The notes below the pieces were generated by a model. It saw only the letters and a program-made list of their open reading frames with translations, had not been told where the DNA came from and ran no database searches. The translations under genes and the position numbers were made by a program. This document shows positions 1-64,000 of a stretch of 64,000 nt of DNA, piece by piece (positions within the stretch are counted from its first letter, which is position 1; the number at the start of each line of letters is the position of its first letter). The stretch comes from Salipaludibacillus agaradhaerens (GTDB lineage: Bacteria > Bacillota > Bacilli > Bacillales > Salisediminibacteriaceae). The DNA lies in the NCBI RefSeq assembly GCF_002019735.1, contig NZ_KV917378.1, forward strand, positions 3,684,869 to 3,748,868. Direction: 5' to 3'.

Positions 1-609
1 TTAAAGAAGAGCTTGATAAAATTGAAGTACCTAGTCAAAAATTAAATAAAATAATAAGTGAAGAAATGCAATTGGCTAAAAAAAGACAGAAAAAAGCGTA
101 TGTTAAAAATAAGAATCTCTATTTCGCCATCACAGCTGCAGTTCTCTTTTTTTATTGCCCTAATAGTGACAGATTTTAACGGCTTTTTAGATGGTGATTC
201 GAGTGAGAATGTGTCTCCTCTCGTTGATAGTCCTTATTATAATAACCTTAATGAGTTTTATAATCATGCGCAAATCATTGTAAGTGGTACGATGCTTAAC
301 CAAGAAAAAGAAATGGATAGTGGAACAGAGATATCCTATATAATAACAGAGTTATCTGTCTCTAATGTCTATAAAGGAGATTCATTAGTTGAAAGTGTCT
401 TTATTAGACAACTAGATCCAGATAAGGTCGCAACTAATACTGGCGTTATAGAAGAAAATAAAGAGTATTTATTTTTCTTAGAAGGTGATCCACAGGGACA
501 ACTTTTTCCCATATCTGAACAAGTTTTCGTGATTAATGATGATTCAGTATCTAGTAACCAAGGAGATGTTAGTTTTACTTTAGGTGAATTGGGCGATTTA
601 TCTAAATGA
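1..609 (+). pseudogene. 5'-truncated membrane protein with a homopolymer frameshift
   Basis: The 5' end lies outside the window. From base 3 one frame encodes a lysine-rich cytoplasmic segment (starting KEELDKIEVPS) and the first half of a membrane helix (NLYFAITAAVLFF), then stops at about 176. The frame beginning near base 58 carries on with the second half of the helix (FIALIVTDF) and a soluble C-terminal domain ending in GELGDLSK. The two join cleanly if the T7 run at 147-153 is read as T6, so this is a single gene broken by one extra T, or a sequencing error. The layout (short cytoplasmic part, one helix, extracytoplasmic domain) resembles membrane anti-sigma-type proteins, but I see no diagnostic motif. 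Function unknown. Confidence 0.6.
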
Positions 610-686
610 TAATCTAAGTAGTCATCATTCAATTACAAAGGTTAGTTACAATGATTAATATCCAGTTAAAGATTAAGGAGGCGGAT

Positions 687-1265
687 ATGCTGTCAGATTT
701 TAAGAGGAATCTATCGTCTTTAAATGAAATTATCTATTTTGACGATAATGAATTTCTCCGTGAGAAGACCAGTGATCCAGTTTTGTTACAACAGTATATA
801 AAAGAAGCGAATGAGTTTTTAAAAAGTCCTTTAAATGAGCAAGAGGAGTATTTTATTAGAGGAACACTTGGTAACTTGTACAGGGTGAATGGAGAAGCGC
901 CAAAAGCCATTTCCCATCTAACTTTTTGCCGTAATTACGCGAAAAAAGCTCAAGAAACTTCAAAAGAGATAGTCTCGCTAATACGGTTAGGGGAAGCCCT
1001 GAAATATAATAACAATCATAATGATGCACTTAACATGTTCAATCTGGCACTGGAAAAATGTCAGTCTAGTAACACAAAGAACTATATAGACTTCGTGCAT
1101 CAGCATAAAGGAAAATGTCTTATGGAATTGTTAAGGTTAGATGAAGCAGAAAGGTGCTTTTTAGAAGCCCTTAGAATAAGGCAACAAAGAGGGGATGAGA
1201 AGTTAATTAGTTCAACACAAAAGGCAATAGAGTTATTAAAAAAATTTCTGTCTGAGAGAATGTAA
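687..1265 (+). CDS. Tetratricopeptide-repeat protein
   Basis: This 192-residue cytoplasmic protein is almost entirely alpha-helical and shows TPR-like helix pairs from about residue 55 to 175, for example YFIRGTLGNLYRVNGEAPKA and LDEAERCFLEALRIR. TPRs usually mediate protein-protein contacts; the partner cannot be inferred. I chose the ATG at 687 over the one at 651 because TAAGGAGG lies 5-6 bases upstream of it. It sits 78 bases after the broken membrane-protein gene on the same strand and could have formed a pair with it. No enzyme motif is visible. Confidence 0.75.
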   Translation: MLSDFKRNLSSLNEIIYFDDNEFLREKTSDPVLLQQYIKEANEFLKSPLNEQEEYFIRGTLGNLYRVNGEAPKAISHLTFCRNYAKKAQETSKEIVSLIRLGEALKYNNNHNDALNMFNLALEKCQSSNTKNYIDFVHQHKGKCLMELLRLDEAERCFLEALRIRQQRGDEKLISSTQKAIELLKKFLSERM

Positions 1266-1311
1266 ATTAGGCTTTCCTATGACGTTAACGAAGTGTGCTA
1301 ATTGAAAAAAA

Positions 1312-1406
1312 CTCACAGTTCTATAAATCTGTGAAACGTGTTAAAATCTTTCCCAAATAACTGATTTTGCTGTTAATTATCGTGCCAAATTCAGGCCAAG
1401 TTGAGA
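1312..1406 (+). repeat. Degenerate direct repeat, copy 1 (before the kinase gene)
   Basis: This stretch matches 2467-2565 in the same orientation. Shared blocks in the same order are CTCACAGTTCTATA, a CGTRTTAA block, CTTCCCA, CTGATTTT followed by CTGTTA, and AAGTTGAGA. Identity is partial, so these are old copies. They bracket the kinase-like gene. Confidence 0.55.
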
Positions 1407-1511
1407 TTGTGACTTATTTTATACTATTTAAAAAAACAGCATTATACCAAGGGTTTTGGTAAACTTTAATATTAAATATAGAAGATGATTTATATTAAAT
1501 GGAGGGATTAA

Positions 1512-2387
1512 ATGGGCGAAATGCAGGTGATGAATTTAGATAAAGTATCATTTCAATTAAAAGAAAGGCACAACTTCGAATGGCTGACAAATATGGGAGA
1601 AGTATTCAGTGTTTTTGATCAACAAGACTCAGGAAATATATGTTTTGGCATAGAAAAAGACGGGATAAAAAAATTTATAAAGTATGCTGGTGCAAAGACG
1701 AAAGAATATGCTGGACAACCAGAAGATGCGATAGCGATATTGAAGCATTCAATTCCCATTTATGAAAATTTACAACATAAACACTTGATCAATTTACTGG
1801 AGCATTTTGAAACTGAGAAAGGTTATGTATTGGTTTTTGAATGGTTTGTAGGTGAATGTCTTCACTCCCATTGGTCATTTCCGCCACCTCATAAATATAC
1901 TCACCCTGAGTCTCCTTTTTACCGATTTAAGCAATTACCCATTGAACAACGTTTAAAGTCATTTAAGAGTATATTAGAATTCCATCTAAATGTCGAAAGA
2001 AATAACTATGTAGCAGTTGATTTTTACGATGGAAGTATTTTATATGACTTTAAAGATAATGTTACAAAGATTTGTGACATTGATTTATATAAGAGAAAAC
2101 CATTTATTAATACAATGGGGCGACTGTGGGGATCATCAAGATTTATGTCCCCAGAAGAATTTGAATTAGATGCTAAAATTGATGAAAGAACGAATGTATT
2201 TAACATGGGAGCTATCGCATTTGCTCTGTTAGGAGGAGAGCTTGATCGCTCAGATGCAAAGTGGGATGCAGGACAGGAACTTTATCAAGTAGCAATTAAG
2301 GCAGTTGCATTAGATAGATTAGAAAGATATTCAACAATAGAAGAATTCCTATCTGCTTGGGAAACAGCCTTAAAATACGGATCGTGA
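1512..2387 (+). CDS. Divergent serine/threonine protein kinase-like protein
   Basis: The 291-residue protein has a protein-kinase fold signature. A lysine in KKFIKYAG (about K57) fits the ATP-anchoring position. VAVDFYDGSIL (about 168-178) sits where the HRD...N catalytic loop is expected, CDIDLY (about 188-193) replaces DFG, and MSPEEF (about 212-217) matches the APE motif. The catalytic Asp (about D170) is present, but the HRD histidine/arginine, the loop Asn and the DFG glycine are altered, so activity may be weak or absent. GGAGGG six bases before the ATG supports the start. No membrane segment or PASTA domain is seen. It stands alone between two copies of a direct repeat. Confidence 0.7.
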   Translation: MGEMQVMNLDKVSFQLKERHNFEWLTNMGEVFSVFDQQDSGNICFGIEKDGIKKFIKYAGAKTKEYAGQPEDAIAILKHSIPIYENLQHKHLINLLEHFETEKGYVLVFEWFVGECLHSHWSFPPPHKYTHPESPFYRFKQLPIEQRLKSFKSILEFHLNVERNNYVAVDFYDGSILYDFKDNVTKICDIDLYKRKPFINTMGRLWGSSRFMSPEEFELDAKIDERTNVFNMGAIAFALLGGELDRSDAKWDAGQELYQVAIKAVALDRLERYSTIEEFLSAWETALKYGS

Positions 2388-2466
2388 AAGATGTGCCCAA
2401 CGAACTCTGGACGTTAATCTAATTAGAGATACAAAAATCAAAATAACCTTAGTTAAATAAAAAGGG

Positions 2467-2565
2467 CTCACAGTTCTATATATCTTTGCACTCACGTATT
2501 AACACCCTTCCCACATGCTGATTTTTCTGTTAGGTATTTTCCAAAAAGTTTGTGACAAGTTGAGA
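2467..2565 (+). repeat. Degenerate direct repeat, copy 2 (after the kinase gene)
   Basis: This is the partner of 1312-1406 in the same orientation, with the same ordered blocks (CTCACAGTTCTATA ... CTTCCCA ... CTGATTTTTCTGTTA ... CAAGTTGAGA). It and the adjacent palindromic element at 2630-2735 fill the 396-base gap 2388-2783. I see no gene in that gap. Confidence 0.55.
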
Positions 2566-2629
2566 AATGATTTAAATCAAATAGTGCCTTATTCCCTTAC
2601 TTTTGTAGTTGCTGTTAAATCTAATTTAT

Positions 2630-2735
2630 TACAGATTGGGAACTAAACCTCCCGACTCAAAATAGAAAGCAGAGCTAAAGCTATTTAGGCGTGAGCTAAC
2701 CGGATGCTAACGTCCTGATTGAAGGTTCGTTTTAT
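2630..2735 (+). mobile_element. PATE-like palindromic element, family 2, copy D
   Basis: The element is preceded by TTTAT (2625-2629) and ends in TTTAT (2731-2735). It shares CTCAAAATAGA, GAGCTA and a 21-base right end (CTGATTGAAG ... TTTAT) with the copy at 33440-33557, and the equivalent blocks with 16619-16750. It has no coding capacity. A pentanucleotide flank plus a near-terminal palindrome is typical of short elements moved in trans by IS200/IS605 TnpA. The boundaries come from comparing the three copies and that assignment is inference. Confidence 0.6.
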
Positions 2736-2783
2736 AAAAGTGATTCATTCTAATTAGAAATTTATAAAAACTGAGGTAATAAA

Positions 2784-3266
2784 ATGAGAATATACGCAAT
2801 TGAGGAGTCAGGGAAGAATAAGATAATAGAATTTTTTAAGTTACATTGGGGAAGCTCCGAAATGGTTATTTCCAGTGGGGTCTATGATTGTAGTGCGCTA
2901 GATGGTTTTACTAGTATAAATGATGACGGTGAAATTATTGGTGTAATTACTTACATAATCAAAAAGGACGAGTGTGAGATAATTTCATTAAATAGTATTA
3001 AAGAAGGACAAGGAATAGGTACAAGCTTAGTTCAAGCAGTAGAAAGCTTTGCTATCAATAGAAAGTGTAAACTCGTTAGACTCATAACAACGAACGATAA
3101 TTTATTAGCATTAAAGTTTTATCAAAAACGAGGTTTTATCCTGTCTCGAATTATAAATAATGCCGTAGAGAAAGCAAGAAAGATAAAGCCGGATATTCCC
3201 CCGGTTGGTAATGATGGTATTCCTATCAGAGATGAAATTGAATTAATAAAGGTATTGAACTCATGA
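2784..3266 (+). CDS. GNAT-family N-acetyltransferase
   Basis: The 160-residue protein carries the acetyl-CoA binding loop of the GNAT fold (EGQGIGTSLVQA, about 74-85), followed by the usual helix and the strand-loop LALKFYQKRGF near 113-123. It would transfer an acetyl group from acetyl-CoA to an unknown amine substrate in the cytoplasm. The C-terminus contains RDEIELIKVL, a tail seen in small Firmicutes acetyltransferases of this type. GAGGTAATAAA precedes the ATG. The last 40 bases and downstream sequence are partly duplicated at 4940-4997. Substrate unknown. Confidence 0.85.
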   Translation: MRIYAIEESGKNKIIEFFKLHWGSSEMVISSGVYDCSALDGFTSINDDGEIIGVITYIIKKDECEIISLNSIKEGQGIGTSLVQAVESFAINRKCKLVRLITTNDNLLALKFYQKRGFILSRIINNAVEKARKIKPDIPPVGNDGIPIRDEIELIKVLNS

Positions 3267-3359
3267 GAGTAACAATTTAATAAGAGTGAAAATATGAACT
3301 AACAAAGCAAATTATTCAAGGAAGAAGGTTAAAAATAACATACTAAACAGGAGGTCACG

Positions 3360-3836
3360 ATGAGGATTATTACGGATACAGGTAGGAGTTTCGATTTAGA
3401 AAAATTTCTTTCTATGCCATTAGTAGCTCATTTATCAACTATGACAGAAGAGTCGCCGAGGGATTCACCTGTTTGGTTTTGTTGGAAAGATAAAAGGATT
3501 TGGATAATAGGTACTGCTTCAGATACATTTCCAGATAGAATAAGGAAAAATCCCAAATGTGCTATTGGTATTGTAGATTTCAATCAGCATACCGGTCTTT
3601 TTTTACATGCAGGATTTAGAGGGAGGGCAACAGTTAAGCCTTTTGAAAAGGAAATGGCTAATCAGTTACTTTCTCGCTATTTAGGAACTGAAATCGAAGA
3701 ATGGGACCCACGTTTTAAAGATTTAGATGAAAGTAATGTTTTAATATGTTTTAAACCTGAAACAGTAGTCGTGCGTGACCAATCATATGTTCTTCCTGAA
3801 AGGAATAAAAAGGATGGTAATGCAAAAGAAAGCTGA
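3360..3836 (+). CDS. Pyridoxamine 5'-phosphate oxidase-like FMN-binding split-barrel protein
   Basis: The 158-residue protein has the split-barrel pattern of the PNPOx/FMN-binding superfamily: LVAHLSTMTEESPRDSPVWFCWKDKRIWI (about 21-49, in the usual strand order) and a second half with GRATVKPFEKEMANQLLSRYLG. Proteins of this type bind FMN or F420-like cofactors and reduce small molecules; this one lacks features that would fix the substrate. The start has a strong AGGAGG upstream (ACAGGAGGTCACG). It lies between two partly duplicated GNAT ends in the accessory stretch. Confidence 0.75.
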   Translation: MRIITDTGRSFDLEKFLSMPLVAHLSTMTEESPRDSPVWFCWKDKRIWIIGTASDTFPDRIRKNPKCAIGIVDFNQHTGLFLHAGFRGRATVKPFEKEMANQLLSRYLGTEIEEWDPRFKDLDESNVLICFKPETVVVRDQSYVLPERNKKDGNAKES

Positions 3837-3936
3837 CGGGTAGTTTTTCTTGAAAAGGACTGTTTGCACTAACGGAGCAATTAGTTCAATACAAAGGATT
3901 AAATGGATATATATGAGCACTAGTACTGCATAAATA

Positions 3937-4722
3937 GTGTCATCATTTTTATACGATAGCATTGGCTTAACTTATGATACAACTCGTCAAGCAGATCCCG
4001 AAATTACAAGGCGGTTACGAAATCATTTGCAAGTACCTAATGGAAGCAAAGTTCTCGATATTGCTTGTGGAACAGGAAATTATACTAGTGTTTTAGAAAA
4101 AACGGGTTTAAAAATAACTGGAAGCGATGTTTCAGAAGAGATGATTAAGAAAGCTAAAGGAAAATCAAGCACAATAGCTTGGGAAGTAGCGGATGTAAAC
4201 AAACTACCTTATGAGGATAACTTTTTTAAAGGTGTAACTTGTACATTAGCCATTCACCATTTTAATGAACTTTTAACTCCTTTTAGAGAGGTTTTTAGGG
4301 TTCTTGATAAAGGTAGGTTTGTCATTTTTACGTCATCTCCTGAACAGATGAATAATTATTGGTTAAAAGAATATTTTCCAGACGCTATTGAAAAATCAGC
4401 CAATCAAATGCCGAGCGTAGTAGAAGTCGATGATATATTAAAAACGGTTGGATTTAATATTGTGGGTCATGAAACATTTTTAATACAACCAAATTTAAAA
4501 GATTTCTTTCTGTATAGTGGCAAATATGAACCAACGATGTATTTAGATGAAAAAGTACGCTCGGGAATATCTACCTTTGCAAACTTGGCATCTATAGAGG
4601 AAGTGGAAGAAGGTTGTAATAGGCTGAAAACGAACATCGAAACTAATAAAATAGAAGATGTACTTAATGACTTTAGTAGCGACTTAGGTGATTATGTTTA
4701 TATAGTTGCTGAAAAGAAATAA
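3937..4722 (+). CDS. Class I SAM-dependent methyltransferase
   Basis: SAM-binding motif I is clear as VLDIACGTGNYT (about 39-50), followed by GSDVSEEMIKKA (motif II) and LPYEDNFFKGVTCTLAIHHF, a pattern of small-molecule (UbiE-like) methyltransferases. The 261 residues are close to family length. The only start compatible with the frame is GTG at 3937, because an in-frame stop lies directly upstream; no good ribosome-binding site precedes it. Translation may instead rely on the short ORF starting at ATG 3914, which ends just before. The 5' end could therefore be damaged. Substrate unknown. Confidence 0.75.
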   Translation: MSSFLYDSIGLTYDTTRQADPEITRRLRNHLQVPNGSKVLDIACGTGNYTSVLEKTGLKITGSDVSEEMIKKAKGKSSTIAWEVADVNKLPYEDNFFKGVTCTLAIHHFNELLTPFREVFRVLDKGRFVIFTSSPEQMNNYWLKEYFPDAIEKSANQMPSVVEVDDILKTVGFNIVGHETFLIQPNLKDFFLYSGKYEPTMYLDEKVRSGISTFANLASIEEVEEGCNRLKTNIETNKIEDVLNDFSSDLGDYVYIVAEKK

Positions 4723-4858
4723 AGAGTATTAGCAGAACAGAGCTATGGCTTCTTCAACTATAGAAAAGTATTATTTGAGGAGGACATCGCTTCAATATGT
4801 TGAAGATAAGTCAAGGAATATAACAATTTTCTTTCTATTTTGAGGCAGGATGTTGGAA

Positions 4859-5014
4859 ATGAATAAACAGCGTATTAACAATAAAAATACGTGGGATATC
4901 GGTGATATGAGTTTTAGTATAAAAAGGACGGCTCTTCGAATCAGAGATAAAATTGCATTAATAAAGGTATTGAACGGAAGCAACAATTTAATAAGAGATA
5001 CAAAAACTGACTAA
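4859..5014 (+). pseudogene. Relic of a second GNAT acetyltransferase (C-terminal tail)
   Basis: A 51-codon reading frame ends in RIRDKIALIKVLN, almost the same tail as the GNAT protein at 2784-3266 (RDEIELIKVLN). The similarity continues at DNA level past the stop (AACAATTTAATAAGAG in both). None of the acetyl-CoA binding region is present, so this is what remains of a paralogue. It may still be open, but I would not expect a functional product. Confidence 0.5.
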
Positions 5015-5038
5015 GAGATGAGATATGGAGGGATCAAT

Positions 5039-5515
5039 ATGAATAAGTATCAAGGGACTTACATTGGATATGTTAGCTCTTCAAGGAAAGAAATGAGCGA
5101 TGATCATTGGGGGAAAGTCATTAGTAAAATAGTGTTAAATTCTAACCTCCCTGAGGAGTCTCTTAAAGGCTTGGAGGCTTTTTCGCATTTGGAAATAATT
5201 TTTCATATGGATCAAGTAGAACCTGAAAAGATTGTGACCGGCGCTCGACATCCTAGAGGTAATGAGGAGTGGCCAGCTGTTGGCGTATTTGCACAGAGAG
5301 CGAAGGCAAGACCAAACGCGTTAGGAGTATCGAGATGTAGACTTTTAGACATAAAAGGAAGAGAGCTAACCGTTCAAGCACTAGATGCCATCGATGGGAC
5401 ACCTGTGTTAGATATTAAGCCTTATATGAATGAGTTTGCACCTATTGGCGAAGTTAAGCAACCGGCATGGTCTAGTGAGTTAATGAGAGATTACTATAAC
5501 GATGTAGAAGAATGA
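5039..5515 (+). CDS. trmO: TrmO/TsaA-type tRNA (m6t6A37) N6-methyltransferase
   Basis: The protein matches the TsaA/TrmO beta-barrel methyltransferase family. Recognisable parts are the N-terminal IGYVSSSRKEMSDD, the central SHLEIIFHMDQ and the conserved block RAKARPNALGVSRCRLL followed by LDAIDGTPVLDIKPY. TrmO uses SAM to methylate t6A at position 37 of tRNAs. The ATG at 5039 is chosen over 5018 because GGAGGGATCAAT precedes it; this gives 158 residues, normal for the short bacterial form. The motif LDAIDGTPVLDIKPY is essentially diagnostic. The gene lies between debris and a long gap, so it seems to be transcribed alone. Confidence 0.85.
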   Translation: MNKYQGTYIGYVSSSRKEMSDDHWGKVISKIVLNSNLPEESLKGLEAFSHLEIIFHMDQVEPEKIVTGARHPRGNEEWPAVGVFAQRAKARPNALGVSRCRLLDIKGRELTVQALDAIDGTPVLDIKPYMNEFAPIGEVKQPAWSSELMRDYYNDVEE

Positions 5516-5826
5516 ATGTAGTTGGATCAGGTCGAAGAGAACCATTAGAAATACAAATGGCGCTGCTAGTGAGGTTATTCCTAATTTGAAGGATGTGATT
5601 TTTAGTGTGGAACGAGCAGTTAATCATAATGCTTCGGTTCTATAAGAGTTTGAACACTATAATGACTTCCACAGGTAACGATGATTTGACTGTGTGCAGC
5701 GAACAACTATCAGTAAATCCCCATTGCTTCTGTTAGTGATAAAATTTAAATAAAAGAATAATAGTAATTATTCAAGCAGTTGAACAAGCAAAAGCAAATT
5801 TTATCTTTTGGGAAAGGAGGAGGACA
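5516..5826. other. 311-base gap without a recognisable gene
   Basis: I find only short unmatched reading frames, the longest starting at ATG 5514 with 25 codons. GGAAAGGAGGAGG at its right end is the ribosome-binding site of the next gene. No terminator or repeat stands out. Confidence 0.4.
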
Positions 5827-6363
5827 GTGAAAGATAAAATTAATATCATAGGGGCTTCAGGGGCTGGTACGACAACACTAGGCTCTTCATTATCAAAGGT
5901 TTTACCTCATACACATTTTGATTCCGATAATTACTTTTGGGAAACTAAATTTACTAAACAAAGAGATGTTGCTGAAAGTATAAGGAGGCTCGAAAAAGAT
6001 GTATCACTTAGTGAAAGCTGGATTCTTTCAGGAGGAGTTTTGGGATGGGCGGATAACTTTAAAAGTTATTTTGACCTCGTAATATTCTTGTGGATTCCTC
6101 AGGACATAAGGCTTGAAAGGTTAAAACAAAGAGAGTTTCAACGATATGGACATGAGATATTAGCTGGTGGCAGTAAATTCGAACAATCGAAAGCTTTTTT
6201 AGAATGGGCTTCTTTATATGATAGTGCTGGAATGGAAGTGAAAAGTAAAATGTTGCATGAGCATTGGATGGCAGACTTATCGTGTCCAGTATTAAAAATA
6301 GAGGGAGATTATTCAGTCAATGAAAGAGTTGATATGGTCTTAGATTACCTAAAATCTAATTGA
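5827..6363 (+). CDS. P-loop NTPase, adenylate-kinase-like (topology-modulation type)
   Basis: The 178-residue protein begins with a Walker A motif GASGAGTTT (9-17) and continues HFDSDNYFW, a pattern of small nucleoside/shikimate-kinase-like enzymes. FDLVIFLWIPQDIRLERLKQRE (about 82-103) corresponds to the LID/arginine-rich region. It probably phosphorylates a small substrate using ATP in the cytoplasm, but the substrate is not readable. The GTG start at 5827 has a very strong AAAGGAGGAGG upstream. It has no obvious operon partner. Confidence 0.7.
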   Translation: MKDKINIIGASGAGTTTLGSSLSKVLPHTHFDSDNYFWETKFTKQRDVAESIRRLEKDVSLSESWILSGGVLGWADNFKSYFDLVIFLWIPQDIRLERLKQREFQRYGHEILAGGSKFEQSKAFLEWASLYDSAGMEVKSKMLHEHWMADLSCPVLKIEGDYSVNERVDMVLDYLKSN

Positions 6364-6518
6364 ACTCCAGGGGCGTCAAATGAGACATGCAAAAGGGATT
6401 AGAAAATTTATGAGATATATTGTGAAAGCTTTATTAGTTGAATAATTGTTACTGAACTAATGAATAGTTTATTGAAAAAGAAGGACTTAAAAACAATAGA
6501 AAAAAAGGAGAAAAGCAT

Positions 6519-7280
6519 TTGTTAGGTTATTATAATAAACTTTCATCAGAAGTATATGATATGGACAAATATATTGGGCGTTCATTTGGGGATGTGGAGT
6601 TTTATAGCGATAGATTAGCTTCTTGTAAGGGTGACATTCTTGAACCAGGAGTTGGAACTGGTCGAATTCTCATTCCGTTTTTAGAAAGAGGCTTGAAAGT
6701 TGATGGCTTTGATGTATCACAAGAGATGTTAAAAATATGCCGCAATAACTGTGAAAAAAGAGGGCTTAATCCCAAATTATTTGAAGGACATATGGCGTCA
6801 TTTTCAATAGACACAAAATATGAAGCTATTGTCGTGCCAACTGGTACATTCTTATTGTTACATAAGAGAGAAGATTCTATTAAAGCACTAAAAAATTTTT
6901 ATAACCATCTTACAAATGACGGTAGGCTAATTTTGGATATTTCTTTACAAACTGATTTATCCGTTGATAAAGTATCAACAAGAACTTGGGAATCAAGGAA
7001 TGGTGATATTATTACATTGGAAACTAAAGTAGTTGAGGTTGACTATATTAACCAATATACAATATCTCATAATCGCTATGAAAAATGGGCTAATAGCGAA
7101 CTAATACAAACAGAATTAGAACGGTTTCCACTAAGGTGGTTTGGAATTGAAGAGTTTAAAATGCTTCTTGAAAATATGGGTTTTGATGATATCGTAATTT
7201 CGGCAGATTACAAGTACGGCCAATATCCAACTGATTCAAGTGAAATGATTACATTTGAAGCTACTGTAAATAAAGAGTAA
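6519..7280 (+). CDS. Class I SAM-dependent methyltransferase
   Basis: Motif I reads ILEPGVGTGRI (about 40-50), followed by GFDVSQEMLKICR. The 253 residues end in a typical mixed-sheet C-terminus (FEMITFEATV type). It begins with TTG at 6519, supported by AAAAAGGAGAAAAGCAT. It differs clearly from the methyltransferase at 3937 (EPGVGTGR versus DIACGTGN), so it is not a recent duplicate. The substrate is probably a small molecule, but nothing fixes it. Confidence 0.75.
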   Translation: MLGYYNKLSSEVYDMDKYIGRSFGDVEFYSDRLASCKGDILEPGVGTGRILIPFLERGLKVDGFDVSQEMLKICRNNCEKRGLNPKLFEGHMASFSIDTKYEAIVVPTGTFLLLHKREDSIKALKNFYNHLTNDGRLILDISLQTDLSVDKVSTRTWESRNGDIITLETKVVEVDYINQYTISHNRYEKWANSELIQTELERFPLRWFGIEEFKMLLENMGFDDIVISADYKYGQYPTDSSEMITFEATVNKE

Positions 7281-7319
7281 CATTTTTCTTCATAAACAAA
7301 CGAGATATGTTAATTGTAA

Positions 7320-7341
7320 TGAGGGGGCTAGTCCCCCCACT
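7320..7341. terminator. GC-rich hairpin between convergent genes
   Basis: GAGGGGG-CTAGT-CCCCC forms a short, very GC-rich hairpin between the converging methyltransferase and the minus-strand gene at 7351. It has no clear U-run on either side, so a terminator role is only likely. Confidence 0.4.
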
Positions 7342-7350
7342 TACTCAATT

Positions 7351-7713
7351 TTACACGTTTGCTTCTAGAATATACTTGGCTTGATGGGTTTCAACGATCG
7401 CTTGATTTTCGTCGACGGAGAGAGACATCTTATCTTCCAGCGGAATGTCGAAATGATGAGCTGGCAATGGGCCTGACGCATGTTCCGAGCCTTGAATGGC
7501 CCCTTCGCCACGAAGCACCAGTTCATGATTGGCTACATACCCGTCTGGATCTCTACTCTCACGATCACTAAACGTGACTGCCTCTAACGTCATGGAGACT
7601 TGATCTGAATCGGTTATCGACGTCATTCCTGCTCCATATTCCAGTTTTGAAATCATAAGCTTCTGTCCTTTATGAGCTTCCAGCCACTCGGTTAATTGTT
7701 GCATCGCATTCAT
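7351..7713 (-). CDS. Conserved-looking hypothetical protein
   Basis: I do not recognise this 120-residue protein. It is soluble and acidic, and mostly beta-strand by pattern (KLMISKLEYGAGMTSITD, VSMTLEAVTFSD, YVANHELVLRG). There is no signal peptide, cysteine or nucleotide-binding motif. The minus-strand start is well supported by AAGGGGGATCACAT before ATG. It is transcribed away from rtcB, with about 380 bases between them that contain a protein fragment. Codon use and start signals suggest a real gene, but the function is unknown. Confidence 0.65.
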   Translation of the reverse strand: MNAMQQLTEWLEAHKGQKLMISKLEYGAGMTSITDSDQVSMTLEAVTFSDRESRDPDGYVANHELVLRGEGAIQGSEHASGPLPAHHFDIPLEDKMSLSVDENQAIVETHQAKYILEANV

Positions 7714-7783
7714 ATGTGATCCCCCTTGTCAATTCTTTTTCTAGTGTATCCGAGAAGGGGAGGCGCTATGCGATTGATAAGCT

Positions 7784-7924
7784 TTAGAGCGCTTCATCTA
7801 GTTCGAGCAAAATAACGTTTTCTTGTTCTGGAACGCTGCCGAGGCCACCCCCTCTGATTTTAAAGCTAGCCATACCCCTTTGTGAATAATTGACAACGGT
7901 CACATGTGTTTGCCAATGAGTATT
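7784..7924 (-). pseudogene. Fragment of an unidentified protein
   Basis: On the minus strand 46 sense codons remain open between two stops and read like a genuine C-terminus (THWQTHVTVVNYSQRG ... SVPEQENVILLELDEAL). The only in-frame ATG is internal and lacks a good ribosome-binding site, so this looks like the tail of a lost gene. It is the main content of the 378-base gap 7714-8091; the rest holds only the rtcB leader. Confidence 0.35.
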
Positions 7925-8091
7925 TCAACTGTCGGCATAATCCACTATCTAATTTTCCTCATTTGTCCCTCCATTTTCTATTGAAGGAATTCCATATGAA
8001 TGAAATATGTGGTAGTGTTATCCAATAAGAGTGACTTAAAAGCTAATCACTACGTTTGATTGGCTGATAGGAAGAAAAGGAGAGAAGAACG

Positions 8092-9315
8092 GTGTACAAG
8101 GAAATAAAAGGCGTTAAAGTGTGGGGGAATCCACTAGAGAGCGCTGTTGACCAAGCAGTGACATGCTCTCAGCATGGGAATGTAGAACAAGTGCTTTTGA
8201 TGGCTGATCATCATAAAGGCTATAGTCAACCGGTTGGCGGTGTGGTGGTCTACCGAAATCAAATCTCACCATCAGGGGTTGGATATGATATTGCGTGTGG
8301 GAATAAGGCCGTAAAAACAAATGTGAAATATGAAGATATAAGAGAGCAGCTATCTGGGATTATGGATGAAATAGCGCAGTCCATCTCTTTCGGTGTAGGT
8401 AGAAGTAATCGTGAGAAAGTAGATCACGCGCTTTTTGATGACCCTGACTGGGACGTATTTAAAGAAATAGGTAAGCAGGAGCATGACAAATTAAAAGCGC
8501 TGGCGAAAAAACAGCTAGGCACGGTAGGCAGTGGTAACCATTTTGTTGACCTTTTTGTTGAGGAAGCAACAGATGACGTTTGGGTGGCAAATCATTTCGG
8601 GAGTAGAGGATTCGGTCATAAAACGGCGAGTGGATTTATGAATTTGGCCAAGGGAGCCCAGTTTTCCGATAAAGTTAAAGGGGAGCGGATGGAAGACGCG
8701 CCTACTCTATTAGATTTAGATTCAGACATTGGTGATATGTACTACCGCGCGATGCAGTTAACAGGTAAATATGCCTATGCTGGTCGAGATTACGCCATTC
8801 AAAAAGTGTTAGACATTTTGCAGGCAGAAGCTCTGTTTTCTGTACACAATCATCATAACTACGCGTGGAAAGAAACGCATGATGACAAAGAATATGTCAT
8901 CGTTCGTAAAGGAGCAACGCCATCAGCACCAAACCAATGGGGGTTTGTAGGCGGAAGCATGGGTGACAATTCCGTCATCATTCGCGGGGTAGATAGTGAA
9001 GAAAATCGAGATGCTTTTTACAGTACGGTTCACGGAGCTGGACGAATCATGAGCCGAACAGAGGCAGCTGGGAAAATGAACTGGAAAACGCGAACGAGAA
9101 GTGGCGGAAAAGTAACACCGGAACAGATGAAGCAAGCGATTAAAGAGTTTGGTGTTGAATTGCGCGGAGGCGGTACGGATGAGAGCCCGTTTGTTTATAA
9201 AAAATTAGGAGATGTTCTAGAGGCGCACAAACAGACAGTCAGCATCGAACATGTGTTAAAGCCAATTGGCGTGTGTATGGCTGGAGAAGGGGAATTTGAT
9301 CCATATAAAGATTAA
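8092..9315 (+). CDS. rtcB: RtcB-type 3'-phosphate RNA ligase
   Basis: RtcB joins RNA 3'-phosphate (or 2',3'-cyclic phosphate) ends to 5'-OH ends using GTP and Mn2+. The 407-residue protein has the family landmarks: GVGYDIACGNKA (62-73) with the metal-binding Cys, GSGNHFVDL (147-154), HNHHNYAW (252-259), and HGAGRIMSR (314-322) with the histidine that is guanylylated. It starts at GTG 8092 after AAGGAGAGAAGAAC. No archease gene lies next to it, and no tRNA-splicing need is evident, so RNA repair is the likely role. A terminator follows the stop directly. Confidence 0.92.
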   Translation: MYKEIKGVKVWGNPLESAVDQAVTCSQHGNVEQVLLMADHHKGYSQPVGGVVVYRNQISPSGVGYDIACGNKAVKTNVKYEDIREQLSGIMDEIAQSISFGVGRSNREKVDHALFDDPDWDVFKEIGKQEHDKLKALAKKQLGTVGSGNHFVDLFVEEATDDVWVANHFGSRGFGHKTASGFMNLAKGAQFSDKVKGERMEDAPTLLDLDSDIGDMYYRAMQLTGKYAYAGRDYAIQKVLDILQAEALFSVHNHHNYAWKETHDDKEYVIVRKGATPSAPNQWGFVGGSMGDNSVIIRGVDSEENRDAFYSTVHGAGRIMSRTEAAGKMNWKTRTRSGGKVTPEQMKQAIKEFGVELRGGGTDESPFVYKKLGDVLEAHKQTVSIEHVLKPIGVCMAGEGEFDPYKD

Positions 9316-9350
9316 AGAGGCTGTTTTACCGCAGCCTCCTCTAATTTTCC
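9316..9350 (+). terminator. Rho-independent terminator of rtcB
   Basis: AGAGGCTG and CAGCCTCCT pair around an 8-base loop, beginning right after the rtcB stop codon, with TAATTTTCC downstream. Confidence 0.65.
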
Positions 9351-9424
9351 AAATTCTAATTCAACAGCAGTATAAACGGTGTTAAAAAGCAGGGTATTTG
9401 CTGTTTTATATAGAGGGGGAGTAA

Positions 9425-9730
9425 ATTATCTTTATTATTATTGGTTTAGGACTGCAAATCATTTTTATATTGTTAATCACACTATTCAACTTTCTAAGAG
9501 TATTTGATATAGACAATTATTCTGTTTATCCAGTAGCATTATTTGAACTCTTTATTGGTGTCGTAAGTTTATTTTGCGGTTTATACAGTCTAATTAAATT
9601 TAAAAGACCCTTACTTTCGGTTTTTGTTATTCTTTTTGGCCTGTTTATCCCACACTTAAGGGGCAGTAAAACCCCCACCTTAAAACGTAAGAAGGTCGAA
9701 AAGTTTAGGTGGGGGATAAACTGCCCCTAA
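9425..9730 (+). pseudogene. Small membrane-protein gene interrupted by a palindromic element
   Basis: From about 9425 the frame encodes two to three hydrophobic segments (IIIGLGLQIIFILLITLFNF, then VALFELFIGVVSLFCGLYSL and LLSVFVILFGLF). After that the last 27 codons (PHLRGSKTPT...) are encoded by the inserted element that begins at 9649. The first standard start codon is TTG 9470; a GAGGGGGAG lies just before 9425, where only ATT is available. If 9649-9801 is removed the frame stays open and adds ICFFFIFIYLLPEAGTPPVIPWL, ending at 9872, which completes a membrane helix. The original gene was therefore probably split by the insertion. Function unknown. Confidence 0.5.
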
Positions 9731-9801
9731 AGGTCCGATAAGTTAAACTAACAATCAGTGGGGATGAAGGAAAACCCCCACTGATTGAAGCTTAGCTTTA
9801 T
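9649..9801 (+). mobile_element. PATE-like palindromic element, family 1, copy A
   Basis: The 153-base element lies directly after TTTAT (9644-9648) and ends in TTTAT (9797-9801). It contains a long hairpin (GGGGCAGT and CCCCCACCT pairing with AGGTGGGGG and AACTGCCCC) and a second one (AATCAGTGGGG with CCCCACTGATT). Near-identical copies lie at 38040-38190 and 54611-54759; outside these boundaries the three loci are unrelated. It encodes no transposase. It looks like a non-autonomous IS200/IS605 derivative. Confidence 0.75.
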
Positions 9802-10010
9802 ATGTTTCTTTTTTATTTTCATATATTTATTACCAGAAGCGGGAACCCCGCCAGTAATACCTTGGTTATAGCTTGATTAGCTAACGTGTGAGAAATCGAT
9901 TACTTATTTTTGACACATGAAGATTTAGTGTAGAAGGTGCTAAAATTAGAAGAATACGGTTGATTATTCAACTGCCTAATCAAATAGATAAATAGAGAGG
10001 AGAACATAAG

Positions 10011-10322
10011 ATGGATGGATTTGCTCTTGGAATGTTCTTATTAGCTATTGGTTTTAGTCTTATGGGTTATTTTATAGGGAAGGGTTTACAAAATTTTAGC
10101 CGTCCAGATAAAGGACACAATTATAATCACTTAATAAAAGAAAGCGATCTAAAATTTTATCTTAATTTAAGTCAAGGAGAAATAGAAGAGTTACTACATA
10201 AATACCCTAATCCACCTAAGGTTGAGCTGAAAGGGACGACTTATTATTTGTATAACCAATTGATGGATTGGTTGTCGTCTCATGATCTTTGCACTAAATA
10301 TGACTATGAGAAGGTTGATTAA
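10011..10322 (+). CDS. Small membrane-anchored protein with a helix-turn-helix-like C-terminus
   Basis: The 103-residue protein has one N-terminal membrane helix (FALGMFLLAIGFSLMGYFIG, residues 4-23). The soluble C-terminal part, LIKESDLKFYLNLSQGEIEELLHKYP ... KGTTYYLYNQLMDWLSSH, resembles the excisionase/MerR-like winged fold used for DNA binding. A membrane anchor on such a domain is unusual. GAGAGGAGAACATAAG before the ATG gives a firm start. It is monocistronic with its own terminator. Function unknown; the HTH reading is by pattern only. Confidence 0.65.
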   Translation: MDGFALGMFLLAIGFSLMGYFIGKGLQNFSRPDKGHNYNHLIKESDLKFYLNLSQGEIEELLHKYPNPPKVELKGTTYYLYNQLMDWLSSHDLCTKYDYEKVD

Positions 10323-10364
10323 TAGTCAATGGATAAAAAGATAATAGGTGTTTTACCACAGTTT

Positions 10365-10397
10365 ACCGATCCATCTGAGATGGCGGTTTTCTTTTTT
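10365..10397 (+). terminator. Rho-independent terminator
   Basis: ACC-GAT-CCATC, loop TGA, GATGG-C-GGT, then TTTTCTTTTTT. It ends the small membrane-protein gene. The remaining bases up to 10669 hold no recognisable gene. Confidence 0.75.
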
Positions 10398-10669
10398 AGT
10401 TTTTTCGAAATACTACAGATCGGGAAACAAGGATTTACCAAAAAACTAGTGATGGCACAACGTAGAGAAAAAAGTTGAGTAACGTGAAATCCCTGCTGTA
10501 GAGAAGCTTATTAAGAAAAGGTACTGATACTTGAAAACAATAATGCCATGCATTCTCAGGGTGTTGAATAGGTTTTCTTTAATGGATATGAATAGAACCT
10601 TCTGCTATCATTTTATATGAGGATCATCCGTTAGAGGGTGTCATTATTATGCATAAAGGAGTTACGAAT

Positions 10670-11530
10670 ATGAGTCAGATTAACATCGGCCTTAGTGGTT
10701 GGGGAGATCATCATACGCTTTATGAGGGGCTCACATCAGTTGCTAAAAAGCTTGAAGCATATGCAGGGCATTTCCCGATTGTGGAATTAGATTCATCGTT
10801 TTATGCTATTCCGCCTGAAAGAAATATTATGAAATGGTTAAATGAGACGCCACCAACGTTTCAATTTATTGTAAAAGCTTATCAAGGGATGACGGGGCAT
10901 CAACGTGGAGATATTCCCTTTGATACAAAGGAAGAGATGTTTACTGCATTTAACACGGCCATAAAACCATTAAAAGAAGCAGGGAAATTAGCAGGGGTCC
11001 TTTGTCAATTTCCACCCTGGTTTGATTGTCAACGTAAACATGTGGATTATTTACGGGTTGTTCGCCAGCAATTAAGTGAATTCGATGCCATTCTAGAATT
11101 TAGACATCAATCATGGTATGACGGAGTGATGAAAGAAAAAACGCTTGACTATATGAAAGAAGATAATTGGATACATAGTATATGTGATGAACCTCAAGCA
11201 GGTGAACGATCGATTCCTTTCGTTCCGGTAACAACCCATAGCAAGAAGGCGTTTGTAAGATTCCATGGACGAAATGTCGCGGCATGGACGAAGCCGGTAA
11301 AAGGTCAAGAGTGGCGAGATGTCCGCTATCTATACGATTATTCTCATCATGAATTAGCTGAACTAGCTGAACAAATTAAAAAAATTGCTGCTTCAGTCCC
11401 TAACACATATGTGATTTTTAACAATAATTCAGGTGGACACGCAGCAGGGAATGGCCAATCTTTTATAAAGGAACTTGGCATTTCGTATGAAGGGCTTGCA
11501 CCGAAACAATTAAACTTATTTGATGAATAA
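10670..11530 (+). CDS. yunF: DUF72 family protein (YunF-like)
   Basis: The 286-residue protein belongs to the DUF72 family of TIM-barrel-like proteins. It begins INIGLSGWGDHHTLYEG, has VELDSSFYAIPPERNIMKWLNETP and FQFIVKAYQGMTGH, and the conserved middle AILEFRHQSWYD. It ends with YVIFNNNSGGHAAGNGQS and LNLF, typical of the family. The biochemical role is unknown. I start at ATG 10670 rather than 10649 because AAAGGAGTTACGAAT precedes it. In B. subtilis yunF, yunE and yunD are neighbours in this order, as here. Confidence 0.85.
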   Translation: MSQINIGLSGWGDHHTLYEGLTSVAKKLEAYAGHFPIVELDSSFYAIPPERNIMKWLNETPPTFQFIVKAYQGMTGHQRGDIPFDTKEEMFTAFNTAIKPLKEAGKLAGVLCQFPPWFDCQRKHVDYLRVVRQQLSEFDAILEFRHQSWYDGVMKEKTLDYMKEDNWIHSICDEPQAGERSIPFVPVTTHSKKAFVRFHGRNVAAWTKPVKGQEWRDVRYLYDYSHHELAELAEQIKKIAASVPNTYVIFNNNSGGHAAGNGQSFIKELGISYEGLAPKQLNLFDE

Positions 11531-11755
11531 GGGAATGATAGACATTATAATAGATAATAAGTGAAGACAAATGTCATAGTCATATACCGCATTTCTTTAA
11601 GATGCCATTAAGGTTATCAAGTTATACAAGGGTGAATGGATCTTATAGAAAATGGTCTTGCCGTTCTTGTAACCTCACTCGTGCAAAGTCTCTTACAGCG
11701 GATAAAATCGTGACATGATCAAAATCTTACTATGTTCTAGAAAGCAGGCTTATAT

Positions 11756-12580
11756 ATGGAATGGGTTATATTGGCATTTATAGGGCTTATTGCTGCCATA
11801 TTAGGGAGTATAATGGGCCTTGGTGGAGGAATTATCGTTGTTCCGGCTTTAATGCTTTTAGGAGAATATTCAGAAATTTTAAACGGGATAACGCCCCAAG
11901 TAGCTGTTGGAACATCGCTTTTAGTGATGATTTTTACTGGGCTATCATCAACACTCGCTTATTTAAAGCAGAAAAAAGTGGATGTGCAAAGTGGCCTTAT
12001 TTTTTTTATCGGAAGTGGACCAGGTGCGTTATTTGGCGTGTGGCTTAATAAAGGGATGAACGTAGATGTGTTTCTAATTGCCTTCGGATCATTTATTGTC
12101 ATTGTTTCCTTTATATTAATGGTGAGACGTTATGTCAAGCCGATAAAAATGGCAAAGAGAGGCATTAAACGAAGCTACCAAAACCTTGACGGAAAGATGG
12201 TTATGTATGGCTATCATCCATTTATTGCGATTACCATCGCTTTTTTTGTAGGCATGTTTTCTGGCTTGTTTGGAATAGGTGGTGGCTCGCTCATGGTTCC
12301 TGCTATGATTTTACTCTTTGCTTTTCCTCCACATTTAGCTGTTGCCACCTCCATGTTTCTCGTCTTTTTGTCGGCTATAGTCAGCTCAATTTCACATATA
12401 AGTTTAGGGAATGTTGATTGGTATTATGCCATCGCACTCATTCCAGGCGCATGGATAGGAGGGCAAGTTGGCGCTGCAATCAATCGACGTTTGACAAGTG
12501 ATACTGTTGTTCTCATGCTTCGCATTTTCCTTATTATTATTGGTGTCCGTTTAATATATCAAGGTCTAGCAAGCTTGTAA
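11756..12580 (+). CDS. yunE: TSUP (TauE/SafE) family membrane transporter
   Basis: The 274-residue integral membrane protein has about eight hydrophobic segments in two halves, each opening with the glycine-rich TSUP signature (IMGLGGGIIVVPALMLLG near 20-37 and GLFGIGGGSLMVPAMILL near 172-189). TSUP proteins export or import sulfite, sulfonates or similar anions; the substrate here is not known. A weak AGCAGG precedes ATG 11756. It lies between yunF and yunD with no strong terminator before yunD, so co-transcription with yunD is likely. Confidence 0.85.
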   Translation: MEWVILAFIGLIAAILGSIMGLGGGIIVVPALMLLGEYSEILNGITPQVAVGTSLLVMIFTGLSSTLAYLKQKKVDVQSGLIFFIGSGPGALFGVWLNKGMNVDVFLIAFGSFIVIVSFILMVRRYVKPIKMAKRGIKRSYQNLDGKMVMYGYHPFIAITIAFFVGMFSGLFGIGGGSLMVPAMILLFAFPPHLAVATSMFLVFLSAIVSSISHISLGNVDWYYAIALIPGAWIGGQVGAAINRRLTSDTVVLMLRIFLIIIGVRLIYQGLASL

Positions 12581-12622
12581 TGGCATATGTTTTAAATATT
12601 AATTTAGAAGGTGGGAGGCTCA

Positions 12623-14029
12623 TTGTCCAACGAAATAGTAAGAATACTACATACAAATGACCTACACAGTCAATTGGAAAACTGGCCTGCTGTTACTAAA
12701 TTGTTAAAAGAAAAAAAACAACACGCTTTAAGTCACAATGAGCACGTCCTGTTGTTTGATATTGGCGACCACTGTGATAAAGTTCATCCCATGACTGAAG
12801 CGTTAGCTGGAAAAGGGAACGTGGCGCTTTTAAATAATATGGGATATGATGGTGTCACAATCGGGAATAACGAAGGGATTACCTTATCCAAAGAGCAATT
12901 AGACCATTTATATGATGAAGCTAAATTTCCTGTTATTTTAAGCAATTTAATATATGAAGACGGTAGCTATCCAGAGTGGACTGTTCCGTATAAAATTTTC
13001 ACATTGTCGTCAGGTGTTTCTATCGGCGTAACAGGTGTGACGATTTCTTTTCCACTGTTTTATCATACGCTGGGCTGGCGGGTGACAGAGCCATTTGCTG
13101 CATTAAAACGCACAGTTGCGAGGTTGAGCGAGAAAGTAGATGCGATTATATGTTTATCCCATCTAGGTTTAAAAGAAGATGAAAAAATGGCCAATGAAGT
13201 TTCTGGGATTGATGTCATACTAGGGGCACATACCCATCATGTCTTGGAAAGAGGAAAGAAAGTAAATAATACGTGGATTAATCAGGCAGGACGTTCAGGT
13301 ACTCATGTTGGAGACATACAATTATCGTTTAAAGAAAATGAAAAAGGGGCGTTTAGTCTTTCAGTAAATCATGTTCAATCTATAAAGGTAAATTTAAACG
13401 AACGTGATGCAGAAACAGAAAAGCTTCTTTCAAAATTGGCGAAACAAGCCGATAATATCCTTAAGGAACCTGTGACACATTTAGCAGAATCATTGGAAGT
13501 TCAATGGTACCAACATAGTGATTTTCCGAAACTACTGGCTGAAACATTGAGGGAATGGTGCCACGCAGACTTGGCCATGGTTAACTCAGGAGTGCTATTA
13601 AAGAGTTTGGAAATTGGCCCGGTCACGTTAGGAGATCTACATGAGTGCTGTCCCCATCCAATTAACCCTGCAAAGGTTGTTGTATCAGGGGAGAATTTGA
13701 TTAACATTTTGCACGAAGCGCAAGAGGAGAGAATGATACACTTTGCGTTAAAAGGCTTTGGCTTTAGAGGCAAAGTGTTAGGATATATGGTGTTTGACAA
13801 CTTAAGAATTGCAAAAGGCGCGCCAGCCCTTAATGAAAAGAGTATTTTTATCGGAAATAAGCCATTACAAAGAGACCGTAATTATACACTCGCCACAGTT
13901 GATATGTTTACATTAGGGCAACTATATCCTGCCATTAGCACGTCGACTAAAATAGATTACTTTATGCCGGAGTTTTTAAGGGATCTACTCGCTTGGAAAC
14001 TAAGAACCTTTAAGACACCCTCCCGTTAA
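12623..14029 (+). CDS. yunD: Metallophosphoesterase / 5'-nucleotidase-like protein (YunD)
   Basis: This is a UshA-type enzyme lacking a signal peptide, so it is cytoplasmic. The metal-binding motifs are in order: HTNDLHSQ near the N-terminus, FDIGDHCD, GNNEG, CLSHLGLKED and GAHTHH. The C-terminal 5'-nucleotidase substrate domain follows (MVNSGVLLKSLEIGPVTLGDLHECCP). It probably hydrolyses nucleotide or cyclic-nucleotide phosphoesters. I prefer TTG 12623 over GTG 12611 because GGTGGGAGG, which contains the GTG, is an ideal ribosome-binding site for the TTG. That gives 468 residues. Confidence 0.85.
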   Translation: MSNEIVRILHTNDLHSQLENWPAVTKLLKEKKQHALSHNEHVLLFDIGDHCDKVHPMTEALAGKGNVALLNNMGYDGVTIGNNEGITLSKEQLDHLYDEAKFPVILSNLIYEDGSYPEWTVPYKIFTLSSGVSIGVTGVTISFPLFYHTLGWRVTEPFAALKRTVARLSEKVDAIICLSHLGLKEDEKMANEVSGIDVILGAHTHHVLERGKKVNNTWINQAGRSGTHVGDIQLSFKENEKGAFSLSVNHVQSIKVNLNERDAETEKLLSKLAKQADNILKEPVTHLAESLEVQWYQHSDFPKLLAETLREWCHADLAMVNSGVLLKSLEIGPVTLGDLHECCPHPINPAKVVVSGENLINILHEAQEERMIHFALKGFGFRGKVLGYMVFDNLRIAKGAPALNEKSIFIGNKPLQRDRNYTLATVDMFTLGQLYPAISTSTKIDYFMPEFLRDLLAWKLRTFKTPSR

Positions 14030-14062
14030 AGAGCCTATTACATAGAAAGGAACGGGGTTTTT

Positions 14063-15142
14063 ATGAAATTGATGCCTTTAGATAAAATAACGCATGAGGC
14101 CCGTCTTGCTGAGCCTATTTATAATGAAGAAGGAAAAACATTATTAAATCGGGGCATGCTGTTATCAGAAAATGTTGTGGAGCGTTTAAAAGAAAAAGGC
14201 GTCACATTTGTGTATATTGAGGATGAAGTAACTGCTGACCTTTATCCGGAAGAATTGCTTACGCCACATGAACGTCAACAAATGTTGACTACCATTCATA
14301 AGAATTTCAATGACATTTCCAATAAAATGTCAGAGGGTGCAACAGTTAATATGGATGAGTTTTCCCAATCATTTTCAAAAGTCATTAAAGAAATCTTAGA
14401 AAAAGTAGCGGCCAATAATGAAGCCATTTCGTTACTGACCAATGTTATCTCGTTCGACTCATCGATTTTTCAGCATTCATTAAACGTTTCAGTTCTTTCA
14501 CTTGCATTAGGCAAAAAACTTAAGCTTAATATGTATGAACTGTATGAGCTTGGGCTAGGGGCCTTATTACATGATATAGGAAAGCTTGGTATTCCAGCTG
14601 ACATCTTAAATAAAACGGATTCATTAAGCGATGATGAATATGAGACTATAAAAGCCCATACGATAATAGGCTTTGACATGATACGTAAATGTGGCACATT
14701 ACCATTATTGGCAGCTCATTGTGCGTATCAGCATCATGAAAAAGGAGATGGCAGTGGTTACCCTCGACAATTAACTGCAAATGAGATCCATTTGTATGCT
14801 AAAATAATTAGTATTGCCGATGTCTTTGACGCGGTCACATCAAATCGTGTTTATCGTAAAGCTCTCTTACCTCATGAAGGTTTAGAGTTACTTTTTAGCG
14901 GGGCTAACAGCGTGTTTGATCAACAATTAGTAGAATTATTTGCCAAAACAGTGGTCATTTATCCAATTGGATTAGAAGTGCAGCTAAGTGATGGGCGGGT
15001 CGGGATCGTGGCTAAAACACATGCGCATTTACCATCACGTCCTGTTGTGCGAGTGGTGACTGATAGCACGCAATATGACCTTGATTTGTCAAAGGAATTA
15101 GGGGTGACGATCTCTGCCTGTGAGCAGCCACTGATAGGTTAA
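14063..15142 (+). CDS. HD-GYP domain cyclic-di-GMP phosphodiesterase
   Basis: The 359-residue soluble protein has a short N-terminal domain (about 1-110) and an HD-GYP domain (about 120-320). Metal and catalytic landmarks are H138, LLHDIGKLGIP (168-178, HD at 170-171), HHEKGDGSGYP (224-234, GYP at 232-234) and ISIADVFDAVTSNRVYR. HD-GYP enzymes degrade cyclic di-GMP (or cGAMP) to linear nucleotides. AGAAAGGAACGGGG precedes the ATG. It is 33 bases after yunD and 28 bases before thyA on the same strand, so it could be read with the thymidylate genes; that link is unusual and unexplained. Confidence 0.88.
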   Translation: MKLMPLDKITHEARLAEPIYNEEGKTLLNRGMLLSENVVERLKEKGVTFVYIEDEVTADLYPEELLTPHERQQMLTTIHKNFNDISNKMSEGATVNMDEFSQSFSKVIKEILEKVAANNEAISLLTNVISFDSSIFQHSLNVSVLSLALGKKLKLNMYELYELGLGALLHDIGKLGIPADILNKTDSLSDDEYETIKAHTIIGFDMIRKCGTLPLLAAHCAYQHHEKGDGSGYPRQLTANEIHLYAKIISIADVFDAVTSNRVYRKALLPHEGLELLFSGANSVFDQQLVELFAKTVVIYPIGLEVQLSDGRVGIVAKTHAHLPSRPVVRVVTDSTQYDLDLSKELGVTISACEQPLIG

Positions 15143-15170
15143 GTCATCATATTAATAAGGGGGATATGTC

Positions 15171-15965
15171 ATGCAAGCTTACCTCAATCTTTGTAAGCAT
15201 ATTTTAGAAAATGGCACGAAAAAAGATGACAGAACAGGTACAGGAACGATTAGTACATTCGGTTATCAAATGCGTTTTGATTTAGGAAAGGGTTTTCCAG
15301 TCTTAACGACAAAAAAACTAGCACTTAGAGCGATTATTCATGAACTTCTCTGGTTCATCAAAGGTGAGACAAATATTGCTTATTTAAAAGAAAATAATGT
15401 TCGGATATGGAATGAATGGGCTGATGAGAATGGCGATCTTGGTCCTGTATATGGTAAGCAGTGGCGTTCATGGCCTGCCCCAGATGGTCGTACGATTGAT
15501 CAATTGGGAGATGTTATAGAACAAATTAAAACGAACCCTGATTCTCGCAGATTGCTTGTCAATGCCTGGAATGTAGCAGATATTGATAAAATGGCGCTCG
15601 CTCCTTGTCATTGCTTATTCCAATTTTATGTAGCAGATGGGAAATTGTCCTGTCAATTGTATCAGCGGAGTGCGGATGTCTTTTTAGGTGTGCCGTTTAA
15701 TATCGCATCATACGCATTATTAACAATAATGATTGCCCAAGAATGTGGCTTAGAGCCAGGAGACTTTGTCCACACATTTGGTGATGCTCACATCTACAAT
15801 AATCATGTTGAACAAGTAAAGCTCCAACTGACACGTGAACCTCGCCCTCTTCCTGAAATGCGATTAAATCCAGAGCGGAAGAAGATTGAAGACTTCACAA
15901 TAGATGATTTTGAACTAATAGGCTATGACCCGCATCCTCATATCAAAGGGGAAGTGTCAGTATGA
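15171..15965 (+). CDS. thyA: Thymidylate synthase ThyA
   Basis: ThyA converts dUMP and methylene-tetrahydrofolate to dTMP and dihydrofolate. At 264 residues it has the exact length of the E. coli enzyme. The catalytic cysteine is C146 in APCHCLF; RTGTGT, KQWRSWP, the [17 protein letters not shown] substrate-binding stretch and the C-terminal KGEVSV are all intact. AGGGGGATATGTC precedes the ATG. The stop overlaps the start of dfrA (ATGA), so the enzymes that make and recycle dihydrofolate are translationally coupled. Confidence 0.96.
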
Positions 15966-16447
15966 TCGCAATGATCGCTGCTTTTTCAGATGGACGAGTT
16001 CTAGGTAAAAATGGGAAGATGCCGTGGCATCTTCCCGCTGAATTACAGTATTTTAAACGTGTCACCAGTGGGCATCCTGTGCTTATGGGACGGAAAACAT
16101 TCGAATCCATCGGCAGGCCTCTTCCGAATAGACGGAATATTGTCCTCACACGCAATGAAAGTTTTACGGCGGAGGGAGTTGAAGTCTTCCATCATATAGA
16201 GGATGTTAAGCCACTGATGAAGGAGCAAGAAGAATTTTTTGTGATCGGCGGCGCGACTCTTTATGAAACGCTACTAGATAAAGCCGATCGTTTGTATATT
16301 ACAAAAATCCATGCCTCATTTGAAGGTGATACGTTTTTTCCTAAAATTGATGAAGACGAATGGAAAGAAGTGTCTCGTCAAGAAGGAACGGTGGATGAAA
16401 AAAATCCTTTGGCACATACGTTTCATGTTTATGAACGTTTAAAATAG
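15962..16447 (+). CDS. dfrA: Dihydrofolate reductase
   Basis: The 161-residue enzyme reduces dihydrofolate to tetrahydrofolate with NADPH, regenerating the cofactor used by ThyA. Landmarks are [25 protein letters not shown] (Met20-loop region, with PWHLP), [22 protein letters not shown], and [13 protein letters not shown] (the NADPH-binding GG). It overlaps thyA by four bases. A terminator follows about 90 bases downstream, ending the operon. Confidence 0.96.
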
Positions 16448-16537
16448 GTGCTTTAAAGAATACTCAAGTTAAGTCTGCCTATTTCGAGAAACTTGTAAGA
16501 CGGTCACCAAACCTTAGTTTTTAATCTATTTTGATAT

Positions 16538-16600
16538 AATCGCCTCCGTTATATTTGTTTGTATGGTTAACTTACATTAATACAACGGGGCGATTTTTTA
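16538..16600 (+). terminator. Rho-independent terminator of thyA-dfrA
   Basis: AATCGCC-T-CCGTT pairs with AACGG-GGCGATT across a long loop and is followed by TTTTTTA. Confidence 0.7.
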
Positions 16601-16618
16601 AAAATCAAATAGTCATAG

Positions 16619-16750
16619 ATAAAACGCCTTCAATCAGTAAGTGTTTTCGTACTTATTCCCCTGATTGGTCGTTGAGTGAATCAAGACATTAGCGTGCGTT
16701 AGCTCTCCTCTCTATTGTGAGTCGGGAGTTTTACGGACGTTTATCTGTTG
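16619..16750 (-). mobile_element. PATE-like palindromic element, family 2, copy F
   Basis: Read on the minus strand it follows TTTAT (complement of 16751-16755) and ends in TTTAT (complement of 16619-16623). It shares CTCCCGACTCA, AATAGAGAGGAGAGCTAA and the CTGATTGAAGG...TTTAT end with copies D and E. Its right-end palindrome keeps AATCAG ... CTGATT pairing with an inner AAGT/ACTT stem, the same arrangement as family 1. Confidence 0.6.
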
Positions 16751-17228
16751 ATAAACCAGCACAAAAGAGTAAAAAATACGACTCCAGTGAGGTTTATCGC
16801 AGTCTGACAATCCACTTTGATGATACTTCGTAGGTATGAGTGGAAGGCAATTTCACGGAAAACGGCTGCGTGCATGGATTTGAGTAACATTTATCTCTTA
16901 TAAAATAGGATGCCGTAAAAAATTGGTTACTTTACCGACTTTTGGGATATCCCTATTTTTCTTAAATTTAACGGTTTGAGAAATGTACTTGTTAATTTTT
17001 GTGACCTGGTTATATCAAAATTACATTTCATAAATTTAGTATATAAAGAATATTGAAATTGATGGTTATAGAACCTTTAAATTAAATATGCTGGATGGTA
17101 GTTGAATATAATATTCATTAACTTATATTTGGATAACTCTTCCTAAAGGGTTAGTCGAAAAATAAGAGATTTTAGCACTACCAAAAAATAAATAGACAAA
17201 GGCTTTTAACAGGAATACCTTACTAGAA
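16751..17228. other. Gene-free stretch with remnants of a Bacillus-type interspersed repeat
   Basis: About 16770-16885 contains weak matches (ACGACTCC at the left, CGGAAAACGGCTGCGTGCATGG at the right, with gaps) to the GC-rich intergenic repeats common in Bacillaceae, heavily decayed. The remaining AT-rich part up to the padR stop shows no gene, RNA or terminator I can support. Confidence 0.3.
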
Positions 17229-17735
17229 TTATGGTCTATTTCGATTTTCCACTTGATTTATCCAGTTTAAATCTGCTTCTAAATGCAAAAGGGTACTAGT
17301 GATTAATAAATACCTATTCTCGTCCCCTTGAAGAAGAAATTCTGTTTTAAATTTAGTCAAATCCATAACATCTTTCATTATCATCGCTTTTTGTTGATCA
17401 AGCATTTCATTTTCCTGTTTGAAGTCAATCTTACGAGCACAACTCCATTTAAAATGAAAATCTTCTTTAGTAGAATGATAGGGTACTGGTTCCAGTAACC
17501 ATTTTTCCAACTCTTTATTACCTTTCGTCGTTATTTCATAAAATTTTCTTTCTTGGTCATCCATTCCTACAGATATGACAAGTTGATCACGTATTAGACG
17601 GTCTAGAGTCGTATAAATTTGACCAGGATTAATTTTCCCTTTAATCCCAAGGAGGGATTCTAGTTCTAGTTTTAATTCATATCCATGATTTTTTTGTAAA
17701 TATAGCATTGTTAATATTCCATATTTCACCGACAT
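17229..17735 (-). CDS. PadR-family transcriptional regulator
   Basis: The 168-residue protein has the PadR winged-helix domain at its N-terminus (VKYGILTMLYLQKNHGYELKLELESLLGIKGKINPGQIYTTLDRL, in several pieces) and a C-terminal helical dimerisation part (KAMIMKDVMDL ... LLHLEADLNWINQVEN). PadR proteins usually repress an adjacent transporter operon and are released by drugs or phenolics. The gene is the last of a three-gene minus-strand operon, starting seven bases after the permease stop. Its likely target is the palindrome in front of the operon, giving negative feedback. Confidence 0.88.
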   Translation of the reverse strand: MSVKYGILTMLYLQKNHGYELKLELESLLGIKGKINPGQIYTTLDRLIRDQLVISVGMDDQERKFYEITTKGNKELEKWLLEPVPYHSTKEDFHFKWSCARKIDFKQENEMLDQQKAMIMKDVMDLTKFKTEFLLQGDENRYLLITSTLLHLEADLNWINQVENRNRP

Positions 17736-17741
17736 ATTTGT

Positions 17742-20216
17742 TCAACCTTCTTTGAGTGATGATATAATATCTATTCTACTCGCTGTAGCACTTGAAATCC
17801 AGGAAGCAAGGAGACTCAGGCAAACTCCAGCAATCAGTGCTAGAATAATATTCCCGACAGGTAATTGAAAAGATATAAAACCTCCTAATAGTTCGGATTG
17901 GCTAGTTGTATAAAGTAAAACTATACCTGAAATTATACCACCAATAACCCCTGACAATCCTATGAGTAAACCTTCTCCAATGATCATCTTTTTGACTTGC
18001 AGTTTCGTAAATCCAAGCGCTCGCATTGTCCCTATCTCAGAGGTGCGCTCTAATGTATTCATTAATAAAGTATTAGCTGTACCTATGCTAGCTAGCCCGA
18101 TAATTAAAACTAGCATAATCAGAATTAATTCGTTCATTCCAGAAAATGCTGAAGTAGTTGATTGTATTTCATCTTCTATCGTTTCAACTTCTGAGAGGTG
18201 AGTGCTGAAATCCAGCCATAACTGATTTCGTAATTGTTCACCAGTATATCCGTCGTTTAAAGTTAATAAGATATCGAAGTGATTTGTCCAACCAAATTCA
18301 TTATTTAAATGATTCTCATCCATAAATCCAACATAGCCTGAGTAATTCGATGTTTTCACTACATCAAGGACTTCAAGATGCTGTTTACCTGAGGGTGTAT
18401 TAATGTAAATATATTCTCCTATATCTCCACCCCATTCATTAAAAGCTCTTTCCCCGAGGATAACAGAAGGTTCCTTTGCTAGTTCATAATACAATTCCTC
18501 TTTATTAGAACTCTCAAATAAGGTTGGTCCGGCTTCATCTACAGCAAAAATGGAAAATTGTCTCGTCTCCTCATCGGTGGTTACCCATGTAATTGGCGTA
18601 GCTTCCGTTAAAGGCTCAACGTTTACAACAGCATCATACAAAAGTAGCTTTTCTCTATCCTGTTTAGACCAAGGCGCTTCTGATGAAACTCTCAGGTCTC
18701 CGCCATACGTATTTCTGATTTCATTTTCATAACCTTCAGGTGCGGATTCAATAACAGCACTTAGTAATAATATCACTGCAATCCCCACAGCAAGAATAGC
18801 GGCAGTATTAGCATTTCGATTTAATTGTTTTGTAAGGCTTTGCGCCGCCAGACTTCCAGAGTATCCGAAGAATATTTTTATAATAGGCCTAAATATACAT
18901 ATCAGACCAAGTAACAGTAATGGAAACATCAATATGACACTTGCTAAAATCGCTAAGTAAGAGATGGGGTGATCGATAAATACAAAAACAAGCAAGCCGA
19001 CACCTACAATTGCCCTAACTATGTATAGGCTTCTCAATGATTGGGGTTGGTTTGCCATTTTTAGTGTCAATAACACAGAGGTTTTCCCAGCATTGTAAAT
19101 AGGAAATAATGAAGATAAAACAGGGAATGAAATTCCAATTAATACAGCTATTAATACAGGTATTTCCCAATTTAATGTGTAAACCATTTCAAATTCAAAT
19201 ACGCTTAGTAAAGTTTGCATGAACATATCCCCAAGCAAAATTCCTATAGGCACCCCAATAGCTGTACCTATTATTCCCAACAGTAGTACTTCAATTAGAA
19301 TAAGTCTGGAAACGGAACTTTGTAGATATCCGAAACTTTTCATGATTGCAAATTCTTTTTTTCTCTCCATGACACTTGTATAAATCATATTAAATACAAT
19401 GAATCCGCTAATAAACATGGATAACCCCGCGATTAAGTAAAAGAACGTATATAGTCCCCCTATGTCGTTACTTTGTCGATCATCCGCGACAACTGGTTGT
19501 ACATATACATTTGAATGACTAAATTTTTCCTGTAGAGATAGAAAAAGTTGCTCTCCTTCTTCATTTATTTGAAATCTTACATAGGAAAGTTCGTCTTCCA
19601 TACCCGTCCATTCTTGTAATAATTCAAGTGGAGCCATGATTCGGAAGCTGGTTGATTCAGCACGCTCCCAATTACCCGGGCTTGAAAGCAATTGTGTATA
19701 TTCAACAATGGCGGAAACCTTAGCTTCTCCCAAATTGGTAAATCTAATTGTATCTCCTACCTCTTTATTTAACAGTTCTGCAACAGCTTTTGGGATCACC
19801 AAACCTTCATTATCCAAACTCCCTTCGATAACAGGAAGTTTCAGTAAAGAGCTGCTCTGATCATTCACACCTGTAATTCGGACGGATCTTTGATTTAGAG
19901 ATTGATCACCCTCCAACTCAAAAAAAGCTTGTTTATCAAGCGCAAGCATGGTTTCTGTTATAATTGGACTAGTTAAAACTGACGAAACCATATCCACAGA
20001 GTAAGAATGTTCATCGCTTAGAATCCAATAATCGGCATTTGCCACATACATTTCTTCATAATAATCGAAAACATCATTTGTGGTTTTGTTTGCAATAAGC
20101 ATAGATGTTACAAAAGCTACACCTAAGATTATCCCAAGTAGGGAAATAAAAAACCTTTTTTTATTTTGTGTTATATTACGCCATGAAATTTGCCACATAT
20201 TTAGCAAAATCATCAT
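17742..20216 (-). CDS. ABC transporter permease with two FtsX-like domains
   Basis: The 824-residue membrane protein has an N-terminal helix, a large extracytoplasmic domain (about 45-255), three to four helices with the FtsX signature (MERKKEFAIMKSFGYLQSSV), a second helix set and external domain, and a final FtsX block (LERTSEIGTMRALGFTKLQV, near 725-745). This is the MacB/LolC-like or bacteriocin-type full-length permease with ten or so helices. It would work with the ATPase encoded just before it; their genes overlap by 41 bases. The start at 20216 follows AGAAAGG very closely, so the second ATG (20213) or M7 is also possible. Substrate unknown. Confidence 0.85.
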   Translation of the reverse strand: MMILLNMWQISWRNITQNKKRFFISLLGIILGVAFVTSMLIANKTTNDVFDYYEEMYVANADYWILSDEHSYSVDMVSSVLTSPIITETMLALDKQAFFELEGDQSLNQRSVRITGVNDQSSSLLKLPVIEGSLDNEGLVIPKAVAELLNKEVGDTIRFTNLGEAKVSAIVEYTQLLSSPGNWERAESTSFRIMAPLELLQEWTGMEDELSYVRFQINEEGEQLFLSLQEKFSHSNVYVQPVVADDRQSNDIGGLYTFFYLIAGLSMFISGFIVFNMIYTSVMERKKEFAIMKSFGYLQSSVSRLILIEVLLLGIIGTAIGVPIGILLGDMFMQTLLSVFEFEMVYTLNWEIPVLIAVLIGISFPVLSSLFPIYNAGKTSVLLTLKMANQPQSLRSLYIVRAIVGVGLLVFVFIDHPISYLAILASVILMFPLLLLGLICIFRPIIKIFFGYSGSLAAQSLTKQLNRNANTAAILAVGIAVILLLSAVIESAPEGYENEIRNTYGGDLRVSSEAPWSKQDREKLLLYDAVVNVEPLTEATPITWVTTDEETRQFSIFAVDEAGPTLFESSNKEELYYELAKEPSVILGERAFNEWGGDIGEYIYINTPSGKQHLEVLDVVKTSNYSGYVGFMDENHLNNEFGWTNHFDILLTLNDGYTGEQLRNQLWLDFSTHLSEVETIEDEIQSTTSAFSGMNELILIMLVLIIGLASIGTANTLLMNTLERTSEIGTMRALGFTKLQVKKMIIGEGLLIGLSGVIGGIISGIVLLYTTSQSELLGGFISFQLPVGNIILALIAGVCLSLLASWISSATASRIDIISSLKEG

Positions 20217-20886
20217 CCTTTCTAGAAATCACTTGCTCAATAACGCCATCTTTAAATAGAATAATTCGATCCGCAACCCCAGCTGCAAAAATATCATGAG
20301 TTACCATGATGATTGTTTGATTATTTTCTCGATTGAATCTTGATATTAATCCGAGTATTTCGTCGGCTTTCCCTCTATCTAAATTTCCTGTCGGTTCATC
20401 GGCTAATAAAACAGAAGGTTCATTGACTAACGCCCTGGCTATGGCAACTCGTTGTTGTTGACCGCCACTCAGCAAATTAGCACGCTTTGGACCAAGTTCT
20501 TTCAATCCGATAGAATCAAGTAATTCTATAATAATTTGGTTATTCTTTTTACCATCTGCATGAAGAGGGAAAGCTATATTTTCCTCTACACTTAATGTAG
20601 GGAGCAGTTGGTAATTTTGAAAAATAAAACCTAGGTATTTTCTACGAAATATAGTTCTTTCTTTTTCCGTCATATTACTTAAATTACTCTGATTTATTAC
20701 TATATCTCCTTCAGTAGGGACATCAAGCCCCCCTAAAAGTTGGAGTAATGTACTCTTTCCAGAACCACTTGGTCCCATTACAGCCACAAATTCGCCTTCT
20801 TTAACATTCAAATCAAAGCCCTTCAAGACGTGTGTTCTTTCTTGTCCCTGTGTAAATTCCTTTTTCAAGTTTCTAACCTTTATCAT
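20176..20886 (-). CDS. ABC transporter ATP-binding protein (MacB/LolD type)
   Basis: The 236-residue ATPase has all motifs: Walker A GPSGSGKST (38-46), Q-loop near FQNYQLLP (89-96), signature LSGGQQQRVA (139-148), Walker B LLADEP (160-165) and the switch histidine in VTHD. The long-range pattern TGNLDRGKADEI is typical of ATPases that pair with FtsX-type permeases. AATAGGAGGAATTAACCC precedes the ATG on the minus strand. It is the first gene of the operon, directly behind a palindromic operator. Confidence 0.92.
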   Translation of the reverse strand: MIKVRNLKKEFTQGQERTHVLKGFDLNVKEGEFVAVMGPSGSGKSTLLQLLGGLDVPTEGDIVINQSNLSNMTEKERTIFRRKYLGFIFQNYQLLPTLSVEENIAFPLHADGKKNNQIIIELLDSIGLKELGPKRANLLSGGQQQRVAIARALVNEPSVLLADEPTGNLDRGKADEILGLISRFNRENNQTIIMVTHDIFAAGVADRIILFKDGVIEQVISRKDDDFAKYVANFMA

Positions 20887-20914
20887 GGGTTAATTCCTCC
20901 TATTCTTCTAATGA

Positions 20915-20937
20915 AATTATATACTAAGTATATAATT
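20915..20937. promoter_or_regulatory. Palindromic operator, probably for the PadR regulator
   Basis: A perfect odd-centred inverted repeat of 11-base arms (AATTATATACT, centre A, AGTATATAATT) lies about 30 bases before the ATPase start. PadR proteins bind AT-rich inverted repeats of this sort close to the promoter of the operon they belong to. Further ATATAC/GTAT-rich motifs follow at about 21020-21045. Binding is inferred. Confidence 0.6.
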
Positions 20938-21120
20938 TTCGAAAGAGGAATCGTTTTAATTTCTTTATACATTATATGTTAACTATAAATATCTTAAATA
21001 TCATATATCCTAAATATCATATATACTTAATATGTATGGTATTTAGGGGAGATACCCATCCATAAAGTTTGAATATTTCTGCTGTTGACTTTAATATAGT
21101 CGGAACAATTAGCTAAGTTA

Positions 21121-21272
21121 TTGACGAAATTAGGTATTAAAAAATTACGCTTCACGGTTTAAGAGATACTCATGCATTATTCTATTTTCTCAAGACATAA
21201 AATATTGAATATGTATCCAAACGATTAGGACACAAACATACATACTACACAGAATTATTATCTGGAACTTAA
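21121..21272 (+). pseudogene. Remnant of a tyrosine recombinase (phage/transposon integrase)
   Basis: Three reading frames together spell the C-terminal catalytic end of a tyrosine recombinase: LTKLGIKK, then TLHGLRDTHALF (the HxLRHTHA motif, with R), then NIEYVSKRLGHKHTYYTELLSG (the xxLGHxxxxxTxxxY motif). Frameshifts and stops separate the parts and nothing upstream continues, so it is dead. It marks a former mobile element between the ABC operon and yunB. Confidence 0.65.
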
Positions 21273-21363
21273 CGCCTTGAGATAAATCCCCCAGCACTCT
21301 ACAATATATTTCGTTGTACAATCCTCCTTTGTTGCATAGATATTAAAAGAAGGGGGAATGACC

Positions 21364-22170
21364 ATGTTAACTCTCCGCACCATTCGGCCGCGCCGTAAAA
21401 AGAAAGGACCTCTTCCATTTCGTTATGTCTTTATGATCTCTTTAATCATTTTTATTATCTTGACGGTACAAGGGTTAATAATCGTTGAGAAAGGGGTCCG
21501 ACCTACATTATTAGCCATTGCTAAAACGGAAACGCAACGTATTGGGACACTGGCAATCAATGATGCCATTTCTCGACATATTTTAGAAGATACTGATATG
21601 GAAGACCTTGTGGAATACGAAAAAGATGATGAAGGCAATGTGATTCTTGTTCAGTATAATCCCGTTATTTATAATCGTGTTTTACAAGAAACCACGAAGA
21701 GAGTACAAAATTATTTAAATGATATTGAGCATGGACGCGTGCAAGATATGCGTATCCCAAATGAAGTTGATGTAGATCGAGATGGAGCGACCTTTTCGGA
21801 GGACGGTATTATACATATGATTCCATTAGGTCAGGCGACTAACAATGCATTGTTGGCGCACTTGGGGCCGAGAGTGCCCGTCAGATTATCAGCAATCGGG
21901 GATGTGAAATCACAATTGAAGGAGAATATTGTCCATGTGGGGATTAACAACACTTACATGAGTGTATCAGTTGACATTGAAGTGGATGTTAAAGTGGTCA
22001 TTCCATTTGCTACTGATACAGAAGTGGTGAAAACATCGATCCCTGTAGCGATGGTGTGGATTCCTGGTGAGGTACCAGACTTTTATGGTGGAACAGGTGG
22101 AGAAGGTGGTATGACACCGGCAGTCATCCAGCGACCAGAAGAGCTAGACATAGAAGATTCCATTGACTAA
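21364..22170 (+). CDS. yunB: Sporulation protein YunB
   Basis: The 268-residue protein has one N-terminal membrane helix (about 20-42: FMISLIIFIILTVQGLIIV) after a basic segment, then the YunB domain (AKTETQRIGTLAINDAISRHIL, YNRVLQETTKRVQNYLN, IPLGQATNNALLAHLGPRVPVRLSAIGDV). In B. subtilis YunB is a mother-cell sporulation protein, needed for normal spores. I choose ATG 21364 because AAGGGGGAATGACC gives it a proper spacing, whereas the ATG at 21358 is too close. It stands next to the lytH/lipA block as in B. subtilis. Confidence 0.9.
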   Translation: MLTLRTIRPRRKKKGPLPFRYVFMISLIIFIILTVQGLIIVEKGVRPTLLAIAKTETQRIGTLAINDAISRHILEDTDMEDLVEYEKDDEGNVILVQYNPVIYNRVLQETTKRVQNYLNDIEHGRVQDMRIPNEVDVDRDGATFSEDGIIHMIPLGQATNNALLAHLGPRVPVRLSAIGDVKSQLKENIVHVGINNTYMSVSVDIEVDVKVVIPFATDTEVVKTSIPVAMVWIPGEVPDFYGGTGGEGGMTPAVIQRPEELDIEDSID

Positions 22171-22244
22171 CTATTGAATTATGACCGTTATTTTGATATT
22201 ATAGTTCTCGGTCTAATAATTAAATACTGTCAGCATACCTCATC

Positions 22245-22430
22245 AAGAATGGGGTAGAGGCGCGAAATTTATGAGTAATGATCAAGAGCTAGGACAGCTA
22301 TGAGGGGTCATGAAAGGAAATTTTGCCGAAGCATTTTATTTCGTCCAAAATAAAGGAGCTGGGGTTGCATTGAATAAGTGCAACACTGTCACTTTCGGGA
22401 AGACCGGAGTGGAGGACTACTTTTTACCTT
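22245..22430 (+). promoter_or_regulatory. Lysine riboswitch (L box)
   Basis: The conserved L-box core is present in order: GGTAGAGGCGCGA, ATGAGTAA, TGAAAGG, TTGCCGAAGCA, AGCTGGGGTTGCATTGAATAA in pieces, TGCAACACTGTCA and GGAGTGGAGGACTACT. The 5' GGTAG can pair with the 3' CTACT to close P1. A strong terminator follows at 22460, before the NhaC-family gene, so the arrangement predicts transcription attenuation when lysine is high. Confidence 0.9.
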
Positions 22431-22459
22431 GACGAGGATGATTTTCCTGACTTCAATGA

Positions 22460-22490
22460 AGCAGCAAGAACACACCTCTTGCTGCTTTTT
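22460..22490 (+). terminator. Attenuator terminator of the lysine riboswitch
   Basis: A perfect 10-base stem (AGCAGCAAGA / TCTTGCTGCT) is followed by TTTTTG, 32 bases before the start of the transporter gene. Its 5' region can compete with the riboswitch P1 strand. Confidence 0.8.
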
Positions 22491-22521
22491 GTGTTGGTAT
22501 TTTAGAGGAGGAAAGAGAAAA

Positions 22522-24078
22522 ATGGAACATGGTATTTTATCATTACTACCGCCAATTTTAGCATTAGTAATGGTTATCGTGACAAAAAGAGTCCTATTCT
22601 CCCTAGGGGTAGGGATCGTTGTAGGTGCCCTTATGATTAACCAAACTGAAGAACTATTTATTAATCAGGCATTGTCGCAAGTTGGAACAATTGTGACAAA
22701 CATCTTTTATGTTGATGGTGGGATAAACACTTGGGAATTTTATATTATTTTATTTCTTTTAATTTTAGGGATGATCGCGTCTCTTATTTCCATAAGTGGC
22801 GGAAGTCGGGCATTTGGAGAATGGGCCTTAACAAAATTTAAAACCCGTATTAGCGTTCAAATAGCATCGGCTGTTCTCGGTCTGCTCATCTTTATTGATG
22901 ATTACTTTAATAGCCTGACAGTGGGAAATGTAAGTAGGCCTTTGACGGATAGGCATCGTATTTCGAGAGCCAAATTAGCTTATATCGTCGATTCGACGTC
23001 AGCACCAATTTGTGTTATTTCTCCTGTTTCTAGTTGGGGAGCTTCCATCATTACAATTATAGCTGGCATATTTGCAACACATAATTTCACAGAGTATGGT
23101 TCTCTTCAAGCCTTTTTACTCATGGGCCCAATGAACTTTTATGCTGTTTTTACGATCTTGTTAGTTTTTGCAGTTGCTTATTTTAAATTGGACTTTGGCC
23201 CAATGCGCGTGCATGAAAATAGAGCTCTCTCAACTGGAGAAGTAGTGGATAAAACAAAAGGTCCTATCCCTGGGGATAGCAACTTAGATAAGAATGATAA
23301 AGAAGGTTATGTTGGAAACCTATTGTGGCCTATTGCAGCACTTATCATGTCTACAAGCATTTTTATGGTTATCACTGGTATAGAAGGGACAGAAGGTAGT
23401 GCTACATTATTAAAGGTATTTGAAAATACAGACGTGGCAGCCTCATTATTATATGGTGGTCTAGTTAGTTTAGTGATTACAATTGTGATTGTGTTAGTTC
23501 GTAGTCTATCGGTGAGGGACATGGGGATCGGCCTTTGGGCCGGTATTAAATCCATGCTTCCGGCAATATATATTCTCATATTTGCATGGACGATTATAGA
23601 AATTATTGGTGAGTTGGGCACTGGACAATTTTTGGCAGGCATAGTGGATGAACATGTATCACTTGCTCTTTTGCCAGCTTTACTATTTGTCCTAGCAGGT
23701 GTGATGGCATTTAGTACTGGGACGTCGTGGGGAACATTCGGTATTATGCTTCCTATTGCTGGTGATATAGCGGCCGCCACAGATATGTCTTTAATGCTTC
23801 CAGTATTGGCGGCTGTTCTTGCAGGGGCAATATTCGGGGATCACTGCTCACCAATTTCGGATACAACTATTTTATCGTCAACAGGTGCAGGTAGTCATCA
23901 TATTGATCACGTATTAACGCAATTACCTTATGCGCTCATAACAGGAGCTATATCCATTTTAGCTTTCTTAGCCTTAGGGGTGACAGGGAGTTTATGGTTA
24001 GGTTTATTAGTTGGTGGTATTTTATTTACTCTCACCGTCTTTTTGCTACGCATCATCACCTTACGATTATCCGTTTAA
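22522..24078 (+). CDS. NhaC-family antiporter, predicted lysine transporter
   Basis: The 518-residue membrane protein has about 12 hydrophobic segments and NhaC-family landmarks (LISISGGSRAFGEWALTKFK in two halves, DDYFNSLTVGNVSRPLTDRHRISRAKLAYIVDSTSAP in pieces, and FGDHCSPISDTTILSSTGAG). The family was defined by Na+/H+ antiporters, but members under lysine riboswitches are thought to carry lysine. The riboswitch in front of this gene supports amino-acid transport. The ATG at 22522 follows GAGGAGGAAAGAGAAAA; an upstream in-frame extension overlaps the riboswitch and is not translated. A terminator follows at 24098. Confidence 0.88.
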   Translation: MEHGILSLLPPILALVMVIVTKRVLFSLGVGIVVGALMINQTEELFINQALSQVGTIVTNIFYVDGGINTWEFYIILFLLILGMIASLISISGGSRAFGEWALTKFKTRISVQIASAVLGLLIFIDDYFNSLTVGNVSRPLTDRHRISRAKLAYIVDSTSAPICVISPVSSWGASIITIIAGIFATHNFTEYGSLQAFLLMGPMNFYAVFTILLVFAVAYFKLDFGPMRVHENRALSTGEVVDKTKGPIPGDSNLDKNDKEGYVGNLLWPIAALIMSTSIFMVITGIEGTEGSATLLKVFENTDVAASLLYGGLVSLVITIVIVLVRSLSVRDMGIGLWAGIKSMLPAIYILIFAWTIIEIIGELGTGQFLAGIVDEHVSLALLPALLFVLAGVMAFSTGTSWGTFGIMLPIAGDIAAATDMSLMLPVLAAVLAGAIFGDHCSPISDTTILSSTGAGSHHIDHVLTQLPYALITGAISILAFLALGVTGSLWLGLLVGGILFTLTVFLLRIITLRLSV

Positions 24079-24097
24079 TGGTAAAAGATAAACGATT

Positions 24098-24127
24098 CCG
24101 TTCCAGTCTAGGCTGGAACGGTTTTTT
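24098..24127 (+). terminator. Rho-independent terminator
   Basis: CCGTTCCAG and CTGGAACGG flank a short loop and are followed by TTTTTT. It ends the NhaC-family gene. The rest of the gap to 24417 is AT-rich and shows no gene. Confidence 0.85.
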
Positions 24128-24417
24128 GCGTGCAAAATAATGAAATAAAAGGCGTGTATACATTATGACTGTAAAATAATATATTATCGGGGCCGTGATT
24201 ATTTATGAAAACCCTATCTAAATAAATTCCAATTTTTAGATTTTTATATAATATTCCGAAAATACTTTACTTTCAATTATCTGATAACTATAATAAGATA
24301 ACGTAAGTTAAATCATTTACCTAGATGTTGATAATTTTTAAGGGGGAAACTCGTGCCATTAGTCGGTAAATGTATCAATAAAAGTCACTTTGTAAAAGAG
24401 AGAGAGGAGTTAGTAAC

Positions 24418-25767
24418 ATGAACAATGGGAGAGAAAGATGGGCTAGTGGACTTGGATTTATTCTTGCGGCTGTTGGCTCAGCGGTAGGATTAGGAAATAT
24501 TTGGCGTTTCTCGTACGTAACGGGGGAAAATGGGGGAGCTGTCTTTTTATTAATTTATATTTTATGTATTTTCCTCATAGGGCTTCCAGTATTACTAGCT
24601 GAATTTTCTATAGGTCGTAAAGGCCAAGCTGACGTCGTGCAGTCATTTAGTGCAACGACGCCCTCAAAGGTGTGGAAAATAGGCGGTATACTCGGCGTAT
24701 TTACATCATTTTTAATTTTATCGTTTTATGGCGTCATAGCTGGTTGGATCAGTTATTTCTTGTATAGTTATATAACAGGAACAGCCGGAGCTGTACCTGA
24801 AGGTGAGTTCGGTGATTTCTTTGGTGAATTTATTAGCGGAGACATAGCACCTGTTTTTTGGCAGTTTTTGTTTATGGCGTTTGTTATTGCTATTGTGTTC
24901 TTTGGTGTTAAAAAAGGGATTGAACTTTCAAATAAAATTTTCATGCCATTATTAGCTATCATTATCATAGTCCTATCAGGTTATAGTTTAACACTCGATG
25001 GTGCTGGAGAAGGGTTGTCATTTTTATTCTCTCCTGATTGGAGTGTATTAAAAGATCCAAATGTTTATTCTTCAGCTATAGGGCAAGCATTTTTTACTCT
25101 TTCCCTTGGGATGGGGATCATGATCACTTACAGTAGTTACTTGCCGACAGAAAGTCGTCTTCCCCGTGCTGCAGGACAAGTTGTCGTCTTGGATACCTTG
25201 TTTGCAGTCATTGCAGGTGTCATGATTTTCCCAGCGGTGTTTACATTCGGTTTAGATCCTGCTGGAGGTCCAGGTCTTATTTTTATTACTCTTCCTGAAG
25301 TCTTTAATCAAATGGGCACAGGAGGCACGATGTTTGCCATACTTTTCTTCTTCCTCGTTGCCATTGCTGCCTTATCATCAGCTATTTCGCTGTTGGAAGT
25401 TAGCGTCTCTTACCTTATGAGAAAGATGAATTGGGAGCGTAAAAAAGCGACTTTAGTAGCTGGTGTTGTTGTCACATTGGTTGGAATACCTTCTGCTTTA
25501 AGTCAAGGTGGTTCACTTAGCGAGTATACGTTATTTAATTTGCCATTCTTAGATCTTATAGATACGATTACTGACCAGTATACGTTACCACTTGCAGGTC
25601 TTATTATTGCCCTATTTGTTGGGTGGGGATGGAACAAAGTAGATGCCCTTAAAGAAACGGGTCTCACTAATTCAATAGTAGGGACTATCTGGATTTGGTT
25701 TCTACGCATAGTAGCACCTTCAGGGATTTTATGGATACTGGTGATTAACATTAGGAATTTATTTTAA
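24418..25767 (+). CDS. Neurotransmitter:sodium symporter (NSS/SNF) family transporter
   Basis: The 449-residue protein has about 11-12 membrane segments and the NSS sodium-site signature near its start (AAVGSAVGLGNIWRFSYVTGENGGAVF in pieces, residues about 18-44). LeuT-type proteins of this family import amino acids with Na+. The substrate is not evident. GAGAGAGAGGAGTTAGTAAC precedes ATG 24418. It and the NhaC-family gene upstream are both sodium-type carriers but have separate terminators. The adaptation to a sodium-rich habitat is inference. Confidence 0.9.
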   Translation: MNNGRERWASGLGFILAAVGSAVGLGNIWRFSYVTGENGGAVFLLIYILCIFLIGLPVLLAEFSIGRKGQADVVQSFSATTPSKVWKIGGILGVFTSFLILSFYGVIAGWISYFLYSYITGTAGAVPEGEFGDFFGEFISGDIAPVFWQFLFMAFVIAIVFFGVKKGIELSNKIFMPLLAIIIIVLSGYSLTLDGAGEGLSFLFSPDWSVLKDPNVYSSAIGQAFFTLSLGMGIMITYSSYLPTESRLPRAAGQVVVLDTLFAVIAGVMIFPAVFTFGLDPAGGPGLIFITLPEVFNQMGTGGTMFAILFFFLVAIAALSSAISLLEVSVSYLMRKMNWERKKATLVAGVVVTLVGIPSALSQGGSLSEYTLFNLPFLDLIDTITDQYTLPLAGLIIALFVGWGWNKVDALKETGLTNSIVGTIWIWFLRIVAPSGILWILVINIRNLF

Positions 25768-25781
25768 CTGTTTAAATTCGT

Positions 25782-25810
25782 CAAGCTCAACGGCTAATCC
25801 GTTGAGCTTG
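25782..25810. terminator. Bidirectional terminator
   Basis: A perfect 12-base stem (CAAGCTCAACGG / CCGTTGAGCTTG) sits between the converging NSS transporter and lytH genes. Confidence 0.75.
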
Positions 25811-25834
25811 TTGTATTGAGGACGTATAAATCGC

Positions 25835-26848
25835 TTATTGCCGCTTTTTTTCTTCCTTTTCCCATTTTTTAAGGAGGGGATAAGGATCAAAAGACCACTC
25901 AGAAAACCCGTTGTCCCTGTACATACCATAATGAAGGTGGGGAGGAAACTTACCTTGTGTACCTTCTTTTCCATAGCCGGAGCTTCCTACATAGCCAATA
26001 ATATCCCCAGGTTTAACGACTGTTCCCTGATCCATCCCTTTTTCAAAAGCGCTTAAATGGGCGTAATAGTGATAAACATTATTAGTATCGCGAATACCGA
26101 CTCGCCACCCGCCATATTTATTCCAGCCCTTCAGCTCAATAATGCCATAAGTAGTCGATTTTACAGGGACTCCGTGATTGGCAAAAATGTCTGTCCCCTC
26201 ATGAATGCGTCTACCTCCCCAGCCTCTTGCGTTTCCCCATGTACTGTTATAGCTGTAGTTAGCACGTAATGGAAGAGGGAATGCTCTTTCCCTAACATTT
26301 AAAGAACCAATTGTTTTGTAGGTTTTAGCGTGACCTATTATCATTTGCACTGCCTTGTCCCTTTGATAGTAATCCCAGAGGCCAATGCGAATATCTTTTT
26401 CTTTAAATCCGTATGTTGACAAGTAGGAAGCGAATGTCCAAAGGATGTCTTCATCATTTTCTAAATCGGCTAATCCATCGCTGTTACCATCTTTACCTAT
26501 TCCTCCAAAAAAATCAATCGAGCTAAGTTGTTGATCATCCTGATTAGGGTTCATTTCTCCTACCCATTTTTCTTTTGGGATGTGGATAGCAATAAGTCCT
26601 TCTTCTTTAGGTAATGCCTTTTTTGCCCGACGTAATCCCCGCTCATAACTATCAACAGCGGCAAAATAGTACCATGGTATGGACGTTTCTGCTTCCGTTT
26701 TTAAGTAAAGTGCCATTCGTTGTTTATAAAGTTCCTCTAACGGTAAATCATCTGACAAAGCAGCAGATGAAAGTATGGGAAAGGACATCACGCATGAGGC
26801 CATAATAAACAATATAAGAAGCGCTGTATGTTTGATTTGTCGCATCAT
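25835..26848 (-). CDS. lytH: M23-family spore-peptidoglycan peptidase (LytH/YunA-like)
   Basis: The 337-residue protein has a signal peptide (about 1-30, ending SSAALS) and an M23 metallopeptidase domain at the C-terminus. Zinc ligands are H216 and D220 in HEGTDIF and H306 in PHLHYG, with H264 (YYAHLS) as the catalytic residue. B. subtilis LytH cleaves L-Ala-D-Glu in spore peptidoglycan to give single-alanine side chains. The position next to lipA and near yunB matches B. subtilis. AAGGGAGATT precedes the ATG. The middle segment (100-180) may help recognise spore cortex. Confidence 0.85.
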   Translation of the reverse strand: MMRQIKHTALLILFIMASCVMSFPILSSAALSDDLPLEELYKQRMALYLKTEAETSIPWYYFAAVDSYERGLRRAKKALPKEEGLIAIHIPKEKWVGEMNPNQDDQQLSSIDFFGGIGKDGNSDGLADLENDEDILWTFASYLSTYGFKEKDIRIGLWDYYQRDKAVQMIIGHAKTYKTIGSLNVRERAFPLPLRANYSYNSTWGNARGWGGRRIHEGTDIFANHGVPVKSTTYGIIELKGWNKYGGWRVGIRDTNNVYHYYAHLSAFEKGMDQGTVVKPGDIIGYVGSSGYGKEGTQGKFPPHLHYGMYRDNGFSEWSFDPYPLLKKWEKEEKKRQ

Positions 26849-27126
26849 AATCTCCCTTCAGTAAGTTTTGAAAAATGAGAAGGCCTAGCAAAGTAAAAAT
26901 CACTATAGCTACTGTTAACAATTAAATAGAAACATCATCATATCTTGTTTTAATGTTTATGCTTTGAAAACATGACATCTGGCGCTTTTCTTATATCGTG
27001 TCAAAAAAAAGCTGATTTCATTCGTCTGTATGTGAGCAAATTAATTCTTTGAGATCTGTTTCACAACGTGTTACAGTAAAAATTGAGATTATGCAGAAAT
27101 ATCGGAAAAAAGGGAGCGTGAAGAGC

Positions 27127-28005
27127 TTGGCAAAGCAAGCAGAACATGTCCGAAAGCCTGATTGGTTAAAAATTAAGCTAAATACAAATGAATCTTATAC
27201 TGGTTTAAAAAAATTGATGAGAGACCAACGGTTAAATACAGTATGTGAAGAAGCAAAATGCCCAAATATTCACGAATGCTGGGCGGAACGAAAAACCGCC
27301 ACTTTTATGATTTTAGGAGATATCTGTACGAGGGCTTGTCGCTTTTGTGCCGTAAAAACAGGCCTGCCAACCGAGTTAGATGAGCAAGAACCTGAAAGAG
27401 TTGCTGATTCAGTAAGTATTATGGGATTGAAACATGTGGTGATAACGGCAGTAGCACGAGATGACTTGAAAGATGGTGGCGCGAAAGTGTTTGCTGAAAC
27501 AGTTCGTGCTGTTCGACGCAAAAGTCCTTTTACAACGATAGAAGTTTTGCCATCAGATATGGGAGGTAAGGAAGAAAATTTAAGTACATTGCTAGAGGCT
27601 AACCCGAATATCTTTAATTATAATGTCGAAACAGTACGTCGGCTAACACCGAGGGTTAGAGCGAGAGCTACATATGATCGCACGATGAAAGTGTTAAGAG
27701 AAGCAAAAGAGATGAAGCCAAGCATCCCTACGAAATCGAGCTTGATGATAGGGCTAGGGGAAACAAAGGAAGAAATTATGGAGACAATGGATGACCTTAG
27801 AGCTGTAAACGTGGACATCCTAACGATCGGCCAATATCTTCAGCCGACAAAATCTCATTTAAGTATTGAGAAATATTGGACACCAGAAGAATTTGCAGAA
27901 TTAAAAGACATTGCTCTTTCGAAAGGGTTTAAACATTGTGAATCTGGCCCACTAGTTAGGTCTTCATACCATGCAGATGAACAAGTTAATGCGGCAAAGA
28001 AATAA
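27127..28005 (+). CDS. lipA: Lipoyl synthase
   Basis: LipA inserts two sulfurs into octanoyl groups on lipoyl domains. It is a radical-SAM enzyme with an auxiliary 4Fe-4S cluster: C40, C45 and C51 ([12 protein letters not shown]) and the radical-SAM C67xxxC71xxC74 (CTRACRFC). Close family landmarks follow ([19 protein letters not shown]-like, [19 protein letters not shown]). TTG 27127 is the likely start: AGGGAGC lies 10 bases upstream, and the protein then begins [15 protein letters not shown], as in B. subtilis LipA. Length is 292 residues. Confidence 0.95.
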
Positions 28006-28022
28006 GCTTCCATACCCTTACA

Positions 28023-28061
28023 GTAAAAAAGACAGGATTTTAAAATCCTGACTTTTTTTAC
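28023..28061 (+). terminator. Rho-independent terminator of lipA
   Basis: CAGGATTTTAAAATCCTG is a perfect palindrome (28033-28050) followed by ACTTTTTTT, and mirrored by an A-run upstream, so it could work both ways. Confidence 0.85.
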
Positions 28062-28289
28062 TTTTTAGGTGATTATTGGATGTCGGTCTGAATCATAATA
28101 GATCTGAATATGTCAGCTTTCATCGATGGTCACTAATTCGCTGAAAGCGTCTCACATGAATAGGTTCAATTAATAAGCCAATTAAGTTGAAGTCAATAAA
28201 TATAAATTCACTGATGAAAAAAAGATAGTAAATTTCAGTATGATGATGTGTCATACTAGTACTTAGAAAAAAGTATGGCTTTCGCTTTA

Positions 28290-28334
28290 AAAAAAGAGGC
28301 ATCCGCAAAAGATTATCTCTTTTCGGATACCTTT
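28290..28334 (-). terminator. Rho-independent terminator of yutC
   Basis: On the minus strand AGGTATCCG pairs with CGGATGCCT across a loop of about 18 bases and is followed by CTTTTTTT. It ends the yutC gene. The gap 28062-28289 holds no gene. Confidence 0.7.
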
Positions 28335-28340
28335 GATCAT

Positions 28341-28931
28341 TTAATTATCTGTTGGATCTTCACCTTGAGGGAAAGATTTCATTTGCTCAATCGTTTGTTC
28401 TAAAGCGTCACTTTCAGCTTGGTTTTCTGAATAGTGCCCTTTAAAACGTTCGATATCGTTCATAAGTTGTGGTTCGTCTGCGACGTACACATCATAATAC
28501 GATGGAACGACAGACATAGCGGTTTTTTTCACTTGATCAGCAACTTTAGTTCGATTATCACTGTTAGATTTGTAAGCAATCAATACGTGCTGACTTGTAA
28601 CGAGAACGCCAGCATCTTCCACATCAGGGATGATAGCAACCATTTCGCTAATACTTTCAGCTAAAAGGGGCCGATCATAAACGGCATAACCTGGCATCCT
28701 TTCTTCACTTGCAGCTTCTTTTGTATGACGTTCATAACCATATTGAATATAGGGAGTTGGATCATCAACATTTTCTTTATTAATGGCCTGACTCGGTTCT
28801 ACTGTTTGGTATCCTCTCATAAAGTTAAAGGCTTCCCCATTATTATTGTCGGGTGTATTTCCACACCCTATTACTGTTTGACTCATAATAGTGACTAATC
28901 CTGCTAGGATACATAAGCGTCTTTTAATCAT
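28341..28931 (-). CDS. yutC: YhcN/YlaJ-family sporulation lipoprotein
   Basis: The 196-residue protein starts with a lipoprotein signal peptide whose lipobox is VIGC (Cys at residue 23). The mature part contains a YhcN/YlaJ-type domain (LAESISEMVAIIPDVEDAGVLVTSQHVLIAYKS in pieces, near 90-125) and ends in an acidic tail. Relatives are spore-associated lipoproteins in Bacillus, sitting in the inner spore membrane. It is transcribed away from yutD and has its own terminator. GGAGGTGTAGAAA precedes the ATG. Confidence 0.85.
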   Translation of the reverse strand: MIKRRLCILAGLVTIMSQTVIGCGNTPDNNNGEAFNFMRGYQTVEPSQAINKENVDDPTPYIQYGYERHTKEAASEERMPGYAVYDRPLLAESISEMVAIIPDVEDAGVLVTSQHVLIAYKSNSDNRTKVADQVKKTAMSVVPSYYDVYVADEPQLMNDIERFKGHYSENQAESDALEQTIEQMKSFPQGEDPTDN

Positions 28932-29074
28932 TTTCTACACCTCCGTATGATTAGGATGTGCAATTTTCTTTCGTGAATTTTGGTAATTTGAGGTTGTTCG
29001 ATGTGAACTAAATATTGAAATTTTCAAGAATATAAGGCACTATAGAAAGAGATTATAAAGGAAGGTGTCCAATC

Positions 29075-29365
29075 ATGATTCGTGTGCAAAGTAACAGTTA
29101 CGAAGTCGTGGAAGATGTAAGAAACGGATGGTCTGAAGAAGCATTTAAAGAAAGATATAGTGATGTTTTAAATAAATACGATTATATTGTGGGAGATTGG
29201 GGATACGAACAGTTGCGTCTTAAGGGCTTCTTTCATGAAGAAAATCGAAAGTTTGGCCATGAATCCAAAATTGGCTTTCTGCCAGAATATTTGTATGAGT
29301 ATTGTAACTTTGGATGTCCTTATTTTGTTATAAAAAAGGTGAACGAGACAAACGAGACTAGTTAA
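29075..29365 (+). CDS. yutD: DUF1027 protein YutD
   Basis: The 96-residue soluble protein matches YutD: YEVVEDVRNGWSEEAFKERYS ... YDYIVGDWGYEQLRLKGFF ... IGFLPEYLYEYCNFGCPYFVI (each in pieces), with two cysteines near the end. The function is unknown. AAAGGAAGGTGTCCAATC precedes ATG 29075. It is monocistronic, followed by a strong terminator. Confidence 0.9.
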   Translation: MIRVQSNSYEVVEDVRNGWSEEAFKERYSDVLNKYDYIVGDWGYEQLRLKGFFHEENRKFGHESKIGFLPEYLYEYCNFGCPYFVIKKVNETNETS

Positions 29366-29408
29366 AACCCGTTACCGCTCAGGGTGATACAGGGGCGGTA
29401 ACGGGTTT
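29365..29408 (+). terminator. Rho-independent terminator of yutD
   Basis: AACCCGTTACCGC pairs with GCGGTAACGGGTT, a 13-base stem overlapping the yutD stop region. Confidence 0.8.
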
Positions 29409-29420
29409 GGTTGAGGTTAT

Positions 29421-29451
29421 AAAAAAATGAGACGTTTTCCCGAACGTCTCA
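29421..29451 (-). terminator. Rho-independent terminator for the minus-strand gene at 29458
   Basis: TGAGACGTT-CGGGAA-AACGTCTCA followed by TTTTTTT on the minus strand, starting just past the stop codon. Confidence 0.85.
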
Positions 29452-29457
29452 TAAGTG

Positions 29458-29709
29458 TTAATCGTCATTTTCCCGACTGTCGTGGGTCGGATGTGCTCCT
29501 GGATCTTTCCTTTTGTTCCCTTCATGCAGCTCGCGGTTTTCATAGGTAAAGGCACTGATTGCTCGTCTGTCAGGCTTGAGGCCGTTAGTACTTGCTTCAG
29601 AAGGAGCATAAGGAGAACCATAGGCCCCATCAGGAGTACCCTCTGGAATGATTTCTTCGCGATTCTTCTCAACAGCTTGAAAATCTTTTGTGTCAGGGTC
29701 TTTACTCAT
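29458..29709 (-). CDS. Small hydrophilic protein of unknown function
   Basis: This 83-residue protein is very polar (MSKDPDTKDFQAVEKNREE ... HDSRENDD), rich in Pro, Gly and charged residues and probably disordered. Its start at 29709 follows GAGGAGGTGCTTATTT. I cannot assign a family; the context (near yutD and glpX) and low complexity resemble small spore-former proteins, but that is only an impression. A terminator follows the stop directly. An alternative frame on the same strand (29379-29672) is a shadow. Confidence 0.65.
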   Translation of the reverse strand: MSKDPDTKDFQAVEKNREEIIPEGTPDGAYGSPYAPSEASTNGLKPDRRAISAFTYENRELHEGNKRKDPGAHPTHDSRENDD

Positions 29710-29760
29710 AAATAAGCACCTCCTCACCATAGTATGGCGCGGAGGTGCTTTCTCATACCT

Positions 29761-30027
29761 TTAAATGATTTCGTAAAGAAACTCTCGTAATTCTTGTCCG
29801 TCTTCCGAATTTAGTTCAAATACCGTCTCCAAATAATCGTCTTCTTCGAGGTCATCGGTTCCAATAATCGCGTAACGACTTGATAACATATTAAGGACGA
29901 GCTTTTTACCGTAATATCTTGTCGTGGTTATGATAGCAAGGTCAAAACGCTGATTTTCCCCCATGAAACTAACGAAGCGAGTTTTCGTTTCTTCTGAGTC
30001 ATCGTATAGAAAAAAACGTTCAGTCAC
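29761..30027 (-). CDS. DUF3055-like small acidic protein
   Basis: The 88-residue protein begins MTERFFLYDDSEETKTRFVSF and ends in an acidic segment (DDLEEDDYLETVFEL). The pattern agrees with DUF3055, a short Bacillales family without known function. No membrane segment or metal site is seen. It lies 20 bases after glpX on the same strand, so the two probably form a transcription unit. GGAGTGACGACATAGC precedes the ATG. Confidence 0.65.
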   Translation of the reverse strand: MTERFFLYDDSEETKTRFVSFMGENQRFDLAIITTTRYYGKKLVLNMLSSRYAIIGTDDLEEDDYLETVFELNSEDGQELREFLYEII

Positions 30028-30047
30028 GCTATGTCGTCACTCCTATC

Positions 30048-31025
30048 TTACGTATTTTCAGGCATGACTAAATGAGGTTTTTTATTCAAGCGGTGATGGG
30101 CTTTAATATACCGGACGGTCCCTGTCTTTGCCCTCATGACAATCGTATCAGTCTCTACAAGATCCCCACCTAGGAATCGGACACCTTCGAGTAATTCACC
30201 AGTTGATACACCAGTAGCGGCAAAGATAGCGTCATCTCCCTTAACGAGATCATTAAGCATCAACAATGTGGTGGGATCTTCAAGCCCCATCTCTTGACAA
30301 CGTTTATACTCCTCATCATTCATCGGGACTAAGCGAGCTTGCATATCACCGCCCAGTGCTTTAATGGCAGCTGCTGAAATAACGCCTTCCGGGGCACCGC
30401 CTGTTCCTACAAATAGATCTATACCTGTACGTGGTAATGCTGTCACAATAGAAGCTCCTACATCACCATCTCCAAATAGTTTAACACGGGCCCCTTTGTT
30501 TTGGATACGTGTAACTAATTCTTCATGCCGTTCTCTCTCTTGAATAATAACTGTCACATCACGAACTCTTTTATTATTCATTTTCGCTACTATGTCGATC
30601 GTTTTTTCAATAGGGTCAGTTAGCCTAACTAACCCAGCAGCTTCTGGTCCCACTACAAGTTTTTCCATGTACATATCCGGGGCATGCAGCAATGTACCGC
30701 GGTCTGCTACAGCAATCACTGCCATCGCATTAGGATGACCTTTTGCTACGATATTGGTGCCTTCCAGTGGATCGACAGCAATATCTACTTCGGGTCCGTT
30801 ACCTGAGCCTAGTTCTTCTCCGATATAGAGCATTGGTGCTTCATCAAGCTCACCTTCACCAATGACGACTGTTCCTTTCATAGTGACGGAATCAAACATC
30901 GTTCTCATTGCTGTTGTTGCAGCGTCATCAGCTTCGATTTTTAATCCTCGTCCCATCCACTGAGCAGATGCTAATGCTGCTGCTTCGGTTACACGTACAA
31001 TTTCCATTGCTAGTTCTCGATCCAC
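30048..31025 (-). CDS. glpX: Class II fructose-1,6-bisphosphatase GlpX
   Basis: The 325-residue enzyme hydrolyses fructose-1,6-bisphosphate to fructose-6-phosphate in gluconeogenesis. GlpX landmarks are intact: [18 protein letters not shown] in pieces (metal/substrate), [13 protein letters not shown] with the catalytic DPx[12 protein letters not shown] and [33 protein letters not shown] precedes ATG on the minus strand. It faces away from yutE across a 170-base divergent promoter region and is followed by the DUF3055-like gene. Confidence 0.93.
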
Positions 31026-31197
31026 AATGACTCCTCCAGTAGTTTAAAGTTATAATAAAAGTAGCTTTTTAAAATCCTTCATCATAATACCAAAAAAAAC
31101 ACACGAAATAAATCACATTTTTAAAAATAGTGTATATTTTTTCGGCGTGGTGCTACTAATGTGATATACTATTTCGGCTGGAAAGGGGTAATATTAG

Positions 31198-31644
31198 ATG
31201 TATTTTGTTGACAGAGAGCTACTAGAAAAAAGATTAACGTACTTTGACGGTTTAGTCTCTGATTTTAAACAATTACCAAGCACACTTGATAAGGAAACCT
31301 CACTTATGACGGAACGCCTCTGCCATATGATGATTGAGGTCATTATGGATGCTGGTAATCAGATGATTGATGGTTTTATCATGCGAGATCCGGGTAGTTA
31401 TGAAGATATTATTCACATATTAGTCGATGAGCATGTCCTATCTGAAAAAGAAGGTAAAGATATCGCTTCGTTAATACCTTGGCGCAAGGAATTATTGCAG
31501 AACTATACAGAGCTGGATGTAACTAAGTTATTCCATGCTTTTCAACATAATATAACAAGCCTTAGCCATTATCCTGACCGATTAAAAGTGTATTTAGAAC
31601 ATGAACTTGGACCTGTTTCAGCTTTTCTACCAAAAGAAAAATAA
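31198..31644 (+). CDS. yutE: DUF86 / HepT-like protein YutE
   Basis: The 148-residue helical protein belongs to the DUF86 (HepT-like) family: LTERLCHMMIEVIMDAGNQMI-like helix and WRKELLQNYTELD. In toxin-antitoxin pairs HepT has an RX4-6HXY motif; here the corresponding stretch reads R-KELLQN-Y, so the histidine is missing and no MntA partner is next to it. It is therefore more likely a housekeeping YutE than a toxin. GAAAGGGGTAATATTAG precedes the ATG. Confidence 0.85.
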   Translation: MYFVDRELLEKRLTYFDGLVSDFKQLPSTLDKETSLMTERLCHMMIEVIMDAGNQMIDGFIMRDPGSYEDIIHILVDEHVLSEKEGKDIASLIPWRKELLQNYTELDVTKLFHAFQHNITSLSHYPDRLKVYLEHELGPVSAFLPKEK

Positions 31645-31773
31645 CGGATGATGACGACTTAGTGAAAAAGTGAACAAACTTTGTACGTATTACGTCAATT
31701 TTTCAAACTTTTTACTTTCTAAATTTACTGTTATACAAACCTTCGATACAATGGTAGGGAAGGATGGTGAGGA

Positions 31774-32418
31774 ATGATGGCCACTAAAACCACCTCAACA
31801 CGCGATCAGATCTTAGAGCTGTTGAAAAAAAACAGGCAAATGACTGTATCAACGATTGCCAAGGCGTTAAGTATTACGGAGATGGCAGTACGTCGCCACT
31901 TAAATACGCTGGAAAGAGACAATATAGTTGAAACCACTTTATTGCGCCAGGCAATGGGGCGTCCTACAAATGTGTACCAATTATCTACTGATGGACAAGA
32001 AATGTTTCCAAGGGATTATAGTGCCTTTTCAATTGACATATTACGGCATATTCAAGAACAAGAGGGTCTCGAGAAAGTGAAAGAGCTGTTTAATTACCGG
32101 AGACGGGCTTTAAAGCTTCGTTATGAAAAAAGAATGGTGTTAAAAGATTTTCCAAGTAAGATCCGTGAGTTAGAAAAAATCCAGAATGAATTAGGTTATA
32201 TGGCGGAAGTAACAGAAGAAGAGGACGGTTCTTATTTATTTAAAGAGTTCAATTGCCCTGTTGCAGCTGTTGCTAGAGAATTTCCGATGTTATGTGAAGC
32301 GGAGATCGGATTGTTTAAGGACCTTCTTAACACAGACAGTATTCAATGTCATCGGTGTATGGCAACTGGACAAGAGATTCATTGTTATTATAAAATCAAG
32401 CAAACAGATATAAATTGA
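31774..32418 (+). CDS. SufR-like winged-helix regulator with a cysteine-rich C-terminus
   Basis: The 214-residue protein has an N-terminal DeoR/ArsR-type winged helix (ILELLKKNRQMTVSTIAKALSITEMAVRRHLNTL in pieces) and a C-terminal domain with five cysteines spaced C-x12-C-x17-C-x2-C-x8-C (FNCPVAA ... MLCEAE ... QCHRCMATGQEIHC). The C-x12-C start matches SufR, which binds an Fe-S cluster and controls Fe-S assembly genes. Here two cluster-carrier genes (nfuA, iscA type) and lipA lie within 15 kb. The regulatory target is inferred. GGATGGTGAGGA precedes the start; a terminator follows. Confidence 0.8.
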   Translation: MMATKTTSTRDQILELLKKNRQMTVSTIAKALSITEMAVRRHLNTLERDNIVETTLLRQAMGRPTNVYQLSTDGQEMFPRDYSAFSIDILRHIQEQEGLEKVKELFNYRRRALKLRYEKRMVLKDFPSKIRELEKIQNELGYMAEVTEEEDGSYLFKEFNCPVAAVAREFPMLCEAEIGLFKDLLNTDSIQCHRCMATGQEIHCYYKIKQTDIN

Positions 32419-32419
32419 A

Positions 32420-32450
32420 CGTCACTCTTTTGGAGTGACGCTCTTTTTTC
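32420..32450 (+). terminator. Rho-independent terminator
   Basis: CGTCACTC-TTTTG-GAGTGACG followed by CTCTTTTTTC, immediately after the SufR-like gene. Confidence 0.9.
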
Positions 32451-32536
32451 GATGATTGTCGGTTAAACGTTCTACTTAGAAGTTGTGAATGAAAGCTGAA
32501 GAACGTTTAAAACTGACACAAAACTAGGAGGCGTTT

Positions 32537-33298
32537 ATGCATTATAAAGGTTATTTAATTGATTTAGATGGCACGATGTATCGCGGAGAAGAAAAGATTG
32601 ATGCCGCATCTCGTTTTGTAAAGCAGCTGGCAGAAAGAAAGCTTCCTTATCTTTTTGTGACTAACAATTCTTCACGAACCCCAGAAGATGTGGCAGCAAA
32701 GCTGCTGGCAATGGATATTCCTGCTAAACCAGAGCACGTTTTTACGACGAGTATGGCTACTGCTCGATACATAGAAGAGAACTATGGGAAAACTGATGTT
32801 TATATGATTGGTGAAGAAGGTTTAGAACAGGCTTTAGAAGCTCAAGGTCATAAGCTAACAGATGTCGATCCAGAAGTCATTGTTATGGGAATCGACCGGA
32901 ATCTTTCTTATGAAAAATTAGCTAAAGCCTGTCTAGCTGTGAGAAACGGAGCGGCTTTTCTATCTACAAATGGGGATACAGCCATACCCACAGAGCGGGG
33001 ATTGTTACCAGGGAATGGTTCTATAACTTCAGTGGTTCATGTTTCTACAGGTGTAACGCCTCTTTTTATCGGTAAACCAGAATCAATCATCATTAATCAG
33101 GCGTTAGAGGTTTTAGGCACCCAAATTGAAAATACGTTAATGGTGGGAGACAATTATCAAACGGATATTATGGCAGGCATTAATGCGGGAATGGATACAT
33201 TAATTGTTCATACAGGCTTCACAACACCTGAACAATTAAAAATGGAAAAAACGCAACCGACATATGCTGTAAACTCATTAGATGAGTGGCGTTTTTAA
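32537..33298 (+). CDS. yutF: HAD-superfamily phosphatase, NagD/YutF type
   Basis: The 253-residue enzyme has the HAD motifs: IDLDGTMYRG (motif 1, nucleophile D9 and D11), FVTNNSSRTP (motif 2) and MVGDNYQTDIMAGINAGMDTLIV in pieces (motif 4), with a NagD-type type II cap between. It dephosphorylates sugar or nucleotide phosphates; the substrate is not known. AGGAGGCGTTT precedes ATG 32537. The order with yutE and yutG/yutH around it follows B. subtilis, apart from the inserted regulator. Confidence 0.9.
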   Translation: MHYKGYLIDLDGTMYRGEEKIDAASRFVKQLAERKLPYLFVTNNSSRTPEDVAAKLLAMDIPAKPEHVFTTSMATARYIEENYGKTDVYMIGEEGLEQALEAQGHKLTDVDPEVIVMGIDRNLSYEKLAKACLAVRNGAAFLSTNGDTAIPTERGLLPGNGSITSVVHVSTGVTPLFIGKPESIIINQALEVLGTQIENTLMVGDNYQTDIMAGINAGMDTLIVHTGFTTPEQLKMEKTQPTYAVNSLDEWRF

Positions 33299-33439
33299 GA
33301 ACCAAATGAATGAGATACCATGGATGTCAAAAAAGTAAGCTTAATAAAAGGTCTATGTGTGTCTTTTTCATAATGATATTTTTAAAGCAATAGCATGAAT
33401 AGTATGTAATAAAATTTTATTTAATATATGATGCTGGTG

Positions 33440-33557
33440 ATAAAACGAACCTTCAATCAGGGGGGATTGCGTTCTTCTCCCATTGGGACATTAACGTCCA
33501 TTATCTCCAGCCTACATAGCTCTCTTCTCTATTTTGAGGGTGGACGGTTTAAGGATG
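33440..33557 (-). mobile_element. PATE-like palindromic element, family 2, copy E
   Basis: Read on the minus strand the element follows TTTAT (complement of 33558-33562), has ACCCTCAAAATAGAGAAG and GAGCTA, and ends with the same 21-base right end as copy D (CTGATTGAAG ... TTTAT, complement of 33440-33444). It is non-coding and lies in the yutF-pgpA gap. Confidence 0.6.
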
Positions 33558-33778
33558 ATAAAAAGTGGATGAAATGTAAGACGGCGACGCTCAGAGGATG
33601 AAGCGTAGTCTGAGAAGCCACATTTGTTAGGGTTTACCGAACTTTAGCTGAAGACAAGCCTCGGAAAAGCGTCCGTTTGAAAAGGTCACAGTCACTATTC
33701 GAATAGTGACAGCTTAATTTGAGTTATGCACTAGAAAATATCATGCTGGTGCCATACGATAACTTTATAAAAATTGAT
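33558..33778. other. Decayed interspersed repeat and a 20-base palindrome
   Basis: 33575-33685 (GACGGCGACGCTC ... AGTCTGAGAAG ... CTGAAGACAAGCCTCGGAAAAGCG in pieces) looks like a worn copy of a GC-rich Bacillaceae intergenic repeat also seen at 46205-46320. A perfect palindrome, GTCACTATTC / GAATAGTGAC, lies at 33691-33710. No gene is seen. Confidence 0.35.
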
Positions 33779-33808
33779 GAGCAGGCCTTCTTTTTAGAAA
33801 GCCTGCTC
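33779..33808. terminator. Terminator-like hairpin between yutF and pgpA
   Basis: GAGCAGGC-C-TTCT pairs with AGAA-A-GCCTGCTC around a TTTT loop. On the minus strand ATCAATTTTT follows, so it probably ends pgpA. Confidence 0.6.
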
Positions 33809-33855
33809 CCTTTGTTAAGAGAGTTAGTCTTTTTTATTGATCTTAGAGTTATTCG

Positions 33856-34359
33856 CTAGTTTTCTCCAGCTTCCCTATGGGCAAGTCGGCTTGAAGCTGC
33901 TGCTGCAATAGCTCCAACAATATCATCTAAAAATGTATGACAGCCAAACGATTTGTCATTTAACTTTTCAAGTATACCTGGTTTCACTTTATCAATGTAG
34001 CCATAATTGGTAAAACCAATTGAACCATAGACATTGACAATAGATAAGGCAATGATTTCATCAATGCCGTAAAGGCCTTCATCACGTTCAATAATATCTT
34101 GTAAAGGTGATGTCAGTTTTTTTTCTTCTGCTAACTTATCTAACTGAATCCCCGTTAATATAGCGTTATGAATTTCCCTCTTGGTTAAAACACTATCCAC
34201 ATTTTCTAAACAATCTTCCAGTGTCAGTGAAGGATAATATTTGGATTGCAAAGTGTATACAAGCTCTGCTATATCATTCAGTGTAACACCTCTTTCTAAC
34301 AGCCAATTTCTAGCTGTTTCTTCTATCATGCCTTTCTGCTTTTTCATCACGTTGCGCAC
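33856..34359 (-). CDS. pgpA: Phosphatidylglycerophosphatase A-family protein (YutG)
   Basis: The 167-residue protein matches Bacillus YutG/PgpA: WLLERGVTLNDIAELVYTLQ in pieces, VLTKREIHNAILTGIQLDKLAEE, LSIVNVYGSIGFTNYGYIDK and FLDDIVGAIAAAASSRL. Many PgpA proteins are membrane-bound; this Bacillus type lacks long membrane helices and may be a soluble relative. AGAAGG is located before 34359, so GTG 34350 or ATG 34347 (MKKQK) is the more likely start than the first GTG. It is transcribed opposite to yutH. Confidence 0.8.
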   Translation of the reverse strand: MRNVMKKQKGMIEETARNWLLERGVTLNDIAELVYTLQSKYYPSLTLEDCLENVDSVLTKREIHNAILTGIQLDKLAEEKKLTSPLQDIIERDEGLYGIDEIIALSIVNVYGSIGFTNYGYIDKVKPGILEKLNDKSFGCHTFLDDIVGAIAAAASSRLAHREAGEN

Positions 34360-34501
34360 CTTCTTTTAATAAATGATGTTCTTTGCGTTTAGTGTATTCA
34401 CAGACTTTGAAGATATACTGTAAATTCGCACAATGTGGGCTTTTGCCACATAAACTAATTGGAGAATACGATAGAGGATAGAATGAGGAGTGTGAATAGC
34501 G

Positions 34502-35578
34502 TTGCTTGAGAGACAATTGTATGATTATTATCGATTAGATAGTGATAACATTATGTATATTAATGATGATATTGTTGTGTCAGCAAAAGGAAAATTATAT
34601 TTAATTCGACCTAGCCGTTCCATGATCAACAAGAAAAAATTTGCGGAGCAATTGAGAATGCTAGAACACTTAACGGTTAGAGGAGAGTTTCATTTATTGA
34701 TCCCAGTGAAGGCAGAAGGAGGCAACTACGTTTCGTTAATTGATGGTCAAGAATCAGTTCTGTTTGAAATAGTAAATGACTTTTCTGCTACACCTTCAGT
34801 GGATACCTCGATTGGAAGGAAACTTGCCCAATTTCATATAAGGGGAGAAGACTATGAACCCTCATTTTCATCGTGGCAAGGAGTTGCCTGGTTGGCTTGG
34901 CAAAACCGTTGGATAAAGCGTTTAGAACAGCTGGAGGGTTGGTTTGTTAAAAAGCAGACAGATGTCCATAAAACGTCTGCCGATGAGCTGTTCCTCCTCA
35001 GTTTCCCTTATTTTTTGGGGATGAGTGAAAACGCCATACAGATGCTGACGGATATGCAGTTAAGTCATGCCTTTATTATACGAGAAGGAAAAGGTCATAC
35101 CATTTGTCATCAACGTTTTGAGGAGAATACATGGTTGACTTTAGATAGCCACCATATTTCATTATACAAAGTGCCGACAGATTTTATCTATGATCATCTG
35201 ACACGGGACATTGCAGAATATATTAGATATATTGCCACCACATCTGCTCCCTTATTTGAAAAAAAGAAACGAATTCATCTGTTTTTAACTCGTTATTCTC
35301 ACGTGCGTGTATTAGAAACTGTGGATAAAACATTGCTATTAGCTCGTCTTTGTTTCCCGATTCATTATTATGATGCTATTGAAGCCTTCTATCAAACAAT
35401 TGATAGCAGGAAATTAAATTATTTAGAAGAGGACATGTACCGTATAATCAATGAAGCAGATGATTATGAAGCTATTCTAAATAGCGTGGCAGCTTATTGT
35501 TTTCCGGAAGGACGTAGCAGGGAGATTATGCCCGAATGGCTTTTGAAAAAATCCTCTTATACTTCTGACCACCTTTAA
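34502..35578 (+). CDS. yutH: Spore coat-associated protein YutH (CotS-like)
   Basis: The 358-residue soluble protein has the remnant aminoglycoside-phosphotransferase/kinase-like fold of the CotS/YutH family, with KLYLIRPSRSMINKKKFAEQLRML near the start, VAWLAWQNRWIKRLEQLEGW centrally and ISLYKVPTDFIYDHLTRDIAEYIRYI later. The catalytic Asp loop of true kinases is absent. In Bacillus YutH is a mother-cell sporulation protein. It starts with TTG at 34502 after GAGGAGTGTGAATAGC. It is divergent from pgpA with about 140 bases between. Confidence 0.85.
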   Translation: MLERQLYDYYRLDSDNIMYINDDIVVSAKGKLYLIRPSRSMINKKKFAEQLRMLEHLTVRGEFHLLIPVKAEGGNYVSLIDGQESVLFEIVNDFSATPSVDTSIGRKLAQFHIRGEDYEPSFSSWQGVAWLAWQNRWIKRLEQLEGWFVKKQTDVHKTSADELFLLSFPYFLGMSENAIQMLTDMQLSHAFIIREGKGHTICHQRFEENTWLTLDSHHISLYKVPTDFIYDHLTRDIAEYIRYIATTSAPLFEKKKRIHLFLTRYSHVRVLETVDKTLLLARLCFPIHYYDAIEAFYQTIDSRKLNYLEEDMYRIINEADDYEAILNSVAAYCFPEGRSREIMPEWLLKKSSYTSDHL

Positions 35579-35654
35579 CTACAGAATTTGATTATCATTC
35601 ACCACTAGTGATAATGTGAGGAAGTAGGTAATTTGAGTAACGGAAGGAGCTTGA

Positions 35655-36644
35655 ATGATGGAAGAGAAGCCATTTGTATTCGTGACTCGGAAGGTACCTG
35701 TATCATCCTTAGCTTTATTAGAGGAGATAGCAGAAGTGGAAGTTTGGCCCAAGGAAGATGAACCGGTGCCCTACGATATTCTAAAAGCGAAGGCGAAAAA
35801 AGCGACTGGTTTATTCACGATGCTTTCAGATCGCATTGATGCAGGTTTACTAGCTGAAGCGAAACAGTTAAAAGTTGTAGCAAATTTAGCGGTAGGCTTC
35901 GATAATATTGATGTAGAGGCAGCCACAGAACAAGAAGTAGTTGTCTGTCATACACCAGATGTTCTCTCTGACACAACTGCCGATTTAACTTTTGCTTTGT
36001 TAATGGCTGTAGCAAGACGTATTGTGGAAGCCGCAGAGTACGTGAAAAAGGGTGATTGGAAAAATTGGGCCCCACTGTTACTTGCCGGTCATGATATTCA
36101 CCATAAAACAATTGGCATTGTCGGGATGGGCCGAATTGGAACGGCTGTTGCCAAAAGGGCTAAAGGATTTGATATGACCGTCCTGTATCATAATCGTAAA
36201 AGGGATTATGAAGGTGAAAGGACAGTTGGGGCAACTTATGTGTCATTTGATGAGCTAGTTTCAAGATCAGATTTTATCGTATGTCTGGCTCCTCTAACAA
36301 ATGAAACGATTAATTTATTCACGTACGATACCTTTAAACAAATGAAAGAATCGGCTATCGTTGTTAACGTGTCGAGAGGAGCGGTTATAGTTGAAGAAGA
36401 CCTAGAAAAAGCACTTGAAAATAAATTGATTGCAGGTGCTGGTTTGGATGTATTTAAGGATGAGCCCATAAGTAACGGTCACCCCTTGCTTCGATTTCCA
36501 AATGTCGTTGCTTTACCGCATATCGGAAGTGCAAGTAAAGAAACGCGTGAGAAAATGGCTTCCTTGTCTAGTCAACATATTCTCAATGTATTAAAAGGAA
36601 CGAAGCCTGAAGCTATTGTCAATGATGACGTATGGAAGAAGTAA
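35655..36644 (+). CDS. D-2-hydroxyacid dehydrogenase (glyoxylate/hydroxypyruvate reductase type)
   Basis: The 329-residue enzyme shows the D-2-hydroxyacid dehydrogenase layout: catalytic domain ends flanking a Rossmann domain with GIVGMGRIGTAVAKRA (GxGxxG, near 153-168). Active-site residues appear in VNVSRGAVI (Arg), GLDVFKDEP (Glu) and PHIGSAS (His). It reduces glyoxylate, hydroxypyruvate or 2-ketogluconate with NAD(P)H, or the reverse. GGAAGGAGCTTGA precedes the start. It is transcribed with its own spacing after yutH; no operon partner is clear. Confidence 0.88.
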   Translation: MMEEKPFVFVTRKVPVSSLALLEEIAEVEVWPKEDEPVPYDILKAKAKKATGLFTMLSDRIDAGLLAEAKQLKVVANLAVGFDNIDVEAATEQEVVVCHTPDVLSDTTADLTFALLMAVARRIVEAAEYVKKGDWKNWAPLLLAGHDIHHKTIGIVGMGRIGTAVAKRAKGFDMTVLYHNRKRDYEGERTVGATYVSFDELVSRSDFIVCLAPLTNETINLFTYDTFKQMKESAIVVNVSRGAVIVEEDLEKALENKLIAGAGLDVFKDEPISNGHPLLRFPNVVALPHIGSASKETREKMASLSSQHILNVLKGTKPEAIVNDDVWKK

Positions 36645-36788
36645 CTGATAGTTAGACATGTGATCGATTAGACGTTATTCCTTTTTCTAATATTTTCATA
36701 AAAGCAGTTTTACATATCAGCACCATGAAGTATATTAAAACGCTAAGTTAATCTACATGTTAGTAAATGGAGAAGGTGATTATTAGTT

Positions 36789-37598
36789 ATGAAAAATAAC
36801 AATTTTGCAAATGGTGGAGAAGTAGAATTAAAGCTTCCAAGCAGGAGAGGTGTTGATTCTAATGGTTTTATTATAAACCCTACCGGCAAAGATAACATTC
36901 AGTCTTCAATTAAGCCTGTATTACAGGCCATTGTCAGCTTACTTCAAGAGCTATTTACAGAAAAGGTGCATAGTATCTATGTGTATGGAAGTGTGGGACG
37001 GGGAGAGGCAAAAGAAGGATTATCTGATTTAGATTTGACGGTTATTTTACATTCATCTTTAACAGGGGCTGACATTCACATGCTCAATCATGCTACAGAC
37101 CGGCTACTGCAAGATTTTAAAACGGTTTCGAAAGTAGATTACGACTTGAATTTATATGAAGACGTATTGGCTGAAGAAAATGTGTATGAGCATGGATTTT
37201 GGTTGCGTCACATGTGTACGTGCCTGTATGGAGAAGACCTATCCGTACATTTTAAGAGGATGAAGCCAAATGAGAAGATAAGTTTAGCACTTAATAAAAA
37301 CTTTTTTCAAGTAATGACTCAGTATCGAGAAATACTCTTACAAGAAACGCTATCGGCGTCAAAAAAGAGAACAATTTTAAAACGGATGATCAGAGGAGTA
37401 TACTTAAAAATTAACGTTCAAGATGAAAGCTGGTCAACTAAAATAACTGAAAATCTTAACATCATCCAGCAATACTTTCCTGATGAACCGCTTTTCCGAG
37501 AAGTGGCGCCCATGCTTCATTCTGAAGAGGAGCTGTCACAAGAATCTCTTCTGACAGTAGTTGAATCGTTTTTAAATTGGTATGAAAAGCACAGATAA
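36789..37598 (+). CDS. Nucleotidyltransferase-fold protein
   Basis: The 269-residue protein has a pol-beta-type nucleotidyltransferase motif, VYGSVGRGEAKEGLSDLDLTV, in two pieces (GS and DxD, near 67-86), with a third acidic residue in KVDYDLNL (about 115-122). The remainder is helical. It may transfer a nucleotide to a small molecule or protein, as in aminoglycoside adenylyltransferases or MNT-type enzymes. The substrate is not evident and there is no HEPN partner. GGAGAAGGTGATTATTAGTT precedes ATG 36789. Confidence 0.8.
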   Translation: MKNNNFANGGEVELKLPSRRGVDSNGFIINPTGKDNIQSSIKPVLQAIVSLLQELFTEKVHSIYVYGSVGRGEAKEGLSDLDLTVILHSSLTGADIHMLNHATDRLLQDFKTVSKVDYDLNLYEDVLAEENVYEHGFWLRHMCTCLYGEDLSVHFKRMKPNEKISLALNKNFFQVMTQYREILLQETLSASKKRTILKRMIRGVYLKINVQDESWSTKITENLNIIQQYFPDEPLFREVAPMLHSEEELSQESLLTVVESFLNWYEKHR

Positions 37599-37630
37599 CA
37601 GAAAGTTTGTATTTATAACTATTATGATAC

Positions 37631-37659
37631 AAAAAAAGGGCTGCACATGGCAGCCCTTT
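37631..37659. terminator. Bidirectional terminator
   Basis: GGGCTGC-ACATG-GCAGCCC between converging genes; an A-run upstream gives the U-run for nfuA on the minus strand and CTTTA follows on the plus strand. Confidence 0.8.
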
Positions 37660-37667
37660 ATCAGTCA

Positions 37668-37904
37668 TTAAAAAACTTGCTCTAATTCAGTTACTCCAGG
37701 TACTTCTTCTAAAAGAGCACGTTCGATTCCGGCTTTCAGTGTGATAGTTGAACTTGGACAAGATCCACAAGCTCCCATAAGTCGCACTTTAACAACGCCG
37801 TCTTCTACGTCAACAAGTTCAACGTCCCCGCCATCACGAAGTAAAAATGGACGCAATTTATCGAGTACTTCCTGAACTTGTGATTCCATTGTTTCTGTTG
37901 TCAT
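37668..37904 (-). CDS. yutI: NifU C-terminal-domain Fe-S carrier (NfuA/YutI)
   Basis: The 78-residue protein is a stand-alone NFU domain with the cluster-binding CxxC in GACGSCPSS (near 44-52) and the conserved [22 protein letters not shown] in pieces. NFU proteins receive Fe-S clusters and pass them to target enzymes such as lipoyl synthase. AAAGGAGTGTTTCGATATG gives a firm start. The neighbouring redox genes yuzD and yutJ support a role in sulfur or cluster metabolism. Confidence 0.92.
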
Positions 37905-38039
37905 ATCGAAACACTCCTTTCTTTACAACTATTATAATATCCTTTTTTAAAAAAATCCATGAAGATGATTTATTTTTCCTTAAATAAAAATATAAATACA
38001 GGTTATTGTAGTTAAAATACGTTTAAATTTAGGCTTTAT

Positions 38040-38190
38040 CCCACACTTAAGGGGCAGTAAAATCCCCACCTCAAAATTTAAGAAGATCGAAAAGTTTAGG
38101 TGGGGGTAAACTGCCCCTAAAGGTCCCATAAGCTAAATTAATAATCAGTGAGTATGAAGGAAATCCCCACTGATTGAAGCTTAGCTTTAT
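38040..38190 (+). mobile_element. PATE-like palindromic element, family 1, copy B
   Basis: The 151-base element starts right after TTTAT (38035-38039) and ends in TTTAT (38186-38190). Both hairpins are conserved (GGGGCAGT/AACTGCCCC outer stem; AATCAGTG...CACTGATT right stem, less perfect than in copy A). It lies 34 bases upstream of yuzD, so it replaced most of the native upstream region. The rest of the 320-base gap 37905-38224 is AT-rich. Confidence 0.75.
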
Positions 38191-38224
38191 GGTACCATTA
38201 GAGAGTAAGGGAGTGAGACAGATA

Positions 38225-38542
38225 ATGAAAGAATTAAGGTTGACCGTTTACGGTGCAGAAGTAAAATGCCCAAGCTGTATAAACCTTCCAAGTGCAATAG
38301 AAACAAAGGAATGGTTGGAAGCAGCTGTTAAGAGAAAATTTCCTGAAACGACGATACATTTTGTATATTGTGATATTTTTAAACCAACCACCACGGAAGA
38401 AAAAATTTTTTCAGAAAAAATTCAAAACGAAGACTATTTTTACCCTCTCGTTGTCATTAATAACGAGGTGGTAGCTGAAGGTAACCCTAAGCTACGAGCC
38501 GTTTTTGAAAAAATTGAAGCTGAGTTAAATTATTCTAAGTAG
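38225..38542 (+). CDS. yuzD: YuzD-family thioredoxin-like protein (DUF1462)
   Basis: The 105-residue protein has a thioredoxin-like pattern with the redox motif CPSC at residues 13-16 (GAEVKCPSCINLPSA) and YPLVVINNEVVAEGNPKL in its second half, matching YuzD. A function in disulfide or Fe-S chemistry is possible but not shown. I start at ATG 38225 after AAGGGAGTGAGACAGATA; upstream codons fall in the mobile element. It is convergent with yutJ. Confidence 0.87.
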   Translation: MKELRLTVYGAEVKCPSCINLPSAIETKEWLEAAVKRKFPETTIHFVYCDIFKPTTTEEKIFSEKIQNEDYFYPLVVINNEVVAEGNPKLRAVFEKIEAELNYSK

Positions 38543-38596
38543 CACTACAAAACCAGAGCAGCTCTTTTAAGAGAAGCCCTGATTGACTAAGTGATT

Positions 38597-39664
38597 TTAA
38601 CCAGAGTGGTGTTTATACATCCACAGAACACCAGATTTTAAAACACGAGGAACCCTGCCGGTTAACGACTTTTCTCCCATTAAGCCAAAACCATGTTTTT
38701 TTCCGAGAGAACCAAGGACCCCTTTTAGCTTAATTTTTGGCATTTCCTCTGGATAAGGTTCATTATTCCATTTTTTGTTTAATATCATGGCCACACGTTC
38801 TGCTTGGGCTTCTGCTAGCTGAGCACTAGGTGCATGATCGGATGCTGCACAGTCACCAATAACAAAGACATTTGGATAATCGTGCAAATGATGGTACTTT
38901 GTCGTGTGGAGCCTTCCCATATAGTCTTTTTCTACGTCTAGTTCTCTCACGATTTTGCTTGCTTGGATACCTGCTGTCCATATAATCGCATCGGCTTCTA
39001 TCGGGTCGTCATGATTATAAAGAACATGGCGTTCCACCTTTGTTATATTTGCTCTATTAACGATGGTCACACCATTATTAACTAACCAGTCTGTTACATA
39101 ATTATACAGCTTTGCAGGAAACATAGATAAAATATTTTCCCCTCTATCAAAGAGTCTAATATCTAAGTCAGGTCTACTTTCTCGTAGCTCACTAGCTAAT
39201 TCCACACCGCTTAATCCACCACCGACAATACAAACTCTTCCATTTGGTTTCACACTATGGAGCACTTGATAGGTTTTACGAGCACGTCTCATGCTTTGAA
39301 TACTTAAAGAGTTTTCTTCTGCACCTGGTACACCATGATGTTTGTCTTCGCAACCGAGGCCTATGATTAAATCATCATAGCTGAAGAAACGTCCAGATAC
39401 TGTTTCTACCTTATTTTCGTCTAAGTGAATATGATTGACTGTTTCAAAAAGTAGTTGTAGACGCACATCATTAGGAAATGATAGTCGCAAATGGCGGTCA
39501 GCAACCGTTCCTGCTGCAAGAGCATAAAATTCTGTTTTTAGACTGTGATATGCTTCTTTTTCAATTAAGGTAATCGACACATCTTTGACATTCTGCTCGT
39601 TTAAAAGTTTTTGTATGACCCGAAGACCACCGTAACCCCCACCTAAAATAAGTATGTTGCGCAC
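38597..39664 (-). CDS. yutJ: FAD-dependent pyridine-nucleotide oxidoreductase (YutJ, NDH-2 family)
   Basis: The 355-residue flavoprotein opens with ILILGGGYGGLRV (FAD-binding GxGxxG) and has a second dinucleotide motif, VCIVGGGLSGVELASEL (about 150-166), and VFVIGDCAASDH, typical of NADH dehydrogenase-like enzymes. It ends with basic GKKHGFGLMGEKSLTGR, without a clear membrane helix. I use GTG 39664 as the start since AAAGGGGCTGATCCC fits it; the longer frame adds 18 unlikely residues. Electron acceptor unknown. Confidence 0.85.
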   Translation of the reverse strand: MRNILILGGGYGGLRVIQKLLNEQNVKDVSITLIEKEAYHSLKTEFYALAAGTVADRHLRLSFPNDVRLQLLFETVNHIHLDENKVETVSGRFFSYDDLIIGLGCEDKHHGVPGAEENSLSIQSMRRARKTYQVLHSVKPNGRVCIVGGGLSGVELASELRESRPDLDIRLFDRGENILSMFPAKLYNYVTDWLVNNGVTIVNRANITKVERHVLYNHDDPIEADAIIWTAGIQASKIVRELDVEKDYMGRLHTTKYHHLHDYPNVFVIGDCAASDHAPSAQLAEAQAERVAMILNKKWNNEPYPEEMPKIKLKGVLGSLGKKHGFGLMGEKSLTGRVPRVLKSGVLWMYKHHSG

Positions 39665-39809
39665 GGGATCAGCCCCTTTCATTCGTGAAAACAGATATAG
39701 CAGTAACCTACTACTCATGAGTTCAGTTTACGATGATATGACTTAGTTTAAAAATATTTCTTTAAAAGAAAATTCACAATTGCACAATTAAATTTGCAAG
39801 AAAAACATT

Positions 39810-39890
39810 TTGTATTTGAGGCACATTGAGATCCTCAAATAGCAGTTATTAAACAAAAAGTTGTAGAAGTGTGCTTCACACTTCCTTTTT
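39810..39890 (+). ncRNA. Candidate small RNA ending in a terminator
   Basis: Two hairpins lie in the 452-base gap between divergent yutJ and yuzB. The first is a perfect 8-base stem (ATTTGAGG 39814-39821 with CCTCAAAT 39833-39840). The second is terminator-like (GAAGTGTG-CTT-CACACTTC, then CTTTTT, 39866-39890). No plus-strand gene precedes them. I cannot identify the promoter or family, and a role as a leader element on the other strand is not excluded. Confidence 0.35.
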
Positions 39891-39977
39891 AGCATTTAAT
39901 GTGTACATAGAACATAATGTGACAAAATAATGACAATTTAAATATATCAGTTTTCAACAAAATCTACAATGAAAAAA

Positions 39978-39993
39978 TGAAAGCGTTTATAAT
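39978..39993 (+). promoter_or_regulatory. Possible CcpA (cre) site overlapping a -10 box
   Basis: TGAAAGCGTTTATA matches the cre consensus TGWAANCGNTNWCA with one mismatch and overlaps TATAAT (39988-39993), about 125 bases before yuzB. No good -35 box is visible. Carbon control is an inference. Confidence 0.3.
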
Positions 39994-40116
39994 ATTGATA
40001 TAGTAGTTAACGAACGATTTAATTGACAGAAGGATGTGGAGGCGTTAGGATAATCAACGTACGTATAATGATATTATAAATTTCCACAAAGAGATGTGGA
40101 GATTGAGGTGAAAAGT

Positions 40117-40353
40117 ATGAAGCCGATTATAGAATTTTGTATAAGTAATCTTGCTAGTGGTTCCCAAAAAGTGAAAGAAGAGCTGGAGAAAGACCCCGAT
40201 CTTGATGTCATTGAATATGGATGTCTTAGTTTCTGTGGTCAGTGTGCACGTAGTCGATTTGCCCTCGTTAATGGTGAAGTGGTAACAGGGGATACAAATG
40301 ACGAGCTCCTTGTGAATATTTACCAATTTTTAGATGATAATCCCATGTTTTAA
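40117..40353 (+). CDS. yuzB: YuzB-family protein (DUF1450)
   Basis: The 78-residue protein matches YuzB in length and sequence: [17 protein letters not shown] at the start and [20 protein letters not shown] with the C-x3-C-x2-C cysteines (about 42-49). The cysteines suggest metal, Fe-S or redox chemistry; the function is unknown. ATG 40117 after TGAGGTGAAAAGT is preferred over the upstream in-frame codon. The neighbours yutJ and yuzD are the same as in B. subtilis. Confidence 0.88.
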
Positions 40354-40462
40354 GTTAAAACATGGTTTGCATATTTGTATCAGTAGATATATCTTATGCC
40401 GATAAGGAAATCAGGTTGTCTAATTGATATGTGGTAATAAATAACATTGGGGGATAAGTCAG

Positions 40463-40702
40463 ATGAAACCAATACCATTTGAGAATACGTGGCCTTATGA
40501 AAAGCAAATGGGGGATGTCTATTTCACGACCTGTCCTTATTGTTCGGCTGAAAACGTGTTAACGAACCTATCAAACAATGGGCTCACTCGTGCTAAGGAA
40601 GGTGTGAAAGTAAGAATAAACTTGCCATGTTGTCATCAGACAATGGTGGTACTGGAAGCTGATGACGATTATTTTTGGACAAATGAATCGCTGAGAAAAT
40701 AA
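40463..40702 (+). CDS. Small zinc-ribbon-like hypothetical protein
   Basis: The 79-residue protein has CPYC (residues 24-27) and PCCH (about 55-58), a spacing suited to one metal ion, likely zinc. Other parts (MKPIPFENTWPYEKQMGDVYFTT, YFWTNESLRK) give no family match that I know. AACATTGGGGGATAAGTCAG contains the ribosome-binding site. It is followed by a terminator shared with mqnE. It may be a small regulatory or RNA-binding protein, but this is a guess. Confidence 0.65.
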   Translation: MKPIPFENTWPYEKQMGDVYFTTCPYCSAENVLTNLSNNGLTRAKEGVKVRINLPCCHQTMVVLEADDDYFWTNESLRK

Positions 40703-40705
40703 TAG

Positions 40706-40751
40706 GAGCTGCAATGGACGTTATTTAGTCCCACATTGCAGCTCTAATTTT
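40706..40751. terminator. Bidirectional terminator
   Basis: GAGCTGCAATG pairs with CATTGCAGCTC, an 11-base stem between the convergent zinc-ribbon gene and mqnE, followed by TAATTTTG. Confidence 0.75.
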
Positions 40752-40755
40752 GTTA

Positions 40756-41850
40756 TCAATACTCTTTAATAATGTTGTAAAATGTATCACGTTCAACAGG
40801 CTTTTTATTAGCTCCTTTGATTAGGTGAACGAGTTCCTGACGTGTAAGGCTTTGCGATGTTAAAGCACCAGCTGAGTGGGAGATACGTTCTTCAATTAAT
40901 GTTCCATGAATATCAGAGCTGCCGAACGTCAGCGCCATTTGAGTTAATTGAGGACCAATATTGATCCAATAAGCTTTAATATGGTCAAAGTTATCGAGCA
41001 TCAGTCGGCTAATAGCAATTGTACGTAAATCATCATATGCTGATGTTCTCCGCTTTAATCCAGCATTGACACTACGAGGCTGCATAGCTAGTGGGATAAA
41101 TACCATAAACCCATTTGTCTTATCCTGCAATTGTCTGAGTCTATCCATGTGAATTAATCGTTCCTCTTTAGATTCAATGGAACCATAGAGCATAGTAGCA
41201 TGTGTTTTTAAACCTAAATCATGTGCGATTTCATGAGCTTCCAACCACTCATACGTAGAGGCTTTGTCTGGGCTCATTTTTTCTCGATAGCGTTCAGTTA
41301 AGATTTCAGCACCACCACCCGGTAAGGTGTCAAGACCTGCTTTAATAAGTTCCTGCATAACTTCTCTCATGCTTAAACCAGCATGACGGGCAAAAAATTC
41401 TATTTCAGCCCCTGTGTAAGCCTTCACCGTACATTGTGGATAATGCTTTTTCAAAGTACGTACTGTGTTTAAATAATAGTCAAACGGTACATCCGTGTTA
41501 TGTCCACCAACAATATGAAATTCTTGAATATTGTCATTCCATCGATCTTCAACATACTTTAATAATGCCTCTTCATCCATTGTATAAGCGCCATCTTCAC
41601 CGGGTTTACGTTTAAACCCACAAAAACTACAGCTAGCTTCACAAACATTGGTTGGATTAATATACATGTTTTCGATGAAATAAACATTCTTTCCATTCTT
41701 TTTTTCGTTTGCTTGGTTAGCTAATTGAGCCACAGTTAAGAAGTCAGCTGTGTCATATAGCTTCAAGCCATCTTCTATTGTTAATCGTTCGCCATGTAGT
41801 ACTTTTTGTTTAATGTCTTCAAGATCGTGATCCAGTAAGATCGTACTCAT
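40756..41850 (-). CDS. mqnE: Aminofutalosine synthase MqnE
   Basis: MqnE is a radical-SAM enzyme of the futalosine route to menaquinone; it makes aminofutalosine from 3-[(1-carboxyvinyl)oxy]benzoate and SAM. The radical-SAM motif is CEASCSFCGF, embedded in the MqnE-specific ENMYINPTNVCEASC context (in pieces), with VGGHNTDVPFDYYLN and KAYTGAEIEFFARH further on. The 364 residues from ATG 41850, after GGTGGGAGCAAAC, are the normal length. MqnA, MqnC and MqnD are not in the window, so the pathway genes are dispersed or the gene is an orphan. Confidence 0.85.
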   Translation of the reverse strand: MSTILLDHDLEDIKQKVLHGERLTIEDGLKLYDTADFLTVAQLANQANEKKNGKNVYFIENMYINPTNVCEASCSFCGFKRKPGEDGAYTMDEEALLKYVEDRWNDNIQEFHIVGGHNTDVPFDYYLNTVRTLKKHYPQCTVKAYTGAEIEFFARHAGLSMREVMQELIKAGLDTLPGGGAEILTERYREKMSPDKASTYEWLEAHEIAHDLGLKTHATMLYGSIESKEERLIHMDRLRQLQDKTNGFMVFIPLAMQPRSVNAGLKRRTSAYDDLRTIAISRLMLDNFDHIKAYWINIGPQLTQMALTFGSSDIHGTLIEERISHSAGALTSQSLTRQELVHLIKGANKKPVERDTFYNIIKEY

Positions 41851-42174
41851 GTTTGCTCCCACCTTTGTGAAAAATAATAACGTTCTTTCGTTTTATAGCT
41901 AAAAATTAATTGAAGTATTAGAAACATGACAGAAATAAGAGTTTAATTCGAACCACGTTCTGTTAATACGTTTGAAAAGGAGAAACGATTGGCATAGTCC
42001 ATTTCGTTACTCGAAACTCTCTATTATCTTATCATCATTTTAACTAAGCTGCCAAATAGAAGATTTAAGGTAATAACTATTCGCAAAAGAAGTGGGGGAG
42101 GTTTAGTTCCTTGAAGCGTTGATTCATAGTCGGTATAATACTAATTAAGATCCTTTAGTAAGGAGGGAGATAAC

Positions 42175-42525
42175 ATGTTAACAATAACGGAAGTAGCTGT
42201 AGGTCAAGTGAAAACCATGATGGCTGATGATGACGATGCGAAATACCTCAGGATCGGAGTTCAAGGTGGAGGTTGCAGTGGGTTATCATATGTCATGGGA
42301 TTCGATACAGAAATTAATGAAGAAGATAAACACCTTGAAATTGAAGGGTTAGAAGTTGTCGTTGAAAAAGAAAATATTCCTATGCTTGAAGGGGTAAAAA
42401 TTGATTATAAACAAAACATGATGGGCGGCGGTTTTACAATCGATAACCCTAACGCCATCGCCAACTGTGGGTGTGGTTCGTCATTTAGAACAGCTAAAAA
42501 TGCAGGGACACCTGAAGAGTGTTAA
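42175..42525 (+). CDS. yutM: A-type Fe-S carrier (HesB/IscA family, YutM)
   Basis: The 116-residue protein has the A-type carrier cysteines in GGGCSGLSY (about 32-40) and CGCGSSF (about 98-104), three in all. Such proteins bind and hand over Fe-S clusters. It starts at 42175 after AAGGAGGGAGATAAC. Together with the NFU protein and the SufR-like regulator it points to Fe-S handling in this stretch of chromosome. The gap before it (41851-42174) shows no gene. Confidence 0.92.
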   Translation: MLTITEVAVGQVKTMMADDDDAKYLRIGVQGGGCSGLSYVMGFDTEINEEDKHLEIEGLEVVVEKENIPMLEGVKIDYKQNMMGGGFTIDNPNAIANCGCGSSFRTAKNAGTPEEC

Positions 42526-42670
42526 TGAAAAAACACAGTGTTTTAAAAATTTGAAATTAGCGATAAATTTAGAGGGAAATGCGTTCTTACATTTATCGCA
42601 GTCATGCTATAACAATCGCTACCTCCGATAGAAGGAGAACAATCATAAAACATACGGACCATCATGACGT

Positions 42671-42712
42671 GGCCTCTTAGCGGAATCATCATCTCGTTGA
42701 GAGGTCTATTTA
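42671..42712 (+). terminator. Rho-independent terminator of yutM
   Basis: GGCCTCTTAGCG pairs (with G-U pairs) with CGTTGAGAGGTC and is followed by TATTTATTT. Confidence 0.55.
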
Positions 42713-42714
42713 TT

Positions 42715-42747
42715 TAAAAAAACAGCCCGTAAGAAACGGACTGTTTT
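42715..42747 (-). terminator. Rho-independent terminator of yumC
   Basis: On the minus strand AAACAG-T-CCGT pairs with ACGG-G-CTGTTT and is followed by TTTT, nine bases past the yumC stop. Confidence 0.75.
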
Positions 42748-42756
42748 AGAGTTAAT

Positions 42757-43752
42757 TTAGAATAAACTTGAACTATGTCCTGCTATGGCACTAGCAGAAG
42801 GATCTACGTAGACTTTTGCACGGTTAACAGCAGTTGGCGCTTCACCGAAGCCACACGCGATGAGTTTCACTTTTCCTTCGTAAGTAGCGATGTCTCCACA
42901 CGCATAAATACCTTCGATGTTTGTTTCCATATTCGAGTTAACAACAATTGAATTTTTCTCGATGTTCAATCCCCAGTTTTTAATGGGGCCAAGGTTAGAT
43001 ACAAAGCCGTAGTTAACGATGAGAGTATCAATATCAATCTTATGGGTAGCGTCCCCTGTTTTTTCCTTAAGCGTGACTGCCACAATACGGTCACCATCGT
43101 GATGAAGTTCACTAATGACATAAGGGGTACGGACAGTGATCTTTTCTGAATTTCTCAATTGTTCTACACTATGCTCATGGGCGCGGAATTTGTCGCGGCG
43201 ATGAACGATGGTTACTTCCTCAGCAATATCTTCTAGCATTAGCGTCCAGTCGACAGCAGAATCACCACCACCAGCTAGAACAACTCGGTCGCCAGCAAAT
43301 TTTGTTAAGTCACTTACGAAATAATGAAGGTTTTTGCCTTCAAATTGTTCGGCACCATCAATTTCAAGTCTACGAGGTTTAAAAGCCCCCACCCCAGCAG
43401 TAATAATAACTGTTTTTGTATAATGAGTTTCTTTATCAGTCGTAAGCGTGAAAATGTTATCTTCACCTTTTTCTACATTTTCAACTGCCTGTTCAAGAAC
43501 AATAGTAGGGTTAAACTGCTTAGCTTGCTCTTCAAGTTTATCTACTAGCTCTTGAGCACGTACTTTAGGAAAACCAGCCACATCATATATGTATTTTTCA
43601 GGATAAAGTGCAGATAATTGCCCACCGAGCTGGGGCATTGCTTCAATAATTTTTACTTTTGCTTGTCTTAAACCGCTATAAAAAGCAGTAAATAAACCAA
43701 CGGGGCCACCGCCAATTATCGTAATGTCAAATATATCTTTTTGTTCTGACAA
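42757..43752 (-). CDS. yumC: Ferredoxin/flavodoxin-NADP+ reductase, thioredoxin-reductase-like type (YumC)
   Basis: The 331-residue flavoenzyme transfers electrons between NADPH and ferredoxin or flavodoxin. It has FAD motif [16 protein letters not shown] (near 11-26), NADP motif [11 protein letters not shown] (about 158-168) and the end domain [16 protein letters not shown] ... [13 protein letters not shown]. It lacks the CxxC of thioredoxin reductases, which fits YumC. B. subtilis YumC is essential. GAGGTGTGAGTTTTGTC precedes the ATG. It is divergent from yumB. Confidence 0.93.
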
Positions 43753-44191
43753 AACTCACACCTCCACATGTGTTTGATATTTTTTCTAGTTTCTTCCCTC
43801 TATATTATAATCACAATGAAACAGGAAGGAAAGTAATTAAGACTAAATTTGCCCGAATTTTTAAAATCCTTAATGTGTCTTTTTTGTGTCGCTCTGAGAA
43901 AAGTTTTTTTAAATAGAAATCCTTATATATCAAGGTTTTTGCTTTTTTTGTCCACACAAAGTTCGATAATTCGTCATAAAATAGTTGAAAATTATCAGTA
44001 TAAGCCATATGATGAGAGAGGTAAAACAAACTCTCCATAACGATAGTTATATCCGTTTTCTGAAATTATATGGATTATTTATATCCTGTTACGTGAATTT
44101 TATCACAAAGTAAAATGCCAATAAAACTCACGCTTGATATGGCCTTCGGAAGGGAAAAATGGGGAATAAGATTATAATTGGAGTGAGAACT
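43753..44191. other. 439-base divergent gap between yumC and yumB
   Basis: This AT-rich region presumably carries the promoters of both flanking genes, but I cannot fix them. Two overlapping short ORFs on opposite strands (43811-44040) lack ribosome-binding sites and look like noise. Confidence 0.4.
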
Positions 44192-45400
44192 ATGAACAGA
44201 AAGCCGAAAATAGTTATCTTAGGTGCTGGGTACGGTGGTATGATGACCGCTAGCCGCTTAAAGAAGGCAAATGCTCATCAAGATGCGGACATTACCCTAG
44301 TGAATAAGCATAATTATCACTATCAAACAACTTGGCTCCATGAACCAGCTGCAGGTACACTTCATCATGACAGAACGCGAATGAAAATTGATAGTGTTAT
44401 CGATACTAACAAAATTCAATTTATTAAAGATGCTGTCGTGAAGATCAACAAAGAGGAGAAAAAAGTTGTTCTTGAAAAAAGTGAATTAGATTATGATTAT
44501 CTTGTCATTGGACTTGGCTCTGAGCCAGAAACATTCGGTATTCCAGGTGTTAAAGAACATGCGTTCTCTATTCGGAGCGTCAACTCTGTACGTTTGATCC
44601 GTGAGCATATTGAGTACATGTTTGCAAACTACAATAAGCAAGAAGAAAAGCAAGAGGACTTGCTGACATTTGTTGTCGCTGGTGCTGGCTTTACTGGCAT
44701 TGAGTTCGTAGGTGAACTTACTGAGCGTATTCCTGAACTTTGTGAAGAGTACGATATCGACCGTAAAAAAGTAAAGATTATTTCCGTTGAAGCGGCGCCA
44801 ACTGCTCTTCCTGGATTTGATGAAGAACTAGTGGAATACGCAATGAACCATTTAGAGAGTAAAGGGGTTCAGTTCAAAATTAACACACCTATTAAGGAAG
44901 TACAGGACGGTGTTGTGTTACTTGCGGACGGAACAGAAATTAAATCTCAAACAATTGTTTGGACAACAGGGATTCGTGGAAGCTCTATCGTTGATGATGC
45001 CGGCTTTGAAACCATGCGTGGTCGTGTAAAAGTGGAGAAAGATTTACGCGCTCCAGGTCATGATGATGTTTTCATTATTGGAGACTGTGCGCTTATTATT
45101 AATGAAGAAATAAACCGACCGTATCCACCAACAGCACAAATAGCCATTCAACAAGCCTACACCTGTGCGAAAAACTTAAAAGCACTCGTAGCAGGCAAGA
45201 CAGAGCTTGAAGAGTTTAAACCAGATATAAAAGGAACTGTTGCATCTCTAGGAGGAAAAGAGGCGATCGGTTTAGTCGGGGACAAAAAGATTTATGGTCA
45301 TTCAGCTTCTGCAGTGAAAAAACTGATCGATAACCGTTATCTCTACATGCTAGGCGGCATGCCACTCGTCCTTAAGAAAGGTAAGTTAAACTTATTTTAA
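44192..45400 (+). CDS. yumB: Type II NADH dehydrogenase-like flavoprotein (YumB)
   Basis: The 402-residue flavoprotein begins [17 protein letters not shown] (FAD) and has [24 protein letters not shown] in pieces for the NAD motif and [15 protein letters not shown]. It resembles NDH-2, which feeds electrons from NADH to menaquinone at the membrane. The C-terminal [19 protein letters not shown] may help membrane attachment. ATG 44192 is chosen over 44159 because TTGGAGTGAGAACT precedes it. It is monocistronic with a terminator. Confidence 0.88.
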
Positions 45401-45412
45401 ATACTAACTTAG

Positions 45413-45450
45413 GAAGCTAATCTATCGCTAATGGATTAGCTTCTTTAATT
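45413..45450 (+). terminator. Rho-independent terminator of yumB
   Basis: GAAGCTAATC / GATTAGCTTC with a loop of 11 bases, then TTTAATTTACTTCTTTT. Confidence 0.8.
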
Positions 45451-45861
45451 TACTTCTTTTTAATGTAGTTCTCAAAAAAGACAAAGACATATTAAAGTGA
45501 TGAGACAGTATAATCGTGTTCATAAAGTTTTTAGCTACAGGAGAATATCATAGCCTCATTAAGCTTTTCATGGCTGAATTTATTTTTAAAATCTTAAATT
45601 ACTAGCAATACGAAAAAGTCAAATTTTCAGTTTAATGATTCTAGTTGAGCCAAAGAAGAGAATACCCGGTTAAAATTGAACTTAGACGGGTTACTAGATG
45701 ATGTAAAGAAACGTTAAATCTAGATAACACATTAGTGACAAACCAAAAAAGTATAATAATAAAATAGGACAGACTTGTCATTAATAAAAACCTCGGTTTA
45801 AATGTCTTTACCTGTAGATAGGACGTCTTGTTAACAATTAAGTCATTAGTGAGAGTAAAAT

Positions 45862-46048
45862 AAGCGGAGATTATTCGGTTAGACACAGCAGAGAGCTCAT
45901 TTTTGGAAATATAAGAGGAAACTTTCCGATTATCTAAAGCAAAACGATCCATTTCTCGGATTTTTCGGGTCAGTAGCGGAATCTTTCCGTCTATTTAAGC
46001 TATTGTCATGACTAATGACTATTTAAGAGGATTTTTTCCGTCTATTAC
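45862..46048 (+). repeat. Degenerate array of four short palindromic units
   Basis: Four related motifs start at about 45862, 45912, 45972 and 46024, 50-60 bases apart. Each has an AGCGGAA/AGAGGAA start, a TTTCCG core and TCTATTTAAG-like end (best: GCGGAATCTTTCCGTCTATTT in pieces, unit 3). The minus-strand ORF through this stretch (45641-45952) is a chance frame over the repeats. Function unknown. Confidence 0.45.
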
Positions 46049-46204
46049 TCAGGGTGGATTCTTAACTTGATCCCCTAATCGGTAAGAGAGGACCCTCACG
46101 ATCCAAGAGAGGCGGGAATCAGCCTATCAACTGGTTGAACTTCTCTTAGCTTGGCCATCTTAAAAGCGAACGGCGGTCAAATCGAATACAACTTAGCCGT
46201 TATT

Positions 46205-46320
46205 AAAAGGCTACATTTTTGAGACATAGGCTTATTTGAGGCGCTTTCCCGAAGGCATGTCCTCAGCTAACCTGTGCTCGTTAAAACCTCGCAAAAATGG
46301 CTCTTCATCTAGAGTTTATT
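46205..46320 (+). repeat. Worn copy of a GC-rich Bacillaceae intergenic repeat
   Basis: GAGGCGCTTTCCCGAAGGCA, TCCTCAGCTAACCTGTGCTCG, AAACCTCGC and TGGCTCTTCA follow the order I know from the approximately 100-base GC-rich repeats scattered in Bacillaceae genomes. Related scraps lie at 33575-33685. The rest of the 1.16-kb gap 45401-46560 shows no gene. Confidence 0.35.
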
Positions 46321-46560
46321 GTATATTATGCTGTTATTACTTTAAAAACATTATCATAATTGACTTCCTAATTTTATCACTTGAAAGTGTTGAAATGAAA
46401 AAGAGAGGAAACAATTAATTTAGTATAAAAATGAGAGTATTCTCTTGTTGTTTACGCTTACATGACGAGTTGTTAGAAAATATGACACTTTTAATCAAGC
46501 GTTTTTTTTGTTATATTATCAGAAACTTCTGAAAAATCTTTCTTTTGAGGGGGGCTTATG

Positions 46561-46686
46561 ATGATTTTTGAGAAAGAAAAGGTGAAAAGTAAAGATTGTC
46601 CTTATTGTACTGGGAAAGGATACTTTCAACTTTTGTTAGGTGGTTCTGAAACATGTAAGCATTGTCATGGCTCAGGCAAAAAATAA
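46561..46686 (+). CDS. yuiA: YuiA-like small zinc-ribbon protein
   Basis: A 41-residue protein carries two zinc-knuckle-like pairs, CPYCTGKGYF (Cys 14 and 17) and CKHCHGSGK (Cys 32 and 35), like the DnaJ-type CxxCxGxG motif. Length, motif and position directly upstream of yuiB fit B. subtilis YuiA. ATG 46561 is six bases after GAGGGGGG; the ATG at 46558 is closer and less likely. Function unknown. Confidence 0.75.
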   Translation: MIFEKEKVKSKDCPYCTGKGYFQLLLGGSETCKHCHGSGKK

Positions 46687-46787
46687 TGATTATACCTGTG
46701 AATGATGCTCCACAGAAACAAATGATAAAACATTTATATGACCTCGGTGAAAAAAAGAGTTCCTTTGTTAATAAATTAAATAATTGA
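46686..46787 (+). CDS. Tiny ORF coupled to yuiA
   Basis: The ATG of this 33-codon frame overlaps the yuiA stop (TAATG), so it could be translated by re-initiation. It reads MIIPVNDAPQKQM...SFVNKLNN, polar and without known motif. The yuiA terminator follows its stop by six bases, so the transcript spans both frames exactly. Coding status is unproven. Confidence 0.35.
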   Translation: MIIPVNDAPQKQMIKHLYDLGEKKSSFVNKLNN

Positions 46788-46792
46788 CGACG

Positions 46793-46823
46793 TCTCTAGC
46801 ACACTGCTAGAGATTTTGTTTTG
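46793..46823 (+). terminator. Rho-independent terminator of yuiA
   Basis: TCTCTAGC-ACACT-GCTAGAGA followed by TTTTGTTTTG. Confidence 0.85.
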
Positions 46824-46967
46824 TTAAAGAGGGATTGGAGAGTGTATGTTGTAGAATAAATGAAGGAATATGGAAATAAGAAAGTACACTTATGACATCT
46901 CATTGATTGACGTTAGCTTCACAATTAAGTAAACTAAATTTGACTTGATGGGAGTGAGGAAGATAAA

Positions 46968-47288
46968 ATGCTAAATTTGCCACAGTTAATGATAGCGACT
47001 TTATTATATTTTGTACTTTTTTTTGGTATTGGATTTATTCTTAATATGTTATTAAGGTCTACTTGGACGATGGCTATAATTTATCCAGTAGTTATTTTCT
47101 TTATGATTAATGATTCTGGATATATAAGTTATTTTACCGAACCGGGTACAGCATTTCCTACATTGGGACATGCCTTTATTTCTTTAACGACAGCAGACAT
47201 CATTATCCTTACTGCAGGCATGATTGGGGCTATTTTAGCAGGGATAGCAATTCGCATGCTCCGAGTACGTGGTTATCAAATGTTCTAA
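46968..47288 (+). CDS. yuiB: YuiB-family membrane protein
   Basis: The 106-residue protein has three hydrophobic segments (about 7-28, 33-48 and 74-95) and the YuiB-like stretch MINDSGYISYFTEPGTAFPTLGHAF in pieces, then ends in basic RMLRVRGYQMF. It sits in the membrane; its role is unknown. GGGAGTGAGGAAGATAAA precedes ATG 46968. A terminator overlaps its stop codon, and yuiC follows as in B. subtilis. Confidence 0.85.
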   Translation: MLNLPQLMIATLLYFVLFFGIGFILNMLLRSTWTMAIIYPVVIFFMINDSGYISYFTEPGTAFPTLGHAFISLTTADIIILTAGMIGAILAGIAIRMLRVRGYQMF

Positions 47289-47316
47289 CTCTCCTAGTGA
47301 ATAGGAGAGTTTTTTA
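47288..47316 (+). terminator. Rho-independent terminator of yuiB
   Basis: ACTCTCCTA-GTGAA-TAGGAGAGT followed by TTTTTAG. Confidence 0.9.
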
Positions 47317-47463
47317 GTAAAGGGATTTATAAGTCTATCTCTTAATTAGTAGTTCCTCGAAAAAAGAAAGGTTGGAGTTAAGGTCTATTAGCCTTTATTG
47401 TAAGAAGTGCGTATGATTCTTTCATATTTTGGGGATGCTGTGTTGATGAAAGGTGTGAAAAAA

Positions 47464-48108
47464 ATGGCTTTCATTAAAAAACACTTATTAAGAATAGGTT
47501 TTCTTATTTTATTTGCAGGTGCTCTTTTGACGACTTATACGACTATCACAAATATTAGCGTGACTCAGCTTAAAGAATGGTTACAAACAACAACCTTATT
47601 TAGTCAAGATGGGACAGTTATGGGTGTAACGACTATGAATCACGAGGAAGAAGCGAATAGTTGGGTTCTTGAAACAGCAGAAGATTGGACGAAATATCCT
47701 TCTAAAGAAGTTATCGCAACAGGTTATACAGCAGGAATAGAGTCTACAGGAAAAACAGAAGATCATCCTCAATATGGCATTACTTACTCTGGTGTTGAGG
47801 TGAAAAGGGACCTTTACTCTACGATTGCTGCCGATCCGCAGGTTTTTCCGTTAGGAACCATTCTGTTTATACCAGGATATGGATTTGGTGTGGTAGCTGA
47901 TACAGGTTCAGCCATAAAAGGTGATAAAATTGATTTGTATTATGAAACCGTCGAGGACGTCTACAACCTATGGGGCAAAAAGTCCATAGAAGTGTTTATC
48001 GTTGAAGAAGGAAGCGGTCAAATAACCGAAGAAGATTTATTCAAGTTGAATGAAGCAGAAGAAGTGCAAGGTTTTCGAGAGCAAATCGTATCTCGTCAAG
48101 CTTCTTAA
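47464..48108 (+). CDS. yuiC: YuiC, 3D-domain peptidoglycan-active protein
   Basis: The secreted or anchored protein starts with a basic region and membrane helix ([18 protein letters not shown]) and ends in a 3D domain: [38 protein letters not shown] in pieces, and the catalytic Asp stretch [18 protein letters not shown]. 3D-domain proteins such as B. subtilis YuiC are lytic transglycosylases of the MltA barrel type. I prefer ATG 47464 (MAFIKK) after AAAGGTGTGAAAAAA, giving 214 residues; 47446 is possible. Confidence 0.85.
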
Positions 48109-48163
48109 ACTAGCTTTCATGTATAATATAATCTCATTAAAATATGACAATGGAATGGTTGTG

Positions 48164-48203
48164 CCCCTAGGTGTGGATTCAATGTTGAATCCACACCTAG
48201 GGG
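48164..48203. terminator. Perfect 19-base inverted repeat between yuiC and yuiD
   Basis: CCCCTAGGTGTGGATTCAA and its exact complement are separated by two bases (TG). The hairpin lies between convergent genes but has no U-run on either side, so it may be a bidirectional transcription barrier or processing site. Confidence 0.5.
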
Positions 48204-48223
48204 TGTTGGAGACAAATCACTCG

Positions 48224-48712
48224 CTAATAGAGAATACCATGAAAAATTAAAGCAATAATGATCCCAAGTAATCCTCCGAAGAAAACCTCAATCGGCTGAT
48301 GACCGAGTAGCTCCTTTAATTCTTTTCGTTTTTCTTGTTCCTCTTTTTGAGGCCAATGTTTCATTTCAGCAATGGCTTTGTTAAAGTCTGTAACAAGTCG
48401 ATTAATAACAGTTGCCTGTTCACCTGCATGTCTACGAACTCCTGTGGCATCAAACATGACAATGATACCAAAAATAGCAGATATAGCAAAAAAAGGAGAA
48501 TCAAACCCGTGTTGTAATCCTATGGCTGTAGCTACAGCTGTCACAGCTCCAGAATGTGAACTAGGCATACCGCCAGTACTTGTAAGCAGTGACCATTCAA
48601 ACTGTTTCGTTGCGATGAAATTCAAAGGTACTTTAATAAACTGGGCAAATCCGATTGTAAATAGTGCTGTCCACAGGGGGAAATTATAAAATAATTCCAT
48701 ATGATGTCGCAA
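48224..48712 (-). CDS. yuiD: Divergent PAP2 family protein YuiD (DUF212)
   Basis: The 162-residue membrane protein matches DUF212: FAQFIKVPLNFIATKQFEW, the motif STGGMPSSHSGAV (residues about 45-57), AIFGIIVMFDATGVRRHAGEQA in pieces and ELLGHQPIEVFFGGLLGI. It is related to PAP2 acid phosphatases by the SGxPSSHS loop, but whether it hydrolyses a lipid phosphate is not established. TTG 48712 follows AAGGAAGGAAGGA; the ATG four codons on (48700) is an alternative. Confidence 0.9.
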   Translation of the reverse strand: MRHHMELFYNFPLWTALFTIGFAQFIKVPLNFIATKQFEWSLLTSTGGMPSSHSGAVTAVATAIGLQHGFDSPFFAISAIFGIIVMFDATGVRRHAGEQATVINRLVTDFNKAIAEMKHWPQKEEQEKRKELKELLGHQPIEVFFGGLLGIIIALIFHGILY

Positions 48713-49248
48713 TCCTTCCTTCCTTAGCCTTCATAATACAAACAGGACAAAATCATTTAATTTATAGTGTTAATTATATCACATATTTTCCCTCACCCTC
48801 AGTTTTATAAACACCTCTCTAGCGCTAATTTTCTATTGTGAAATATTAACGAATAAAGGAAATATATTCACAAAGGGTCTTGAATAAGAATAAAACATGT
48901 TTATTTAAAGAACTGACAGGGTATTTATATGGCCATGACCTATTGTGTTATGTCTTAATCGTGAGTTGTCTTGAGTATTTTTCCATTGGCATTATGTGTT
49001 GTCACTTGAGTAGGAAGTATCCCTCAATTCACGTATATTTGTCTGACAATCCGTTTTGAGCTAAAAGTTGGATTGCTATATGATATTAAATAACTCACTT
49101 ACTGGACATATGTTTAAGAGGGGGAATTACTATATTAATTTAGTGCTAACCACGCATATTATGTTATTTTATCGTATTGAAACGAATATATTATTATTTT
49201 AAAAAATAAATTATTGCACTATGACATTGTTAGAGAGGGGGAAAACTA
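48713..49248. other. 536-base gap upstream of the TRAP operon
   Basis: The region is very AT-rich and presumably contains promoters for yuiD and dctQ. I see no ORF with a start signal, no RNA and no known operator. The short hairpin CAATCC ... GGATTG near 49045-49074 is not distinctive. Confidence 0.4.
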
Positions 49249-49812
49249 TTGGATCAGTCACAGGAAAAAAGGCCAGTTGAGAAAAAAAAGAACCGTGTTT
49301 TTAACTTTTTGGATGGGACACTTCATACACTAGAGAAACTTATACTCAGCTGGTCAATTATTATTATATCGGTTATGACTATTGGAAATGTGTTGTCACG
49401 GCTAATAACTGGAACGAGCTGGCATTTTGCTGCTGAAATTAGTCGCCTTGCTGTGATTGTAGCAAGTTTTATGGGCATTAGCTATGCAGCTAGGAAAGGC
49501 CGTCATATTAGTATGTCAGCACTCTTTGATATATCACCTAAACCGGTAAAAAAAGTATTATCTATCGTTAATCCCTTCATCACGGCACTCGTTCTTTTTA
49601 CCGTAGGGTATTTTGCTGCTTTGTATACATATGGTATTTATGAAACAGGTCGAACAACAGCTGCGCTAGAATTCCCATTCTGGTTAATGGTTGTGGCTAT
49701 CCCTGTTGGTTGTTTTATTGGCGGTATCCAGTTCTTAAGGAACATGTGGACGAATATTGTTCATAAAGAAGTGTATATTGCAGAAGAAAAAATAGATTAT
49801 GATGAACAATAA
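49249..49812 (+). CDS. dctQ: TRAP transporter small permease (DctQ type)
   Basis: The 187-residue protein has four membrane segments after a basic, polar start (KRPVEKKKNR) and the DctQ signature in AAEISRLAVIVASFMGISYAARKGRHISM in pieces (residues about 62-90). It forms the membrane unit with the large permease. It starts with TTG 49249 after AGAGGGGGAAAACTA. It is the first gene of a Q-M-P TRAP operon; most TRAP operons place the binding-protein gene first. Confidence 0.88.
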   Translation: MDQSQEKRPVEKKKNRVFNFLDGTLHTLEKLILSWSIIIISVMTIGNVLSRLITGTSWHFAAEISRLAVIVASFMGISYAARKGRHISMSALFDISPKPVKKVLSIVNPFITALVLFTVGYFAALYTYGIYETGRTTAALEFPFWLMVVAIPVGCFIGGIQFLRNMWTNIVHKEVYIAEEKIDYDEQ

Positions 49813-49880
49813 TCCCAACCTCAAGGAGAAAAAGTTAATTATTTTTTAAGATCTTAAATAAAATTGAGAGGAATCTATAT

Positions 49881-51155
49881 ATGGTTTGGACACTACTCGG
49901 AATTATGGTTATTTTGCTCTTAATGGGGTTTCCAATGATGATTCCTTTAATAGCTGGTCCTTTAATTATTATACTATTTTACATGGATAATTTAGACCCG
50001 ACTATTATGGTTCAACAAATGGTTGAAGGGATTTCATCATATGTATTAATTGCTGTACCATTATTTATTTTTGCTGCAGATATTATGACTTCAGGAAGAA
50101 CTTCTCGAAAGTTACTGGATTTTGTTGGCTCCTTCGTTGGACATTTACGGGGAGGTTATGCGATTACGACAGCTGCAGCCTGTACATTGTTTGGTTCTAT
50201 TTCAGGCTCCACGCAGGCGACCGTTGTAGCGATCGGTAAACCGATGCGAGAACGTTTATTAAAAGTAGGCTATAAGGATTCCAGTGCCATCGCCCTCATA
50301 ATCAATTCGAGTGATGTAGCGCTACTGATCCCTCCAAGTATCGGTATGATCATTTATGCGCTGGTGTCAGATGCCTCGGTAGGTGATTTATTTATTGCCG
50401 GTATTGGGCCAGGTGTATTAATTTTTATTTTCTTTGCTTCTTACGCCTATATTCACGCTAAAGTGTATGATATCCCACTAGCGCCAAAAGTACCATGGAA
50501 AGAAAGAGGCGACATCTTCTTAAAGGCGCTACTTCCTTTAGGATTTCCAGTTATTATTATTGGTGGCATCTATACAGGTCAATTTACCCCTACAGAAGCA
50601 GCAGGAATTTCAGTTCTATATGCTTTTGTACTAGAAGTGCTTATTTTCCGTTCAATTAAACTAAAAGAAATTCCTAATATTGCGTTGTCTTCAGGAATTG
50701 TAACGTCAGCAGTCTTTGTACTTGTTGCTGGTGGGCAGGCCTTTTCTTGGGTCATATCATTCGCTAGAATCCCACAAATGCTTACAGATGCTGTCCTAGG
50801 AAATGATCCATCGGCATTATATATCTTGTTTATTGTGGCATTATTTTTCTTTATTGGATGTATGTTTGTAGACCCTATCGTGGTCATATTAATACTAACA
50901 CCTATTTTTGCCCCAGTAGCAACAATGGCTGGTGTAGATCCTATTCACTTAGGTGTTGTTATTGTATTTCAAGCAGCTTTAGGTTCAGCTACACCGCCGT
51001 TTGGGGTAGATATCTTTACTGCAAGTGCTGTTTTTAATAAATCGTATTTAGATGTGATCCGTGGCACACCGCCTTATATTATCATGCTATTAATTGTGTC
51101 AGTATTAGTCATTGTTTTTGAAGATATTTCTCTGTTCCTTTTAAGATTATTCTAG
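49881..51155 (+). CDS. dctM: TRAP transporter large permease (DctM type)
   Basis: The 424-residue membrane protein has about 12 hydrophobic segments and DctM-family landmarks: ISSYVLIAVPLFIFAADIM, GGYAITTAAACTLFGSISGSTQATVVAIG in pieces, and SATPPFGVDIFTASAV. With DctQ it drives sodium-coupled uptake of an organic acid delivered by DctP. AGAGGAATCTATAT precedes ATG 49881. It is 68 bases from dctQ and 35 from dctP. Confidence 0.93.
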   Translation: MVWTLLGIMVILLLMGFPMMIPLIAGPLIIILFYMDNLDPTIMVQQMVEGISSYVLIAVPLFIFAADIMTSGRTSRKLLDFVGSFVGHLRGGYAITTAAACTLFGSISGSTQATVVAIGKPMRERLLKVGYKDSSAIALIINSSDVALLIPPSIGMIIYALVSDASVGDLFIAGIGPGVLIFIFFASYAYIHAKVYDIPLAPKVPWKERGDIFLKALLPLGFPVIIIGGIYTGQFTPTEAAGISVLYAFVLEVLIFRSIKLKEIPNIALSSGIVTSAVFVLVAGGQAFSWVISFARIPQMLTDAVLGNDPSALYILFIVALFFFIGCMFVDPIVVILILTPIFAPVATMAGVDPIHLGVVIVFQAALGSATPPFGVDIFTASAVFNKSYLDVIRGTPPYIIMLLIVSVLVIVFEDISLFLLRLF

Positions 51156-51190
51156 TCTTTAAAATAAAAAAATTTGGGGGTATTATAATT

Positions 51191-52255
51191 ATGCTTAAGA
51201 AAACAGGCTACTTAGCCGGTGTCTTATCTTTAGGTGTCATCCTTGCAGCTTGCGGCGGTAATGATGAGACTGGTGGCAATGAAAATGGTAACGGAGAAGC
51301 TGAACATAACTGGCGTTTCACTGTAGAAGAAACCCAGGGACAAGTACAATATGTTTATGCTCAAGAATTTGCAGAGCTTGTTGAGGAAAAATCAGATGGT
51401 GCTATTAATATTGATGTGTTTGAATTTGGTGCCCTTGGTAGTGAAGTAGACCAAGTTGAACAGCTACAACAAGGAATCGTTGAATTTGCAATCATTTCTC
51501 CAGGATTTACAGGAACACTTGTGCCTGAAGGGAATATATTTGCCTTGCAATTCTTGTTTGATGATGATCAAGAATTAAATCAGCAAGTTTTAAATGAAAG
51601 TGAAGCGATTAATACACATTTAGCGCAAAAATATGAAGAACAGTCTATAATGCCGCTTGCTTTCTGGACAGAAGGTGCCATGCAATGGACTGGAAGCTCA
51701 GCTATTCAATCACCGGCTGATTTTGCGGGATTTCAAATGAGAACGCAAGAATCACCATTAATTCTACGTTCTTATGAAGCGTATGGAGCTAATCCAACGG
51801 CGATGAGTTGGAGCGAGCTTTACACAGGTCTTCAGCAAGGTGCTGTGGATGGTCAAGAGAATCCATTATTCTTTATTGAGGATGCTGGTTTTCATGAAGT
51901 TCAAGATCACTTAACTATTTCTAATCATAATATGTACGTCACCATGACGACAGTAAATACTGATTTTTACAATGATTTAGATGAAGAAACACAATCGATT
52001 ATCGATGAAGCTATTGAGGAAATGAGAGACCGATCGTTTGAAATCCAAGAAGAACAAAATGGTGAGGCGTTAGAATTAATCGAAAATGCCACAGATACGC
52101 CAACTGATGTCTATGAATTATCAGAAGACGAAAGAGAGGAGTTCCGTGAGCTTGCTAGTGAGGCACGTGACTACTTCCGAGAAAATGGTGGGGACGATGC
52201 GGAAATGATTTTAGATATGCTTATGGAAGAAATTGAAGAGGCACAAGGGAATTAA
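51191..52255 (+). CDS. dctP: TRAP transporter substrate-binding lipoprotein (DctP type)
   Basis: The 354-residue protein begins with a lipoprotein signal (lipobox LAAC, Cys at residue 21) and a Gly/Asn/Glu linker. It has DctP landmarks: QYVYAQEFAELVEEKSDGAINIDVFEFGALG in pieces and GFQMRTQESPLILRSYEAYGANPTAMSWSELYTGLQQGAVDGQENP in pieces, with the substrate-carboxylate Arg in QMRTQ. It is strongly acidic, which fits an external protein of a salt- or alkali-adapted cell. The ligand is an organic acid of unknown identity. A terminator follows. Confidence 0.92.
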   Translation: MLKKTGYLAGVLSLGVILAACGGNDETGGNENGNGEAEHNWRFTVEETQGQVQYVYAQEFAELVEEKSDGAINIDVFEFGALGSEVDQVEQLQQGIVEFAIISPGFTGTLVPEGNIFALQFLFDDDQELNQQVLNESEAINTHLAQKYEEQSIMPLAFWTEGAMQWTGSSAIQSPADFAGFQMRTQESPLILRSYEAYGANPTAMSWSELYTGLQQGAVDGQENPLFFIEDAGFHEVQDHLTISNHNMYVTMTTVNTDFYNDLDEETQSIIDEAIEEMRDRSFEIQEEQNGEALELIENATDTPTDVYELSEDEREEFRELASEARDYFRENGGDDAEMILDMLMEEIEEAQGN

Positions 52256-52266
52256 TATATATAGTG

Positions 52267-52301
52267 ATGACCGAGGATAGTTTATCCCTCGGTCATTTTT
52301 C
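52267..52301 (+). terminator. Rho-independent terminator of the TRAP operon
   Basis: ATGACCGAGG pairs with CCTCGGTCAT and is followed by TTTTC. Confidence 0.85.
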
Positions 52302-52470
52302 ATGTTGCGTCATGGATCGTGAAGAAAGATATATAAGAACTCGTGCATTCTAAAAATACGGTGCCCAGACCCTATATAAACAATTGACACATGTTAACAT
52401 TAGTGATATATTATCGTTGCTTTCATTATTTATCATGATAAAGTAATAAAGTAAAAAAGGGGATTCAAGT

Positions 52471-53814
52471 ATGAATGCAGTGGTTATAGCGGTATTAATT
52501 ATGATTGTCTTAAGTTTATTAAGAATTCACGTTGTTATTGCTCTTATTATTGGGGGAATAACTGGAGGATTAGTGGCTGGCTTTACACTTGTAGAAACGA
52601 TTGAGGTTTTTAGCGAGGGACTGAGCTCTAATGTCACTGTTGCACTCAGTTATGCTATGTTGGGAGCCTTTGCTGTTGGGATAAGTTATACTGGATTACC
52701 TAATGCGATGGTTAAATCAGCTATTAAACTAGTTGGTAGAGAACAAGAAACACATAGAAAAACAATGACGAAAGTTCTACTCTTATTTTCTATTGCAATT
52801 GTAGCATCGTTTTCTCAAAATTTAGTTCCTGTTCACATTGCATTTATTCCGCTATTTATTCCGCCACTTTTAAAGGTGTTTAATGAATTAAATATGGATA
52901 GAAGGGCGACTGCTACAGCCTTAACATTCGGATTGAAGGCGCCTTATATATTAATTCCGGCGGGGTATGGTCTAATCTTTCATGAGATTATTGTATCTAA
53001 TATGAATGAGAGTGGAATGGTTGTAAACATGAGTATGGTACCGAAAGCAATGTTACTTCCAGTTATCGGTATGTTGGTTGGTTTGGCATTAGCGATATTT
53101 GTCAGCTACCGTAAACCAAGAAATTATTTGACACAGGAGTTGACTACATCGGGCGATTCTGAAGAACATTCGTTTACATGGCCTGGTATATTTGTTGGTG
53201 TAGCAGCTATTGTCTCAGTGCTTGTTTCACAAGTTTTAACTAAATCAATGGTGTTTGGCGCACTAACCGGTCTAATTATTTTATATGTTTATTTTGGTTA
53301 CCTTCATCTCACGAAAAAATTAAGGTTAAGTCAGTCTGAAGAGTTACTAACCGATGGTATGAAAATGCTGGCATTTATAGGGTTCGTGATGATTTCGGCT
53401 GGTGGATTTGCAGAAGTGATTAGGGAAACCGGACATGTGGATCAACTTGTTGCAAGTGTTTCAGGATGGATCGGTCATAATCATGGTCTAGCAGCACTTA
53501 TCATGTTAATTCTAGGGTTATTAATTACAATGGGAATTGGTTCATCATTTGCTACGATTCCTATTATTGCAGCAATCTATGTTCCTTTAGCTGCTGCAAT
53601 TGGCCTTTCACCTTTGGCGACTATTGCATTAATAGGTACTGCTGGTGCATTAGGTGATGCTGGCTCCCCTGCTTCGGATAGCACTTTAGGGCCGTCGGCT
53701 GGGCTTAATGCAGACGGTCAGCACAATCATATATGGGATACCTGTGTACCGACATTTTTACACTTTAATATTCCATTAATTATTTTTGGTTGGCTTGCAG
53801 CACTTATTTTATAG
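52471..53814 (+). CDS. yuiF: YuiF, NhaC-type amino-acid transporter
   Basis: The 447-residue membrane protein has about 11 segments and the YuiF/NhaC-like features: AVGISYTGLPNAMVKSAIKLVG in pieces, ASFSQNLVPVHIAFIPLFIPPLL and DAGSPASDSTLGPSAGLNADGQH. In B. subtilis YuiF is annotated as a probable amino-acid (histidine) transporter. AAAAAGGGGATTCAAGT precedes ATG 52471. The gene is monocistronic, ending in an unusually long hairpin. Substrate here is inferred from homology only. Confidence 0.88.
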   Translation: MNAVVIAVLIMIVLSLLRIHVVIALIIGGITGGLVAGFTLVETIEVFSEGLSSNVTVALSYAMLGAFAVGISYTGLPNAMVKSAIKLVGREQETHRKTMTKVLLLFSIAIVASFSQNLVPVHIAFIPLFIPPLLKVFNELNMDRRATATALTFGLKAPYILIPAGYGLIFHEIIVSNMNESGMVVNMSMVPKAMLLPVIGMLVGLALAIFVSYRKPRNYLTQELTTSGDSEEHSFTWPGIFVGVAAIVSVLVSQVLTKSMVFGALTGLIILYVYFGYLHLTKKLRLSQSEELLTDGMKMLAFIGFVMISAGGFAEVIRETGHVDQLVASVSGWIGHNHGLAALIMLILGLLITMGIGSSFATIPIIAAIYVPLAAAIGLSPLATIALIGTAGALGDAGSPASDSTLGPSAGLNADGQHNHIWDTCVPTFLHFNIPLIIFGWLAALIL

Positions 53815-53831
53815 AAGGTAGGAAAAATAGC

Positions 53832-53879
53832 AGTATAGAGACGAGCAGGGGGATGGTGAACCCTGCTCGTTTCTATACT
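53832..53879. terminator. Long hairpin between yuiF and bioY
   Basis: A 19-pair stem (AGTATAGA-G-ACGAGCAGGG with CCCTGCTCGT-T-TCTATACT, one G-U pair) with a 10-base loop lies between converging genes. There is no U-run, as for the hairpin at 48164. Confidence 0.6.
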
Positions 53880-53917
53880 ATATAGAAGATGGTTCTTTAT
53901 AGCTGTAGGAAACATTA

Positions 53918-54505
53918 TTATGACGCTTCTTTCATTGAACTGGAGAAAGTTTGCGCTTTTTTTAATTTTGGAGCAACACTTGCTGTAAAAAGTGCGAGGA
54001 TAAAATCTTTAGCAAAGAAAGGCCCCATGCTAATAGCGATTGTAGTGAATTGGATATTCTCTAATTGAAGTATGACACTACTATGAAAGTAAAGATAAGG
54101 AACGCCAATAAAGTAGTTTACTAAAAGTCCAATAAGTGATGCTTTAAAGTAGGTTGTGGAAGTTGGCTCAGTCTTTCCTTCTACAAGTTTTCCTGATACG
54201 TAAGCGATGGCTACAAAAGAAAGTAAGAACCCTAAAGTTGGGGAAGCGAGAACTTGAAAGCCGCCGGAAAAACCGGCGAATACAGGTACGCCGATAAGTC
54301 CGACCATAATGTAACCAATGATAGAAAAAGCGCCTAAATTTTTTCCAAGCAAAATACCGGCTAAGATGGCAATAACGCTTTGAAATGTTAAAGGAACTGT
54401 ACCGATTGTAATAAAAGCTGTTAAATTAGCTCCTATTGCCATCAGTGCAATAAACATAGCTCCTTTTGTTAAATCACTAATGCGAAATTGTGAGGTAGAT
54501 CCCAT
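53918..54505 (-). CDS. bioY: Biotin ECF transporter S component BioY
   Basis: The 195-residue membrane protein has six segments and BioY landmarks: FIALMAIGANLTAFITIGTVPLTFQSVIAILAGILLG in pieces, VGLIGVPVFAGFSGGFQVLASPTLGFL and FIGVPYLYF. BioY binds biotin and works with ECF module proteins encoded elsewhere. A BirA operator lies immediately upstream. AGGAGTGATTGTATC precedes the ATG. It corresponds to B. subtilis yuiG next to yuiF. Confidence 0.93.
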   Translation of the reverse strand: MGSTSQFRISDLTKGAMFIALMAIGANLTAFITIGTVPLTFQSVIAILAGILLGKNLGAFSIIGYIMVGLIGVPVFAGFSGGFQVLASPTLGFLLSFVAIAYVSGKLVEGKTEPTSTTYFKASLIGLLVNYFIGVPYLYFHSSVILQLENIQFTTIAISMGPFFAKDFILALFTASVAPKLKKAQTFSSSMKEAS

Positions 54506-54522
54506 GATACAATCACTCCTAA

Positions 54523-54552
54523 TTGTTAACGTAAAATTATTTTAGTTAACAA
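54523..54552. promoter_or_regulatory. BirA operator of bioY
   Basis: TTGTTAAC and GTTAACAA are perfect inverted arms separated by 14 bases, matching the BirA binding site of Bacillus biotin genes. It lies 18 bases before the bioY start, so biotin-loaded BirA should block transcription. Confidence 0.9.
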
Positions 54553-54610
54553 TAGAGTAATCTCATCTAAGTTGTGTTGTCAACTACATTTTATATTGGT
54601 TTACATTTAT

Positions 54611-54759
54611 CCTACTCTTAAGGGGCAGTAAAACCCCCCGCCTCAAAACTTAAGAAGATTGAAAAGTTAAGTGGGGGATAAACTGCGCCTGTCCGATAAG
54701 TTAAACTAACAATCAGTGGGGATGAAGGAAAACTCCCACTGATTGAAGCTTAACTTTAT
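54611..54759 (+). mobile_element. PATE-like palindromic element, family 1, copy C
   Basis: The 149-base element follows TTTAT (54606-54610) and ends in TTTAT (54755-54759). The outer stem has partly decayed (GGGGCAGT against AACTGCGCC), and the AATCAGTGGGG / CCCACTGATT stem is retained. It sits between bioY and the rRNA promoters. From here to 55180 the sequence is AT-rich and gene-free. Confidence 0.72.
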
Positions 54760-55185
54760 GTGACGTTAAGTTGCTCTTTAAAGTGAACTTATTATAATAA
54801 TAGATTTTCGCTATCTTCTTTTTTGAACTTGAATAGGTGGAAAATCAAATATGGATATCTAACTGAAGCTTATAGTGTTTATTAATGTATATAAGTCTCC
54901 TTAATGCTTTCAGTTTGTATGAATCAATGTCATCATCCAAAGCACACGTATAAAATATTCCACTGCAGAACTTTTTTATGGCCATATGTGAATAGAGACT
55001 ATTTATCTTTGTTTGCTTGTTCGTGGGGGAAATTTAATTGTGCTATCCAAAATAATGAATGAATTAAAATGAAATTATCGCAACTAAACGTTTTGCTTGT
55101 TCATTTATAAAAACTTTTATGATGGTTTGTTTATTAGTGTCATGAACAGTTAGGGTACTCAAAGAAGAATTTTTTTGAATTACTA

Positions 55186-55214
55186 TTGACCGCAGTCGTG
55201 AAGGTCGTTATAAT
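55186..55214 (+). promoter_or_regulatory. rRNA promoter P1
   Basis: TTGACC (55186-55191) and TATAAT (55209-55214) separated by 17 bases, about 340 bases before 16S. Confidence 0.7.
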
Positions 55215-55262
55215 TTATCAAGCACATGCTATGAAGTGACAGTAAAAAGAAATAAAAAACTA

Positions 55263-55291
55263 TTGCTTTTTATTTTCTATTCTAGTATAAT
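55263..55291 (+). promoter_or_regulatory. rRNA promoter P2
   Basis: TTGCTT (55263-55268) and TATAAT (55286-55291) separated by 17 bases; a T-rich spacer follows an A-rich upstream stretch resembling an UP element. Confidence 0.65.
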
Positions 55292-55357
55292 ATTTTTTGT
55301 CGAGTTGATAGCGGTAAACATAATTTATTTATGAGATTTAAGATATAAATATAACTA

Positions 55358-55386
55358 TTGACTTTCGTGATTAAAGATGTTATATT
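55358..55386 (+). promoter_or_regulatory. rRNA promoter P3
   Basis: TTGACT (55358-55363) and TATATT (55381-55386) separated by 17 bases. The leader behind it contains CTTTGAAAACTAAACAAA, the usual Bacillus antitermination/processing region, repeated in the 16S-23S spacer as CTTTGAAAACTGGATAA. Confidence 0.7.
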
Positions 55387-55553
55387 TATAAAGTCGCTAA
55401 AAAACGACGGAATGATTTTGACCTTTGAAAACTAAACAAAAAGCCAAGCAAAGTGGGATATGAAAATATCCCGTCAAAGAAACAAAGCGTTGAGTGGAAA
55501 CACTCAACAACGCCAGACGAAAGTTTGGACATGATGTCAGAGACATCGAACTC

Positions 55554-57121
<1,568 letters not shown>

Positions 57122-57530
57122 AAGGAGCTATTAAGCTCAGCTTATTAAAACTTTGCTTTGGCTATTTTGTTTAGTTTTGAGAGGTTAAACTCTCAGATAG
57201 AAAAACTTACCCGTTGGGTAAGAATCGACCTTTGAAAACTGGATAACGAAAGACTGATAAATGACATCACCGGTTCACAATCGCTTGATTTAATCAAACG
57301 ATGAGAGAACCGAGTGTCTTAGAAAAAGGCCATTAAGACGCCTAAAACCGCCTTTTTAATAAAGGAAAGGGTTTAAGCCACCTGGTGATAAGCCAGAAGT
57401 GTGCTTAAACAAAGAGCATCAAAGAGATCGAGGAAGCAAGTGAGCGCAACACCGGAACGTACTGAGGTACGTGAGGATGGTGAGCGAACGCAGCTGCCGA
57501 CGCGCTCTGCCGATGATCTGCGGTTTAAGA
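57122..57530 (+). other. 16S-23S spacer without tRNA genes
   Basis: The 409-base spacer holds CTTTGAAAACTGGATAA (antitermination/processing), hairpins for RNase III type processing, and a GC-richer block at about 57425-57500 (GATCGAGGAAGCAAG ... ACGTGAGGATG ... GAGCGAACGCAGCTG). That block resembles the repeats inside the tRNA cluster. No tRNA is present here, unlike the Ile/Ala-containing spacers of some operons. Confidence 0.85.
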
Positions 57531-60468
<2,938 letters not shown>

Positions 60469-60550
60469 AAAGCAAGTCGTCTTTTCTCTAAGACATGATG
60501 TCCTATCAGTCCCGTTATCCAGTTTTGAAAGGTCGATAAGACCTTGATAT

Positions 60551-60668
60551 GTTCAGTGACAATCGCGGAGAGGTCACACCCGTTCCCATGCCGAACACGG
60601 TAGTTAAGCTCTCCAGCGCCGATGATAGTTGGGGGCTCTCCCCCTGTGAAAGTAGGACGTCGCTGAGC
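60551..60668 (+). rRNA. rrf: 5S ribosomal RNA
   Basis: The conserved loop sequence CCGAACACGG and the domain TTCCCATGCC are present, and the ends (TTCAGTGAC and GTCGCTGAG) can pair. It lies 82 bases after 23S. Confidence 0.95.
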
Positions 60669-60726
60669 ATATTATCTAAATATAAGCGTTTACATATTTG
60701 GAATGTTTATAAGAGGATGTTTATTT

Positions 60727-60802
60727 GGGGCCTTAGCTCAGCTGGGAGAGCGCCTGCTTTGCACGCAGGAGGTCAGCGGTTCGATCCCGCTAGGCTCCAC
60801 CA
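60727..60802 (+). tRNA. tRNA-Ala (TGC)
   Basis: Cloverleaf with acceptor stem GGGGCCT/AGGCTCC, T-loop TTCGATC and encoded CCA. The anticodon loop reads CTTTGCACG (anticodon TGC). It is the first tRNA after 5S. Confidence 0.95.
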
Positions 60803-60830
60803 TTATTATTTAAATAATCTGTTAAATTGT

Positions 60831-60907
60831 GGCGGTGTAGCTCAGCTGGCTAGAGCGTACGGTTCATACCCGTGAGGTCGGGGGTTCGATCCCCTCCGCC
60901 GCTACCA
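60831..60907 (+). tRNA. tRNA-Met (CAT)
   Basis: Acceptor GGCGGTG pairs (with G-U) with CGCCGCT; the anticodon loop is TTCATAC. The D-arm and T-arm fit elongator tRNA-Met rather than initiator. CCA is encoded. Confidence 0.93.
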
Positions 60908-60916
60908 TGAAATTTC

Positions 60917-61009
60917 GGAGGAATACCCAAGTCTGGCTGAAGGGATCGGTCTTGAAAACCGACAGGGGCTTCACGGCCCGCGGGGGTTCGAATCCCTCTT
61001 CCTCCGCCA
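60917..61009 (+). tRNA. tRNA-Ser (TGA)
   Basis: Long variable arm (AGGGGCTTCACGGCCCG region), acceptor GGAGGAA/TTCCTCC, anticodon TGA in CTTGAAA, CCA encoded; 93 bases. Confidence 0.95.
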
Positions 61010-61014
61010 TAAAA

Positions 61015-61090
61015 GGTCCCGTGGTGTAGCGGTTAACATGCCTGCCTGTCACGCAGGAGATCGCGGGTTCGATTCCCGTCGGGACCGCCA
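61015..61090 (+). tRNA. tRNA-Asp (GTC)
   Basis: Acceptor GGTCCCG/CGGGACC, anticodon GTC in CTGTCAC, CCA encoded. It is followed by the two spacer repeats. Confidence 0.95.
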
Positions 61091-61124
61091 TTTTTTAATG
61101 TTTTGTATTAGCTCATATTTTTTT

Positions 61125-61229
61125 GACGAGAAGCAAGAAGGTCAAGGAAGTGAGAGAAAGAATGACAGCGTATTTAGTATACGTGAAGGAATGAGAGAAC
61201 GAAGCTGACGAAGAAATTCGTAGCTTATC
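61125..61229 (+). repeat. tRNA-cluster spacer repeat, copy 1
   Basis: This matches 61241-61347 at nearly every base (GACGAGAAGCAAGAAGGTCA ... ATACGTGAAGGAATGAGAG ... TTCGTAGCTTATC). It contains hairpin motifs CGTATTTAGTATACG and ACGAAGAAATTCGT. A looser relative lies in the 16S-23S spacer. Confidence 0.8.
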
Positions 61230-61240
61230 ACTATTTTCTT

Positions 61241-61347
61241 GGCGAGAAGCAAGAAGGTCAAGGAAGCGAGAGAAAGAGTGACAGAGCGTATTTAGTATAC
61301 GTGAAGGAATGAGAGAACGAAGCTGACGAAGAAATTCGTAGCTTATC
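61241..61347 (+). repeat. tRNA-cluster spacer repeat, copy 2
   Basis: This is the tandem partner of 61125-61229 with a 116-base period; the main difference is two extra bases in GACAGAGCG. It ends just before tRNA-Tyr. The minus-strand ORF over the pair is spurious. Confidence 0.8.
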
Positions 61348-61360
61348 GACAAGAAAATTT

Positions 61361-61445
61361 GGAGGGGTAGCGAAGTGGCTAAACGCGGCGGACTGTAAAT
61401 CCGCTCCCTACGGGTTCGGGAGTTCGAATCTCTCCCCCTCCACCA
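61361..61445 (+). tRNA. tRNA-Tyr (GTA)
   Basis: Long variable arm (CTCCCTACGGGTTCGGGAG region), acceptor GGAGGGG/CCCCTCC, anticodon GTA in CTGTAAA, CCA encoded; 85 bases. Confidence 0.95.
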
Positions 61446-61449
61446 TCAC

Positions 61450-61523
61450 AGGGGTATAGTTTAATGGTAAAACGAAGGTCTCCAAAACCTTTGATGTGGG
61501 TTCGATTCCTACTACCCCTGCCA
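61450..61523 (+). tRNA. tRNA-Trp (CCA)
   Basis: Acceptor AGGGGTA/TACCCCT, anticodon CCA in CTCCAAA, 3' CCA encoded; four bases after tRNA-Tyr. Confidence 0.95.
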
Positions 61524-61533
61524 TCATTTTTAT

Positions 61534-61610
61534 GGCGGTTGTGGCGAAGTGGTTAACGCACCGGATTGTGGTTCCGGCATTCGTGGGTTCGATTCCCATC
61601 AGCCGCCCCA
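61534..61610 (+). tRNA. tRNA-His (GTG)
   Basis: The extra 5' G (G-1, 61534) opposite C73 is encoded, as required for histidyl-tRNA. The anticodon loop is TTGTGGT (GTG), CCA encoded. Confidence 0.95.
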
Positions 61611-61626
61611 TTAATTTAATCTTTAT

Positions 61627-61701
61627 AGGCCCATAGCCAAGCGGTAAGGCATCGGATTTTGATTCCGTGACGCGCAGGTTCGAATCCTGCTGGGCCTGCC
61701 A
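61627..61701 (+). tRNA. tRNA-Gln (TTG)
   Basis: Acceptor AGGCCCA/TGGGCCT, anticodon TTG in TTTTGAT, T-stem GCAGG/CCTGC, CCA encoded. Confidence 0.94.
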
Positions 61702-61710
61702 TTTTAATAT

Positions 61711-61785
61711 GCGGGAATAGCTCAGTGGTAGAGCACCACCTTGCCAAGGTGGGGGTCGCGGGTTCGAATCCCGTTTCCCGCTCCA
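61711..61785 (+). tRNA. tRNA-Gly (GCC)
   Basis: Acceptor GCGGGAA/TTCCCGC, anticodon GCC in TTGCCAA, CCA encoded; one base before tRNA-Arg. Confidence 0.95.
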
Positions 61786-61786
61786 T

Positions 61787-61863
61787 GCGCCCGTAGCTCA
61801 ATTGGATAGAGTGTCTGACTACGGATCAGAAGGTTAGGGGTTCGACTCCTCTCGGGCGCGCCA
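61787..61863 (+). tRNA. tRNA-Arg (ACG)
   Basis: Acceptor GCGCCCG/CGGGCGC, anticodon ACG in CTACGGA, where A34 is the target of TadA deamination. An AT-rich 84-base gap follows before the next tRNA. Confidence 0.95.
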
Positions 61864-61947
61864 TTTTAAATTTTCTAATTTGCTAAGTACATAAGCAGTC
61901 ATAACATTCTTCAAGGATATAATTCTAAAATCTAAATATAATCACAT

Positions 61948-62021
61948 GCGGGTGTAGTTTAGTGGTAAAACCTCAGCCTTCCAAGCTGATGACGAGGGTT
62001 CGATTCCCTTCACCCGCTCCA
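61948..62021 (+). tRNA. tRNA-Gly (TCC)
   Basis: Acceptor GCGGGTG/CACCCGC, anticodon TCC in CTTCCAA, CCA encoded. It is the second glycine isoacceptor in the cluster. Confidence 0.95.
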
Positions 62022-62037
62022 CTTTATTTTTCTTTGT

Positions 62038-62114
<77 letters not shown>

Positions 62115-62117
62115 TAT

Positions 62118-62192
62118 TCCACAGTAGCTCAGTGGTAGAGCAATCGGCTGTTAACCGATCGGTCGTAGGTTCGAATCCTACCTGTGGAGCCA
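62118..62192 (+). tRNA. tRNA-Asn (GTT)
   Basis: Acceptor TCCACAG/CTGTGGA, anticodon GTT in CTGTTAA, CCA encoded. Confidence 0.95.
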
Positions 62193-62196
62193 TTAA

Positions 62197-62287
62197 GGAG
62201 AAGTACCCAAGTGGCTGAAGGGGCGCCCCTGCTAAGGGTGTAGGTCGTGTAAACGGCGCGAGGGTTCAAATCCCTCCTTCTCCGCCA
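62197..62287 (+). tRNA. tRNA-Ser (GCT)
   Basis: Long variable arm, acceptor GGAGAAG/CTTCTCC, anticodon GCT in CTGCTAA, CCA encoded; 91 bases. Confidence 0.95.
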
Positions 62288-62298
62288 CTTTTTTGTTT

Positions 62299-62373
62299 GG
62301 CCCGTTGGTCAAGTGGTTAAGACACCGCCCTTTCACGGCGGTAACACGGGTTCGAATCCCGTACGGGTCACCA
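62299..62373 (+). tRNA. tRNA-Glu (TTC)
   Basis: Acceptor GGCCCGT/ACGGGTC, anticodon TTC in CTTTCAC, CCA encoded. It is the last tRNA of the cluster. Confidence 0.95.
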
Positions 62374-62415
62374 TTATTTATCTATTTCTAATACACAATA
62401 CCTTTAGTTAAATAA

Positions 62416-62438
62416 ACACTAAGTTATTAACTTAGTGT
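62416..62438 (+). terminator. Hairpin after the tRNA cluster
   Basis: ACACTAAGTT and AACTTAGTGT form a 10-base stem with a three-base loop 43 bases after tRNA-Glu. It lacks a U-run; it may be the terminator, cut from its downstream sequence by the IS element that begins 25 bases later. Confidence 0.5.
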
Positions 62439-62493
62439 GAACCCTCGAAAAAGCTAATGAACTGACCTAGAAAAATGAGATTTAAAAAAACAC

Positions 62494-63374
62494 CTAGGCT
62501 GCCATACTCCTGAATTCTACTGGGGTATGGCAGTTTAACTTTTTAAATGGTCGTATATAATTGTAATAATACATGTACGTTTCTACTTTTTCTAGTACAA
62601 TAGAATTTGTAAGGTGCACTCGTTGCTGAGTGCTGAATTCTTCCGACTTTAGTGAGGAATGGAAGGATTCAATGACGGCATTATCAAAGCAGTTGCCTTT
62701 CCGAGACATGCTTGTGGTAATGCCTTTTTCTTTTGCTTTTTCTTGAAATTTATAGGATGTATACTGAGCTCCTTGGTCACTGTGTAATAGGACGCCATAA
62801 GTCTCCCTACCTCTACAAGCATCTTCTAAAGTGTTTATCACGAGCGAGAGATCTTGTTTATCACTGATTCGATAGGCAATAATTTCGTTGTTATACAAGT
62901 CCATTATGGTTGATAAATATAGCATCTTTTCACCATAAGGTAAGTATGTAATGTCAGTCACCCACTTTTGATTCGAACTCTCTGCGGAGAAATGTTGTTC
63001 TAACAGGTTCCCAACCACAAGTTTACTTTCCCCAGCTATATAGGATTGTCGCTTTGGCTTTACGCGACATTGGATATTAAACTTCTGCATGATCTTCTGA
63101 ACGGTGTTTCGATTGACGTTAATATGATGTTCCTTTTTAAGAAGATCCCTCACCATTCGATGCCCGACTCTATATTTAAATTCTTTACAAATAGTTAATA
63201 CCAATTGTTCTAAAGGTTTAGGTTTCCAAGATGTCTTTCTCCAACGATAATAAGTTGACTGGGAACATTCAAACAATCACAAATCGACGTAATCGTGTAT
63301 TTAGACTTCAATATTTCAACCAATTCTACGAATGCTTCTGGCACCACTTCCTTTCGATTTCCTGGTACTTTCCC
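62494..63374 (-). pseudogene. IS3-family transposase OrfB (DDE domain), frameshifted
   Basis: The DDE integrase domain is complete: WVTDITYL, LHSDQGAQYTS and NCFDNAVIESFHSSLKSE supply the three acidic residues, and the end is HTPVEFRSM. The expected -1 frame leaving orfA at 63374 reads VPGNRKEVVPEAFVELVEIL...ICDCLNV, but then loses the frame near 63261-63265. SQSTYYRWRK continues one frame over. One base (a T before CCC on the minus strand) seems to be missing, so the fusion transposase would be truncated. The intact downstream ORF (62494-63276) starts only at an internal TTG. Confidence 0.75.
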
Positions 63375-63655
63375 AACAGTTCTTCTCTCATTTCATAATA
63401 GGACAATTTTCTTTTTAACAGGTCAATTTCGCTCATATCCTCTGATCCTTTTCCATACTTATACTGCTTTCCAGCAGGTTGAGCTAATCGTTGTTCTTCT
63501 CCTTTTCTATACCATCTCATCCAAGTCTTAATCTGTGTTTTATTTTTAATGCCAAAGCGTGCCATCAATTCTTTATTCGTATACTCTCCTGTTAACTTTA
63601 ATCGAATAACCTCTTTTTTTATTTCTTCTGGATAAACATTATTTTTTCGGCCCAT
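63326..63655 (-). CDS. IS3-family transposase OrfA (helix-turn-helix)
   Basis: The 109-residue protein has the IS3 OrfA helix-turn-helix (EEIKKEVIRLKLTGEYTNKELMARFGIKNKTQIKTWMRWY in pieces) and a C-terminal leucine-rich helix (DLLKRKLSYYEMREELL). It binds the inverted repeats and joins OrfB by -1 frameshifting. The slippery heptamer G-GGA-AAG lies at 63368-63374 (minus strand) within the overlap. ATG 63655 follows GGAGGTGTTTTTCTT. Confidence 0.85.
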   Translation of the reverse strand: MGRKNNVYPEEIKKEVIRLKLTGEYTNKELMARFGIKNKTQIKTWMRWYRKGEEQRLAQPAGKQYKYGKGSEDMSEIDLLKRKLSYYEMREELLGKYQEIERKWCQKHS

Positions 63656-63736
63656 AAGAAAAACACCTCCAAATTTGTCGTTAAGTTTATATACGACTAT
63701 GGGGGTGTTTTTTCCTTGTCTCATTTAATTAGGTCA

Positions 63737-64000
63737 CTCTACTAATGCTTTCGGGGGTTTTTATTTAGACTTAATTTCCTCGGATAATGTGGTATTATAG
63801 TTTGTGATGTATGATGGGGGGGGATTGAACAAAGTCATTTTGATGGAAAAGAAAAACATCAAGTTATAATGATGGAGAAAATTCAAAAAAGAAAACTGTT
63901 GGATATAATGCGTGACCTTTCTGTAAAACAGTGAAAAGCTATTTAAGGAAAAAGGGGGCCATGTCCAAGTGATCGTGGTGGCCATGAGATGTTCATTTAA
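63737..64000. other. Window end without a supported gene
   Basis: Two short plus-strand frames (from 63826 and 63872) and a minus-strand frame (63761-63985) lack good support. A plus-strand frame from about 63918 (KLFKEKGGHVQVIVVAM) is open to the window end and could belong to a gene continuing outside. Confidence 0.3.

Follow-up and report, generated by a model that had tools for sequence, protein, structure and literature searches.

A family of folded, TTTAT-bounded repeats in Salipaludibacillus agaradhaerens and other Bacillales, probably non-autonomous elements moved as single-stranded DNA

Three similar palindromic stretches of about 150 bases lie far apart in a 64,000-nucleotide piece of the Salipaludibacillus agaradhaerens genome (contig NZ_KV917378.1, positions 3,684,869 to 3,748,868; hereafter the window). 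What kind of repeat is this, and what moved it? A sequence-only reading had compared the copies with IS200/IS605 elements and their non-autonomous derivatives (PATEs). Our main reading, to which we give a probability of about 0.6, is a non-autonomous, palindrome-ended mobile repeat that is moved as single-stranded DNA by an HUH/Y1-like transposase acting in trans.

The three copies were located where they had first been placed, and the start given at 9649 immediately follows the left TTTAT. When aligned with their flanks, similarity began at the left TTTAT and stopped at the right TTTAT, and the sequences outside were unrelated, as claimed. The description of the insides as near-identical was slightly generous, with identities to the first copy (9644–9801) of ~89–91%. 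The element comprises ~154 bases and the net insertion is 154 bp. Its boundaries are direct TTTAT/TTTAT without terminal inverted repeats. Alignment and folding bore out the TTTAT on both sides and the subterminal hairpins, and none of the three copies contains an ORF. The folding stability was far from random both as RNA (z = -8.2) and as DNA (z = -8.4), and none of 200 shuffles was equally stable. No family matched the element in an Rfam search at the gathering threshold. A covariance model of the wider family scored the three window copies at 117–164 bits and also found three older, diverged relatives in the window. The features were as follows.

9644..9801, strand +: full-length subfamily I copy, bounded by TTTAT 9644–9648 and TTTAT 9797–9801; covariance model 163.5 bits
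9649..9746, strand +: left structured domain, a two-tier hairpin with outer arms GGGGCAGT/ACTGCCCC and inner arms CCCCCACC/GGTGGGGG
9751..9786, strand +: right subterminal hairpin, CAATCAGTGGGG...CCCCCACTGATTG
38035..38190, strand +: full-length subfamily I copy; covariance model 130.9 bits; the same site in the sister genome G004 holds a ~55-bp core-deletion derivative
54606..54759, strand +: full-length subfamily I copy; covariance model 117 bits; element absent in G004
16619..16755, strand -: diverged subfamily II relative, TTTATCA..AGATAA..CGTCCGT...; 55.7 bits
33440..33573, strand -: diverged subfamily II relative; 36.6 bits
2625..2735, strand +: diverged, internally deleted subfamily II relative with a TTTTAT end; 34.6 bits

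The own genome (G000) is a single contig of 4,319,439 bases. The genome-wide consensus search suggested earlier showed that the family is real: subfamily I has 23 near-full-length and ~20 partial copies. The covariance model gave at least 150 matches in this genome, and ~32 in the 400-kb stretch around the window after removal of palindromic double matches. The older subfamily II, which also occurs in the genus, reads TTTATCACAGATAAGCGTCCGT...ACGGACGCTAATG...CAATCAGTGGGAG...CTCCCACTGATTGAAGGTTCGTTTTAT. The stems of the two subfamilies differ in sequence, with a pairing scheme common to both. An unassigned dispersed repeat at ~33550–33730 adjoins one window copy of subfamily II (region 33343–33729) and has several matches in G004.

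The copies were strongly oriented with respect to replication. The origin (~2.9 Mb) and the terminus (~0.55 Mb) of the own genome were placed by GC skew. The top strand lay on the leading-strand sequence, and hence on the lagging-strand template, in 21 of 22 unambiguous full copies. The same orientation was found for 54 of the 56 full copies of the congener G006 (p = 4e-14; 0.8 Mb with measured skew), and in the set of 66 full copies replication was followed by 64. Between genes, the two strands have TTTAT at about the same frequency. In gaps where both flanking genes oppose replication, all elements (6/6) still followed replication, meaning that their orientation is not set by transcription. 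A weaker trend in the same direction was seen for subfamily II within the 400 kb of the own genome (~20 of 27 by hand count). According to the published IS200/IS605 mechanism, hairpins should lie near the ends, the left end should be preceded by a fixed target, and insertion should be biased towards the lagging-strand template (PMC6006769; PMC7290912); the second of these papers found no such bias in its own organism. The orientation bias observed here, which the sequence-only reading had not noted, is what single-strand IS200/IS605 transposition predicts.

On the main reading, the movement would proceed as follows. The top strand would fold into the left and right hairpins during the single-stranded phase of the lagging-strand template. 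A trans-acting single-strand transposase (HUH/Y1-like) would recognise these hairpins and make its cuts at the left TTTAT and behind the right one. The excised strand would then be inserted 3' of a further TTTAT that lies on a lagging-strand template. The transposase would since have been lost from the own genome and its sister, and the copies would consequently be decaying and suffering repeat-mediated core deletions.

Several results count against an HUH/Y1-like enzyme: the own genome and G004 have no Y1_Tnp or TnpB, no transposase with matching ends was found, the element is not associated with Y1 genes, and its left domain and right hairpin loop exceed the hairpins of studied IS200/IS605 members in size. 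A profile search detected neither Y1_Tnp nor TnpB in the own genome, and the sister G004 had none either. TnpB (PF07282) was also without a match in G006, and no RAYT gene was found in the carriers tested. Around relatives, 120 loci with lengths of up to 8 kb contained no Y1 gene. Transposase genes with the same ends had been proposed as a check; they were found neither at the Y1_Tnp loci of the genus nor at the 30 best Y1 loci of the 150 order genomes. Y1_Tnp was missing from ~9 of 44 carriers vs 17 of 106 non-carriers (Fisher p = 0.64, 150 genomes), with two of the nine carriers counted because they did not appear among the matches. Within the genus, abundant IS605-type genes occur in genomes that do not have the element.

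Two candidates for the enzyme or its source were rejected. G006 has one IS200 type with four intact copies (loci L092, L098, L103 and L108) and fragments, and three of the four intact copies lie 3' of TTTAT. Its hairpins and right end differ from those of the repeat, and its ends, ...CACCAGTTCACACTGGTGGTTTTGATT, are unrelated. Two of these IS200 copies directly adjoin a TTTAT repeat, and locus L113 is a decayed copy of the same IS200 between separate repeats. An autonomous parent was sought as pairs of left and right ends more than 260 bp apart. No ORF-bearing version was found in ~2 Mb of carrier genome, and the long intervals that were read consisted of ordinary host genes between separate copies.

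The age of the copies bears on the missing helper. Those of G006 are star-like, with 95.9% identity to their own consensus and no pair at 99%. The burst therefore appears to be over, which makes loss of the helper, whose class we infer, a fair explanation. The IS200/IS605 reading as a whole was supported in part: the fixed TTTAT, the hairpins, the precise sites and the strand bias all fit the mechanism, and the search for a helper with these ends was negative.

A site-specific recombinase, or other single-strand DNA machinery unrelated to Y1 transposases, would agree with the lack of a Y1 association and with two of three carrier congeners having no Y1 gene. The bcr1 literature suggests a 'site-specific recombination-like mechanism' for that repeat. 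No such enzyme was identified, though, and both the anatomy and the strand bias are already in keeping with the HUH class. The missing Y1 association is also explained by helper loss, because the copies are old. We regard this alternative as unlikely, yet worth keeping in mind.

The insertion sites allow a further alternative to be weighed. The region around the window is syntenic in the own genome, G004 and G006, and alleles with and without the element were compared across 400 kb. Reading at base level was limited to the clear cases, as the remaining sites were too diverged. At one site, G006 has actcagt-TTTAT-E-TTTAT-aatttcat (E, element) and the own genome and G004 have acttagt-TTTAA-aatttcat. 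At another, agaaatag-TTTAT...TTTAT-cag in G006 corresponds to gc-TTAT-cag in the other two genomes. At a third, the own gcttttt-TTTAT...ATTTAT-acaaaa corresponds to gcttttt-TTAAT-acaaaa in G006. Insertion is thus precise, and the empty form retains one TTTAT-like pentamer; the earlier proposal to compare empty sites in sisters was answered by precise junctions. At window site 54606, left-flank homology in G004 ends at the element boundary. At site 9644, homology in G004 resumes only within the right end of the element, and a short derivative is present there.

TTTAT stood on both sides of 56 of the 66 full copies. The ten deviant copies never had the same pentamer variant on both sides, meaning that a variable duplicated target was not seen. 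Head-to-tail copies had one TTTAT in common (L140, L223). Mixed arrays were also present, with a subfamily I copy placed after II, or a II copy after I, at the right-end TTTAT of the preceding copy.

A MITE of a DDE transposase with a 5-bp duplication and a strict TTTAT target would also produce TTTAT on both sides and a single copy in the empty site. The absence of target duplication, as claimed earlier, is argued for by the unmatched deviants and the shared TTTAT of the arrays; the empty sites by themselves are the same under a strict duplication of a fixed 5-bp target. The same observations weaken a duplication model with an absolutely fixed target. In addition, terminal inverted repeats are absent, the target is fixed rather than variable, and DDE elements are not expected to follow the replication strand regardless of transcription. 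We consider a DDE origin improbable.

The stems were then examined for covariation. Among 18 diverse members with 40 pairs, 95.1% of the cells were paired and 19 of the 40 pairs had changes on both sides. None of 500 shuffles reached this value, and sliding the partner by 1–3 columns reduced pairing to 30–49%. A first MAFFT alignment that included outliers showed no left stem; restricted and curated alignments did. The two stem domains are thus kept by compensatory changes across genera. The mismatches in the left stems of dispersed copies were G.T in 37 and A.C in 36 cases, and the corresponding numbers for tRNA stems of the same genomes were 18 and 0; the tRNA control was small, the Bacillales set was chosen by its fixed right end, and only left stems were compared. 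As there is no wobble preference, the single copies are not being preserved as RNAs. What counts for the replicating lineage is the structure, most simply in the form of DNA. The proposed guide-RNA role of the right end found no support, as there is no TnpB in the three carrier congeners, no Rfam match and no wobble preference.

A conserved structured RNA (regulatory, terminator or guide RNA) that is kept for its function and is mobile only incidentally would agree with the strong covariation, with all copies being intergenic (none of the 66 full copies lies inside an ORF) and with bcr repeats reported as transcribed within UTRs in B. cereus (PMC3446304), but it is highly improbable given that orientation follows replication even against both neighbouring genes, that the mismatches are unlike those of tRNA stems, that copies decay star-like with recurring 55-bp core deletions, and that Rfam and TnpB searches were negative.

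Decay and nesting were also seen. The 55-bp derivative was found at many sites and consists of the left ~35 and the right ~34 query bases, which overlap in a shared repeat; it probably arose by deletion between AAAACCCCCAC direct repeats. In other genera, nested modules occurred in the element, and one of them is the Rfam Bacillaceae-1 RNA (RF01690), in antisense. Variants of 200–490 bp were considered as ancestors and rejected: several were the element with nested modules, and RF01690 was present in three of six loci checked. The three antisense cases within TTTAT repeats are L217:3446-3512, L144:5873-5939 and L150:7045-7111. This suggests that the 'sRNA' Bacillaceae-1 RNA is itself an interspersed mobile repeat.

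The family extends well beyond S. agaradhaerens. In the genus (eight species), G000, G004 and G006 each had at least 150 model matches and the other five had none; G006 carries ~56 full copies within 0.8 Mb. In a sample of 150 genomes of the order, 44 were carriers (43 of 149 without the own genome), distributed over 30 of 84 genera. Among the matches listed were Paenibacillus, Lysinibacillus, Niallia, Cytobacillus, Peribacillus, Neobacillus, Rummeliibacillus, Terrilactibacillus, Sporosarcina, Psychrobacillus, Heyndrickxia and others. This looks like a large, order-wide and apparently undescribed repeat family, found in numerous soil bacteria allied to Bacillus. Its closest known counterparts are the bcr1 repeats, compared by description, and the haloarchaeal PATEs.

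Plasmids and phages were rejected as vectors: the phage record collection contained no match to the element, and plasmids had few copies. One copy, on a plasmid of Pseudalkalibacillus hwajinpoensis, was 81–84% identical to family consensus sequences. A right-end match was seen in a Klebsiella-labelled record (L324; CP079755.1, Klebsiella grimontii plasmid pNY3A), which may be wrongly labelled there and stem from a plasmid of Bacillales.

In the literature, bcr1 of the B. cereus group is MITE-like, folded, intergenic, high-copy and mainly chromosomal, and its mobility is tied to a TTTAT motif (PMC6542083; PMC3446304; PMC2267715). By description, the present element resembles it in size (~150–160 bp), copy number, intergenic location and TTTAT. 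In contrast, bcr1 is described there as specific to the B. cereus group and the present family occurs in many genera; the replication-strand bias found here does not appear in the bcr1 descriptions consulted. A plasmid of Bacillus arachidis, a member of the B. cereus group, had one weak, degenerate match (L385:39795-39924; 27.5 bits, E = 0.011) with the run GTAAGACTCCCACCTCAAAA in common with the family and no TTTAT boundaries. This degenerate relative is a possible bridge to bcr1. We further hold it conceivable, as a tentative minority view, that a Bacillales-wide superfamily of structured TTTAT-specific repeats moves on the lagging-strand template by a non-Y1 (IS200/IS605/RAYT) enzyme or a host process, with bcr1 maybe a local branch.

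The haloarchaeal PATEs are transposase-free, without terminal inverted repeats, and have near-terminal palindromes; they show ~52-bp derivatives from repeat-mediated core deletions, often carry other small repeats nested in them, and have their helper only as pseudogenes in one strain (PMC3119063). The present element is likewise too short for a transposase, with palindromes near both ends, core deletions (55 vs 52 bp) and nesting, and it adds insertion 3' of a fixed pentanucleotide (TTTAT) and the lagging-strand-template bias to the likeness. The PATE palindromes match IS605-type elements of haloarchaea (PMC3119063), whereas no such parent was found here, and the left domain is a two-tier structure of ~98 nt. 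With the IS200/IS605 elements IS608 and ISDra2, the element shares a fixed target of four or five nucleotides on the 5' side of the left end, the subterminal hairpins and the strand bias (PMC6006769). It differs in having neither tnpA nor tnpB, identical TTTAT at both boundaries and no parental element found. The hairpins there are 20–25 nt (PMC6006769), and here the left domain has ~98 nt and the right loop is larger. REP/RAYT systems also have dispersed intergenic palindromes and a replication-linked single-strand mobility model; however, the present element has no GTAG tag, its unit is much larger and carriers tested lack a RAYT gene. In short, the element works like a PATE and looks like bcr1, and we file it as neither.

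Repeats of a type known from a single pathogen group thus become an apparently order-wide family of mobile hairpin elements, for which target, boundaries, strand and structure are measurable. It raises a sharp question: which enzyme moved hundreds of copies and yet is absent from the carrier genomes? High-copy genomes such as G006, and donor plasmids with TTTAT, are ready material for identifying it.

Some minor observations were made. In the long variants L165, L167, L251 and L217, a stretch in reverse orientation (e.g. GATAAAGTGAAACTT in L165) is the complement of the right-end tail with its TTTAT; the arrangement resembles a head-to-head insertion of a second right end. Apart from the repeats, the window holds a lysine riboswitch (22247–22427) and one rRNA operon with 15 tRNA genes after it (55553–62373).
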